DNA from: an uncultured Marinoscillum sp.
GTDB lineage: Bacteria; Bacteroidota; Bacteroidia; Cytophagales; MED-G16
Direction of reading: 5' to 3'
Assembly (NCBI GenBank): GCA_902628365.1
Contig: CACOMW010000002.1
Location: 69,298-112,141 of the forward strand
Length of the DNA stretch: 42,844 nt
Part shown: piece by piece, positions 1-42,844 of the stretch
Numbering within the stretch: position 1 is the first letter of the stretch
Layout of the letters: the number at the start of each line of letters is the position of its first letter
Position numbers and translations under genes: made by a program
The notes under the pieces: generated by a model
What the model was told of the DNA's origin: nothing
The model's input: only the letters and a program-made list of their open reading frames with translations
Database searches by the model: none

Positions 1-215
1 TGATTTGCTCCAAACATATTTTTATTGATAAGCATATTAAAGGAGTTGAAAAAAAACTAAGTCACTTTCTTCTAATTTTTGTTACAACTTTTGGATTGAT
101 ATTTTTATTTCCATTTTCTAGTTTTCATAGATCATTATTGTTTCGGCTTATAAAATATTGGAGTGATAGTTTAAAATCTAATTCCTGGAAATCTTTATAT
201 AGAAAAAAAAATTAG
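1..215 (+). CDS. C-terminal part of a membrane protein, unknown function (partial)
   Basis: An open frame enters from the left edge (codons in phase with base 3) and ends at TAG 213-215, giving about 70 residues. It holds one strongly hydrophobic stretch (LIFVTTFGLIFLFPF) followed by a basic, Trp/Lys-rich tail, as in the last membrane helix and cytoplasmic end of an integral membrane protein. The start lies outside the window. I cannot name a family. It converges on the DoxX-like gene with a gap of two bases. Confidence 0.55.
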   Translation, partial: ICSKHIFIDKHIKGVEKKLSHFLLIFVTTFGLIFLFPFSSFHRSLLFRLIKYWSDSLKSNSWKSLYRKKN

Positions 216-217
216 AT

Positions 218-589
218 TTATTTTTTTGAATGCCAATAAGCTAGACCAATAAATAGTGCTTGAAATGGGAGTCTCCATATTGCAACTTGTTTACTTACGC
301 CTAATCCTTGTTGAGCAATTTCACTCTGAGCTAGATAAATGTTTGCAGGAAAAACAGCTATTAGAAGTAGTATAATTCCCCATGATGTATAAGATCTATA
401 TTTTGGAAAGATTAATAGAAGGCCTAATAATATTTCAAAAAATCCACTTATGTAAACTAGCTCAAGTTGATAAGGTAAGAATGGAGGCATTATATTTAAA
501 AAATATTCTGGATCTAAAAAATGTTGTACGCCTACACGAACGTAGAAGATGGACATTAATAGAATTGTAAATAGTTTAAATATTTTCAT
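218..589 (-). CDS. DoxX-like small membrane protein
   Basis: This is a 123-residue protein with four predicted membrane helices. It matches the DoxX/DoxD-like fold: an N-terminal helix ending in a V-x-HF-x-DP motif (VGVQHFLDPEYF, about residues 19-30), then a helix with SGxFEILLGLLL (about 48-59), and two further hydrophobic helices. Bacterial DoxX relatives sit in the inner membrane and have been linked to quinone or thiol redox chemistry, but the role of this short type is not settled. It is transcribed divergently from the export operon that begins at 649. The family call is fairly safe and the function is not. Confidence 0.75.
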   Translation of the reverse strand: MKIFKLFTILLMSIFYVRVGVQHFLDPEYFLNIMPPFLPYQLELVYISGFFEILLGLLLIFPKYRSYTSWGIILLLIAVFPANIYLAQSEIAQQGLGVSKQVAIWRLPFQALFIGLAYWHSKK

Positions 590-648
590 TCAAACAAATT
601 TATATTTTAAATTGTATATCATTTATTTTTTAAATTCGTAATTATAAT

Positions 649-1392
649 ATGAGAAAATTAACAATTGTTTTTCTATTCAGCTTAAGTTTTTTTACATACT
701 CTCAAGATGCTAATAATATTTTAAAAAAATCTGAGGAAAAAATTAGAGGAGTTAAGTCATCTTACACTGAAATGATTATTACTGTTGTAAGACCAAAATG
801 GAAAAAAGAGATGACGATGAAAGGTTGGTCAGTAGGGGAAGATTATTTTACTTCAGTAATTATTACACCAGCAAAGGAAAAAGGAACAGTATTTTTAAAA
901 AGAGAAAATGAAGTTTGGAATTATGTTCCATCAATAGAAAGAACCATAAAACTTCCTCCTTCTATGATGATGCAAAATTGGATGGGTACTGATTTTACAA
1001 ATGATGATCTTGTTCAGAGATCGTCTATTACTGATGATTATACAAATACAATTATAGGTGAAGAAACTATTGATGACTTAGATTGTTGGATAATACAATT
1101 GATTCCTAAAGAGGATGCTCCTGTAGTGTGGGGGAAGTTAATAATGTGGATAGATAAGAATGATTATATGCAGTTAAAAACTCAATTTTTTGATGAGTAT
1201 GATGATATGGTTAATGTGATGAATTCTAAAATAATTAAAAACTTTGGAGGAAAAAAATTACCTTCAGTTATTGAATTTGTACCAATAGAAAAAGAGGGAA
1301 ATAAAACAATTGTTGAAAGGTTGATATGGATGTTTGATATTGATATAAATGAAAGATTCTTTATGCCAAACTATATGAAAAACCTAAGATGA
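649..1392 (+). CDS. LolA-like outer-membrane lipoprotein-sorting protein (PF17131 type)
   Basis: This 247-residue protein has a signal peptide (residues 1-18, ending FTYSQ). The mature part resembles the LolA-like family often annotated as outer membrane lipoprotein-sorting protein: an initial helix (ANNILKKSEEKIRGVKSS), then beta strands with a KGTVFLKRENEVWNYVPSIE segment and a YMQLKTQFFDE strand. Such proteins fold as a half-barrel that carries a lipid moiety across the periplasm. It is the first gene of a five-gene operon, and its stop overlaps the next start (ATGA). The next genes encode an FtsX-type ABC transporter and an outer-membrane barrel, so it probably shuttles the transporter's hydrophobic substrate. 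The cargo is unknown. An AT-rich leader with a weak TTG / TAAATTCG pair lies just upstream. Confidence 0.82.
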   Translation: MRKLTIVFLFSLSFFTYSQDANNILKKSEEKIRGVKSSYTEMIITVVRPKWKKEMTMKGWSVGEDYFTSVIITPAKEKGTVFLKRENEVWNYVPSIERTIKLPPSMMMQNWMGTDFTNDDLVQRSSITDDYTNTIIGEETIDDLDCWIIQLIPKEDAPVVWGKLIMWIDKNDYMQLKTQFFDEYDDMVNVMNSKIIKNFGGKKLPSVIEFVPIEKEGNKTIVERLIWMFDIDINERFFMPNYMKNLR

Positions 1393-2612
1393 TATTAAAA
1401 ATAGCTTGGAGAAATATTTATAGAAATAAAAAGAGAAGTTTAATAACCATTACTTCAATTTTTGCTGCATTGTTTCTTATCATATTAATGAGAGCTCTTC
1501 AATTTGGTTTTTATGATAAGTTAATTGAGACTGTCGTCGAATCGTATGCAGGCTATGTAGAAGTTCATGCAGATGGTTTCTGGGATAATCAGAATTTAGA
1601 TAACTCTATGGAAGTTGACCAAAGCCTAATAAATGATATAAAATCTATTGAAGGTGTTGACAATATTGTGCAAAGACTTCAAACTTTTTCATTGATCTCA
1701 ATGGGTAATAAGACCAAAGGTGGAGTAATAAATGGAGTTAATATATCTGATGAACAGAAAATAACAGACTGGAATAAAAAAATGATTTCAGGAACATTTA
1801 AAATTAAAAAGAATGAAATTATTATAGGAAAAGGTATTGCCGAGTATTTTGACATAAAAGAAAATGACACGCTTATTCTTTATGGCCAAGGATATAGAGG
1901 AATGATGGCAGCTGGAAAATATCCTGTGAAAGGAGTAATAGATTTAAAAAACCCAAATCTAAATAAACTTGGTGTATTTATGAATATTGAGACAGCGAGA
2001 AATTATGTTTCTTCTGATGAAATATCAACTCACATTATAGTAGATAAAAAACAGTATTATGATGAAGAAAAAATAGCAAATGACCTTACTCAAGTATTAT
2101 CAAAAGATTATGAAATTATGACGTGGAAAGAAACACTTCCTGAGATTGAACAAACAATTACTGCTGATAGCGCGGGAGGAGTAATTATGGCTTTTATTCT
2201 TTATATAATTGTTGTTTTTGGAATGTTTGGTACTGTCTTAATGATGACTGAAGAGAGAAAGTATGAGTTTGGAGTATTAATTTCAATAGGAATGAGTAGA
2301 ATAAGACTATTTGGCATTATTTTAATTGAGACTATTATCTTGTCTATGATTGGTGTTTTTATCGCAATATTAATTACTTATCCTATAACTTATTATTATA
2401 ACTTAAATCCAATTGATATGGCTACTTTAATGGGAGAGGGTGCTAATGACATGATTGAGGAGATGGGTTTTTCACCACTAATGCCTATGTCAATCGAATG
2501 GGATATTCCTTTAACGCATGCTTTAGTTATTTTTATTTTCTCGTTGCTTATATCTATATATCCTGCAATAAAAATATCTAAGTTAAATCCTGTAAAATCT
2601 ATGAAATTATGA
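1389..2612 (+). CDS. ABC transporter permease, FtsX/LolC-E type (first)
   Basis: This 407-residue inner-membrane permease has the MacB/FtsX/LolCE layout: a cytoplasmic amphipathic start (IAWRNIYRNKKRSLITI), membrane helix 1 (about 20-40), a large periplasmic domain (about 45-265), then three helices. The region before the last helix pair carries the usual EERKYEFGVLISIGMSRIRLF coupling segment, and the C-terminus reads YPAIKISKLNPVKSMKL, close to the family's P-A-x-x-x-x-x-x-x-P-x-x-x-L ending. It overlaps the genes on both sides by four bases (ATGA), which implies translational coupling. It should pair with the second permease and the ATPase to extract a hydrophobic substrate from the inner membrane and hand it to the LolA-like carrier. 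That role is inferred from family and order. Confidence 0.85.
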   Translation: MILKIAWRNIYRNKKRSLITITSIFAALFLIILMRALQFGFYDKLIETVVESYAGYVEVHADGFWDNQNLDNSMEVDQSLINDIKSIEGVDNIVQRLQTFSLISMGNKTKGGVINGVNISDEQKITDWNKKMISGTFKIKKNEIIIGKGIAEYFDIKENDTLILYGQGYRGMMAAGKYPVKGVIDLKNPNLNKLGVFMNIETARNYVSSDEISTHIIVDKKQYYDEEKIANDLTQVLSKDYEIMTWKETLPEIEQTITADSAGGVIMAFILYIIVVFGMFGTVLMMTEERKYEFGVLISIGMSRIRLFGIILIETIILSMIGVFIAILITYPITYYYNLNPIDMATLMGEGANDMIEEMGFSPLMPMSIEWDIPLTHALVIFIFSLLISIYPAIKISKLNPVKSMKL

Positions 2613-3835
2613 ATATTTTAACCCTTATTAAGATATCATGGAGGAATGTTTGGAGAAATAAATTAAGAAGTTTTGTTGTTATCATATCTGTTGTATTTGG
2701 TTTACTTGGTGGGATCATAATTATTGCTATGTCCTATGGTTTGAATGAGGAGAGAATGAATAATGCTGTTGAAACTTATTTGTCTCACATTCAAATCCAT
2801 AATAAATCTTTTTCAGAAGAATATAATATAAAATACACTATTGATAATCTTGAGGGTATAGAGAACGCTATAAATAATGATATTAGAGTTGTATCTTATT
2901 CAAAGAGAATAATATTAAATGGAATGCTTTCTAATTCAAATGGATCTTATGGGATTCAGGTTAAGGGAGTAGATCCTATTGAAGAAGTAAAAGTTACAAA
3001 TACGTATGAAAAGATAATTGAAGGAGAGTACTTTAAATCAGAAAAGGACAATACAATTCTTGTAGGAAAAAAATTAGCAGATAGATTAAATTTAAAATTG
3101 AAATCAAAAGTAGTTATTACCTTCCAAGATGAAAATTATGAATTAACATCTCTTCTTTATAGAGTTGAAGGAATATTTAGATCTGGTAATTCAAGATATG
3201 ATGAAGCCAATGTGTTTGTTAAAAATAATAGTATTACAAAAAATCTACCTAATTTTTCAGGTTATCACGAGATCCCCATTCTTTTAACAGACATTGAATT
3301 AAGGAATCAAGTAAAGAATGATTTGGTATCTAAAAATTCCAATAATTTGATTGAGGGATGGGACGATATATCTAAAGATCTCGCATATGCTAATGAAATG
3401 CTTGCAGCTGTATTATATATTTTTATGATGATTATTTTATCAGCTCTTTCATTTGGTATAGTTAACACAATGTTAATGGCAATTCTTGAAAGGAGGAAAG
3501 AGATAGGCATGCTAATGTCTATTGGCATGAGTAGATTTAAAATTTTTTTAATGATATCTTTTGAAACAATGTTTTTGTCTATAGTAGCACTTCCTATTGG
3601 CTTAATTCTTTCATATTCAATAGTAGAATATTATTCTGTAGTAGGAATTGATTTAAGTATTGTTGAAGCAGGGCTTGAAAATTTTGGTGTAGGAACTAGG
3701 CTTTATTTCAAAGTTCCAAATCAAGAATATTTTATAGTTGCCATTATGGTTTTTGTAATATCAATTATATCTTCAATATTTCCATCAGTAAGAGCATTGA
3801 AAATTAATCCTGTGGAAGCAACGAAAACTATTTAA
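2609..3835 (+). CDS. ABC transporter permease, FtsX/LolC-E type (second)
   Basis: This 408-residue paralogue of the preceding permease shows the same order: an N-terminal ISWRNVWRNKLRSFVVI segment, one membrane helix, a periplasmic domain of about 210 residues, then three helices with ILERRKEIGMLMSIGMSRFKIF as the ATPase-coupling stretch and a C-terminal FPSVRALKINPVEATKTI. Two different permeases plus one separate ATPase is the LolCDE arrangement, unlike MacB where ATPase and permease are fused. Its start overlaps the previous stop by four bases and its stop is eleven bases before the ATPase ATG. It probably forms a heterodimer with the first permease. Confidence 0.85.
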   Translation: MNILTLIKISWRNVWRNKLRSFVVIISVVFGLLGGIIIIAMSYGLNEERMNNAVETYLSHIQIHNKSFSEEYNIKYTIDNLEGIENAINNDIRVVSYSKRIILNGMLSNSNGSYGIQVKGVDPIEEVKVTNTYEKIIEGEYFKSEKDNTILVGKKLADRLNLKLKSKVVITFQDENYELTSLLYRVEGIFRSGNSRYDEANVFVKNNSITKNLPNFSGYHEIPILLTDIELRNQVKNDLVSKNSNNLIEGWDDISKDLAYANEMLAAVLYIFMMIILSALSFGIVNTMLMAILERRKEIGMLMSIGMSRFKIFLMISFETMFLSIVALPIGLILSYSIVEYYSVVGIDLSIVEAGLENFGVGTRLYFKVPNQEYFIVAIMVFVISIISSIFPSVRALKINPVEATKTI

Positions 3836-3846
3836 ATTTGTTAATT

Positions 3847-4524
3847 ATGATTGAGACAAAAAACTTATCTAAAATTTATAATCCAGGAAAATTTGAAGTT
3901 AAGGCTGTCAATAATATAAGTGCCTTATTTAAAGAGGGGGAGTTTACTTCAGTAGTAGGTCCATCTGGATCTGGTAAGACAACTTTTTTAAATTGTGTAG
4001 GGGGTCTTGATCAACCTACTTCTGGTGAAGTTATCATTTCTGGTGAAAATATAACTAAATTGTCCGGAAGTAAAATAATTAATTACAGGTTAAACAATAT
4101 TGGCTTTGTCTTTCAAGCATACAATTTGATCCCTGTTTTATCAGCTAAAGAAAATATTGAGATGATAATGCTATTGCAGGGTGTTGATGAAAATAATAGA
4201 ATTTCAAGAACAAATGAATTATTAAATCAAGTTGGATTATATGAAATGAGAAATAGAAGACCATCTCAATTATCTGGTGGTCAACAACAAAGAGTTGCAG
4301 TAGCAAGAGCTTTGGCATCTAAACCTAAATTTATATTAGCAGATGAACCAACTGCTAATTTAGATTCAAAATCTACTTCTAATTTATTAGATATCATGAG
4401 TCAATTAAATGAAGCTGAGAATATTACTTTTATTTTCTCTACTCACGATCAAAGAGTAATTGATAGAGCTAGAAGAGTTGTAACTTTGGAAGATGGAAAA
4501 ATTGTTAATGATAATAAAAAATAG
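3847..4524 (+). CDS. ABC transporter ATP-binding protein, LolD/MacB type
   Basis: This 225-residue ATPase drives the FtsX-type permeases. All ATPase motifs are visible: Walker A (GPSGSGKTT), Q-loop (VFQAYNLIPVLSAKEN), signature LSGGQQQRVAVARAL, Walker B (FILADEPTANLD) and H-loop (STHD). The FQAYNLIPVLSAxEN stretch is characteristic of the LolD/MacB/FtsE branch. I place the start at the ATG at 3847. A TTG at 3838 would add three residues (MLI) that the family does not normally have. The 3' end overlaps the next gene. Strong call for the class; the substrate is unknown. Confidence 0.9.
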   Translation: MIETKNLSKIYNPGKFEVKAVNNISALFKEGEFTSVVGPSGSGKTTFLNCVGGLDQPTSGEVIISGENITKLSGSKIINYRLNNIGFVFQAYNLIPVLSAKENIEMIMLLQGVDENNRISRTNELLNQVGLYEMRNRRPSQLSGGQQQRVAVARALASKPKFILADEPTANLDSKSTSNLLDIMSQLNEAENITFIFSTHDQRVIDRARRVVTLEDGKIVNDNKK

Positions 4525-5641
4525 TTTTTTAATATTTTTTCTTTTTTGCTTTCAGATAAACGCTCAAGAAAAAAAATCAGAATTTACTATTAAAGGATAC
4601 ATTAAGTATTTGCCATCATATTTAGATTATGATAATAATTCTAATTCTGAAATAAATCAATTAATTCATAATAGAATAAATTTAAAAGGCTATTTCAAAG
4701 AACATTTTTCTATAGGTTTTGAATTAAGAAGTAGGATGGTTTTCGGCGATAATATAAATATTTCAAATGACACCGGCATAATTGATTTATCAAATTTTTT
4801 TGTTGATAAACCAAAATTTAAGCTCCATTCTATGATTGACAGGATGTGGTTTAAGTATCAAAAAAATAAAATAGAAATTAGCATTGGAAGGCAAAGAGTA
4901 AATTGGGGAATTAATACAATTTGGAATTCTAATGACCTATTTAATGCATATAATTTTATAGACTTTGATTATATAGAGAGGCCAGGTTCTGATGTGATAA
5001 GATTTATTTATAACGGTGATAATCTTTCAAGCTTAGAATTTGTATATAAACCTAATCTAAACAACTTAGGAGTAATTGCTGCACTGTATAAAATAAATAA
5101 GATAGGTTACGATTTTCAATTTTTTGGAGCTAATTATTATGATCAAGATTTTGTATTGGGTGGAGGATGGGCAGGTAATATACGAAATGCTGGATTTAAA
5201 GGTGAGGTTAGTTATTTTGTAACAAAGAATCCGATTCCTAATGATAACTCATTTAGTTTATCTACATCTTTTGACTATTCTTTTAAAAATGGAATTTATA
5301 TTTTAGGATCGTATTTATTTAATTCTAAGGGTGTATCAAATTCTAATATTTTTAACTTAGGCGCTATAAATGAAAATGTTTTATCTCCAAAAAACTTAAT
5401 GCCTTCTAAAAATTCATATATGATTCAAATATCAAAACCTATATCACCAGCAATTAATTCTTCTTTGACATTTCTTTACGGACAGGGTATTAATTTTTTA
5501 TATATTTCACCTAATATTTCATATGATATTAATTCTGATTTTGATTTAAATTTTATCGGTCAATTATTTTATGCAGATGTCAATGGGAATTTTAAAAGTA
5601 TTATGAATGGAATTTACCTACAATTAAGATACAGCTTTTAA
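4508..5641 (+). CDS. Outer-membrane beta-barrel protein, DUF1302-like
   Basis: The protein has 377 residues from the ATG at 4508. That start gives a compact signal peptide (MIIKNSFLIFFLFCFQINAQ); an ATG at 4493 would add five residues. The rest alternates aromatic and glycine-rich strands typical of a beta barrel and ends in an aromatic residue (LRYSF), the usual outer-membrane insertion signal. The stretch IEISIGRQRVNWGIN followed by NDLFNAYNFIDFDYIERPGSD resembles DUF1302 and alginate-export-like barrels. It overlaps the ATPase gene by 17 bases and closes the operon, so it may be the outer-membrane partner of the export path. The stop overlaps the convergent gene's stop by four bases. Confidence 0.75.
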   Translation: MIIKNSFLIFFLFCFQINAQEKKSEFTIKGYIKYLPSYLDYDNNSNSEINQLIHNRINLKGYFKEHFSIGFELRSRMVFGDNINISNDTGIIDLSNFFVDKPKFKLHSMIDRMWFKYQKNKIEISIGRQRVNWGINTIWNSNDLFNAYNFIDFDYIERPGSDVIRFIYNGDNLSSLEFVYKPNLNNLGVIAALYKINKIGYDFQFFGANYYDQDFVLGGGWAGNIRNAGFKGEVSYFVTKNPIPNDNSFSLSTSFDYSFKNGIYILGSYLFNSKGVSNSNIFNLGAINENVLSPKNLMPSKNSYMIQISKPISPAINSSLTFLYGQGINFLYISPNISYDINSDFDLNFIGQLFYADVNGNFKSIMNGIYLQLRYSF

Positions 5642-6144
5642 TATCCATTTTGAATTTTCCAAATATCATAATCAGCCTGATTAACGGAATATCCCCAATG
5701 AAGTAAAGATTGTCTAACGCCCCTCGAGAAACTATGATCGTCAACTGTTGTATTTTTATCAAAAATTTTTCTATAAATATAATTTCTCCATCTTCCTCTT
5801 TTGCCACAAAAATTACTCCATCTTTTTATTTGTCTTTGATCGTCTTCAGTTCTTCTACCAAGGTAATATCTACAATACCATTGAAACCATCCTCTTGGAT
5901 CTTGAGGATGAATCCACCCTTTATTTTCCCATTCATGCTGATCTTGACCTGATTTTATTTTAAAAAAATTAACATTTTTATTGTATTTATCAGATAAATA
6001 AAAGTTTTCTGGAACACCTTTAAACCAGTCTGAGGGAAATTCTCTAAAATCTATTTTAATATTATTGGATGAATTAAAATAAATTCCTCCAAATGAACCC
6101 ATTCTTATTATCTCTTTAGGGCTTAAATTAGGGTGAAAAATCAT
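5638..6144 (-). CDS. Conserved uncharacterised protein, Trp/Arg-rich
   Basis: This 168-residue soluble protein has no signal peptide. Its core holds WIHPQDPRGWFQWYCRYY, then LGRRTEDDQRQIKRW, and a basic stretch (NFCGKRGRWRNYIYRKI). I recall a similar DPRGWFQWYCRYY block in uncharacterised proteins of bacteria and of fungi and plants, but I know no function and do not assign one. The density of Trp, Arg and Tyr would suit nucleic-acid or heme contact, which is speculation. Its start overlaps the stop of the 56-residue gene upstream by four bases (ATGA), so the two are co-translated. It overlaps the outer-membrane barrel gene tail-to-tail by four bases. Confidence 0.75.
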   Translation of the reverse strand: MIFHPNLSPKEIIRMGSFGGIYFNSSNNIKIDFREFPSDWFKGVPENFYLSDKYNKNVNFFKIKSGQDQHEWENKGWIHPQDPRGWFQWYCRYYLGRRTEDDQRQIKRWSNFCGKRGRWRNYIYRKIFDKNTTVDDHSFSRGVRQSLLHWGYSVNQADYDIWKIQNGY

Positions 6145-6311
6145 TCGTCTTTTAATGATTCAATTTCTTTTAGAACTTGATTAGCTTCGAACATTTTTTC
6201 ATCACTCTCTTTTCTGCTGACAGTTGATAATTTAAATGATTCTTTGAGAAGTTTATTGTATTTATCTAATAACTTCTCTTTTCTACTTTTCTTTTTAAAT
6301 AATCCAAACAT
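6141..6311 (-). CDS. Small conserved flavobacterial-type protein, 56 residues
   Basis: Read on the minus strand from CAT 6309-6311, a 56-residue frame ends at TGA 6141-6143. It begins MFGLFKKKSRKEKLLDKYNK and continues LLKESFKLSTVSRKESDEKM, then ends in a short helix, VLKEIESLKDE. The protein is almost all charged helix, with heptad-like Leu/Phe spacing. I recall near-identical short proteins of the form MFGLFKKKSE-EKLxxKYxKLLEESYKLS in many Flavobacteriia, with no known function. The last codon and stop overlap the next gene's start as ATGA, which supports a real, coupled gene. It starts 60 bases from the divergent aminoacylase-like gene. Confidence 0.8.
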   Translation of the reverse strand: MFGLFKKKSRKEKLLDKYNKLLKESFKLSTVSRKESDEKMFEANQVLKEIESLKDE

Positions 6312-6371
6312 AAATTATGTAAACGAAAATAATTTTAATAAGTTTAATTGTTAATCTTAATTTAAATATTA

Positions 6372-8105
6372 ATGTTCAAAAATTATTCAAAGTCATTTTT
6401 TATATTCATTTTATTTTTCATTTTATATCCAAAATTAGTTTCTGCGATATCTTTAGGTTATTCAATAACTCAAAAAGATTCAATTTTATTTGATTTAATT
6501 ATTAAGAACGGTTTCATATATGATGGATCAGGAGGAGTACCTTACAAAGGTGATTTAGCTATAATAAATGATAAAATTGAGTTTATAGGGGATGCGGGTG
6601 GTTTAAAATCAAAAAAAATAATTTTTGCTGATGACAAAGTAGTGTCTCCAGGATTTATCAATATGCTTAGTTGGGCAGTTGATGATCTTATAATTGACGG
6701 AAGATCTCAAGGAGATATACGGCAAGGTGTTACACTGGAAGTTTTTGGTGAAGGTGTTTCAATGGGTCCTCTAAATTCAGAAATGCAGAAGGATCGAACA
6801 GCTAATGGTTTAGGTATTGGCGAAGTAGATTATGATTTGAATTGGGTTACGCTTGGTGATTACTTGCAGTTTTTAGAAAATAAAGGAGTATCACCTAATG
6901 TTGCTTCGTTTGTTGGAGCTACAACTTTAAGGGTTCATCAAATTGGATATGAAGATCGTCCTCCTACAAAACAGGAATTGGATTCTATGAAGTTGTTAGT
7001 AAGGCAAGCAATGGAAGAAGGAGCAATGGGTATAGGTTCCTCTTTAATTTATGCACCAGCATTTTATGCTTCCACTGATGAATTAATTGAAATATGTAAA
7101 GTAGCTTCGGAGTATGGTGGAATATATACTTCCCATCTTAGAAGTGAAGGAAATAGATTTTTAGAAAGTGTAGATGAGTTTTTAAAAATTGCATCCGAAG
7201 CAAATATAGATTCTGAGATTTATCATTTAAAAGCAGGAGGAAAAGAAAATCACTACAAATTAGATTTGGTAATTAAAAAAATAGATTCTGCTAGAGCAGC
7301 TGGGTTAAATATAACAGCTGATATGTATACCTATACTGCTGGCGCTACTGGTTTAGATGCATCTATGCCTCCATGGGTTCAGGAAGGTGGATATTCTGAA
7401 TGGAAAAAAAGATTGCAAGATCCTGAAATTAGAAAGAAAGTAGTTAAGGAGATAAATACTCCAACTGATGAGTGGGAAAATTTATATTTACAGGCAGGTT
7501 CACCAAAAAATTTAATTCTCATTGGATTTGCAAACCCTGATTTAAGATATTTAACTGGCAAAACACTAGATGAGGCTTCTAAAATTTTGAAAAAAGATCC
7601 TGCCGAAACAATGATTGATTTAGTAATTGAAGATGGAAGTAGAGTGGGAACAGTTTATTTCATTATGTCAGAGGAAAATATAAAGAAAAAAATTGCTTTG
7701 CCTTGGATGAGGTTTGGCTCAGATGCTGGTTCGATGACACCTGAAGGAAAATTTCTAGAATCTAACACACATCCAAGAGCCTATGGAAATTTTGCTAGAT
7801 TACTAGGCAAATATGTAAGAGACGAAAAAGTTATTTCTTTAGAAGAAGCTATAAAAAAATTAACATCTAATCCTGCAAAGACTTTAAAAATTAAAAATAG
7901 AGGTTTATTAAAAAAAGGATATTATGCAGATATTGTAATTTTTGATAAAGATAAAATAAAAGACTTTTCAACTTTTTCAAATTCTCATCAGTTTAGTACT
8001 GGTGTGATTCATGTTTTTGTAAATGGAACACAAGTACTTAAAGATGGTGAGCATACAGGAGCTTTACCAGGTAGATTTATAAAAGGTCCAGGTTATAAAA
8101 AATAA
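6372..8105 (+). CDS. D-aminoacylase-like amidohydrolase, secreted, metal site altered
   Basis: This 577-residue protein has an N-terminal signal or anchor segment (residues 1-25). The rest is the amidohydrolase fold of N-acyl-D-amino-acid deacylases: a small beta domain (DLIIKNGFIYDGSGG, about 41-55), a TIM barrel, and a C-terminal GYYADIVIFD strand. Canonical members have PGFIDxHxH. Here it reads PGFINMLSW (93-101), so both histidines are replaced (Leu99, Trp101). The GNCG cysteine motif is also lost (VFGEGVS, 124-130). Later histidines in TSHLRSEG and YHLKAGG and the GSDAGSMTPEG aspartate are kept. I recall a Bacteroidota/Proteobacteria subfamily with the same PGFINMLSWA, so the change may be a lineage trait. 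Whether it still hydrolyses acyl-D-amino acids is doubtful. Confidence 0.85.
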   Translation: MFKNYSKSFFIFILFFILYPKLVSAISLGYSITQKDSILFDLIIKNGFIYDGSGGVPYKGDLAIINDKIEFIGDAGGLKSKKIIFADDKVVSPGFINMLSWAVDDLIIDGRSQGDIRQGVTLEVFGEGVSMGPLNSEMQKDRTANGLGIGEVDYDLNWVTLGDYLQFLENKGVSPNVASFVGATTLRVHQIGYEDRPPTKQELDSMKLLVRQAMEEGAMGIGSSLIYAPAFYASTDELIEICKVASEYGGIYTSHLRSEGNRFLESVDEFLKIASEANIDSEIYHLKAGGKENHYKLDLVIKKIDSARAAGLNITADMYTYTAGATGLDASMPPWVQEGGYSEWKKRLQDPEIRKKVVKEINTPTDEWENLYLQAGSPKNLILIGFANPDLRYLTGKTLDEASKILKKDPAETMIDLVIEDGSRVGTVYFIMSEENIKKKIALPWMRFGSDAGSMTPEGKFLESNTHPRAYGNFARLLGKYVRDEKVISLEEAIKKLTSNPAKTLKIKNRGLLKKGYYADIVIFDKDKIKDFSTFSNSHQFSTGVIHVFVNGTQVLKDGEHTGALPGRFIKGPGYKK

Positions 8106-8107
8106 AT

Positions 8108-8431
8108 TTATTTGAAATTTGGAAATTCTATTTTGTTTTTAACTGATGGGTCTTTATCTCCAAAATAGATAACATCGCAATTACAATTTACTTCAACATA
8201 TTTATCAATTATTTTTATAGTTTTTCTGTCAAAGTAACTTAAAAAAAAGATTCTTTCTTTTAAATGAATTATGCCATCTGCAGGTAATACATTTCCTGAT
8301 TTTCTTACAGCAGTCCTCGCATCTTCAACACATAGCATGATATCCCAACAAGCTCTTTGTTTTTCTTTACAACTTTTTAGTAAAAACAAAATGCATAAAA
8401 GAAATAATATTTTTTTATTTAATGAGTTCAT
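8108..8431 (-). CDS. Small putative lipoprotein, unknown function
   Basis: This 107-residue protein has a lipoprotein-style start: basic N-terminus, hydrophobic run and LLKSC as a lipobox-like sequence (Cys21). The mature part has five further cysteines (RACWDIMLCVED and VNCNCDVIYFG), which in the periplasm could form disulphides. It ends in NKIEFPNFK. I do not recognise a family. It lies tail-to-tail with the aminoacylase-like gene with a two-base gap, and is transcribed divergently from the small membrane protein at 8477. Confidence 0.55.
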   Translation of the reverse strand: MNSLNKKILFLLCILFLLKSCKEKQRACWDIMLCVEDARTAVRKSGNVLPADGIIHLKERIFFLSYFDRKTIKIIDKYVEVNCNCDVIYFGDKDPSVKNKIEFPNFK

Positions 8432-8476
8432 TATTATTTTGCTAAAATAAAAAATGATTTTATATATTGTGTTGAT

Positions 8477-8743
8477 ATGGACTTTCTAATTGATAATTAT
8501 TTTTTTGTTTTGTTATTTTTATGGGGCATTCCTAGCACATACTTTAGAAGTAATTTCAGAAAAATAGTTTATCAAACGGACGATTGGAAAATTAATATCA
8601 AGCCGGTTTTTATTAAAGAGTTAAAAGCACTTTTTTTTAATATATATCCAGATAACAAAAATTATTTAAAACAAAGGAATCTTTATAGATTTTATCTTAT
8701 TATTTATATTGCTTTATTTCTTATTTATATGATCTATTATTAA
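8477..8743 (+). CDS. Small conserved membrane protein, 88 residues
   Basis: An N-terminal membrane helix (FFVLLFLWGIPSTYF, about 9-23) is followed by a basic loop with FRKIVYQTDDWKINIKPVF, a middle segment ELKALFFNIYPDN, and a C-terminal helix (FYLIIYIALFLIYMIYY). This gives two membrane passes with a polar middle domain of about 45 residues. The FRKIVYQTD-W-INIKP core looks conserved to me from flavobacterial hypothetical proteins, with no known function. It stands alone, upstream of the M16 pair. Confidence 0.6.
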   Translation: MDFLIDNYFFVLLFLWGIPSTYFRSNFRKIVYQTDDWKINIKPVFIKELKALFFNIYPDNKNYLKQRNLYRFYLIIYIALFLIYMIYY

Positions 8744-8816
8744 CAAACTATATTGAATATAGGATGGATTTTATATATATTTTTTTTATCCTTGTAATCC
8801 TTTTTAAACATTTGCT

Positions 8817-10133
8817 ATGAAAAACTTATTTATTACTATTCTTTTAATTTTTCCTAATTTATTGTTTTCTCAAAAAATTGATTTTATCGAATATAATTTG
8901 GATAATGGAATGCATGTAATTCTTCATAGAGATGCAAGTGTACCATTAGTTGTAACGTCAGTTATGTATCATGTTGGAGCTAAAGATGAAGATCCGGAAA
9001 GAACAGGTTTTGCTCATTTTTTTGAACACCTTTTGTTTGAGGGAACTAAAAATATTCCCAAAGGAGAATTTATGAAAATTGTTGAGCGAAATGGAGGCTC
9101 ATTAAATGCTAATACCAGTAATGATAGAACATATTATTATGAGTTTTTTCCTTCAAATAAACTTGAATTGGGTTTATGGTTGGAGTCAGAAAGATTGATG
9201 CATCCAGTTATTGATCAAATAGGAGTGGAAACTCAAAATGAGGTAGTTAAAGAGGAAAAAAGATTAAGAGTTGATAATAGCCCATATGGTCATTTATTTG
9301 AGCAAATACTTCAGAGTTTATTTAAAAAACATCCTTATAGATGGACTACTATAGGTTCTATGGATCATTTAGATGCTGCTACATTAGAAGAATTCCAAGA
9401 ATTCAATAAGAAATTTTATGTACCTAACAATGCTGTATTGGTTGTAGCTGGAAATTTTGAAATTGAAGAAACGAAAAAAATGGTTGAGGATTATTTTGGA
9501 CCAATACCAAGAGGTAATGATGTTCCAAGAGTAAACATTAAGGAGGATCCTATAGTTGAAGAAACTAGAAAAGAATTTTTTGATGCTAATATTCAAATTC
9601 CTATGGTATTGGTTTGTTATAGAACTCCTTCAATGAAAAGTAGAGATGCTTATGTTTTAGATATGATATCGACAATACTTAGTGATGGTAAAAGTTCTAG
9701 ACTTTATAAAAAAATGGTAGATGAAAAAAAGATTTCATTGCAAGTTCAAGCAGTTAATTTAGGTTTGGAAGATTATGGTGGATACGTAATTTTGTCACTT
9801 CCTTTAGGTGAAAATTCCTTAGATGATTTACTTGTTAATATTGAAGAGGAAGTTGTTAAATTACAAAATGAACTTATCTCAGATAGAGAATATAGTAAAC
9901 TTCAGAACATTTTTGAAAATAACTTTGTTAGTTCAAATGCCTCTATGGCAGGTGTAGCAAATTCATTGGCTAGATATTACATGCTTTACGGAAATACAAA
10001 TTTAATTAATGATCAGATTGATATTTACAAATCAATTACTAAAGAGGAAATTAGAGACGTGGCTAGAAAATATTTGAAAAAAAATCAGAGAGCTATTATT
10101 GATTATTTACCAAAAAAAGACGAAGGGCAATAA
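8817..10133 (+). CDS. M16 family zinc metallopeptidase, catalytic subunit
   Basis: This 438-residue secreted protein (signal peptide 1-19, ending LLFSQ) carries the inverted zinc motif HFFEH (67-71), with the third ligand among the glutamates of NEVVKEEKRL (141-150), as in active M16 (pitrilysin/MPP) peptidases. A second half of the same fold follows from about 235. The R/Y substrate-binding pair usual in M16 is not clear here (the equivalent region reads KKMVDEKKISLQV), but it is present in the protein encoded directly downstream. Bacterial M16B enzymes often work as such heterodimers, one subunit giving HxxEH and the other the R/Y pair. It probably degrades oligopeptides in the periplasm. 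Confidence 0.92.
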   Translation: MKNLFITILLIFPNLLFSQKIDFIEYNLDNGMHVILHRDASVPLVVTSVMYHVGAKDEDPERTGFAHFFEHLLFEGTKNIPKGEFMKIVERNGGSLNANTSNDRTYYYEFFPSNKLELGLWLESERLMHPVIDQIGVETQNEVVKEEKRLRVDNSPYGHLFEQILQSLFKKHPYRWTTIGSMDHLDAATLEEFQEFNKKFYVPNNAVLVVAGNFEIEETKKMVEDYFGPIPRGNDVPRVNIKEDPIVEETRKEFFDANIQIPMVLVCYRTPSMKSRDAYVLDMISTILSDGKSSRLYKKMVDEKKISLQVQAVNLGLEDYGGYVILSLPLGENSLDDLLVNIEEEVVKLQNELISDREYSKLQNIFENNFVSSNASMAGVANSLARYYMLYGNTNLINDQIDIYKSITKEEIRDVARKYLKKNQRAIIDYLPKKDEGQ

Positions 10134-10143
10134 AATAAATATT

Positions 10144-12204
10144 ATGAAAATTCAAAATTTAATTTTAATTCTATTCTTAATTTTTTCTTTTATTTCCTAT
10201 GGTCAAATAGATAGATCTAAACCTCCAAAATCTGGTCCTGCACCAGTAATTAGTCTAGGTAAACCTAAAACTTTTACATTAAAAAATGGAATGAAGGTTC
10301 TTGTTGTTGAAAATAACAAATTACCTAGGGCTTATGCCAATTTATCAATAGATAACAAACCTGATTACGAAGGAAAAATTAAGGGAGTTTCTTCATTAGT
10401 TAGCTCATTAATGGGAAATGGTACAAAAAATCAGTCAAAAGATGATTTTAATGAAGAAATAGATTATATGGGAGCAACTCTCTCGCTTTCAGCAAGTGGA
10501 GGTTATGTTTCTTCATTGAAGAGATATTTTCCAAGAGGTCTTGAAATGATGGCAGATGGATTGATTAATCCTATTTTTTCTGAGGAAGAATTCGATAAAG
10601 AAAAAAATATTTTAATTGATAATGTAAAATCTTATGAAAAGAGTGTTCAAGATATAGCGGATCGTGTAAATGATAAGCTAGTTTATGGTGGAAAGCACCC
10701 TTATGGTGAATTTATAACAATAGAGTCTATAAATAACATTGGCTTAGAGGATGTAAATAAATATTATGAAACTTTTGCTAAGCCAAATAATGCCTATTTG
10801 ATTATAGTTGGAGATGTTGACTTTGAAGAAATTAAAAAAAGTGTAACAAAGCTTTTTAGTAAATGGAAGAAAGGAAATATTGTTGAATCCACTTTACCAG
10901 AATCTTTGGATTTAGATCAACCTGAGATCAATTTTGTAAATATGCCTAATGCAGTTCAGTCAGAAATTTATGTTAATAATTTAATCAGAATTTCGATGTC
11001 CCACCCAGATTTTTTTGCTTTAAAATTAGCTAATCAAATTCTTGGGGGTAGTGCAACAGCTAGATTATTTATGAATTTAAGAGAAGATAAAGGGTTTACT
11101 TATGGGTCTTATTCCAGCGCATCTACAAGTAGATATATATCAAGTTTTTCTGCTTCTGCAAGTGTTAGAAATGAAGTTACTGATAGTTCTGTCGTAGAAA
11201 TTATTAAAGAAATAAATAAAATTAGAAATGAAAATGTAAGCGAGGAAGAACTTGCTGGAGTAAAAGAAACATATGTTGGAAGTTTCATTATGTCAACAGA
11301 GAGACCATCAACAATTGCTGGATATGCTTTAAATATTGATAAGTTTAATTTACCTCAAAATTTTTACGAAACCTATTTGGAAAATTTTCAGAAAGTGACT
11401 GTGGATGATATTAAAAGAGTTGCTAACAAATATTTCTTAGCTGATAACTTAAGGATTGTAGTCGTTGGAAAAGGTTCTGAAATACTTGAAAATCTTGAAA
11501 AATTACCATACAGAATTTCTTACTATGATACCTACGGAGACCAAACTGCAAGGCCTGATTTTTCTAAACCAACAGGTATTACAAAATCTTCTATATTAAA
11601 TAAATATTTTGAAGCGATAGGTGGAAAAGAAAAACTAGAAAAAGTTAATGCATTAATGACTATGGGTGAAGCGGTTTTGCAGGGTGGTGCAATGACATTG
11701 AATCTCGTTACAATTCAAGCTAAACCTAATAAGTTATCAGTAATGATGTTGATGATGGGAAATATTATGATGAAGCAAGTATTTAATGGTGAGGATGGAT
11801 ATATTATGCAGCAAGGTCAAAAAATACCTTTTCCGGAAGAAGAAAAACAAAAACTAATTTCATCATCACTTCCTTTTGAAGAGCTTGGGTGGATTGATGA
11901 TGAAAATGTAACATTCAGTTCAGTATCTGAAGAAGATGGTTCAAAACAATATGTCTTAAAAATAGATGATAAAACAACAGTTTTTTTTGATGCAGAAACA
12001 GGCCTCAAAACAAAACAAGTTACTATGGCTCCTACACCTGAAGGAAGTATTAGTCCACAACCAACTATTTATGAAGAATATAGAGATGTTGATGGAATTC
12101 TTTTTCCTCATCTAATCAAAATACCTTTGGGTCCTCAAACGTTAGAATTTAATACAAAAGAAATCCAATTGAATCCTGCTATATCTGATTCTGATTTTAA
12201 TTAG
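10144..12204 (+). CDS. Inactive M16 peptidase subunit with LolA-like C-terminal domain
   Basis: The protein has 686 residues from ATG 10144, chosen because it starts a clean signal peptide (MKIQNLILILFLIFSFISYGQ); an upstream ATG at 10099 lies inside the previous gene. Residues about 40-465 form an M16 fold in which HxxEH is replaced by SLVSS (GVSSLVSSLMGNGT, about 81-94), so all three catalytic residues are lost. The R/Y motif is kept (LREDKGFTYGSYS, about 312-324). From about 480 a separate domain begins (SILNKYFEAIGGKEKLEKV) with TTVFFDAETGLKTKQV and YEEYRDVDGILFPHLIK, a pattern of LolA-like/DUF4292-type half-barrels. It is ten bases downstream of the catalytic subunit and probably its partner. 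Confidence 0.88.
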   Translation: MKIQNLILILFLIFSFISYGQIDRSKPPKSGPAPVISLGKPKTFTLKNGMKVLVVENNKLPRAYANLSIDNKPDYEGKIKGVSSLVSSLMGNGTKNQSKDDFNEEIDYMGATLSLSASGGYVSSLKRYFPRGLEMMADGLINPIFSEEEFDKEKNILIDNVKSYEKSVQDIADRVNDKLVYGGKHPYGEFITIESINNIGLEDVNKYYETFAKPNNAYLIIVGDVDFEEIKKSVTKLFSKWKKGNIVESTLPESLDLDQPEINFVNMPNAVQSEIYVNNLIRISMSHPDFFALKLANQILGGSATARLFMNLREDKGFTYGSYSSASTSRYISSFSASASVRNEVTDSSVVEIIKEINKIRNENVSEEELAGVKETYVGSFIMSTERPSTIAGYALNIDKFNLPQNFYETYLENFQKVTVDDIKRVANKYFLADNLRIVVVGKGSEILENLEKLPYRISYYDTYGDQTARPDFSKPTGITKSSILNKYFEAIGGKEKLEKVNALMTMGEAVLQGGAMTLNLVTIQAKPNKLSVMMLMMGNIMMKQVFNGEDGYIMQQGQKIPFPEEEKQKLISSSLPFEELGWIDDENVTFSSVSEEDGSKQYVLKIDDKTTVFFDAETGLKTKQVTMAPTPEGSISPQPTIYEEYRDVDGILFPHLIKIPLGPQTLEFNTKEIQLNPAISDSDFN

Positions 12205-12223
12205 ATAATTTATAAAAATATCA

Positions 12224-13777
12224 ATGTCTAATTTTGAAATTAATATTAACTCAATTTTGAAGGAACTTAATCTTTCAAAAAACAATTCTGGTACCTCATC
12301 GGGAAAAGATTGGGTTGAATCATCTGGCACATTAAGAAATGTTTTTTCACCTGTAGATGGTAATTTGATTTCATCTGTCTTTGAAACAGATGAAAAAAAT
12401 TATAAGAAAATTATTTCATTATCAAAAAATGCATTTAATAAATGGAGAAAAATCCCCGCTCCTAAAAGGGGTGAAATAGTCAGGCAAATTGGTAACAAAT
12501 TAAGAGAAAAAAAAGATGCTCTTGGATCATTAGTTTCATATGAAATGGGTAAATCTATCCAGGAAGGTCTTGGTGAAGTTCAGGAAATGATTGATATATG
12601 TGATTTTTCTGTTGGTTTATCAAGACAGCTATATGGTTTATCCATGCATTCTGAAAGACCAAATCATAGAATGTATGAGCAGTGGCATCCATTAGGAATA
12701 GTTGGAATTATTTCAGCTTTTAATTTTCCAGTTGCGGTTTGGAGTTGGAATGCAATGATTGCTCTAGTTTGCGGAAATGTGTGTATTTGGAAACCATCTG
12801 AAAAAACACCTCTTTCTGCTATTGCTACTCAGAAGATAATTTCTGATGTTTTTAAAAAAAATGATATTGATGAAGGAGTCTGTTCTTTAGTTACTGACTG
12901 CTTTGATAAAAAAATTGGTAGAGAAATGTTGAATGATAAAAATATCAATTTAGTTTCTGCAACAGGCTCAACCAAAATGGGAAAGGTAGTAGCTGAAACT
13001 GTTGGTAAAAGGCTAGGTAAGGTTTTGTTAGAGCTTGGTGGAAATAACGCTATAATTATATCAAATAAAGCTGATCTTAAAATTGCAGTTACAGCTTCTG
13101 TATTTGGTGCAATAGGTACTGCTGGACAAAGATGTACGTCAACAAGAAGATTAATAATACATGAAGACATATATGATGAATTTAAAAAACAGTTAGTAAT
13201 TGCTTACAAACAAATTAAAATAGGAGATCCATTGAATCAAAGTAATCACATGGGACCTCTAATAGATAAAAATGCTGTTGATTTATATTTGAAAGCTATT
13301 AAAAAAATAAAGAAAGAAGGAGGAAAAGAAATTGTTAAAGGTGGTGTTTTGAATGGAGAAGAATATAAATCAAATTGTTATGTAAAACCTGCTATCTATG
13401 AGGTTAAAAATGAATTTTCTGTTGTTCAAGATGAAACTTTTGCTCCAATATTATATTTAATAAAATATTCCAGTTTAGATGAGGCAATTAATATTCAAAA
13501 TGATGTACCTCAAGGACTATCATCTTCAATTATGACTAAAGATTTATCTGAATCAGAAAAGTTTTTATCTTCTTCTGGATCTGATTGTGGAATTGCTAAT
13601 GTAAATATTGGTACTTCTGGAGCTGAAATTGGCGGTGCATTTGGTGGTGAAAAAGAGACTGGTGGAGGAAGGGAATCTGGTTCTGATTCATGGAAATCAT
13701 ATATGAGAAGACAAACAAATACTATAAACTTTAGTGATGATCTTCCTCTAGCTCAAGGAATAAAATTCGATTTATAA
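12224..13777 (+). CDS. amaB: ALDH7-type aldehyde dehydrogenase (aminoadipate semialdehyde dehydrogenase-like)
   Basis: This 517-residue cytoplasmic NAD(P)+-dependent dehydrogenase belongs to the ALDH7 (antiquitin/AmaB) branch. It shows the general-base glutamate in VLLELGGNNAIII, the catalytic cysteine in GTAGQRCTSTRRL, and the ALDH7-like SAFNFPVAVWSWNAMIALVCGN segment. In bacteria AmaB oxidises alpha-aminoadipate semialdehyde (from piperideine-6-carboxylate) to alpha-aminoadipate in lysine degradation. ALDH7 enzymes also act on other aldehydes, and no other lysine-pathway gene is next to it, so the symbol is a family-level guess. It starts 19 bases after the inactive M16 gene, so it may be co-transcribed. 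Confidence 0.85.
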   Translation: MSNFEININSILKELNLSKNNSGTSSGKDWVESSGTLRNVFSPVDGNLISSVFETDEKNYKKIISLSKNAFNKWRKIPAPKRGEIVRQIGNKLREKKDALGSLVSYEMGKSIQEGLGEVQEMIDICDFSVGLSRQLYGLSMHSERPNHRMYEQWHPLGIVGIISAFNFPVAVWSWNAMIALVCGNVCIWKPSEKTPLSAIATQKIISDVFKKNDIDEGVCSLVTDCFDKKIGREMLNDKNINLVSATGSTKMGKVVAETVGKRLGKVLLELGGNNAIIISNKADLKIAVTASVFGAIGTAGQRCTSTRRLIIHEDIYDEFKKQLVIAYKQIKIGDPLNQSNHMGPLIDKNAVDLYLKAIKKIKKEGGKEIVKGGVLNGEEYKSNCYVKPAIYEVKNEFSVVQDETFAPILYLIKYSSLDEAINIQNDVPQGLSSSIMTKDLSESEKFLSSSGSDCGIANVNIGTSGAEIGGAFGGEKETGGGRESGSDSWKSYMRRQTNTINFSDDLPLAQGIKFDL

Positions 13778-13806
13778 TTATCACATAATCCAGTTATAAT
13801 CTAATA

Positions 13807-13839
13807 TTTGACTCTTAAGTATCTTTTGTATTATTTTTG
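13807..13839 (+). promoter_or_regulatory. Bacteroidota-type promoter for the secreted protein gene
   Basis: TTTG at 13807-13810 and TATTTTTG at 13832-13839 match the Bacteroidota sigma-A consensus (TTTG, about 19-21 bases, TAnnTTTG) with a 21-base spacer. Transcription should start near 13846, about 20 bases before the ATG at 13866. Confidence 0.6.
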
Positions 13840-13865
13840 CATTCTAATTTTAAACTATTTTAATC

Positions 13866-14558
13866 ATGAAAAAACTTTTATTTATTTTTTTATTTTTTAC
13901 GTATACAACTTTTTCATATGCTCAAAAGATATATTGGAACTGTTATAATATAGTTGTGCATAACGAAGTTGCTTTAGTAAAGGCCCTTGATGATTTTATG
14001 AATACAGAGTCAGGTAAATCTATGACTCCTGTGTCGCTTTCTGAGATGGCTAATAGTGGATCAAAGTACAATGCTACTCATGGTCTTTGTTTTTTTTCTC
14101 CTGATGCTTCAGCTTTAGAGTCAAACAGAGAAAAATTAAATAATTTACAAGCAGGAGTTTTAATGAGTGCTTGGGATTCTGAAGTAAATATTGAGTCTTC
14201 TATATTAGGCCAATCATTAATAGCTGACCCTTCATCTTTTGATTTAAGTTTTAATGTAGTTGTTCAAATTAACGTAAAGGATCCTGAGTTTTATGGAGCA
14301 GCTTTTGCTAAAATGAAAGAAGAAACAGCTAATTTGTATAATGGATCTTTAGAATTACATGAAGCTCTTGCAGGGCAAGAAACAGGTGTTACGCATTTTG
14401 TTGTAGCGAGGGCCAAAAGTATGGCGGATTGGATTACAGGTAGGAATAATATTTTTGCTTCTGATGCATTTCAAAACTTTTCTTCTTCTGTTAGAAATAT
14501 TTCTGAAGTGCTAGATATCCATTCAGCAAGAGTTGTTAAGCAGTATAACGTAAATTAA
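13866..14558 (+). CDS. Secreted protein with internal duplication (dimeric alpha/beta-barrel-like)
   Basis: This 230-residue protein has a signal peptide (residues 1-19, ending FSYAQ). The mature part looks like two related halves. The first is a strand (CYNIVVHNE), a helix with ALVKALDDFM, SLSEMANSGS, then a strand THGLCFF. The second is a strand (FNVVVQINVKD), a helix with AAFAKMKEE, SLELHEALAGQ, then a strand THFVVARA. That order resembles tandem ferredoxin-like folds of the dimeric alpha/beta barrel (ABM) type. I see no catalytic motif and assign no function. It has its own promoter-like sequence and a strong terminator directly behind it, so it is probably a single-gene unit. Confidence 0.7.
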   Translation: MKKLLFIFLFFTYTTFSYAQKIYWNCYNIVVHNEVALVKALDDFMNTESGKSMTPVSLSEMANSGSKYNATHGLCFFSPDASALESNREKLNNLQAGVLMSAWDSEVNIESSILGQSLIADPSSFDLSFNVVVQINVKDPEFYGAAFAKMKEETANLYNGSLELHEALAGQETGVTHFVVARAKSMADWITGRNNIFASDAFQNFSSSVRNISEVLDIHSARVVKQYNVN

Positions 14559-14564
14559 TTTATA

Positions 14565-14602
14565 TAATAAACCCTCTTTTACTAATAATAGAGGGTTTAT
14601 TA
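14565..14602. terminator. Bidirectional hairpin terminator
   Basis: A perfect 12-base inverted repeat, TAATAAACCCTC (14565-14576) and GAGGGTTTATTA (14591-14602), has a 14-base loop. It lies between the secreted protein gene and the convergent 62-residue gene, and its right end overlaps that gene's stop. Confidence 0.85.
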
Positions 14603-14788
14603 AATTTTCATTAGTTTATCAAAGAATTTATCTGTAACTGTAAAACTCATTCCGTTTTCAATATGTAGGCTATTATCAGGTTTTCCATTTACAGTATGGT
14701 ATTTTAAAATATGATCTTTAAATTTTTTAAAGTTTTTTATTTTATATTTTCGACCATAATCATCAATCATATTGATTTCTTTCATCAT
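14600..14788 (-). CDS. Small hypothetical protein, 62 residues
   Basis: This charged soluble protein has no signal peptide. It reads MIDDYGRKYKIKNFKKF then KDHILKYHTVNGKPDNSLHI, and ends FTVTDKFFDKLMKI. The start could be either of two adjacent Met codons (14788 or 14785). The strand-helix-strand feel and low frequency of simple-sequence residues favour a real gene, and it is bounded by terminators on both sides. I vaguely recall small flavobacterial proteins of similar form (YHxxNGKxDNS followed by FTVxDxF), with no known role. Its stop codon lies in the arm of the shared terminator. Confidence 0.5.
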   Translation of the reverse strand: MMKEINMIDDYGRKYKIKNFKKFKDHILKYHTVNGKPDNSLHIENGMSFTVTDKFFDKLMKI

Positions 14789-14846
14789 TAACCTTTTTTA
14801 ACATTTAGATTAGAACTATTAATATTAACACCACGTTATACTTCAT

Positions 14847-14862
14847 ATATACTCTCGTATAT
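14847..14862. promoter_or_regulatory. Palindrome upstream of the 62-residue gene
   Basis: ATATAC-TCTC-GTATAT is a 6-base inverted repeat with a 4-base spacer in the 96-base gap between the 62-residue gene and the terminator at 14885. It could be a small operator, but AT-rich palindromes of this size also arise by chance. Confidence 0.25.
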
Positions 14863-14884
14863 TTTAAGTTTAGTTTGGTTTATA

Positions 14885-14914
14885 AAAACCCTCCTTACAA
14901 AGGAGGGTTTTTTT
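14885..14914. terminator. Hairpin terminator after the small lipoprotein gene
   Basis: AAAACCCTCCTT (14885-14896) pairs perfectly with AAGGAGGGTTTT (14900-14911) across a 3-base loop, with T-runs outside both arms. On the minus strand it ends the small lipoprotein gene; it also works on the plus strand. Confidence 0.85.
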
Positions 14915-14915
14915 A

Positions 14916-15068
14916 TTAACCATTCTTATCATCTTCTTGTTCTTCATCATTTGTTTCTTCACAATTATCAATGCAAGGCATAGGATCTTCAAATCCACAT
15001 GATTGAATTAAATTTAAGTTTAATAACATAAATAATAAAAAAACTATTGTTTTGAATTGGTTTTCCAT
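14916..15068 (-). CDS. Tiny putative lipoprotein, 50 residues
   Basis: On the minus strand a frame runs from CAT 15066-15068 to TAA 14916-14918. It begins MENQFKTIVFLLFMLLNLNL and has LIQSC as a lipobox-like end of the signal peptide (Cys24). The remaining 26 residues are very acidic, with a CIDNC motif followed by EETNDEEQEDDKNG. A mature lipoprotein of about 27 residues with an acidic tail is unusual but typical of small surface or periplasmic lipoproteins in this phylum. A clean terminator begins within five bases of the stop, supporting a real transcription unit. It lies 44 bases downstream of the DegP gene, with which it may be co-transcribed. No function can be assigned. Confidence 0.6.
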   Translation of the reverse strand: MENQFKTIVFLLFMLLNLNLIQSCGFEDPMPCIDNCEETNDEEQEDDKNG

Positions 15069-15112
15069 ATGTCTAAAATTAATTATTTATTAATATAATG
15101 ACTATAATAAGA

Positions 15113-16600
15113 TTACCATCCTATTCCATAATAAGCTTTAACACCATTAGGGTATATACCTTCTACTAAAACACCATCATTTTTTGGTAATTGAGAAAGC
15201 ATTGATGATAAATCTTCAACATTTGTTACTTCTTTTTTATTAATGGATGTTACTATAAAACCTTTTGCAATACCAGATGTTTTCCACTTTCCTTTTTCTA
15301 TCTCAATTATTTGTGCACCTCCTTCTATATCTAGTTCTTCTTTCAATTTTTTATTTATATCTGCGAAAACCGCTCCATCATATTTAAAATTATTTGAACT
15401 TGCTATAACTTCGATTGTGCCTAATGTATTCTTTAGAGTTGCTATAGTTGTTCTCGTTTTTCCATCTCTTATGTAAGTGACTTTAATTTTATCTCCAGGT
15501 CTATTGATTGCAACCATTTCTTGAAGATTGGAAACATTTTTTACATCGTTATCATTGATAGCAACAACAACATCACCTTCTTCCAATCCTGCGTCATCAG
15601 CTCCTCCTCCATCATTAACACTTGCTATTCTTACGCCAAATAATACAGGTATATCATATTCTTTTGCCATCTCTGCATTTACATCTTGAATACTAATTCC
15701 AAGAAGAGCTCTTTGAACCACGCCAAATTCAACTAGGTCATTATATACCTTTTTTACTAAATTAGATGGTACAGCAAAAGAGTAGCCAGTAAAACTTCCA
15801 GTCCTACTTGCTATTGCTGTGTTTATACCTACAAGATTTCCTGCTAGATCAACAAGAGCACCACCAGAATTTCCAGGATTTACTGGCGCTTGATGTTGAA
15901 TAAATGATTCTATTTGTAAATTATTTTTATCTCTAAGTATGCCAATATTTCTAGCTTTTGCACTAACAATTCCAGCAGTTACAGTTGATCTAAATTCAAA
16001 TGGTGATCCAATAGCTAATACCCATTCACCAATTTGTAATTTATTAGAGTTTCCAAAATTAGAAAAAGGAAGGTTTCTTGCATCTATTTTAATTACCGCA
16101 AGGTCTGTAGTAGGATCAGTTCCTTCAATAGTTGCCTTGAAAGTTCTGTTGTCATTAAGTAATACTTCTATTTCACTTGCATTATCTACCACGTGATTAT
16201 TTGTAACAATATAACCATCTTTTGATAATATAACTCCAGATCCAGACCCACGTTGTTTAGGTGCTTCTCTTTCTCTTTCATAATATCTATCGCCAAAAAA
16301 ATCTCTAAACATATCCTCGAAGGGACTTCTTCCTACAGAGTTTTTTCCTTGATAAGTTGTTCTAATATGTACAACTGTAGGTGTAACTTTTTTTGATGTG
16401 TTAATAAAGTTTAAACCTTTAGGAACTAAAACATCAGTGGTATCAACAACATAATTAGTAAATTTTATTTCTTTATTATATTCTTTATTAGTTTGATTTA
16501 AATTATCAGATGCAAAAAAATAATAACTTCCTGCTCCAAATGTTCCTCCCATTAAAGAAGATATGATTACAATCAGAATTGATTTTTTAAATTTTTCCAT
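15113..16600 (-). CDS. degP: DegP/HtrA periplasmic serine protease-chaperone
   Basis: This 495-residue protein has an N-terminal signal/anchor (about 8-30). The chymotrypsin-like domain carries the triad His136 (VTNNHVVD), Asp166 (TTDLAVIK) and Ser245 (NPGNSGGALV). Two PDZ domains follow, about 285-385 (LLGISIQDV, then GGGADDAGLEEGDVVVAIND) and about 395-490. It should degrade or refold damaged envelope proteins. Before the catalytic serine the usual FIQTDAAVNPGNSGG reads FIQHQAPVNPGNSGG, an unusual change close to the active site. It has its own promoter-like sequence, lies downstream of the small heat-shock gene and is separated from it by a terminator. Confidence 0.95.
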   Translation of the reverse strand: MEKFKKSILIVIISSLMGGTFGAGSYYFFASDNLNQTNKEYNKEIKFTNYVVDTTDVLVPKGLNFINTSKKVTPTVVHIRTTYQGKNSVGRSPFEDMFRDFFGDRYYEREREAPKQRGSGSGVILSKDGYIVTNNHVVDNASEIEVLLNDNRTFKATIEGTDPTTDLAVIKIDARNLPFSNFGNSNKLQIGEWVLAIGSPFEFRSTVTAGIVSAKARNIGILRDKNNLQIESFIQHQAPVNPGNSGGALVDLAGNLVGINTAIASRTGSFTGYSFAVPSNLVKKVYNDLVEFGVVQRALLGISIQDVNAEMAKEYDIPVLFGVRIASVNDGGGADDAGLEEGDVVVAINDNDVKNVSNLQEMVAINRPGDKIKVTYIRDGKTRTTIATLKNTLGTIEVIASSNNFKYDGAVFADINKKLKEELDIEGGAQIIEIEKGKWKTSGIAKGFIVTSINKKEVTNVEDLSSMLSQLPKNDGVLVEGIYPNGVKAYYGIGW

Positions 16601-16619
16601 GTTACAAATATTTTAATTA

Positions 16620-16651
16620 CAAATTTATTGTGCTATAACGAAATAAACTAA
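16620..16651 (-). promoter_or_regulatory. Promoter of the DegP gene
   Basis: On the minus strand TAAATTTG (16627-16620) is a perfect TAnnTTTG box. TTAG (16651-16648), one mismatch from TTTG, lies 20 bases upstream. Predicted start near 16613 gives a leader of roughly 13 bases before the ATG. Confidence 0.5.
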
Positions 16652-16684
16652 CAATAGGATGTAGATATTAACATTGTTTAACAT

Positions 16685-16720
16685 AAAAAAAAGGGATAAT
16701 AACTATTATCCCTTTTTTTT
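16685..16720. terminator. Hairpin terminator between hsp20 and degP
   Basis: GGGATAAT (16693-16700) pairs with ATTATCCC (16705-16712) across a 4-base loop, extended by eight A and eight T. On the minus strand it ends the small heat-shock gene, so degP is a separate unit. Confidence 0.85.
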
Positions 16721-16736
16721 AACACTAGATGTTCTT

Positions 16737-17177
16737 TTATTTTATTTTAATAGTATTTTTTACTACTTTTTTTTCATCTTTTGGTACGCTTATATTTAAA
16801 ATCCCATCAGTAAATTTTGCATCAATTTTATTTTCATTGATTCCTTCAGGAAGCTGAAAACTTCTTGAAAACTTACCATACTTTGATTCTAATGAATGAT
16901 AGTTTTTACCATTTTTTGCGTTTTCCCATTTTCTTTCTCCAGAAATACTAATGTTTCCATTATTAATTTCAATTGAAAGATCTGATTTTTTTACTCCTGG
17001 TAAATCAAGGCTAAAGTCAAATGATTTATTTGTTTCAGCTATATCTACATTTGGAGTAAATTCATTTCTAAAATTGTTTTTAAAAAACAGTGAATCGTTA
17101 AAAAAATCATCAAATAAATTATCAGACCAAAAGGATGATAAATGGTTATTTGAAGGTCTTAATATTAATCTTGTCAT
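16737..17177 (-). CDS. Small heat-shock protein, Hsp20/alpha-crystallin family
   Basis: This 146-residue cytoplasmic chaperone binds unfolding proteins to prevent aggregation. The N-terminal arm is Phe/Asn-rich (LFDDFFNDSLFF). The alpha-crystallin domain runs from about 42 to 135, with the family pattern VDIAETNKSFDFSLDLPGVK, GERKWENAK, and the C-terminal strand TDGILNISVPK. The chain ends in an IxI tail (NTIKIK), which docks neighbouring dimers in oligomers. The upstream region holds a perfect TATGTCA-TTT-TGACATA palindrome and further TGWCA elements, a plausible site for stress regulation. A terminator lies directly downstream. Confidence 0.95.
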   Translation of the reverse strand: MTRLILRPSNNHLSSFWSDNLFDDFFNDSLFFKNNFRNEFTPNVDIAETNKSFDFSLDLPGVKKSDLSIEINNGNISISGERKWENAKNGKNYHSLESKYGKFSRSFQLPEGINENKIDAKFTDGILNISVPKDEKKVVKNTIKIK

Positions 17178-17251
17178 AATTATTAAATTTAAATTTTACA
17201 TTCGATAATTATATTGAAAAGATTATGCCAATATATAAAAAAATTAATATA

Positions 17252-17268
17252 TATGTCATTTTGACATA
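17252..17268. promoter_or_regulatory. Perfect palindrome upstream of hsp20 (candidate operator)
   Basis: TATGTCA (17252-17258), TTT, TGACATA (17262-17268). It lies 75 bases upstream of the hsp20 ATG. On the minus strand it precedes a weak TA-rich box ending ATTGG near 17237-17228, so it would sit around the -33 region. It is unlike CIRCE or CtsR boxes. Confidence 0.45.
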
Positions 17269-17350
17269 AAAATCAAAAAAATTTAAAAAGATGTGACATA
17301 TTGTCGTATTTTATTATGTCAATACTGGTTGCTAATTTATTTATTTTGTA

Positions 17351-17381
17351 TTGGAGATTTAAATTTGACAGTTTAATATTG
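17351..17381 (+). promoter_or_regulatory. Probable promoter of tRNA-Asn
   Basis: TTG (17351-17353) lies 20 bases before TAATATTG (17374-17381), one mismatch from TAnnTTTG. A start about seven bases later falls just upstream of the tRNA 5' end at 17397. Confidence 0.4.
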
Positions 17382-17396
17382 CAAACTAATCTTTTA

Positions 17397-17470
17397 GCCT
17401 TCTTAGCTCAGTTGGTTAGAGCAGTAGACTGTTAATCTATTGGTCCTAGGTTCGAGTCCTAGAGAAGGCG
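17397..17470 (+). tRNA. tRNA-Asn (anticodon GTT)
   Basis: The 74-base cloverleaf folds fully. The acceptor GCCTTCT pairs with AGAAGGC, and the discriminator is G. The D stem is GCTC/GAGC, the anticodon stem GTAGA/TCTAT (one G-T pair), and the anticodon loop CTGTTAA, so the anticodon is GTT. The T arm is CTAGG-TTCGAGT-CCTAG. CCA is not encoded. A hairpin terminator begins ten bases later. Confidence 0.97.
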
Positions 17471-17480
17471 CTTAAGAATT

Positions 17481-17518
17481 AAACGGTTAAGCTACATTAG
17501 TTTAACCGTTTTTTTTTA
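17481..17518 (+). terminator. Hairpin terminator after tRNA-Asn
   Basis: AAACGGTTAA (17481-17490) pairs with TTAACCGTTT (17502-17511) across an 11-base loop, followed by a T run. It ends the tRNA transcript just before the next gene. Confidence 0.85.
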
Positions 17519-17528
17519 TTTTAGGATT

Positions 17529-18734
17529 ATGAATCGTTTTGATATTGTTATTTGGGGAGCATCTTCATTTACTGGAAAATTAGTTACTGAATATTTTTTC
17601 AAAAATTTTGCATCTAATAAAGTTAAATGGGCTATTGCTGGTAGAAATAAATCAAAACTAGAAAATATTAGATTAGAAGTAGCAGATGAAAAAATACCTA
17701 TTCTTGTTGCTGATAGTTTTGATGAAAAAAGCTTATCATTAATTGTTAAAGAAACCAGGGTAATTTGTTCAACAGTTGGCCCTTATGCACTTTATGGATC
17801 ATTACTTGTTGAACTATGTGTAAAACATAGTACGAATTATTGTGATATAACAGGAGAAGCTCATTGGATAAGAACCTTAATTGATAACTATCATGAAGAT
17901 GCAAAGTCCAAAAAAATAAAAATTGTAAATTCTTGTGGTTTCGACTCTATCCCCTCAGATATGGGAGTTTATTTTATTCAGAATGAAATAAAAAAAGTTT
18001 ATAAGAACTACGCAAAATCTATTAAAATGAGAGTTGCAGGTATAAGAGGAGGAATTAGTGGGGGAACTTATGGTAGTATAAATAATTTATTAAAAGAAGC
18101 CTATACTGATAAGGATGTGTTTAAAGTATTAAATAATCCTTACGGACTTAATCCGATAGGTAAAATGGAAGGTATGGATAAGAAAGATTTACGAAAAATT
18201 ATATTTGATAAGGAATCAAAATCATGGATTTATCCTTTTATTATGGCAGGAATAAATACAAAAATAGTAAGAAGGAGTAATGCTTTATCAAATTTTCAAT
18301 ACGGTAAAGATTTTAGATATGAAGAAGCTATGATTTCTGGTAAAGGTATCTCTGGTTTCTTGAAAGCAATCCTAGCTGTATTTCCACTAGCAATGGTTGG
18401 TTTAAACCCTAATTCTTTCCTAAAAAAGATAGTGAATTCATTTATGCCAAAGCCTGGAGAAGGTCCTGGATTTGAGAAAAGAAAAAACGGTTTCTATAAT
18501 TTAAGATTTTATATAACAACTGATGATAAGAGAAAAGCTTTTGCTAAGGTAATAGGAGATAGTGACCCTGGGTACGGTTCAACATCAAAAATACTTGCTC
18601 AATCAGCTTTGTGTCTTGCCTTTGATGATTTACCAGATAACTATGGTGTTATTACACCTTCTCATTCAATGGGAAATAAATTATTAAAAAGGCTTATAGA
18701 TAATGCTGGGCTTAGTTTTAAATTAACTTTTTAA
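17529..18734 (+). CDS. Saccharopine dehydrogenase-like NAD(P)-binding oxidoreductase
   Basis: This 401-residue protein has an N-terminal Rossmann fold (FDIVIWGASSFTGKLVTEYF, with GASSFTG in place of GxxGxxG), then AIAGRNKSKL for cofactor specificity. Further on come STVGPYALYGSLLVELC, YCDITGEAHW and NSCGFDSIPSDMG, all hallmarks of the SCCPDH / trans-acting enoyl reductase branch. Relatives in mycobacteria reduce lipid intermediates, and animal SCCPDH is tied to lipid droplets, so a lipid-related reduction is more likely than lysine synthesis. The gene ends at 18734 and the next starts at 18735, so they are an operon. Confidence 0.85.
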   Translation: MNRFDIVIWGASSFTGKLVTEYFFKNFASNKVKWAIAGRNKSKLENIRLEVADEKIPILVADSFDEKSLSLIVKETRVICSTVGPYALYGSLLVELCVKHSTNYCDITGEAHWIRTLIDNYHEDAKSKKIKIVNSCGFDSIPSDMGVYFIQNEIKKVYKNYAKSIKMRVAGIRGGISGGTYGSINNLLKEAYTDKDVFKVLNNPYGLNPIGKMEGMDKKDLRKIIFDKESKSWIYPFIMAGINTKIVRRSNALSNFQYGKDFRYEEAMISGKGISGFLKAILAVFPLAMVGLNPNSFLKKIVNSFMPKPGEGPGFEKRKNGFYNLRFYITTDDKRKAFAKVIGDSDPGYGSTSKILAQSALCLAFDDLPDNYGVITPSHSMGNKLLKRLIDNAGLSFKLTF

Positions 18735-19661
18735 ATGATAGTAATTAGTCAAATAATTTTACAATTAATATTTGTCAATATTTTATTTCAAAATTTTGAT
18801 AAATCTAATTATTCTGAGAAAATTCCAAATTCTGACCTATCAATTGAAATGATATTTATTCAAGGAGGTGAATATACAATGGGCAATAAAAACTCAAATG
18901 TGAATACTCAAATTTCATCTTTTTGGATGTCTAAATATGAAATAACATGGGAGATTTACAATTTATTTATGGAGTTTGATCAATCAAATAAATTAGAATA
19001 TATAATTGATGGTGATACAATTAAAGTCGATGGTATAAGTAAACCAACTACACCATATACAGATATGACTTTTGGAATGGGTTATGAAGGATTTCCAGCA
19101 GTAAACATGACTCATTTTGCAGCATCTAGATTTTGTAAATGGTTATCATTAATAACTGGAAATTATTATAGATTACCAACAGAGGCAGAATGGGAATATG
19201 CTTGTAGATCTGGAACAACTAGTGACTATTATTATGGAGATGATATTAATTTGATAGATGAGTATTCTTGGAATAAAAATAATTCAGATAATAGCTATCA
19301 AATGGTAGGTCAAAAAATTCCCAATAAATGGGGACTACACGATATGTTAGGGAATGTCTCTGAATGGGTAGCTGACTCGTATGATGATAATATATTTAAA
19401 TCAAAAAAATTAAAGAAAAATCCTTTTATTTTTAGCGAAAGCAAATACCCCAAAGTCTACAGAGGAGGATCATGGAATGATGAACCATCTTCTTTATTAA
19501 CACACAAAAGGTTTTATTCTGATAATTCATTACAAAAAAGAGATCCTCAAATACCAAAAAGTCAATGGTGGAATACTGATGCGCCTAATATTGGATTTAG
19601 AATAGTTAGAGTAAATAAAGATGATTCTGAATCACGGAGAAATATGTTTTGGAATAATTAA
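18735..19661 (+). CDS. FGE-sulfatase (SUMF1) fold protein, likely not an FGE
   Basis: This 308-residue protein has an N-terminal hydrophobic segment (residues 1-20). The SUMF1/FGE C-type-lectin-like fold is clear: IQGGEYTMG, SSFWMSKYEITWEIY, PAVNMTHFAASRFCKWLS, YRLPTEAEWEYACRSG, GLHDMLGNVSEWVADSYD, RGGSWNDEP and GFRIVR. True formylglycine-generating enzymes have two cysteines after RGGS. Here that stretch has none, and the only cysteines are those in RFCKW and EYACR, so sulfatase activation is unlikely. Such proteins often act as surface or ligand-binding domains. It may work with the oxidoreductase and isomerase-like genes that follow 40 bases later. Confidence 0.85.
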   Translation: MIVISQIILQLIFVNILFQNFDKSNYSEKIPNSDLSIEMIFIQGGEYTMGNKNSNVNTQISSFWMSKYEITWEIYNLFMEFDQSNKLEYIIDGDTIKVDGISKPTTPYTDMTFGMGYEGFPAVNMTHFAASRFCKWLSLITGNYYRLPTEAEWEYACRSGTTSDYYYGDDINLIDEYSWNKNNSDNSYQMVGQKIPNKWGLHDMLGNVSEWVADSYDDNIFKSKKLKKNPFIFSESKYPKVYRGGSWNDEPSSLLTHKRFYSDNSLQKRDPQIPKSQWWNTDAPNIGFRIVRVNKDDSESRRNMFWNN

Positions 19662-19701
19662 TAATTATTTATAAATTAAATCAATACTAAATAACCAAAA
19701 T

Positions 19702-21012
19702 ATGAAAAAAGTATCAAGAAGAAGCTTTGTAAAAAAGACAGCTGCAATAACTAGTGGAGCAATAGCATCTACTATGTCTATAAAATCATTTGCTAATGTA
19801 AATGAAAATAAAAAATTAAAGTTATCCGTTGTTGGATGTGGAGGAAGAGGTTCTGGTGCTGTTGTCCAAGCTTTAACAGCTGATGATAATGTTGAACTTA
19901 TCTCAATGGCAGATACATTTCGAGATAGAATAGATTCAAGCATTAATGGAATTAAAGATCACTTTGGTGATTCAAAAAAAATTAAAATCAAAGAAAAAAA
20001 TTTATTTGTTGGGTTCGATGCTTATAAAAGAGCAATTGATTTATGTGATGTTGTAATTCTTACAACTCCACCTGGTTTTAGACCTCATCATTTTGAGTAT
20101 GCAGTAAATAATGATAAACATATATTTATGGAAAAACCAGTGGCGACAGATGCTACTGGTGTAAGAAAAGTTTTAGAATTAGCTCGAAAAGCAAAAGATA
20201 AAAAATTAAATGTTGTTGTAGGTTTACAAAGACATTATGAAAATAAATATATTAATCTACATAATAAAGTAAAATCTGGAGACATTGGAAAAATAGTGTC
20301 TGGACAAGTATATTGGAATGATGGGGGAGTATGGACAAATAACAGAAAACCTAATCAAACGGAACTTGAATATCAAATGAGAAACTGGTACTATTTTACA
20401 TGGATATGTGGAGATCATATTTTAGAGCAACATATTCATAATATTGATGTTGCAAATTGGTTTATTGGAGAATACCCTTCATATGCACAAGGTATGGGAG
20501 GAAGAGAAGTAAGAAATGGAAAGGAACATGGTCAGATATTCGATCATCATTTTGTAGAATTTCATTACCCGAGTGGTGCTGTTGTATCAAGCCAGTGTAG
20601 ACATCAAAAGGGAACAGAAAGTAGAGTTGATGAAGTTTTTCAAGGATCTAAAGGTTCTGTTGTTTTAGGAAAAGGTGAAATTTTTGATTTAAACAAAGAA
20701 CTTACGTATAAATACCCAAGATCTTGGTCAGATGATCCAAATCCATATCAAGTTGAACATGATAAACTATTTCAATCCATAAGAAATGGTGAAGTAATAT
20801 CAGATACAGAAAATGCAGCTAAAAGTACTCTTTCAGCAATTATGGGTAGAATGGCGACTTATACCGGAAAGAAAATTACCTGGGATCAAATTATGAATTC
20901 TAAAGAAAATTTAGTGCCAGATAATTTGTCTTGGAACTCTGAAGCTCCAACTTTACCTGATTCTAATGGTAATTATAAAATTCCTGTTCCAGGAAAAACT
21001 AAATTTATTTAA
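19702..21012 (+). CDS. Gfo/Idh/MocA oxidoreductase with Tat-type signal
   Basis: This 436-residue protein begins KKVSRRSFVKKTAAITSGAI, a twin-arginine signal, so it should be exported folded with its NAD(P) cofactor. The Rossmann fold starts at LKLSVVGCGGRGSGAVV (about 39-55). The EKP motif (FMEKPVATD) marks the Gfo/Idh/MocA family, and a C-terminal beta-sheet domain follows, with GDHILEQHIHNIDVANW as the active-site helix. The exact sugar substrate is unknown. It is directly followed by an exported TIM-barrel isomerase-like gene, a pairing common in Bacteroidota and Planctomycetota carbohydrate loci. Confidence 0.88.
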   Translation: MKKVSRRSFVKKTAAITSGAIASTMSIKSFANVNENKKLKLSVVGCGGRGSGAVVQALTADDNVELISMADTFRDRIDSSINGIKDHFGDSKKIKIKEKNLFVGFDAYKRAIDLCDVVILTTPPGFRPHHFEYAVNNDKHIFMEKPVATDATGVRKVLELARKAKDKKLNVVVGLQRHYENKYINLHNKVKSGDIGKIVSGQVYWNDGGVWTNNRKPNQTELEYQMRNWYYFTWICGDHILEQHIHNIDVANWFIGEYPSYAQGMGGREVRNGKEHGQIFDHHFVEFHYPSGAVVSSQCRHQKGTESRVDEVFQGSKGSVVLGKGEIFDLNKELTYKYPRSWSDDPNPYQVEHDKLFQSIRNGEVISDTENAAKSTLSAIMGRMATYTGKKITWDQIMNSKENLVPDNLSWNSEAPTLPDSNGNYKIPVPGKTKFI

Positions 21013-21021
21013 TTAGTATAT

Positions 21022-21918
21022 ATGCTTAGAAGGACTTTTATTCATAAATTTTCATTTGCATTATCAATTGGTGCATTATTTCCTTTTAATGTGTTATCAA
21101 AAAATAATTTTAAATTGAATTACGCACCACATTTGGGCATGTTCAAAAATAATGTGGGTGATGATCCAATAGATCAAATTAATTATATGGCTGATCTTGG
21201 TTTTAGAGCTTTTGAGGATAATGGTATGAAATCAAGATCAATAGCTCTTCAAGAAAAAATATCTAAAACTCTAGTAAAAAGAGGAATGAAAATGGGTGTT
21301 TTTGTTGCCCATAAAATATATTGGGATAAGCCCAATCTATCTAGTGGAGATGATGATTATAGAAATGATTTTTTAAATGATATTAGGAATTCTATAGAAG
21401 TAGCTAAAAGAGTAAATGCAAAATGGATGACAGTGGTTCCAGGAAGTTTAGATTTAAGAAAAGATATATCCTACCAAACCTCAAATGTAATTGAAACTTT
21501 AAAAAGAGCATCTGATATTTTAGAACCTCATAATCTGGTGATGGTATTAGAACCTTTAAACTTTAGAGATCATCCGGGATTATTTCTAACAGAGAGTCCT
21601 CAAGCTTTTCAAATTTGTAAAGCTGTAGATTCTCCATCATGTAAAATTTTATTTGATATTTATCATCAGCAAATTCAAGAGGGTAATTTAATTCCTAATA
21701 TAGATGATTCGTGGGATGAAATTGCATATTTTCAAATTGGAGATAATCCTGGTAGAAAGGAGCCATTAACAGGTGAAATAAATTATAAAAATGTATTTAA
21801 GTTTATATATGAAAAAGGTTATGATGGTATCCTTGGCATGGAACATGGTAATTCTATGCAAGGTATTGAAGGTGAAAAAGCATTAGTTGATGCTTATTTG
21901 AAAGTAGACTCTTTTTAA
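21022..21918 (+). CDS. Secreted hydroxypyruvate isomerase-like TIM-barrel protein
   Basis: This 298-residue protein has an N-terminal MLRRTFIHKFSFALSIGALF signal containing RR, possibly Tat. The TIM barrel is of the AP-endonuclease-2 / xylose-isomerase-like type: YMADLGFRAFEDNG, WMTVVPG, LEPLNFRDHPGLFL (metal-ligand glutamate), CKILFDIYHQQIQEGNL (Asp and His) and YDGILGMEHGNS (last Glu). This spacing matches hydroxypyruvate isomerase (Hyi) relatives. It starts nine bases after the oxidoreductase gene and probably isomerises or epimerises the same sugar. It overlaps the convergent M24 gene by four bases. Confidence 0.85.
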   Translation: MLRRTFIHKFSFALSIGALFPFNVLSKNNFKLNYAPHLGMFKNNVGDDPIDQINYMADLGFRAFEDNGMKSRSIALQEKISKTLVKRGMKMGVFVAHKIYWDKPNLSSGDDDYRNDFLNDIRNSIEVAKRVNAKWMTVVPGSLDLRKDISYQTSNVIETLKRASDILEPHNLVMVLEPLNFRDHPGLFLTESPQAFQICKAVDSPSCKILFDIYHQQIQEGNLIPNIDDSWDEIAYFQIGDNPGRKEPLTGEINYKNVFKFIYEKGYDGILGMEHGNSMQGIEGEKALVDAYLKVDSF

Positions 21919-23246
21919 TTTCCTAAATGGTTTCTTTTACCTCCAACTAAAATTAATTCAGTCTGTCTTCCGTTTACATATCTAAAACCTGACTTTTCAA
22001 ATACACCTGCTTCCTCTAGCATTATTCTAATATCTTTGTTCCATTCCTTAATAAATACCTTAGTATTTAATTCAATTGCGTAAACTGTATTGTAGTTCAT
22101 AGGAAAATCACCAGTAAAAGGAACTCCACCTTGAGAATCCCACATACCTAAAGTAGTTCCTGCGGAATGCCCAAAGGTTCCTAAAGGGTGGGTATAAATT
22201 TGAGGTCTTAATCCCTCCTTTTTTCCTTGTTCTAAGGCTTCTTTTAGTATTTGATTACCAGTTTTTTTGTATTCAAATAGATTAGTGAAAATATCTTGAA
22301 CTCTATTTCCTTCATCTAATGCTTTAACAAGATAGTCTGGCGCTTTGGTCTCATGTGGTTTTAACACATAAGCTAATTCTTGGCAATCCGTATTTAATGT
22401 TAAGTAAGTTATTCCGAAGTCACAATGAATTAAATCTCCTGGTAAAATAATATCAAATTTTGATTCACCATCAAAAGCATAAAGATCACTTATCTCATTT
22501 CTTTGAACATCAATTGTTGGATGAAACCAAGTTTTAAGACCAAGTTTTTTGACCTTTTCTCTCATCCACCAGACAACATCATTGGTTGAAGTAACTCCGG
22601 GTGTTATTACATTTGTTGAAAAAGCTTCATTTATAATACCATGTGTTATTTCTACTAACTGATCATAAATAATCATTTCTTTTTCTGTTCTTGTTTCGAT
22701 CCATCTTATGGCAAGTTCCTCAGCCGAAACAACTTTTTTAGATAATTTACTTGGAAGATTATCAATAAATAACTCATAATCTGTTTTAACAATACCATCA
22801 GCTAATGCAAAATGATCCGAAAAATTTAACCCTATTTTATCTGGATTTTTTTCCTCAATAAATTTAACTAAAGCCTTTATTTGATTTGGCTCTTCTTCTT
22901 TATTCCAAATAGACGGAATATTTTTTCCAAATGAGTATCTAGCTATTGCAACTTTTTCTAAATTTTTTGTTTTTTTATCGTAGTGGAAAGCTAAAATAGT
23001 TCTTCTTCTGGCATTAAGCCATGTTGGTGGTAGAAGTGTTTTTATAACTGGATCCTCATTATATTCCCTAGTTATAATTACCCACATATCAATATCTGTC
23101 TCCTCCATAAGTTTTGGTAAAAGGTTATCAAATCTATCTTTTTGAATTTCCTCTATAACTTTTGCTCGATCTTTTAAGTTAAGAATATCCTGAGAATGAA
23201 TTTCAAAACTAATTAATATTAATATAATTAAATTAAGTAACTTCAT
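21915..23246 (-). CDS. M24 family metallopeptidase (Xaa-Pro aminopeptidase-like), secreted
   Basis: This 443-residue protein has a signal peptide (about 1-18, ending FEIHS). An N-terminal creatinase-like domain (about 20-195) is followed by the pita-bread catalytic domain. Metal ligands can be followed: Asp in LIHCDFGITYLTLNTD (both ends), His in GTFGHSAGTTLG, Glu in VYAIELNTKVF, and a last Glu in RQTELILVGG. It resembles proline dipeptidases and Xaa-Pro aminopeptidases of marine bacteria, here placed in the periplasm to use proline-containing peptides. It reads toward the isomerase gene (overlap four bases) and away from the symporter pair. Confidence 0.88.
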   Translation of the reverse strand: MKLLNLIILILISFEIHSQDILNLKDRAKVIEEIQKDRFDNLLPKLMEETDIDMWVIITREYNEDPVIKTLLPPTWLNARRRTILAFHYDKKTKNLEKVAIARYSFGKNIPSIWNKEEEPNQIKALVKFIEEKNPDKIGLNFSDHFALADGIVKTDYELFIDNLPSKLSKKVVSAEELAIRWIETRTEKEMIIYDQLVEITHGIINEAFSTNVITPGVTSTNDVVWWMREKVKKLGLKTWFHPTIDVQRNEISDLYAFDGESKFDIILPGDLIHCDFGITYLTLNTDCQELAYVLKPHETKAPDYLVKALDEGNRVQDIFTNLFEYKKTGNQILKEALEQGKKEGLRPQIYTHPLGTFGHSAGTTLGMWDSQGGVPFTGDFPMNYNTVYAIELNTKVFIKEWNKDIRIMLEEAGVFEKSGFRYVNGRQTELILVGGKRNHLGN

Positions 23247-23296
23247 ATTGTCTAATTTATTTAACAGAAAGCTTAAATTTATTAAATTTTATCATA

Positions 23297-23557
23297 TTGA
23301 AAAATCAAAATAATAATTACTGGAAAGAAAACCTTAAATATGTTATTATATTATTATTTATATGGTTTTTTGTTTCTTTTGGTATTTCAATTTTATTTAA
23401 AGAAAAATTAGATTCAATTACATTTGGTGGTTTCAAATTAGGATTTTGGTTTGCTCAACAAGGTTCAATGTATGTATTTGTTATTTTAATTTTTATCTAT
23501 GTTTTTCTCATAAATAAACTAGATAAAAAATATGGTTTAGATAAAAAAAATAAATGA
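23297..23557 (+). CDS. DUF4212 sodium/substrate symporter small subunit
   Basis: This 86-residue protein has two membrane helices. It matches DUF4212: an N-terminal YWKENLKYVIILLFIWFFVSF, then LDSITFGGFKLGFWFAQQGS, a second helix YVFVILIFIYVFLI, and a basic NKLDKKYGLDKK tail. The only start in place is TTG at 23297; no in-frame ATG precedes the conserved YW motif. DUF4212 proteins are always found just upstream of a VC_2705-type sodium symporter, as here (three-base gap), and are thought to be a subunit of that transporter. Confidence 0.88.
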   Translation: MKNQNNNYWKENLKYVIILLFIWFFVSFGISILFKEKLDSITFGGFKLGFWFAQQGSMYVFVILIFIYVFLINKLDKKYGLDKKNK

Positions 23558-23560
23558 TAA

Positions 23561-25231
23561 ATGGATGTACAAACTTGGACATATATTATAGTTGGAATTA
23601 CTTTTCTAATATATATTTCTATTGCAATTTGGTCAAGAACCTCATCAACTAGTGAATTTTATGTTGCTGGTAAAGGGGTTTCTCCACTTGCTAATGGTAT
23701 GGCTACTGCTGCTGATTGGATGTCTGCTGCATCATTTATTTCTATGGCAGGTATAATTGCTTTTGCTGGGTATGATGGTTCAGTTTACCTTATGGGATGG
23801 ACCGGCGGATATGTATTATTAGCTTTATTGGTTGCGCCATATCTAAGAAATTTTGGAAAATTTACTGTACCTGATTTTATTGGTGAAAGATATTATTCAA
23901 CTTATGCAAGGTTAGTTGCTGTATTTTGTGCTCTTATTGTTTCTTTTACATATGTAGCAGGTCAAATGCAAGGTGTTGGAATTGTTTTTTCTAGATTTTT
24001 AGAGGTTTCTTTTGAGGTTGGTGTAGTTGTAGGAATGGTTATTGTATTATTTTATGCAATTTTAGGTGGTATGAAAGGTATTACCTATACTCAAGTTGCC
24101 CAATATTGCATTTTAATCTTTGCTTTTATGTTGCCCGCTTTTTTTATATCCTTTCAAATGACTGGAAATATTATTCCTCAAATCGGTATGGGTTCTACTC
24201 TTAATGATGGTTCAGGAGTTTATCTTCTTGAAAAATTAGATACATTATCTAGGGAATTAGGTTTTAATGAATATACAACTGGATCAAAATCAATGATTGA
24301 TGTCTTTTGTATTACATTGGCATTAATGGTAGGAACAGCGGGATTACCTCATGTGATAGTAAGGTTTTTTACTGTTCGAAAGGTTAGTGATGCTAGAAAA
24401 TCTGTAGGCTTAGCTTTATTATTTATTACTATTTTGTATACTACCGCACCTGCTGTATCCGTTTTTTCAAAACTTAACTTAATTGAAACAGTAAGTAATA
24501 AAGAATATTCAAAAATGCCTGAATGGTTTAAGAATTGGGAAAATACTGGACTTATTAAATTTGAAGACAAGAATAGTGATGGAATTATAAACTATATAAA
24601 TTCAGATAGAAATGAATTAATAATTAATAATGATATAATGGTATTGGCAAATCCAGAGATTGCGAATCTCCCATCATGGGTTATTGCATTAGTTGCAGCT
24701 GGAGGTCTTGCAGCTGCTCTTTCTACTGCAGCTGGTTTATTATTAGTTATATCTACTGCAATTTCAAATGATTTGGTTAAAAAAATATTATTACCAAAAA
24801 TTAGCCAAAAAAATGAATTAATAATTGCAAGATTTTCAGCATTTTTAGCTGTTCTTATAGCTGGTTATTTTGCTTATAACCCTCCAGACTTTGTTGCGGC
24901 AGTTGTAGCATTAGCATTTGGTCTTGCAGCTGCTTCATTTTTTCCTGCAATAATTTTAGGAATCTTTTCAAAAAGAATTAATAAGGAAGGAGCAATTAGT
25001 GGAATGATTGTTGGAATTACACTTATGTTATTTTATATGATAAAATTTAAGTTAGGTTGGTTTGGAGATATTCCTCCAAAATCTGAATGGTGGTTTGGAA
25101 TTTCTCCTGAAGGTTTTGGATCAATTGCTATGTTATGTAATTTCTGTGTTTCAATAATAGTTTCAACATTATCTTCTCCACCTCCAAATCATATAGAAGA
25201 ATTGGTTAATAAAATAAGAGTTCCAGAATAA
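23561..25231 (+). CDS. Sodium:solute symporter, VC_2705/ActP-like
   Basis: This 556-residue inner-membrane transporter of the SSS family has about 13 helices. The sodium-site helix reads ATAADWMSAASFISMAG, and GITYTQVAQY and AALSTAAGLLLVIS are close to acetate permease ActP. A hydrophilic insert of about 60 residues after helix 7 contains DKNSDGIINY, which has the D-x-N-x-D-G pattern of a calcium-binding loop; I recall this insert as a feature of the VC_2705 subfamily. With the DUF4212 protein it probably imports a short-chain carboxylate or related solute using the sodium gradient. It ends three bases from the convergent fusion gene. Confidence 0.9.
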   Translation: MDVQTWTYIIVGITFLIYISIAIWSRTSSTSEFYVAGKGVSPLANGMATAADWMSAASFISMAGIIAFAGYDGSVYLMGWTGGYVLLALLVAPYLRNFGKFTVPDFIGERYYSTYARLVAVFCALIVSFTYVAGQMQGVGIVFSRFLEVSFEVGVVVGMVIVLFYAILGGMKGITYTQVAQYCILIFAFMLPAFFISFQMTGNIIPQIGMGSTLNDGSGVYLLEKLDTLSRELGFNEYTTGSKSMIDVFCITLALMVGTAGLPHVIVRFFTVRKVSDARKSVGLALLFITILYTTAPAVSVFSKLNLIETVSNKEYSKMPEWFKNWENTGLIKFEDKNSDGIINYINSDRNELIINNDIMVLANPEIANLPSWVIALVAAGGLAAALSTAAGLLLVISTAISNDLVKKILLPKISQKNELIIARFSAFLAVLIAGYFAYNPPDFVAAVVALAFGLAAASFFPAIILGIFSKRINKEGAISGMIVGITLMLFYMIKFKLGWFGDIPPKSEWWFGISPEGFGSIAMLCNFCVSIIVSTLSSPPPNHIEELVNKIRVPE

Positions 25232-25234
25232 AAC

Positions 25235-26734
25235 TTATTTATAAAAAATTTTTTCTTCAATTGATTTCCAAAGTAATAATGATGCTATGGTTTTGTATGG
25301 CTCCCATGAGCTAACTATTTTTTTAAGCTTTTTTTCTGTTAAGTTTTCAATACCATAATTAATTTTTACACTATTAATTAGGGCAAGATCTTTATTTGAA
25401 AAAATATTTATTCTAAATAAGTTAAATATTAAAAACATTTCAGCAGTCCATTTTCCAACTCCTTTAATTTTAGTTAATAAATTTATTACTTCTTCATCAG
25501 ACATTTCTGTTATATTAATATGCTCACTTTTAAAAAACTTGTATACATTTTTTATATATTCAATTTTTCTTTTTGAAATCCCAATACTTTGAAAATGCTT
25601 CGCGGGTAATTTTATAATTTGATTATTAGTTAAATTTTCAATTAATAGATTAAATTTTTTTTTTATAGTAATAGCTGCTTTAAAACTTATTTGTTGTTCA
25701 ATTATTAAATCTGATATTGCTTTTGAAAAATTAGGATTATATCTATCAGTTATATCAATATTTTTTCCAAATTTTGAAATTAAAAATTTCATAATTGGAT
25801 CAGCTTTTAATTTATTTAATTGTTTTGAAAAATTATTATGTTTTTCTAGTTTAAGTTTATCTACTTTTGACTTTATTTTTTTTATTTCCTTTGGACCAAT
25901 TCTACAACAGCCTCCTAAAATATCTACACCTAAATTCAACCATTCATCAATGTATGATTCAAAAGAATGGATTATGTTCCCTTTCCAGATTTTCTTTTCG
26001 CCATCATATTTTTCTCCTGAATTTGGATATATAATAATTTTTTTACGAGTATTTTTTTTAATTACTTTTATCAATTTTGATATATATATAGGAGAAGTAC
26101 AGTTAACTCCAATTGCAAAAACTTTAGGTTGATTTTTTAGAAGTTCACAACATTTTTCTATAGAAGTTCCATCATTTATTTCCTTTTCGTTTCTACAACT
26201 AAATGAAATCCAAGACATTTTTTTAGTATTTTTTAAAATTCTTGATATTACTTTGGTTTCTTTAAAACTAGGTACGGTTTCAAATGCCAGTAAATCTGCA
26301 GTGGATTTATCTAAAAGATCAACTTTATCTTTATAAAATTCGTAAAGTTTTTCATCACTGATATTATTAATCCCTCTATATTCAGAACCATCTGCTAAAG
26401 AAGAGCCATAAGGACCAATGCTTGCCGCTATGATAAAATTTCTATTAGTTTTTTTTTTAACTTGATTTAAAATTTCTATCGAATTCAAAATTATTTTTTT
26501 GGATTTTGATTTATTGTATCCACGATTCTTCAACAAATTAAATGAGGCTTGATAGCTTGAAGAAGTTAAAATTTCAGCTCCAGAATTTAAATAATCAATA
26601 TGTGCGTTTTTTATTACCTTAGGGTTTGATATTAATAATTCAGATACCCATAGGTCTTTTGTAAGGTTGAAACCATTTTTTTCTAATGGGTAAGATAATC
26701 CACCATCTAAAACAGCAGGATAACTAATTTTCAT
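25235..26734 (-). CDS. Homocysteine S-methyltransferase fused to AlkA-type DNA glycosylase
   Basis: This 499-residue protein has two domains. Residues 1-290 are a MmuM-type homocysteine S-methyltransferase: LDGGLSYPLEKNG (9-21), SSSYQAS, SIGPYGSSLADGSEYRG, ISFSCRNEK, and the zinc cysteines Cys212 (GVNCTSP) and Cys276-Cys277 (GGCCRIGP). Residues about 310-499 are a DNA-3-methyladenine glycosylase II (AlkA/HhH-GPD) domain: AISDLIIEQQISFKAA (339-354), helix-hairpin-helix IKGVGKWTAEMFLIF (423-437), likely catalytic Asp449 (NKDLAL), and WEPYKTIASLLLW (477-489). A Lys-rich linker joins them. The first half would methylate homocysteine from S-methylmethionine; the second excises alkylated bases. Its ATG overlaps the upstream nuclease stop (TAATG). 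I know of no described fusion of this kind. Confidence 0.88.
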   Translation of the reverse strand: MKISYPAVLDGGLSYPLEKNGFNLTKDLWVSELLISNPKVIKNAHIDYLNSGAEILTSSSYQASFNLLKNRGYNKSKSKKIILNSIEILNQVKKKTNRNFIIAASIGPYGSSLADGSEYRGINNISDEKLYEFYKDKVDLLDKSTADLLAFETVPSFKETKVISRILKNTKKMSWISFSCRNEKEINDGTSIEKCCELLKNQPKVFAIGVNCTSPIYISKLIKVIKKNTRKKIIIYPNSGEKYDGEKKIWKGNIIHSFESYIDEWLNLGVDILGGCCRIGPKEIKKIKSKVDKLKLEKHNNFSKQLNKLKADPIMKFLISKFGKNIDITDRYNPNFSKAISDLIIEQQISFKAAITIKKKFNLLIENLTNNQIIKLPAKHFQSIGISKRKIEYIKNVYKFFKSEHINITEMSDEEVINLLTKIKGVGKWTAEMFLIFNLFRINIFSNKDLALINSVKINYGIENLTEKKLKKIVSSWEPYKTIASLLLWKSIEEKIFYK

Positions 26735-27479
26735 TATACTTTATTTTTCTTACTTTTCTGAATTAAGTATTCTGTTTCATCTTTCATTTCATTTAATTGA
26801 ACTATATGAAAGGTCAAATAATTTGGATGAAGAATTAATAAGTTCATACTTGAAATTTTTTTGTCATAATTTTTTTCCAAAATATATTTATAAATATTTT
26901 GTTGTAGTGTGTATTTATTATAATCTGTAGAACTAAGATGACTTAACCCTTTTTTTCCATTTTCAAATGGATTTTTATTATCAATAGTTCCATCTTTTTA
27001 ATTATATTTTTACTTCTTTTCCAATCAAAAATAAATAATTCACCTTCTTTTTTTTCATAAACCATGTCAACTGTCCCAGCCAGAAAACTATCTTCATCAA
27101 ATATTTGCCATTCAGTTCTGTAGGGTTTGTATTTATCCTTAATATATTTTTTTTCAAATTCTAAAAACTTTAATATTTCAGTATCTTTTTCATATTCAAT
27201 ATCATTATAATAGTTTTCAATTTGTAAATGCATATTAGTTCCAGCTTCTCGTGCTTTTCTTCCTTTTTTTTCCCACTCTTGAATTATTTCTTCTTTTGTT
27301 ATACCAGTTTTGATACTTTCTTTATTAGCCCAATAATCTTTATCAAAGCGTGGAAAAAAATTACTTATTAATTGTGTGACTGAAATATAATTTTTTTTTT
27401 CATCAACTGAATAAATATGATTTTCTATATCAAATTTTATTCTTTTATCCCTTGGATGAGAATTTTTATCATCTAACAT
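26734..27479 (-). pseudogene. RecB-like PD-(D/E)XK nuclease, split by a frameshift
   Basis: The first frame gives 178 residues from 27479 and stops at 26943-26945. It carries GTNMHLQIE (His84, Glu88), TEWQIF, AGTVDMV (Asp138) and IFDWKRS (Asp152, Lys154), the RecB/MGME1-like nuclease core. After ATT-AAAAA-G (A run at 26999-26995), the -1 frame continues with DGTIDNKNPFENGKKGLSHL, then QQNIYKYIL (a QxxxY motif) and NLLILHPNYLTFHIVQL, ending at TAA 26734-26736. One extra A would join both parts into a 248-residue protein with all nuclease motifs (Q193/Y197). The stop overlaps the fusion gene start (TAATG). It may be a genuine mutation, slippage or a sequencing error in the A run. Confidence 0.8.
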
Positions 27480-27574
27480 ATTGATATTTATTGAATTATT
27501 TTATACAAGTTTAATAATGCTAAATAAGTTGTTCAATAATTATTTAATATATTTAATTATTAAATTTTTTTTTA

Positions 27575-29050
27575 ATGAAAACAACAATAACCCAAATAAT
27601 TTTTTTAACTATTTTTTTAACTAATTTATATTCGCAGACAAGAAGTATTGAGGCAGAAAGTAGTGTGGTTACAAATCATTTTGTTACAGTTAATGGAATT
27701 AAAATACCTTATTCCGCAACAGCAGGAACACTTCCTGTTTGGAGTGAGGATGATAAAGCTGTAGCTACTTTATTTTATACATATTACAAAAGAACGGATG
27801 TTAAGGATGTAAAAAATAGACCTATTTTTATTTCTTTTAATGGAGGACCTGGAGCAGCATCCATATGGATGCATATGGGATATACTAGTCCTAGAACATT
27901 AAATATAGATGATGAAGGTTTCCCAATTCAGCCATATGGTATTCAAGATAATCCATATTCAATTATTGATGTAGCAGACATTGTATATGTTAATCCAGTA
28001 AATGTAGGTCTTTCAAGAATTCTTGATAAAGACTATGATAGATCAAATTTTTTTGGTGTTAACTCTGATATAAAATATTTAGCTCAGTGGATAGAAGATT
28101 TTATAAATAAATATAATAGATGGCTTTCACCAAAATATCTTATCGGTGAAAGTTATGGTACAACAAGATGTTCTGGACTTGCATTAGAACTTCAAAGTAG
28201 ATGGCATACCACATATTTAAATGGTGTGATTTTAGTTTCACCTACTGGTCTTGGAATCAAAAGAGACGGGCCTGTTAATTCTGCTTTAAGATTACCATAC
28301 TTTGCGGCCACAGCATGGTATCACAAAAAGTTAAAACAAGATTTACAAAGTAAAAATCTTTTGGATTTATTGGATGAGGTTGAAAAGTTCACGATTAATG
28401 AGTTTTTACCTGCAATTGCACTTGGAAATTCAATTTCAGATGAAAAAAGAAAAGAAGTAGCTAATGTTGCTGGAAGATATTCAGGTTTAAGTGAAAGAGA
28501 TTTCATTGATAATAATCTTGACGTTACAAATCAATACTTTTGGAAGAAATTGTTGTACGATGAAGGCTTCATATTAGGAAGACTAGACTCAAGGTATAGA
28601 GGTATAGATAAAAAAAAAGCTGGTGTAACAGTTGGTAGTTATCCTGAGCTTGATGCATGGGACCATGCTTTTACGCCTGCAATGCAATACTATTTAAAAA
28701 ATGAGTTAAAATATGAAACCAATATGAATTATAATGTTTGGGGAAATGTTAGGCCATGGAATAGAGATAATGATAGAACAGGAGATAATTTAAGACAAGC
28801 TATGGCCAAAAACCCATTTCTTAATGTATTGATTCAGTCTGGATATTATGATGGAGCTACACAGTATTATGATGCTAAGTATACTATGTGGCATATAGAT
28901 CCAAGTGGAAAGATGAAAGATAGATTGTATTTTAAAGGATATGAGAGTGGACATATGATGTATTTAAGGAGGGAGGATTTAAAAAATTCTAATGATGATA
29001 TTAGAGACTTTATATCTAAAACATTACCAAAAACCTCTGCAAAATATTAG
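27575..29050 (+). CDS. Secreted S10-type serine carboxypeptidase
   Basis: This 491-residue protein has a signal peptide (1-20, ending NLYSQ). The S10 alpha/beta-hydrolase motifs are clear: NGGPGAASIW (oxyanion region, 89-98), YLIGESYGTTR (nucleophile Ser193), SGYYDGATQ (Asp426) and ESGHMMYLR (His460). S10 enzymes remove C-terminal residues from peptides and work best at acidic pH; this bacterial branch is usually periplasmic or surface-bound. It is followed six bases later by a small membrane protein and then an S9 peptidase, so the three form a peptide-degradation operon. Confidence 0.9.
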   Translation: MKTTITQIIFLTIFLTNLYSQTRSIEAESSVVTNHFVTVNGIKIPYSATAGTLPVWSEDDKAVATLFYTYYKRTDVKDVKNRPIFISFNGGPGAASIWMHMGYTSPRTLNIDDEGFPIQPYGIQDNPYSIIDVADIVYVNPVNVGLSRILDKDYDRSNFFGVNSDIKYLAQWIEDFINKYNRWLSPKYLIGESYGTTRCSGLALELQSRWHTTYLNGVILVSPTGLGIKRDGPVNSALRLPYFAATAWYHKKLKQDLQSKNLLDLLDEVEKFTINEFLPAIALGNSISDEKRKEVANVAGRYSGLSERDFIDNNLDVTNQYFWKKLLYDEGFILGRLDSRYRGIDKKKAGVTVGSYPELDAWDHAFTPAMQYYLKNELKYETNMNYNVWGNVRPWNRDNDRTGDNLRQAMAKNPFLNVLIQSGYYDGATQYYDAKYTMWHIDPSGKMKDRLYFKGYESGHMMYLRREDLKNSNDDIRDFISKTLPKTSAKY

Positions 29051-29056
29051 ATGTAA

Positions 29057-29503
29057 ATGACAAAATATTTTTTAAGAATACCTCTTCTTTTAATAAGTAT
29101 AACTTTAATAATATCTGGAGTAAGATGGATGATTTCGGATGAACCATGGATATTAGATCAACTTGCCAATGAGGAACGATTAAATATGACTTTTGATGAG
29201 CTTTTTTCATCTGAAAAAAATAAAACGTTGTCAGGATATTTAACTCAGATATATAGGTTTTTAGGTTTATATGTAGTCGGTATTGGTACATTTCTTCTTG
29301 CATTTTCATCTGAAAAAATATTAAAATTGCCTTACGTGAGAATAAGGATATTTTATGTTTTAGGAACTTTATTAATTGTTAATTTAATTTTAGCTTACAA
29401 TTGGATACCAAGCTCTCATTTTATTTATTTAATGTGGGCTGCATTTATTCTTTTTTTAATAAGCTTATATTCTCATATAAAAATGATTTCTTATGAAAAA
29501 TAA
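29057..29503 (+). CDS. Four-helix membrane protein, unknown function
   Basis: This 148-residue protein has four predicted membrane helices (about 6-24, 68-87, 96-114, 119-139) and a polar N-terminal loop (WMISDEPWILDQLANEERLN). I do not recognise a domain. It sits between two secreted peptidase genes, six bases after the first and overlapping the second by eleven bases, so it is surely co-expressed with them. It could help peptide handling or be a bystander. Confidence 0.7.
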   Translation: MTKYFLRIPLLLISITLIISGVRWMISDEPWILDQLANEERLNMTFDELFSSEKNKTLSGYLTQIYRFLGLYVVGIGTFLLAFSSEKILKLPYVRIRIFYVLGTLLIVNLILAYNWIPSSHFIYLMWAAFILFLISLYSHIKMISYEK

Positions 29504-31592
29504 TTTCTTTTTACTCTTACTAATTTTATCATTTGATTTATTTCCTCAAAATTTTACTTTAGATCAAATAAAATCCTATCCATTCCCAAATGAATTAGTA
29601 GGATCAATTAAATCTTCGAAAATTGCGTGGGCATTTGATGAAAAAGGATTAAGAAATATTTATGTTGCTGAAGGTCCTGAATTTAATCCAAGAAGGTTAA
29701 CATCTTATATGGAAGATACCGGTCAGGAACTTTCAAGTCTTTCAATTTCTGCTGATGGAAATTGGGTAGTTTATGTAAGAGGTGGTGATTTTGGGTCTAA
29801 CTGGGATGATGAATTACCTGTAAACCCAACTTTTAATTCATTTCCACCAAAAGTGCAAATTTGGAGTTTCCCATTTTCAGGTGGAAATCCTATTTTAATT
29901 GATGAAGGAATTAATCCCGTTATTTCACCCAATAGTAATAAAATTGCATATATTAAAAATGACCAATTATGGGCAGCATCCATTGATGGAGATGGAGAAC
30001 CAAAAAAACTTTTTCATTCAAGAGGTAGAAGTGGATCACACTTATGGTCTCCTGATGGCACAAAAATTGCATTTGTATCATATAGGACTGATAGATCATT
30101 TATAGGAATTTTTGAAGATGAAGATATTCCAATTAAATGGCTTGCTCCATCATTTGATAGAGATTCGTCTCCAAGATGGTCTCCTGATGGTACCGAAATT
30201 GTTTTTATTAGACGACCCGGAGCAGCTGGAAAGCCTGATTCATTTCTTGGTGCAAGGCATATTCCTTGGAAAATTGTTAAGGCTGAATTAAATTCTTCAA
30301 AATCTACAGTATTATGGGAACCACCTAAAACTCTAAGGGGATCACTTCCAAGAACTCATGGAGGTACAAATTTACATTGGGCAAATAATAGAATTGTTTT
30401 TCTTTCTTATCATGATGGGTGGCCTCATCTTTATTCTATTTTAGAAGATGGGAGAGAAGAATTACTTCTTACACCAGGCGAATTTATGTGTGAATATATA
30501 AAACTCTCTCCTGATAAAAAATCACTTGTTTTTACTGCTAACACAGGTAATGATAAATATGATATTGATAGAAGACATATCGTTAAAGTTTCGGTAGATA
30601 AACCTAATATGAAGGTATTAACAAATGGAAAAGGATTAGAGTGGACACCACTAGTTACGGGGGATTTAAAAAATATTGCATACATAAGTGCTACTTCTAC
30701 AAGGCCTCCTCTTCCAACTGTAATGAACTTAGAAAAAAACTCAAAAAAAATATTGTCTCAAAACAGAATTCCTAATGATTTTCCATCAAAAAACATGGTT
30801 ATACCTACCCAAATAAAATTTAATTCTTTGGATGGTTTGGAAATTCATGCAACAAAATTTGAAAAAAATGATGGTAAAAAAAATAAACCAGCTGTTGTTT
30901 ATATTCATGGAGGTCCTCCTAGACAAATGTTATTAGGATGGCATTATTCTTCCTATTATTCTAATGCATATGCTTTAAATCAATATTTGGCAAATCAAGG
31001 ATTTATAGTGATTTCAGTAAATTTCAGATTAGGAATTGGATATGGATATGAATTTCATAATCCAATTGATGGAAGAGCTAAAGGAGCTTCTGAATATCAA
31101 GATATTAAAGCTTCTGGTTTATGGTTGAAGTCTCAAAAAAATGTAGATCCAAAAAGAATTTACGTTTATGGGGGTAGTTATGGAGGCTTTTTAACAGCAA
31201 TGGCGTTAGCGAGAGATTCAGAATTATTTGCAGGAGGTGTTGATATTCATGGTGTACATGACTGGACAAGATATGGTTACCTAAACTCTAATTACTATGA
31301 AAAACCTTCCGATTATGAGCTTGGTAGAAGTACTGCATGGCAATCATCTCCAGTTTCTGATATTGATACATGGGAATCTCCTGTATTAATAATTCATGCC
31401 GATGATGATAGAAATGTAGATTTCAGGCAGAGTACTGATCTTGTTCAAAGATTAAGAAATAAAAAAGTTTATATGGAGACAATGGTTATAGTTGATGATA
31501 CTCATCATTTTATGTTATTCGAAAATCAAATGAAGGTTAATAAAGCTACTGCTGAATTTTTAATAAGACTTTCTAAAAGTAATATTAATTAG
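29493..31592 (+). CDS. S9 family prolyl oligopeptidase-type peptidase, secreted
   Basis: This 699-residue protein has a signal peptide (1-18, ending DLFPQ). An N-terminal beta propeller with WD40/TolB-like blades (SPDGTKIAFVSYRTD, SPDGTEIVFIRRPG, SPDKKSLVFTANT) covers about 40-430. The C-terminal alpha/beta-hydrolase domain holds the YGGSYGGFL nucleophile elbow (Ser562), IIHADDDRNV (Asp near 638) and DDTHHFMLF (His near 671). It should cut short peptides, probably dipeptides after proline or similar. The propeller gates access. It overlaps the upstream membrane gene by eleven bases and the convergent propeller gene by eight. Confidence 0.92.
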   Translation: MKNNFFLLLLILSFDLFPQNFTLDQIKSYPFPNELVGSIKSSKIAWAFDEKGLRNIYVAEGPEFNPRRLTSYMEDTGQELSSLSISADGNWVVYVRGGDFGSNWDDELPVNPTFNSFPPKVQIWSFPFSGGNPILIDEGINPVISPNSNKIAYIKNDQLWAASIDGDGEPKKLFHSRGRSGSHLWSPDGTKIAFVSYRTDRSFIGIFEDEDIPIKWLAPSFDRDSSPRWSPDGTEIVFIRRPGAAGKPDSFLGARHIPWKIVKAELNSSKSTVLWEPPKTLRGSLPRTHGGTNLHWANNRIVFLSYHDGWPHLYSILEDGREELLLTPGEFMCEYIKLSPDKKSLVFTANTGNDKYDIDRRHIVKVSVDKPNMKVLTNGKGLEWTPLVTGDLKNIAYISATSTRPPLPTVMNLEKNSKKILSQNRIPNDFPSKNMVIPTQIKFNSLDGLEIHATKFEKNDGKKNKPAVVYIHGGPPRQMLLGWHYSSYYSNAYALNQYLANQGFIVISVNFRLGIGYGYEFHNPIDGRAKGASEYQDIKASGLWLKSQKNVDPKRIYVYGGSYGGFLTAMALARDSELFAGGVDIHGVHDWTRYGYLNSNYYEKPSDYELGRSTAWQSSPVSDIDTWESPVLIIHADDDRNVDFRQSTDLVQRLRNKKVYMETMVIVDDTHHFMLFENQMKVNKATAEFLIRLSKSNIN

Positions 31593-34488
31593 ATTTAATA
31601 GGATCCTCTCTAATATTAATTATATCTGTGTATATTTCGCCATTATCTAATTCTATATAAATTTTATAATTTCCTACTGGTACATCAAATTTTTTGTAAA
31701 CCTTATCACCGAATATTTTTTTTCCTTCAGCATACATACCATAATTATCAAGAAGAATTTTTCTTAATTTATTTATTTCATTAAAAGATTTTGTTTTACT
31801 AAAATCTAAAGAGGATAGAATTTTTCTATCTGTAACAATATCTTTCAAATAGTTTACTAATTCAATAAATTTTTCTTTGTATCTATTTAATTCATCTTTA
31901 TTTCTTTCAAGTTCTAAAGGCCAAATAAATCTATTAATTCCTTTATTGAATGAAATTGGTTTTGAATAAACATTTAAACCTGATATATTAGTTATAGTTA
32001 ATTTTCCCTTATAATTATTACTACTATAAAAATTAATAATTGATCCATTTGGTGGGTTTTCACCCCTAAATTCAAAAAAAGGTTGCTTTCTTCCTGTATT
32101 TATTTTTATCCATTTTGTAGCTATTCTTATAGGAGTAAGATTATTTGATTTTTTATCTAATTTTCTAAGCGGTGAAATATCATCTAATATCCATATGCTT
32201 CTTCCATGTGTTCCAGCAATTAAGTCTCCATCCCTAGGGTGAATAACCAGGTCATGTATTGCTACACTAGGAAGTTTAGTTCCTAATTTATCCCAATTTT
32301 TACCTCTATTTATTGTAAAATATACTGACTTTTCGGTTCCAACAAAAAGTAAATTTTCATCAATATAATCTTCTTTAATAACATAAACTGAATAATCTAA
32401 TGGTAAGTTAGCACTAATATTAGTCCAAGATTTTCCATAATCATCAGTCATAAAAACATAAGGTTTATTATCATCAAATCTGTGATTATCAAATGTCACA
32501 TAAGCTCTTCCTTCTTTATGTTTTGATGCTTCGACTCTACTAACCCATGTTTTACTTGGAACTCCTTTAATATTTTTTCTAACATTTTCCCAATTAATTC
32601 CATTATCCTTAGTTATTTGAATATTTCCGTCATCAGTACCAATCCAAATTAGATTAGTATCAAGTGGGGTGTCACTTATTGTTATAATTGTAAAATGATT
32701 TTCTCCACCTGTGTTGCTATTTGTAAGTCCTCCTCCATCAGAAGTATTTCTAAGTTCTTTATCATTTGTTGTAAGATCAGGGCTAATTATTTTCCAGCTA
32801 TCACCTCTATCATATGATTGAAAAAGATGATTTGAACCAAATAAAACTTTTTTTGAATCATGAGAAGAAATTATAAATGGACTACTCCAATTGAATCTAA
32901 ATTGAGGGGGGAGCAAAGGTCTATCAGGTCTTTCTCTGAAGAACCAGTGTTCACCAGGATCAATTGTATATTTATTTCTTGTTTCATCATAATTATAATT
33001 AACAAAGTCTTTAAAATTTGTTATTGTCTCAGGTGTTGGAGTAATGTAAGTATATTCTCTGGTTTCAATGTTTTGTCTAGCAACAAATCCAACATGATTA
33101 ACAGTGTATACTGTTCTCCAATCTTCAGGGTCAATTTGAGTATGAAATCCATCCCCTTCTGCAATCCATGTACTATGCATATTTAATATTCCTCTATATT
33201 CTCTACTATTACTTGGAGTCATCCATAGTCCATTATCCTGAAGACCTCCTCCTATATAATATGGATCTCTCATATCTACACCGATAGCATAGTATTGACC
33301 AATAGCCATATTATTATGTGACAACCATGTTTTGCCACCATCTATAGATAACCTTGAGCCTTGATCTGTTGCTAAATACATAATTTTATTATCGTATGGA
33401 GCTATCCACATATCATGATCATCACCTCCATCAGTTCTCCATCTTCTGGGTGAAAAACTTTTACCACCATCATTTGAAATCATAAAACCTCTTGATACTA
33501 CATATATATTATCTGGATTGATTGGATCAATCTCTATTTGTCCATGATAAAAAGGTCTAACTGCATGTTTAAGAAGAAAATTCCAGGATTCTCCTTCATC
33601 GTATGATATATATACACCTGTTCCAGGTTCGTTTTCTGGTAAATTTTCATCCGCTTCATATGCCATTACAATAATTTTTGGATTTTTTAGATGAATAGAT
33701 ATATCTATCATACCACTTTTACCTTTTGCAAGTCCATTAGTGATTTTTTTCCAGTTTTTTCCTCCATCTATTGATTTATATAATCCACCTTGTTCACCTC
33801 CACTAATAAAACTAGCTGGTTGTCTTAATCTATGATAAAATCCGGCATACATGATATCTGGATTTTTTGGATGAAAAACTATTTCAGTACATCCAGTTTT
33901 TTTATCATTAGGTAAACCTCCTAATACTTTTATCCATGTTTTTCCTCCATCTTCAGTTTTAAATAATCCTCTATCTCCAGTATAACCCCATAAATGACCA
34001 ACAGCTGCTGCATAAACTATATTTGAGTTTTCAGGATGAATAGCTATTTCTGCAATTTGATGAGTTGATTTTAGTCCCATATTTTTAAATGATTTCCCTC
34101 CATCTATTGATTTATATATTCCATCTCCCCATGCACTAGAATTTCTGTTTGCTGATTCTCCTGTACCTACCCATATAGTATTGAGATTTTGTTGATCAAA
34201 TTTGACAGATCCTATTGAACCTGCACCATAAAAATCAAATATACTTTCCCATGTAACTCCAGCATTATTAGATTTAAATACTCCACCTGATGCAGAAGCA
34301 ATTAATACTTTTCTATAATCAGTATTACTAGCATCAATTGCAGCAATTCTTCCCATCATATTAGCTGGACCAATATTTCTCCATTCAAGACTATTTGTAT
34401 TTAGTGATTTATCTTGACCTACTACTCTAAAGGAAAGAATAATAAAATAAAATAGAATATATTTTAAAAAATTCATATTAAGATTCAT
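31585..34488 (-). CDS. Large secreted Asp-box (BNR/sortilin VPS10-like) propeller protein
   Basis: This 967-residue protein has a signal peptide (about 1-24). I count eleven Asp-box repeats of the form S/T-x-D-x-G-x-x-W/F, for example SIDGGKSF, TEDGGKTW, SIDGGKNW, SYDEGESW, SYDRGDSW, TKDNGINW, TDDYGKSW and TINRGKNW, which build one or two beta propellers over about 30-745. The residues IVYAAAVGHLWG and YAGFYHRLRQPASF resemble glycosyl hydrolases and sortilin-like VPS10 proteins of Bacteroidota. The last 200 residues are a beta domain and a helical part (KNWD to DIINIREDP). The ligand is unknown; substrate capture or peptidase-like activity are both possible. Its start overlaps the amidohydrolase stop by eleven bases. 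Confidence 0.85.
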   Translation of the reverse strand: MNLNMNFLKYILFYFIILSFRVVGQDKSLNTNSLEWRNIGPANMMGRIAAIDASNTDYRKVLIASASGGVFKSNNAGVTWESIFDFYGAGSIGSVKFDQQNLNTIWVGTGESANRNSSAWGDGIYKSIDGGKSFKNMGLKSTHQIAEIAIHPENSNIVYAAAVGHLWGYTGDRGLFKTEDGGKTWIKVLGGLPNDKKTGCTEIVFHPKNPDIMYAGFYHRLRQPASFISGGEQGGLYKSIDGGKNWKKITNGLAKGKSGMIDISIHLKNPKIIVMAYEADENLPENEPGTGVYISYDEGESWNFLLKHAVRPFYHGQIEIDPINPDNIYVVSRGFMISNDGGKSFSPRRWRTDGGDDHDMWIAPYDNKIMYLATDQGSRLSIDGGKTWLSHNNMAIGQYYAIGVDMRDPYYIGGGLQDNGLWMTPSNSREYRGILNMHSTWIAEGDGFHTQIDPEDWRTVYTVNHVGFVARQNIETREYTYITPTPETITNFKDFVNYNYDETRNKYTIDPGEHWFFRERPDRPLLPPQFRFNWSSPFIISSHDSKKVLFGSNHLFQSYDRGDSWKIISPDLTTNDKELRNTSDGGGLTNSNTGGENHFTIITISDTPLDTNLIWIGTDDGNIQITKDNGINWENVRKNIKGVPSKTWVSRVEASKHKEGRAYVTFDNHRFDDNKPYVFMTDDYGKSWTNISANLPLDYSVYVIKEDYIDENLLFVGTEKSVYFTINRGKNWDKLGTKLPSVAIHDLVIHPRDGDLIAGTHGRSIWILDDISPLRKLDKKSNNLTPIRIATKWIKINTGRKQPFFEFRGENPPNGSIINFYSSNNYKGKLTITNISGLNVYSKPISFNKGINRFIWPLELERNKDELNRYKEKFIELVNYLKDIVTDRKILSSLDFSKTKSFNEINKLRKILLDNYGMYAEGKKIFGDKVYKKFDVPVGNYKIYIELDNGEIYTDIINIREDPIKSN

Positions 34489-36136
34489 ATGACCAGTTTC
34501 CGCCTACCATTGTTCTTTGTATTGGAATATCTATAATTGACATTGGATCTGTTTTTGTTGGATCTTTTTCTAAAATAACTAAATCAGCAAGTTTACCAAT
34601 TTCTAGTGAACCTTTTATATCTTCTTCATATGAAGCATAGGCTCCATTTATAGTTCCTACTTTTATTGCTTCTTCAACACTAATTTTTTGACTAGGTCCC
34701 CATACTTCACCATTATAATCAGTACGAGTAACACTTGATTGAATAGCCATCATTGGTTCATATGGTCCAGGAGGATAATCTGACGTTTGGGTAACATTTA
34801 TTCCAGCATCAAGAAAACTTCTAACTGCGAACATATTTTCCAATCTTTTTTTACCATATTCTTTCATTTTTTCTCCATGAAAATAAACATATGTTGAAAA
34901 GGGATTAGGTATTGCATTTATAGCTTTAATTCTTTGAATTAAATCTTTATTAATAACAGTGCAGTGTTCTAGTCTAAATCTAGCATCTTTTCTGTATTTT
35001 TCTTTTTGTAACCTTTCAAATACACGAAGGGAAATGTCAATACCAACATCACCATTTGCATGAATTCCAATTTGCCAATCTTGTAAATGAGCATTTATGG
35101 CTTGTTCATATAGTTGATCTTCATCATTAACTATAATACCATAATCATTTGGCCTGCCTATATATGGCTCCGATAATCTAGCTGTCCTTTCTGAAATAGA
35201 TCCATCACAAGCTAATTTTAATGCACCAACTCTTACCCATTTGTCTCCGTATCCTGTCTTTTTTCCTGATGAATTTATTTCATCAAAAGCATACCCTCTT
35301 ATCATACAATAAATTCTAGTTTTTAATTCACCATTATCATACGCATCTTGGTAACTTTGTAATGATTTTGAACCAGTTCCTGCATCAGTTACTGATGTTA
35401 TTCCTGACTTAGACATCATTTCAGATATAAGTTTAGCCCCTTCTTGATAATCTGCTCTTGTAAATTCATTTGGAATAAGTCTTTCAACTGGATATGTAGC
35501 ACTTTCTAATAATCTTCCACTTAACTCTCCCGTTTCAATATCTCGACCTATTTGACCTCCATCTGGATTAGGGGTATTTTTATCAATTTTTGCAAGTGAT
35601 AATGCTAAAGAATTTACATAAGCAGTATGCCCACCTCGATGGGTAATTATTACAGGATGTTCAGGAGATACTTCATCTAGATCTTTATTATTTATAAATC
35701 TTTTTTCTATTGTTTTTGTATCATCATATTTGAATCCAGAAATCCAATTTCCTTTAGGAGTAATTTTTGTTCTTTCATATATTGCACTTTTAATTTCTTC
35801 AATTGATCTTAAATCACAGTCAACCTTTCTAAGGTGAGATCTTCCTGATGATGCTGGGTGGGAATGGGCATCAATAAAACCAGGAGTAATAGTTTTGTTA
35901 TCAATATCGATTTTTTTTGTAATGCTTGATGCAAGATTGAGTATTTCATCATTATTTCCAATAGCAATTATTTTATCTCCAGATATAGCAATTGCTTCAG
36001 CTTTTGGTTGGAGTGGATTAACAGTTATAATATTGGCATTATGTAATATGATATCAGGCTTCTGACTACTATAACAAGATACCATTGCTAAGGCTGGAAT
36101 TGATCCTATAAATTGTCTTCTATTAAACTTTTTCAT
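34478..36136 (-). CDS. YtcJ-type amidohydrolase, exported lipoprotein-like
   Basis: This 552-residue protein starts KKFNRRQFIGSIPALAMVSC, with twin arginines (6-7) and a possible lipobox cysteine (Cys21), so it may be exported folded and lipid-anchored. The amidohydrolase metal motifs are intact, in contrast to the aminoacylase-like protein at 6372: PGFIDAHSHP (His91, His93), IHANGDVGID, EHCTVI and QTSDYP. YtcJ/NfdA-type enzymes hydrolyse N-formyl or N-acyl groups and related amides, often with broad range. It is upstream of the propeller gene and downstream of a symporter and an aminotransferase, all on the minus strand, suggesting uptake and breakdown of an amide or amino-acid derivative. 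Confidence 0.9.
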   Translation of the reverse strand: MKKFNRRQFIGSIPALAMVSCYSSQKPDIILHNANIITVNPLQPKAEAIAISGDKIIAIGNNDEILNLASSITKKIDIDNKTITPGFIDAHSHPASSGRSHLRKVDCDLRSIEEIKSAIYERTKITPKGNWISGFKYDDTKTIEKRFINNKDLDEVSPEHPVIITHRGGHTAYVNSLALSLAKIDKNTPNPDGGQIGRDIETGELSGRLLESATYPVERLIPNEFTRADYQEGAKLISEMMSKSGITSVTDAGTGSKSLQSYQDAYDNGELKTRIYCMIRGYAFDEINSSGKKTGYGDKWVRVGALKLACDGSISERTARLSEPYIGRPNDYGIIVNDEDQLYEQAINAHLQDWQIGIHANGDVGIDISLRVFERLQKEKYRKDARFRLEHCTVINKDLIQRIKAINAIPNPFSTYVYFHGEKMKEYGKKRLENMFAVRSFLDAGINVTQTSDYPPGPYEPMMAIQSSVTRTDYNGEVWGPSQKISVEEAIKVGTINGAYASYEEDIKGSLEIGKLADLVILEKDPTKTDPMSIIDIPIQRTMVGGNWSYES

Positions 36137-36164
36137 TTGGGTTAAACTATTTTAAATATAATCT

Positions 36165-37676
36165 TTATTTACTTATTTTTTTAAATTCATCTTCCAATTC
36201 CTTATTTGGATAAATTTTTGAAACTATATATCCAGTTAATAATCCTAGAAGAAGGGCAGGAGCTAACTCGGCAATTTTATCGAAATAAATTCCTATGTAT
36301 TCAACTTTTGGCATTATGAACTTAAAAAAAAGTACAGCTAAAAATCCTACAATCATTGATGAAATAGCTCCTTTTTCAGTAAAGCCTTTCCAAAAGAGCG
36401 AAAGAATTATTGTAGGACAAAAACTTGCTGCAATTCCATGAAATCCAACAAGAACAAACCAAAAAATTGTTCTTTCAGGTGTTGATATTGCTACAATGAT
36501 AGCAACAGTTAATGCTATAGAAGCCATAACAAAAGTGGTTAATCTTGAAATTCCTATCAAATCTTTTACATGTATTTTTGGATTAATTATTTTTTGATAA
36601 ATATCTCTTACAATTGTACTGGATGCTAATACTAATAATGAGTCTACAGTCGACATTATTGCGGCTAAGACTACTGCCATATAAATACCAACAAAAGTAA
36701 GAGGCAATAAATACTCTACCATAAGTATTAGAGAATTTTGACCATTATTACCTAGTATACTCTCTACATCTGAACCGAGGTCTGTAAAGAAAGATCTAGC
36801 TAATATTCCTATCATTACAGCTGCAGAATCAGTAATTAAAGTAAATAAAATAGCAACCCATTTTCCTTTATCAATTTCTTCTTCACTTTTTATAGACATA
36901 AATCTGACAAAAATCTGAGGAGATCCTAAGAAAGCTAGCCCAATACATAGATATCCAATGATTGTTGCTATATTAATAGAATTAAATCCACCAGGCCCCC
37001 AAATTGAAAGCAATCCTGGATCTATTTTTTTAATACTTTCAAAAAGTGGAATGTTATTACTGTAAGATATATATCCAATAATTGGTAAAATTAAAAGTGC
37101 TAAAAACATTAATGATCCTTGAATTAAATCAGACCATGCTACTGCTACAAATCCTCCAAAAATTATATAAAGTAGAACAATTCCATATCCTACTATTGCT
37201 CCAAAAAAATAGTTCCAATTTAAAAATGCTTCAAATGCGGATCCAGTAGCATCAATTTGAGCACTTACATAAATTATAATAAAAAAAGATAAAAATATAG
37301 ATGATAGTAATCTAAGATTATTTGATTTTGATTTGAATCTACTAACTAAATAATCAGGAACTGTAATAGAATTAAATTTATCAGTAATTCTTTTGAATTT
37401 TTTCGCCATAAAAATCCATGCTAGAGAAACACCAATTACTTCACCTAAAACAACCCAAAAAGCGCTAATTCCTACAATTGCACCTAATCCAGTCAATCCC
37501 AATAATAACCAAGCAGATTCTCCAGTTGCTCTAGTTGAAAATGCTACTACCCAGTATCCAAGTTTTTTTCCACCAACATAATAATCTTTAATATCTTTTA
37601 TTTTTTTTGAAGACCACCATCCTATAAAAAATAAAACCCCAAAGTATAGAACTAAAATAAAAAGTTTAATTGTCAT
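36165..37676 (-). CDS. Sodium:solute symporter, PutP-like
   Basis: This 503-residue SSS-family transporter has about 13 helices. Helix 2 contains STRATGESAWLLLGLTGLG, at the place of the sodium/substrate site in the proline permease PutP (SxxSGWLLMGLPG). FGGFVAVAWSDLIQGSLMF and AAIMSTVDSLLVLASS are typical of the PutP branch. Its start is six bases after the aminotransferase stop. The likely substrate is an amino acid, or a derivative later handled by the amidohydrolase and the aminotransferase. Confidence 0.9.
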   Translation of the reverse strand: MTIKLFILVLYFGVLFFIGWWSSKKIKDIKDYYVGGKKLGYWVVAFSTRATGESAWLLLGLTGLGAIVGISAFWVVLGEVIGVSLAWIFMAKKFKRITDKFNSITVPDYLVSRFKSKSNNLRLLSSIFLSFFIIIYVSAQIDATGSAFEAFLNWNYFFGAIVGYGIVLLYIIFGGFVAVAWSDLIQGSLMFLALLILPIIGYISYSNNIPLFESIKKIDPGLLSIWGPGGFNSINIATIIGYLCIGLAFLGSPQIFVRFMSIKSEEEIDKGKWVAILFTLITDSAAVMIGILARSFFTDLGSDVESILGNNGQNSLILMVEYLLPLTFVGIYMAVVLAAIMSTVDSLLVLASSTIVRDIYQKIINPKIHVKDLIGISRLTTFVMASIALTVAIIVAISTPERTIFWFVLVGFHGIAASFCPTIILSLFWKGFTEKGAISSMIVGFLAVLFFKFIMPKVEYIGIYFDKIAELAPALLLGLLTGYIVSKIYPNKELEDEFKKISK

Positions 37677-37682
37677 AATGAA

Positions 37683-39014
37683 TTAATGATAAAATTCATC
37701 TGCCAGAGATAAAGCTTTTGAAATAATATCAACCCCTTCATCTATCTCTTCTTTTGTAGCTATTAAAGGAGGCGCAATAAATATAAAATTCCATTTACAG
37801 TAGGTAAACATACCAAGTTCTCTTAGTTTAGAAGTGACTTGATTCATTTGTTTCATTTCAGACATGTTGGCATTAAATGGTGCCAATGGCTCTTTAGTTT
37901 TTCTATTTTTAACTAATTCTATACATCCCAACATTCCCGTATTTCTCCAATCACCAATTGATGGATGTTTTTTTATAAGTTTTTTTATTAATTTATCTGT
38001 GTATAAACCAATATTGGTAGCATTTTCATTTAAATTTTCTTTTTCATAAATATCTAATACTGCATTTGCAGCAGCACATGCAACAGAATGAGCAGAATAT
38101 GTAAGTCCTAAAGGAAGAAATTTATTATTAAAAGTATCTATGATCTCATTTGAAACAATTACACCACCTAACGGAACATATCCAGATGTAATTCCCTTAG
38201 CAATAGTTACTATATCAGGTTTTATATCATGATGATTGAATCCAAACCATTTTCCTGTTCTACAAAAACCACTCATGACTTCATCAATTATCAAAAGGAT
38301 ATTATATTTTTTACATAATTTCGATACTTTTTTTAAATAGTTTGGAGGATATTTTATACACCCTGATGATCCAGATTCACCTTCCATCATAATTGCAGCG
38401 ATATTATTTGAACCTTCATAATTAATTGTATTTTCTAAATTATTTATTGCTCTTTCGCCACATTCTTCAAATGAGGTTGAATACCATGGACATCTATAAT
38501 AATATGGGTTTTCAACATGAATACAGTTTGGGACTTGTTGATTATCAATTTCATTTTTTCTTGGATCCCCCCCTGCACTTACCGCTCCAATTGTTGCTCC
38601 ATGATATGATCTATAGTGTGTAATAATTTTATGTTTTTTTGTGTGCAATCTGGCAAGTATAATTGCATTTTCATTTGATTCAGCACCACCTAAAGTAAAG
38701 AATGTTTTATTTAAATTTTTTGGGGTAATATCTGCTATTTTTTTTCCTAGAATTCCTCTAGAGTCAGTTGTGAATGGAGGACTTACATAGCTTAATTTTT
38801 CCATTTGTTTTCTAACTGCTTCTGTAACTTCTTGTCTTCCATGTCCCACATTTACATTCATAAGTTGAGATGAAAAATCGATATATTTTTTCCCTTTTTC
38901 ATCATATAAGTAAACTCCATTAGCTTTCTTTACATGTATAGGGTCAAGGCCTTTTTGATTAGACCAAGCAAATATTGTGTGATCTAGGTTAAATTGTTTT
39001 GAATACTTATTCAT
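37683..39014 (-). CDS. Class III aminotransferase (omega-amino acid/taurine-pyruvate-like)
   Basis: This 443-residue PLP enzyme has the class III signature: FTLGGAESNENAIILAR, HYRSYHGATIGAVSAGG, LLIIDEVMSGFCRTGKWFGF (PLP-ring Asp) and DIVTIAKGITSGYVPLGGV (Schiff-base lysine in AKG). The N-terminal HTIFAWSNQKGLDPIHV and FSSQLMNVNVGHG reminded me of taurine:pyruvate and related omega-amino acid aminotransferases, but I cannot fix the substrate. It leads the minus-strand set that continues with the sodium symporter, amidohydrolase and propeller protein, and is divergent from the dehydrogenase at 39124 across a 109-base AT-rich gap. Confidence 0.88.
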   Translation of the reverse strand: MNKYSKQFNLDHTIFAWSNQKGLDPIHVKKANGVYLYDEKGKKYIDFSSQLMNVNVGHGRQEVTEAVRKQMEKLSYVSPPFTTDSRGILGKKIADITPKNLNKTFFTLGGAESNENAIILARLHTKKHKIITHYRSYHGATIGAVSAGGDPRKNEIDNQQVPNCIHVENPYYYRCPWYSTSFEECGERAINNLENTINYEGSNNIAAIMMEGESGSSGCIKYPPNYLKKVSKLCKKYNILLIIDEVMSGFCRTGKWFGFNHHDIKPDIVTIAKGITSGYVPLGGVIVSNEIIDTFNNKFLPLGLTYSAHSVACAAANAVLDIYEKENLNENATNIGLYTDKLIKKLIKKHPSIGDWRNTGMLGCIELVKNRKTKEPLAPFNANMSEMKQMNQVTSKLRELGMFTYCKWNFIFIAPPLIATKEEIDEGVDIISKALSLADEFYH

Positions 39015-39123
39015 TTAATTCTAATTATAGATAACTCAATTTAATTAAATTATAATACTAAATGTAGTTGGTTGAGATAATTTAAAAAACAAATTCAATT
39101 TATTTTTTTATTATATTAAATAT

Positions 39124-40137
39124 ATGAAAGACATTAGATTAGGTATAGTTGGCTTAGGAAGGTTGGGTTATATTCATGCTAATAATATTTTAAATAATAT
39201 TAAAGGAGCTAAATTAGTTACTGCATGTAGTTTAAATAATGATGAGTTAAAAAAAATTAAAAATCAAAACAATAATGTTGAGTGTTATGAAAACTATAAT
39301 AAAATGATAGATCAGGCTCAACTTGATGCAGTAATTATAGTCTCTTCTTCAAATCAACATTATAATCATTCAAAAATTGCTTTAAATAAAGGGCTTCATG
39401 TTTTTTGTGAAAAGCCCTTGGGAATAAACCTTCAAGAATGTTTAGATATTAAAAAAATTGTGGATTTAAAAAAAAATCTAATTTTCATGTTGGGTTTTAT
39501 GAGAAGATATGATCCTTCATATATTTATATTAAAGAAAACATTGATAAAGGAGTAATTGGTAAACCAATACTTTTTAGAGGATATTCGGTTGATCCAGAA
39601 TCTCAAATTTCAAATTCAATAAAATATGCTAAATACAGTGGTGGACAGTTTTTAGATATGGCAATCCATGATATTGATTTGTCCAGTTGGTTTTTAAAAA
39701 GTGAACCAAAAACTATATTTTCTGTAGGGGGTTGTTATTCTTATCCTGAATTTAGTAAATATAAAGATGGTGATAATGTGACATCACTAATGCAATTCAA
39801 AAATGGTTCTATGGCTTTTTTTCTTGCAGGAAGAACTGCTTCTCATGGATACAATGTCGAAACAGAAGTAATTGGTACAAAAGCAACCATTAAGATTGCT
39901 TCTGCACCACAAAAAAGTTTAGTGCAAATTCTTGACAATAAAGAAATAGCAAAAGAATGTTTTCAGTCTTTTCAAGACAGATTCAAACAAGCCTTTATAA
40001 ATGAACTCCAAGAGTTTATTAATTGTATTGTTCAATCAAGAAAACCAGAGATTACTATAGAAGATGGTATACAGGCTACTTTAATTGCTCAAAAAGCAAC
40101 TGAATCATTTAGAGAAAATAAGCAATTATACTTTTAA
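39124..40137 (+). CDS. Gfo/Idh/MocA oxidoreductase, inositol 2-dehydrogenase-like
   Basis: This 337-residue cytoplasmic NAD(P)-dependent dehydrogenase has the Rossmann motif GIVGLGRLGYIHANN near the N-terminus, then FCEKPLGINLQEC (the EKP lysine), GFMRRYDPSY, and the catalytic region GGQFLDMAIHDIDLSSW. The RRYDP and DMxIHDxD pattern is that of IolG-type myo- and scyllo-inositol dehydrogenases. It is a distant paralogue of the gene at 41724, suggesting two oxidation steps or two stereoisomers. It converges on the symporter gene with a twelve-base gap. Confidence 0.88.
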   Translation: MKDIRLGIVGLGRLGYIHANNILNNIKGAKLVTACSLNNDELKKIKNQNNNVECYENYNKMIDQAQLDAVIIVSSSNQHYNHSKIALNKGLHVFCEKPLGINLQECLDIKKIVDLKKNLIFMLGFMRRYDPSYIYIKENIDKGVIGKPILFRGYSVDPESQISNSIKYAKYSGGQFLDMAIHDIDLSSWFLKSEPKTIFSVGGCYSYPEFSKYKDGDNVTSLMQFKNGSMAFFLAGRTASHGYNVETEVIGTKATIKIASAPQKSLVQILDNKEIAKECFQSFQDRFKQAFINELQEFINCIVQSRKPEITIEDGIQATLIAQKATESFRENKQLYF

Positions 40138-40149
40138 GAAATAATTCAA

Positions 40150-41721
40150 CTAGCTAAGTAGAATATAAATGGATATAGTAATAAATGCTATAATAAATGA
40201 GATTCCTTTTGCATACTTCCATTCAATTAATTCTATATGATTTTCAATTCTTCTTTCTTCCTTTTTTTTGTGTGGAAAAATATAAGAAAAAACAAACATA
40301 GTAACCATATTCAATACAAATTCAATTCCCCAAACATGAACAAAATGAATGTCTGATTTAAAAATAAAAGTCACATTTATATAAAAAAGTAATCCAACAA
40401 ATAAAGATATTTTTGCAGCAATGGCAGAAATACTTTTTGTAAAAAATCCTGCTATCATAATTGATGCTATAGGAATAAAAAATATACCATTCAATTTCTG
40501 TAATAATTGATATAGCCCATCTGGAGCATTAGCCATAATAGGAGCAACAATAATTGCAAAAATTGCTAAAATTAAAGTTGTTAATTTTCCAATTTTTACT
40601 AATTTATTTTCACTTATATTTTTATCAATATGATTTTTATAAAAATCTATACTAAAAATTGTAGCTGCACTATTAAGTACGCTATTGAATGTGCTTAATA
40701 CCGCACCCATAATTATTGCAGCAAACAAACCCACTAGTCCTAAAGGAAGAACTTTTTTTATAAGTTCTGGATAAATCATATCTTGATTTTCATATAATGA
40801 ATCTCCAAAGTAGTAGTATCCTATAACTCCTGGTAAAACAATTATGAATGGAATCATAATTTTTAGAATACCGGTAAATAATAATCCTTTTTGGGCTTCT
40901 ATTAAGCTTTTTGCTCCTAAAGCTCTCTGAATAATTGTTTGATTCATACACCAAAAATAGATTTGATTAATTATTAAACCTGTAAATAAAACTTCAAATG
41001 GCATAACAGAATCTCTTGTTCCGATAACATTAAATTTTTCGGGGTTATTGTTATAAACTTTCATTAATCCTTCTATTATATTTCCATCTCCAATACTAAA
41101 TAATGCAATTAAAGGGATAGCAGTGCCACCAATTAATAAACCATAACCATTAATTGTATCAGAAATTGCTACTGCTTTTAATCCTCCGAAAAAAGCATAA
41201 ATGGCACCCAAACTTCCAATAGCAATTACAGTTATCCATAACCCCTGAGATTTAGAAATATTAAAAGTTTCTGAAATATTAAAAATACTTTCTATATTAA
41301 TAGCTCCAGTATATAATACTATTGGTAGAAGAGTAATTACAAAAGATACAATTAAAAATAATGCTACTATTGTTCTTGTCATATTATCAAATCTAGATTC
41401 TAAAAATTGTGGAATTGTAATAAGTCCCATTTTTAAATATTTAGGAACAAAATATAGTGCAGCAAAAATTAATGCCAAAGAAGAAGTAACTTCCCAAGCA
41501 ATAATTATAAAACCATTTTTATAAGAAGAACCATTCATCCCAATTAGGTGTTCAGTTGAAATATTTGTTAGTAACATTGATCCTGCAATTACTACTCCTG
41601 TTAAACTTCTGCCTCCCAAAAAATATCCATCTTTGGACGATAAATTTTCTTTTTTCAGTTTGTACCATGTATATATTGCTACGAAAAGAGTAAAAAATAT
41701 AAAGGTTATAAATGTCAACAT
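40150..41721 (-). CDS. Sodium:sugar/polyol symporter, SGLT-like
   Basis: This 523-residue SSS-family protein has 13-14 helices. NISTEHLIGMNGSSYKNG in helix 2 and the following GFIIIAWEVTSSLALIF are typical of the SGLT/SMIT branch (sugars and inositol). FGGLKAVAISDTINGYGL and GAVLSTFNSVLNSAATIFSIDFYK also match. The gene lies two bases after the inositol dehydrogenase-like stop, so it probably imports the polyol that the dehydrogenase oxidises. It is the only transporter in this cluster within the window. Confidence 0.9.
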   Translation of the reverse strand: MLTFITFIFFTLFVAIYTWYKLKKENLSSKDGYFLGGRSLTGVVIAGSMLLTNISTEHLIGMNGSSYKNGFIIIAWEVTSSLALIFAALYFVPKYLKMGLITIPQFLESRFDNMTRTIVALFLIVSFVITLLPIVLYTGAINIESIFNISETFNISKSQGLWITVIAIGSLGAIYAFFGGLKAVAISDTINGYGLLIGGTAIPLIALFSIGDGNIIEGLMKVYNNNPEKFNVIGTRDSVMPFEVLFTGLIINQIYFWCMNQTIIQRALGAKSLIEAQKGLLFTGILKIMIPFIIVLPGVIGYYYFGDSLYENQDMIYPELIKKVLPLGLVGLFAAIIMGAVLSTFNSVLNSAATIFSIDFYKNHIDKNISENKLVKIGKLTTLILAIFAIIVAPIMANAPDGLYQLLQKLNGIFFIPIASIMIAGFFTKSISAIAAKISLFVGLLFYINVTFIFKSDIHFVHVWGIEFVLNMVTMFVFSYIFPHKKKEERRIENHIELIEWKYAKGISFIIAFITISIYILLS

Positions 41722-41723
41722 TT

Positions 41724-42737
41724 TTAATAAAGAGTTTTTAATTCTACTTTTTTATTTTTTTTATAAGAAAGTTTTGCTGCTATTGCTATCCGAATTGAGT
41801 TAACAGCATCTTCTATCCCTACTGAAGGTTTGTTATTATTGATTAAACAATCTACAAATTCCTTCATTTCATTAATATAAGCATCTTTATATCTTGTAAT
41901 AAAAAAATCTTTTGGAAATGATTTTTTTATTTTTTTATCATTAATTAGAAAAGTATTTGTGTTATTCTTTTTATCAATTCCACACATTCCTTTTGATCCA
42001 AAAATTTCAATTCTCTGGTCATAACCATATACTGATTTTCTGGAATTATCAATAGAGCAAATTATATTATTTTCAAATTTCAGTGTGGTTAGCGCAGTAT
42101 CTATATCTCCAGCCTTTTTAATTTTTTTGTTTATTGTGTTTACAGAAGTAAAGACTTCATTTACTTCAGAATTTGCAATGTTACAAGCCATATCAAAATC
42201 ATGTATTGTCATATCAATAAATAAACCGCCAGAATTTTTTATGTAATCAATTGATGGAGGATTTGGATCCCTACTTGTAATTTTTATAGTTTGAACTTTT
42301 CCGATTTTTCCCTCATCAACCATTTTTTTTACTTTAATAAAATCTGGATCAAATCTCCTATTAAACCCTATCATAAATTTTACTTTATTTTTATTGATAA
42401 TATTTAATACTTCTATTGTTTTTTCTAAAGATAAATCAACAGGTTTTTCACAAAATATATCTTTTTTATGTTTTGCAGCAAATATGATTTGTTTTGAATG
42501 AAAACTTGTTGGAGAACAAATTAAAACTGCATCTATAGATTTATCTTTTATCAAATCTTGATATGATTTGTAGAATTTTCCTATATTATATTTTTTACAC
42601 AATTTCTTTAATTTTTCATTAGTATCTGAAATAGCTTCAATTTTTATAGATTTAAAATGATTAAATAAATTTTTTAGATGTATTTTTCCAATTCTTCCAA
42701 TTCCTATTACCCCAATAGATATTTTTTTTTTATTCAT
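41724..42737 (-). CDS. iolG: Gfo/Idh/MocA oxidoreductase, probable inositol 2-dehydrogenase
   Basis: This 337-residue cytoplasmic NAD-dependent enzyme shows ISIGVIGIGRIGKIHLKN (Rossmann), IFCEKPVDLSLEK (EKP lysine), MIGFNRRFDPDF, and GGLFIDMTIHDFDMACN with the Lys/Asp/His catalytic set of inositol dehydrogenases. It lies directly after an IolE-like gene end, the usual order in inositol catabolism. IolG oxidises myo-inositol to scyllo-inosose, the substrate of IolE. The specific symbol is likely but not proven, since scyllo-inositol and other sugar dehydrogenases look similar. Confidence 0.85.
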   Translation of the reverse strand: MNKKKISIGVIGIGRIGKIHLKNLFNHFKSIKIEAISDTNEKLKKLCKKYNIGKFYKSYQDLIKDKSIDAVLICSPTSFHSKQIIFAAKHKKDIFCEKPVDLSLEKTIEVLNIINKNKVKFMIGFNRRFDPDFIKVKKMVDEGKIGKVQTIKITSRDPNPPSIDYIKNSGGLFIDMTIHDFDMACNIANSEVNEVFTSVNTINKKIKKAGDIDTALTTLKFENNIICSIDNSRKSVYGYDQRIEIFGSKGMCGIDKKNNTNTFLINDKKIKKSFPKDFFITRYKDAYINEMKEFVDCLINNNKPSVGIEDAVNSIRIAIAAKLSYKKNKKVELKTLY

Positions 42738-42745
42738 AATTCATT

Positions 42746-42844
42746 TTATATATTGATAGACTCTAAATATTTTCTATTTTTAATAGCATATTTTTTTGGA
42801 TCTCCCATTCCATGGACTATATCTTGTTCAACAACAATCCATCC
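42746..42844 (-). CDS. iolE: C-terminal end of IolE-like sugar isomerase/dehydratase (partial)
   Basis: Reading the minus strand from the right edge gives 32 codons and a TAA at 42746-42748. It begins GWIVVEQDIVHGMGDPKKYA and continues IKNRKYLESINI. The GWxVVEQD...P...A...NRxYL pattern is the C-terminus of IolE (inosose dehydratase) and close TIM-barrel isomerases, with the last metal-ligand glutamate in VVEQD. The gene continues beyond the window. It sits nine bases from the iolG-like gene on the same strand. Confidence 0.75.
   Translation of the reverse strand, partial: GWIVVEQDIVHGMGDPKKYAIKNRKYLESINI

Follow-up and report, generated by a model that had tools for sequence, protein, structure and literature searches.

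Results

A single reading frame joins a methyltransferase to a DNA glycosylase

The window, which here means the whole 42,844-nucleotide stretch of DNA that was analyzed, carries on its minus strand a frame of 499 uninterrupted codons that runs from 26734 to 25235 and encodes an MmuM-type homocysteine S-methyltransferase followed by an AlkA/Mag-type DNA glycosylase. An open reading frame analysis of the window reveals many stops on the plus strand of the same interval. The gene and its neighbors are arranged as follows.

23561..25231, plus strand: sodium/solute symporter of the VC_2705 family, the convergent downstream neighbor (TIGR03648, E 2.1e-253)
25235..26734, minus strand: fusion gene (MmuM-type homocysteine S-methyltransferase, then AlkA/Mag-type DNA glycosylase), 499 amino acids, ATG start, stop included
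25238..25819, minus strand: HhH-GPD alkyl-base glycosylase domain, residues 306-499 (PF00730, alignment to 2h56, Foldseek)
25820..25864, minus strand: linker, residues 291-305, within a predicted long helix (281-299) plus a helix at 303-309
25865..26713, minus strand: homocysteine S-methyltransferase domain, residues 8-290 (PF02574, Pfam E 1.9e-69)
26734..27479, minus strand: PD-(D/E)XK-nuclease-like gene upstream of the fusion, frameshifted in the window near 26997-27000

The N-terminal half of the protein matches PF02574 over the entire domain (Pfam, 235.2 bits against a cut-off of 22) and also scores well above the cut-off for the MmuM equivalog PRK09485 (NCBIfam, 324.9 bits, cut-off 215). 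Its likeness to Escherichia coli MmuM (5dmm/5dml, PRK09485) covers the whole 283-position domain, the fold (Foldseek against 5dmm, TM 0.88 by target, 32% identity) and the three zinc-binding cysteines of 5dml, which align with Cys212 (codon 26099-26101, minus strand) and with Cys276 and Cys277 (codons 25904-25909, minus strand). E. coli MmuM is, however, a single-domain protein, whereas the fusion protein adds a DNA glycosylase.

In the C-terminal half, PF00730 is found at residues 344-477 (Pfam, E 2e-7, 31.7 bits against a cut-off of 26.2), and the unfused orthologous glycosylase of a family relative, G007, scores 37.2 bits with the same model. The motif EQQISFKAA occupies residues 346-354 (25673-25699, minus strand) and the helix-hairpin-helix IKGVGKWTAE residues 423-432 (25439-25468, minus strand). 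Both motifs and the catalytic Asp449 (codon 25388-25390, minus strand) line up with those of Bacillus halodurans Mag (2h56), and the hairpin and Asp449 are kept in the aligned relatives. Structural comparison with Foldseek gives TM values of 0.76 for Deinococcus AlkA (2yg8) and 0.83 by target for Schizosaccharomyces pombe Mag2 (4b23). The domain thus shares the HhH-GPD fold, the EQQxSxKAA motif, the hairpin and the catalytic Asp with the short AlkA/Mag glycosylases (B. halodurans 2h56, Deinococcus 2yg8, S. pombe Mag1/Mag2); these are stand-alone proteins of ~200-230 residues, while here the domain forms the C-terminal half of a longer chain and has lost its own start. The AlkA equivalog PRK10308 scores far under its cut-off (NCBIfam, 20.9 against 229). 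Judged by these profiles, the second half resembles AlkA weakly, and we do not claim E. coli-type AlkA identity for it.

An AlphaFold2 model of the fusion protein, built from 48 aligned proteins of the window and the loci, displays two well-formed domains (pLDDT 94, pTM 0.82), in which helix 281-299 extends into the linker and is followed by another helix at 303-309; the model was read domain by domain, and the relative placement of the domains was not interpreted. PF02574 is already known to precede another enzyme within a single chain, in the YitJ-type homocysteine S-methyltransferase/methylenetetrahydrofolate reductase (PRK08645). In that protein the partner catalyzes one-carbon chemistry in the same pathway, whereas the partner in the window is an HhH-GPD protein: Pfam and NCBIfam place no YitJ-type reductase domain in the C-terminal half, and PRK08645 scores 136.2 bits against a cut-off of 453. 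The original prediction, made from the DNA letters, had described one continuous 499-residue frame with both domains and had placed in it the three cysteines, EQQISxKAA, IKGVGKWTAE and Asp449; the profile matches, the alignments to 5dml and 2h56 and a second genome all bear this out, with the frame on the minus strand.

The same fusion is maintained in a second species

A search for proteins covering both halves, which the original prediction had proposed, yielded one more. In a scan of ~85,000 genomes with motifs taken from the window's fusion protein, the one full-length relative was that of AG-343-C10 (uncultured Marinoscillum sp.), with 78% identity over residues 1-499. The same contig was returned by the whole-genome search as G001 (L001/L083), which represents the only other species of the genus among the genomes searched. 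Its fusion frame is 501 codons long and stop-free, its assembly is separate from that of the window, and the two 18-kb regions are collinear with 89% DNA identity. A 499-codon open frame at 24% GC is not a product of chance, and the second species has it in full.

Synonymous divergence between the two fused genes is 0.5-0.7 (NG86), and the MmuM and glycosylase halves each have a dN/dS of 0.19. Between the two species the 15-residue linker is 40% identical and has a dN/dS of 0.65, a value with few sites behind it. By these substitution rates, both halves appear to be constrained by purifying selection and the linker hardly. The known fused genomes number two, one of them 61% complete. These data bear on the idea that one half is a passenger, with a single activity in use and the other half heading for loss, as mmuM or mag was lost in sister lineages. 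The absence of either gene from sister genomes would fit such a course, as would the faster evolution of the MmuM half (77% identity against 82% for the glycosylase half; dN 0.13 against 0.09, window versus G001). However, the equal dN/dS of the two halves and the catalytic residues, which the alignment shows to be kept in both halves of both fused species, speak against it, and we judge it very unlikely.

Neither fused gene has an in-frame ATG, GTG or TTG in the linker ahead of Met315 (the Met of DP(I/V)MKFL), which indicates that mag no longer has a start of its own and that the stop of mmuM has gone as well. A shortened glycosylase could be made from an internal start at Met315. The loss of the separate start in both genes also argues against an assembly or sequencing artefact that joined two separate genes, and so does the independent genome of the other species, in which the same fusion is open across a divergent linker. 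Indel errors in the window's assembly are conceivable, given an A-run frameshift in the adjoining nuclease-like gene, and the overlap region is A-rich as well; nonetheless, an artefact is extremely improbable, and the second genome refutes it for practical purposes. The original prediction had treated a stop or frameshift in the linker, or relatives that always keep separate genes, as signs of such an artefact. There is no such interruption in either fused genome. Separate genes do occur in relatives, though not always, and their presence in sister genomes is what fusion from a gene pair predicts.

The nuclease-like gene and the fusion overlap by one base, shared between the TAA stop of the former and the ATG of the latter. 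The 253-residue nuclease-like protein of G001 matches the window in two frames (tblastn), with a single frameshift at an A-run, after which the C-terminal 85 residues are read in a different frame and are 96% identical to those of G001; this is either a sequencing error or a recent mutation. Recombination or a chimeric junction at the frameshift was considered because identity to G001 is 96% after it and 74% before, and was rejected because DNA identity is even over 18 kb. The protein reaches PDDEXK_1 only under the cut-off (Pfam, E 0.0026) and has no match in NCBIfam.

Four states of one locus in the family

The symporter gene marks the corresponding locus in relatives of the same family, which comprises 15 genomes, with states counted only where the locus could be read. 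In the readable genomes the order is the nuclease-like gene, mmuM and/or mag, and the convergent sodium/solute symporter. In G007 (locus L087) and G012 (L089), mmuM and mag are separate genes in different frames that overlap by 23 and 4 bases, respectively, between the nuclease-like and symporter genes. At the locus of G002 (L085) there is mmuM without mag, and this genome also lacks the third HhH-GPD protein seen in relatives. Seven genomes (G003, G004, G006, G008, G009, G010 and G013) have mag without mmuM. A single family locus therefore exists in four states, namely separate and overlapping, fused, mmuM only, and mag only, with flanking genes identical in kind; the nuclease-like protein (~245-253 residues; L083:743-1504 and equivalents) precedes mmuM and/or mag at every readable one.

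In the MmuM tree, family members group together in a single clade whether fused or not (support 98/96), so that the MmuM half of the fusion is most simply a vertical copy. In the symporter tree, computed without an outgroup, mag-only genomes flank the fused pair on either side, which implies more than one loss or gain of mmuM. Stand-alone MmuM proteins of distant Bacteroidota (L120 (G382), L164-L166 and L185-L187) are 47-51% identical to the fused half, compared with 40-42% for MmuM proteins of its own family. A recent transfer of this half was considered, given the 50% identity to the distant G382 against 40-42% within the family, but the tree, with its family clade at 98/96, does not support it; AT-rich composition was flagged in this comparison. 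The identity gap, despite the family clade, suggests that the unfused family copies have evolved faster.

Beyond the genus, no match spanning both halves was found in 396 phylum genomes, 395 class genomes, the relatives set, plasmids or IMG/VR. When the order sample was searched with the MmuM half, an open frame of ~500 codons was present only in the two known fused genomes. The phylum, class and order samples are partial, and whole-genome sampling was confined to the window's own phylum. One candidate for another fusion, a glycosylase in a 627-residue open frame of G056, is merely a long stop-to-stop frame. Adjacency of mmuM and mag was not seen in the loci read outside the family, where mag or mmuM adjoins other genes.

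Discussion

The present study describes a gene in which two known enzyme families are combined in what is apparently a new way. The original prediction had called such a fusion undescribed; this seems to hold, as no paper on an MmuM-glycosylase fusion was found in the literature searched, and the domain pairing is apparently undescribed. It is a recognized pattern that overlapping neighbors in one genome have fused homologs in another (PMC3711429). Sister genomes with separate, overlapping mmuM and mag genes, together with those in the single-gene states, support fusion by the merging of neighboring frames, and comparison of the loci suggests that the gene most likely represents the merged frames of two overlapping operon neighbors. 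In this model, the ancestor of the family would have had the nuclease-like gene, mmuM and mag arranged head to tail. In the genus lineage, small indels at the overlap would then have deleted the stop of mmuM together with the start of mag, bringing both genes into one frame. Fusion would have occurred once, in the window's genus, while other lineages would have lost mmuM or mag. The direction from pair to fusion, rather than fission, would be the simplest by parsimony, where the separate pair is known from two genomes only and the symporter tree is without an outgroup.

In the MmuM reaction, homocysteine receives a methyl group from S-methylmethionine. MmuM has served as a positive control (PMC12366255), and age-damaged (R,S)-AdoMet can also be used by homocysteine S-methyltransferases (PMC6302742). 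DNA, in turn, is methylated by SAM without an enzyme, and the 3-methyladenine so formed is cleared by AlkA (PMC7051996). By homology, the N-terminal half of the fusion protein would transfer methyl groups from a sulfonium donor, S-methylmethionine or (R,S) S-adenosylmethionine, to homocysteine, yielding methionine, and the C-terminal half would excise alkylated purines such as 3-methyladenine; we infer both activities, with their donors and lesions, from the two families.

These chemistries share a theme, which raises the question of whether functional coupling was selected, with the methyltransferase clearing methyl donors that are reactive or damaged by age, and the glycosylase removing the methylated bases that result. 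Both the nonenzymatic methylation of DNA by SAM, with clearance of 3-methyladenine by AlkA (PMC7051996), and the consumption of (R,S)-AdoMet by homocysteine S-methyltransferases (PMC6302742) are compatible with such coupling, as are the adjacency of mmuM and mag behind the nuclease-like gene in two unfused relatives and the purifying selection that keeps the fusion in two species. However, mag occurs without mmuM in seven relatives and mmuM without mag in one (G002, which is also without the third HhH-GPD protein), and because each gene persists without the other in sister genomes, coupling is unsupported. Moreover, the adjacency was not seen in the loci read outside the family, channeling is impossible when one substrate is a small molecule and the other is DNA, and the linker is poorly conserved. 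Selection for coupling is therefore unlikely, and it is quite unlikely that a single protein physically couples the prevention of endogenous methylation damage to its repair, by removing reactive methyl donors (S-methylmethionine or age-damaged S-adenosylmethionine) and also mending the DNA lesions that they cause. The original prediction had raised the possibility that detoxification of methyl donors is linked to lesion repair, which finds no direct support when sister genomes carry mag only (seven), mmuM only (one) or separate genes (two); its alternative, a neutral fusion, fits these states better.

Collectively, the data make it probable that this is a genuine bifunctional gene that arose by frame fusion of overlapping neighbors and whose domains are independent. 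The halves most likely work independently, so that fusion would fix only a 1:1 ratio and co-expression. There may nevertheless be one consequence for gene content: because the mag start was lost, any loss of mmuM would now harm mag, and fusion may possibly preserve a gene that sister lineages have lost.

One genus of small-genome marine Bacteroidota carries the fusion while sister bacteria have separate, overlapping genes. Cooperation between the two halves, if it exists, would tie the turnover of sulfonium methyl donors in marine bacteria to the repair of alkylated DNA; otherwise, the protein cautions against reading joint function from fusion. With four locus states in one bacterial family, the path from overlapping operon neighbors to a bifunctional gene can be read directly.
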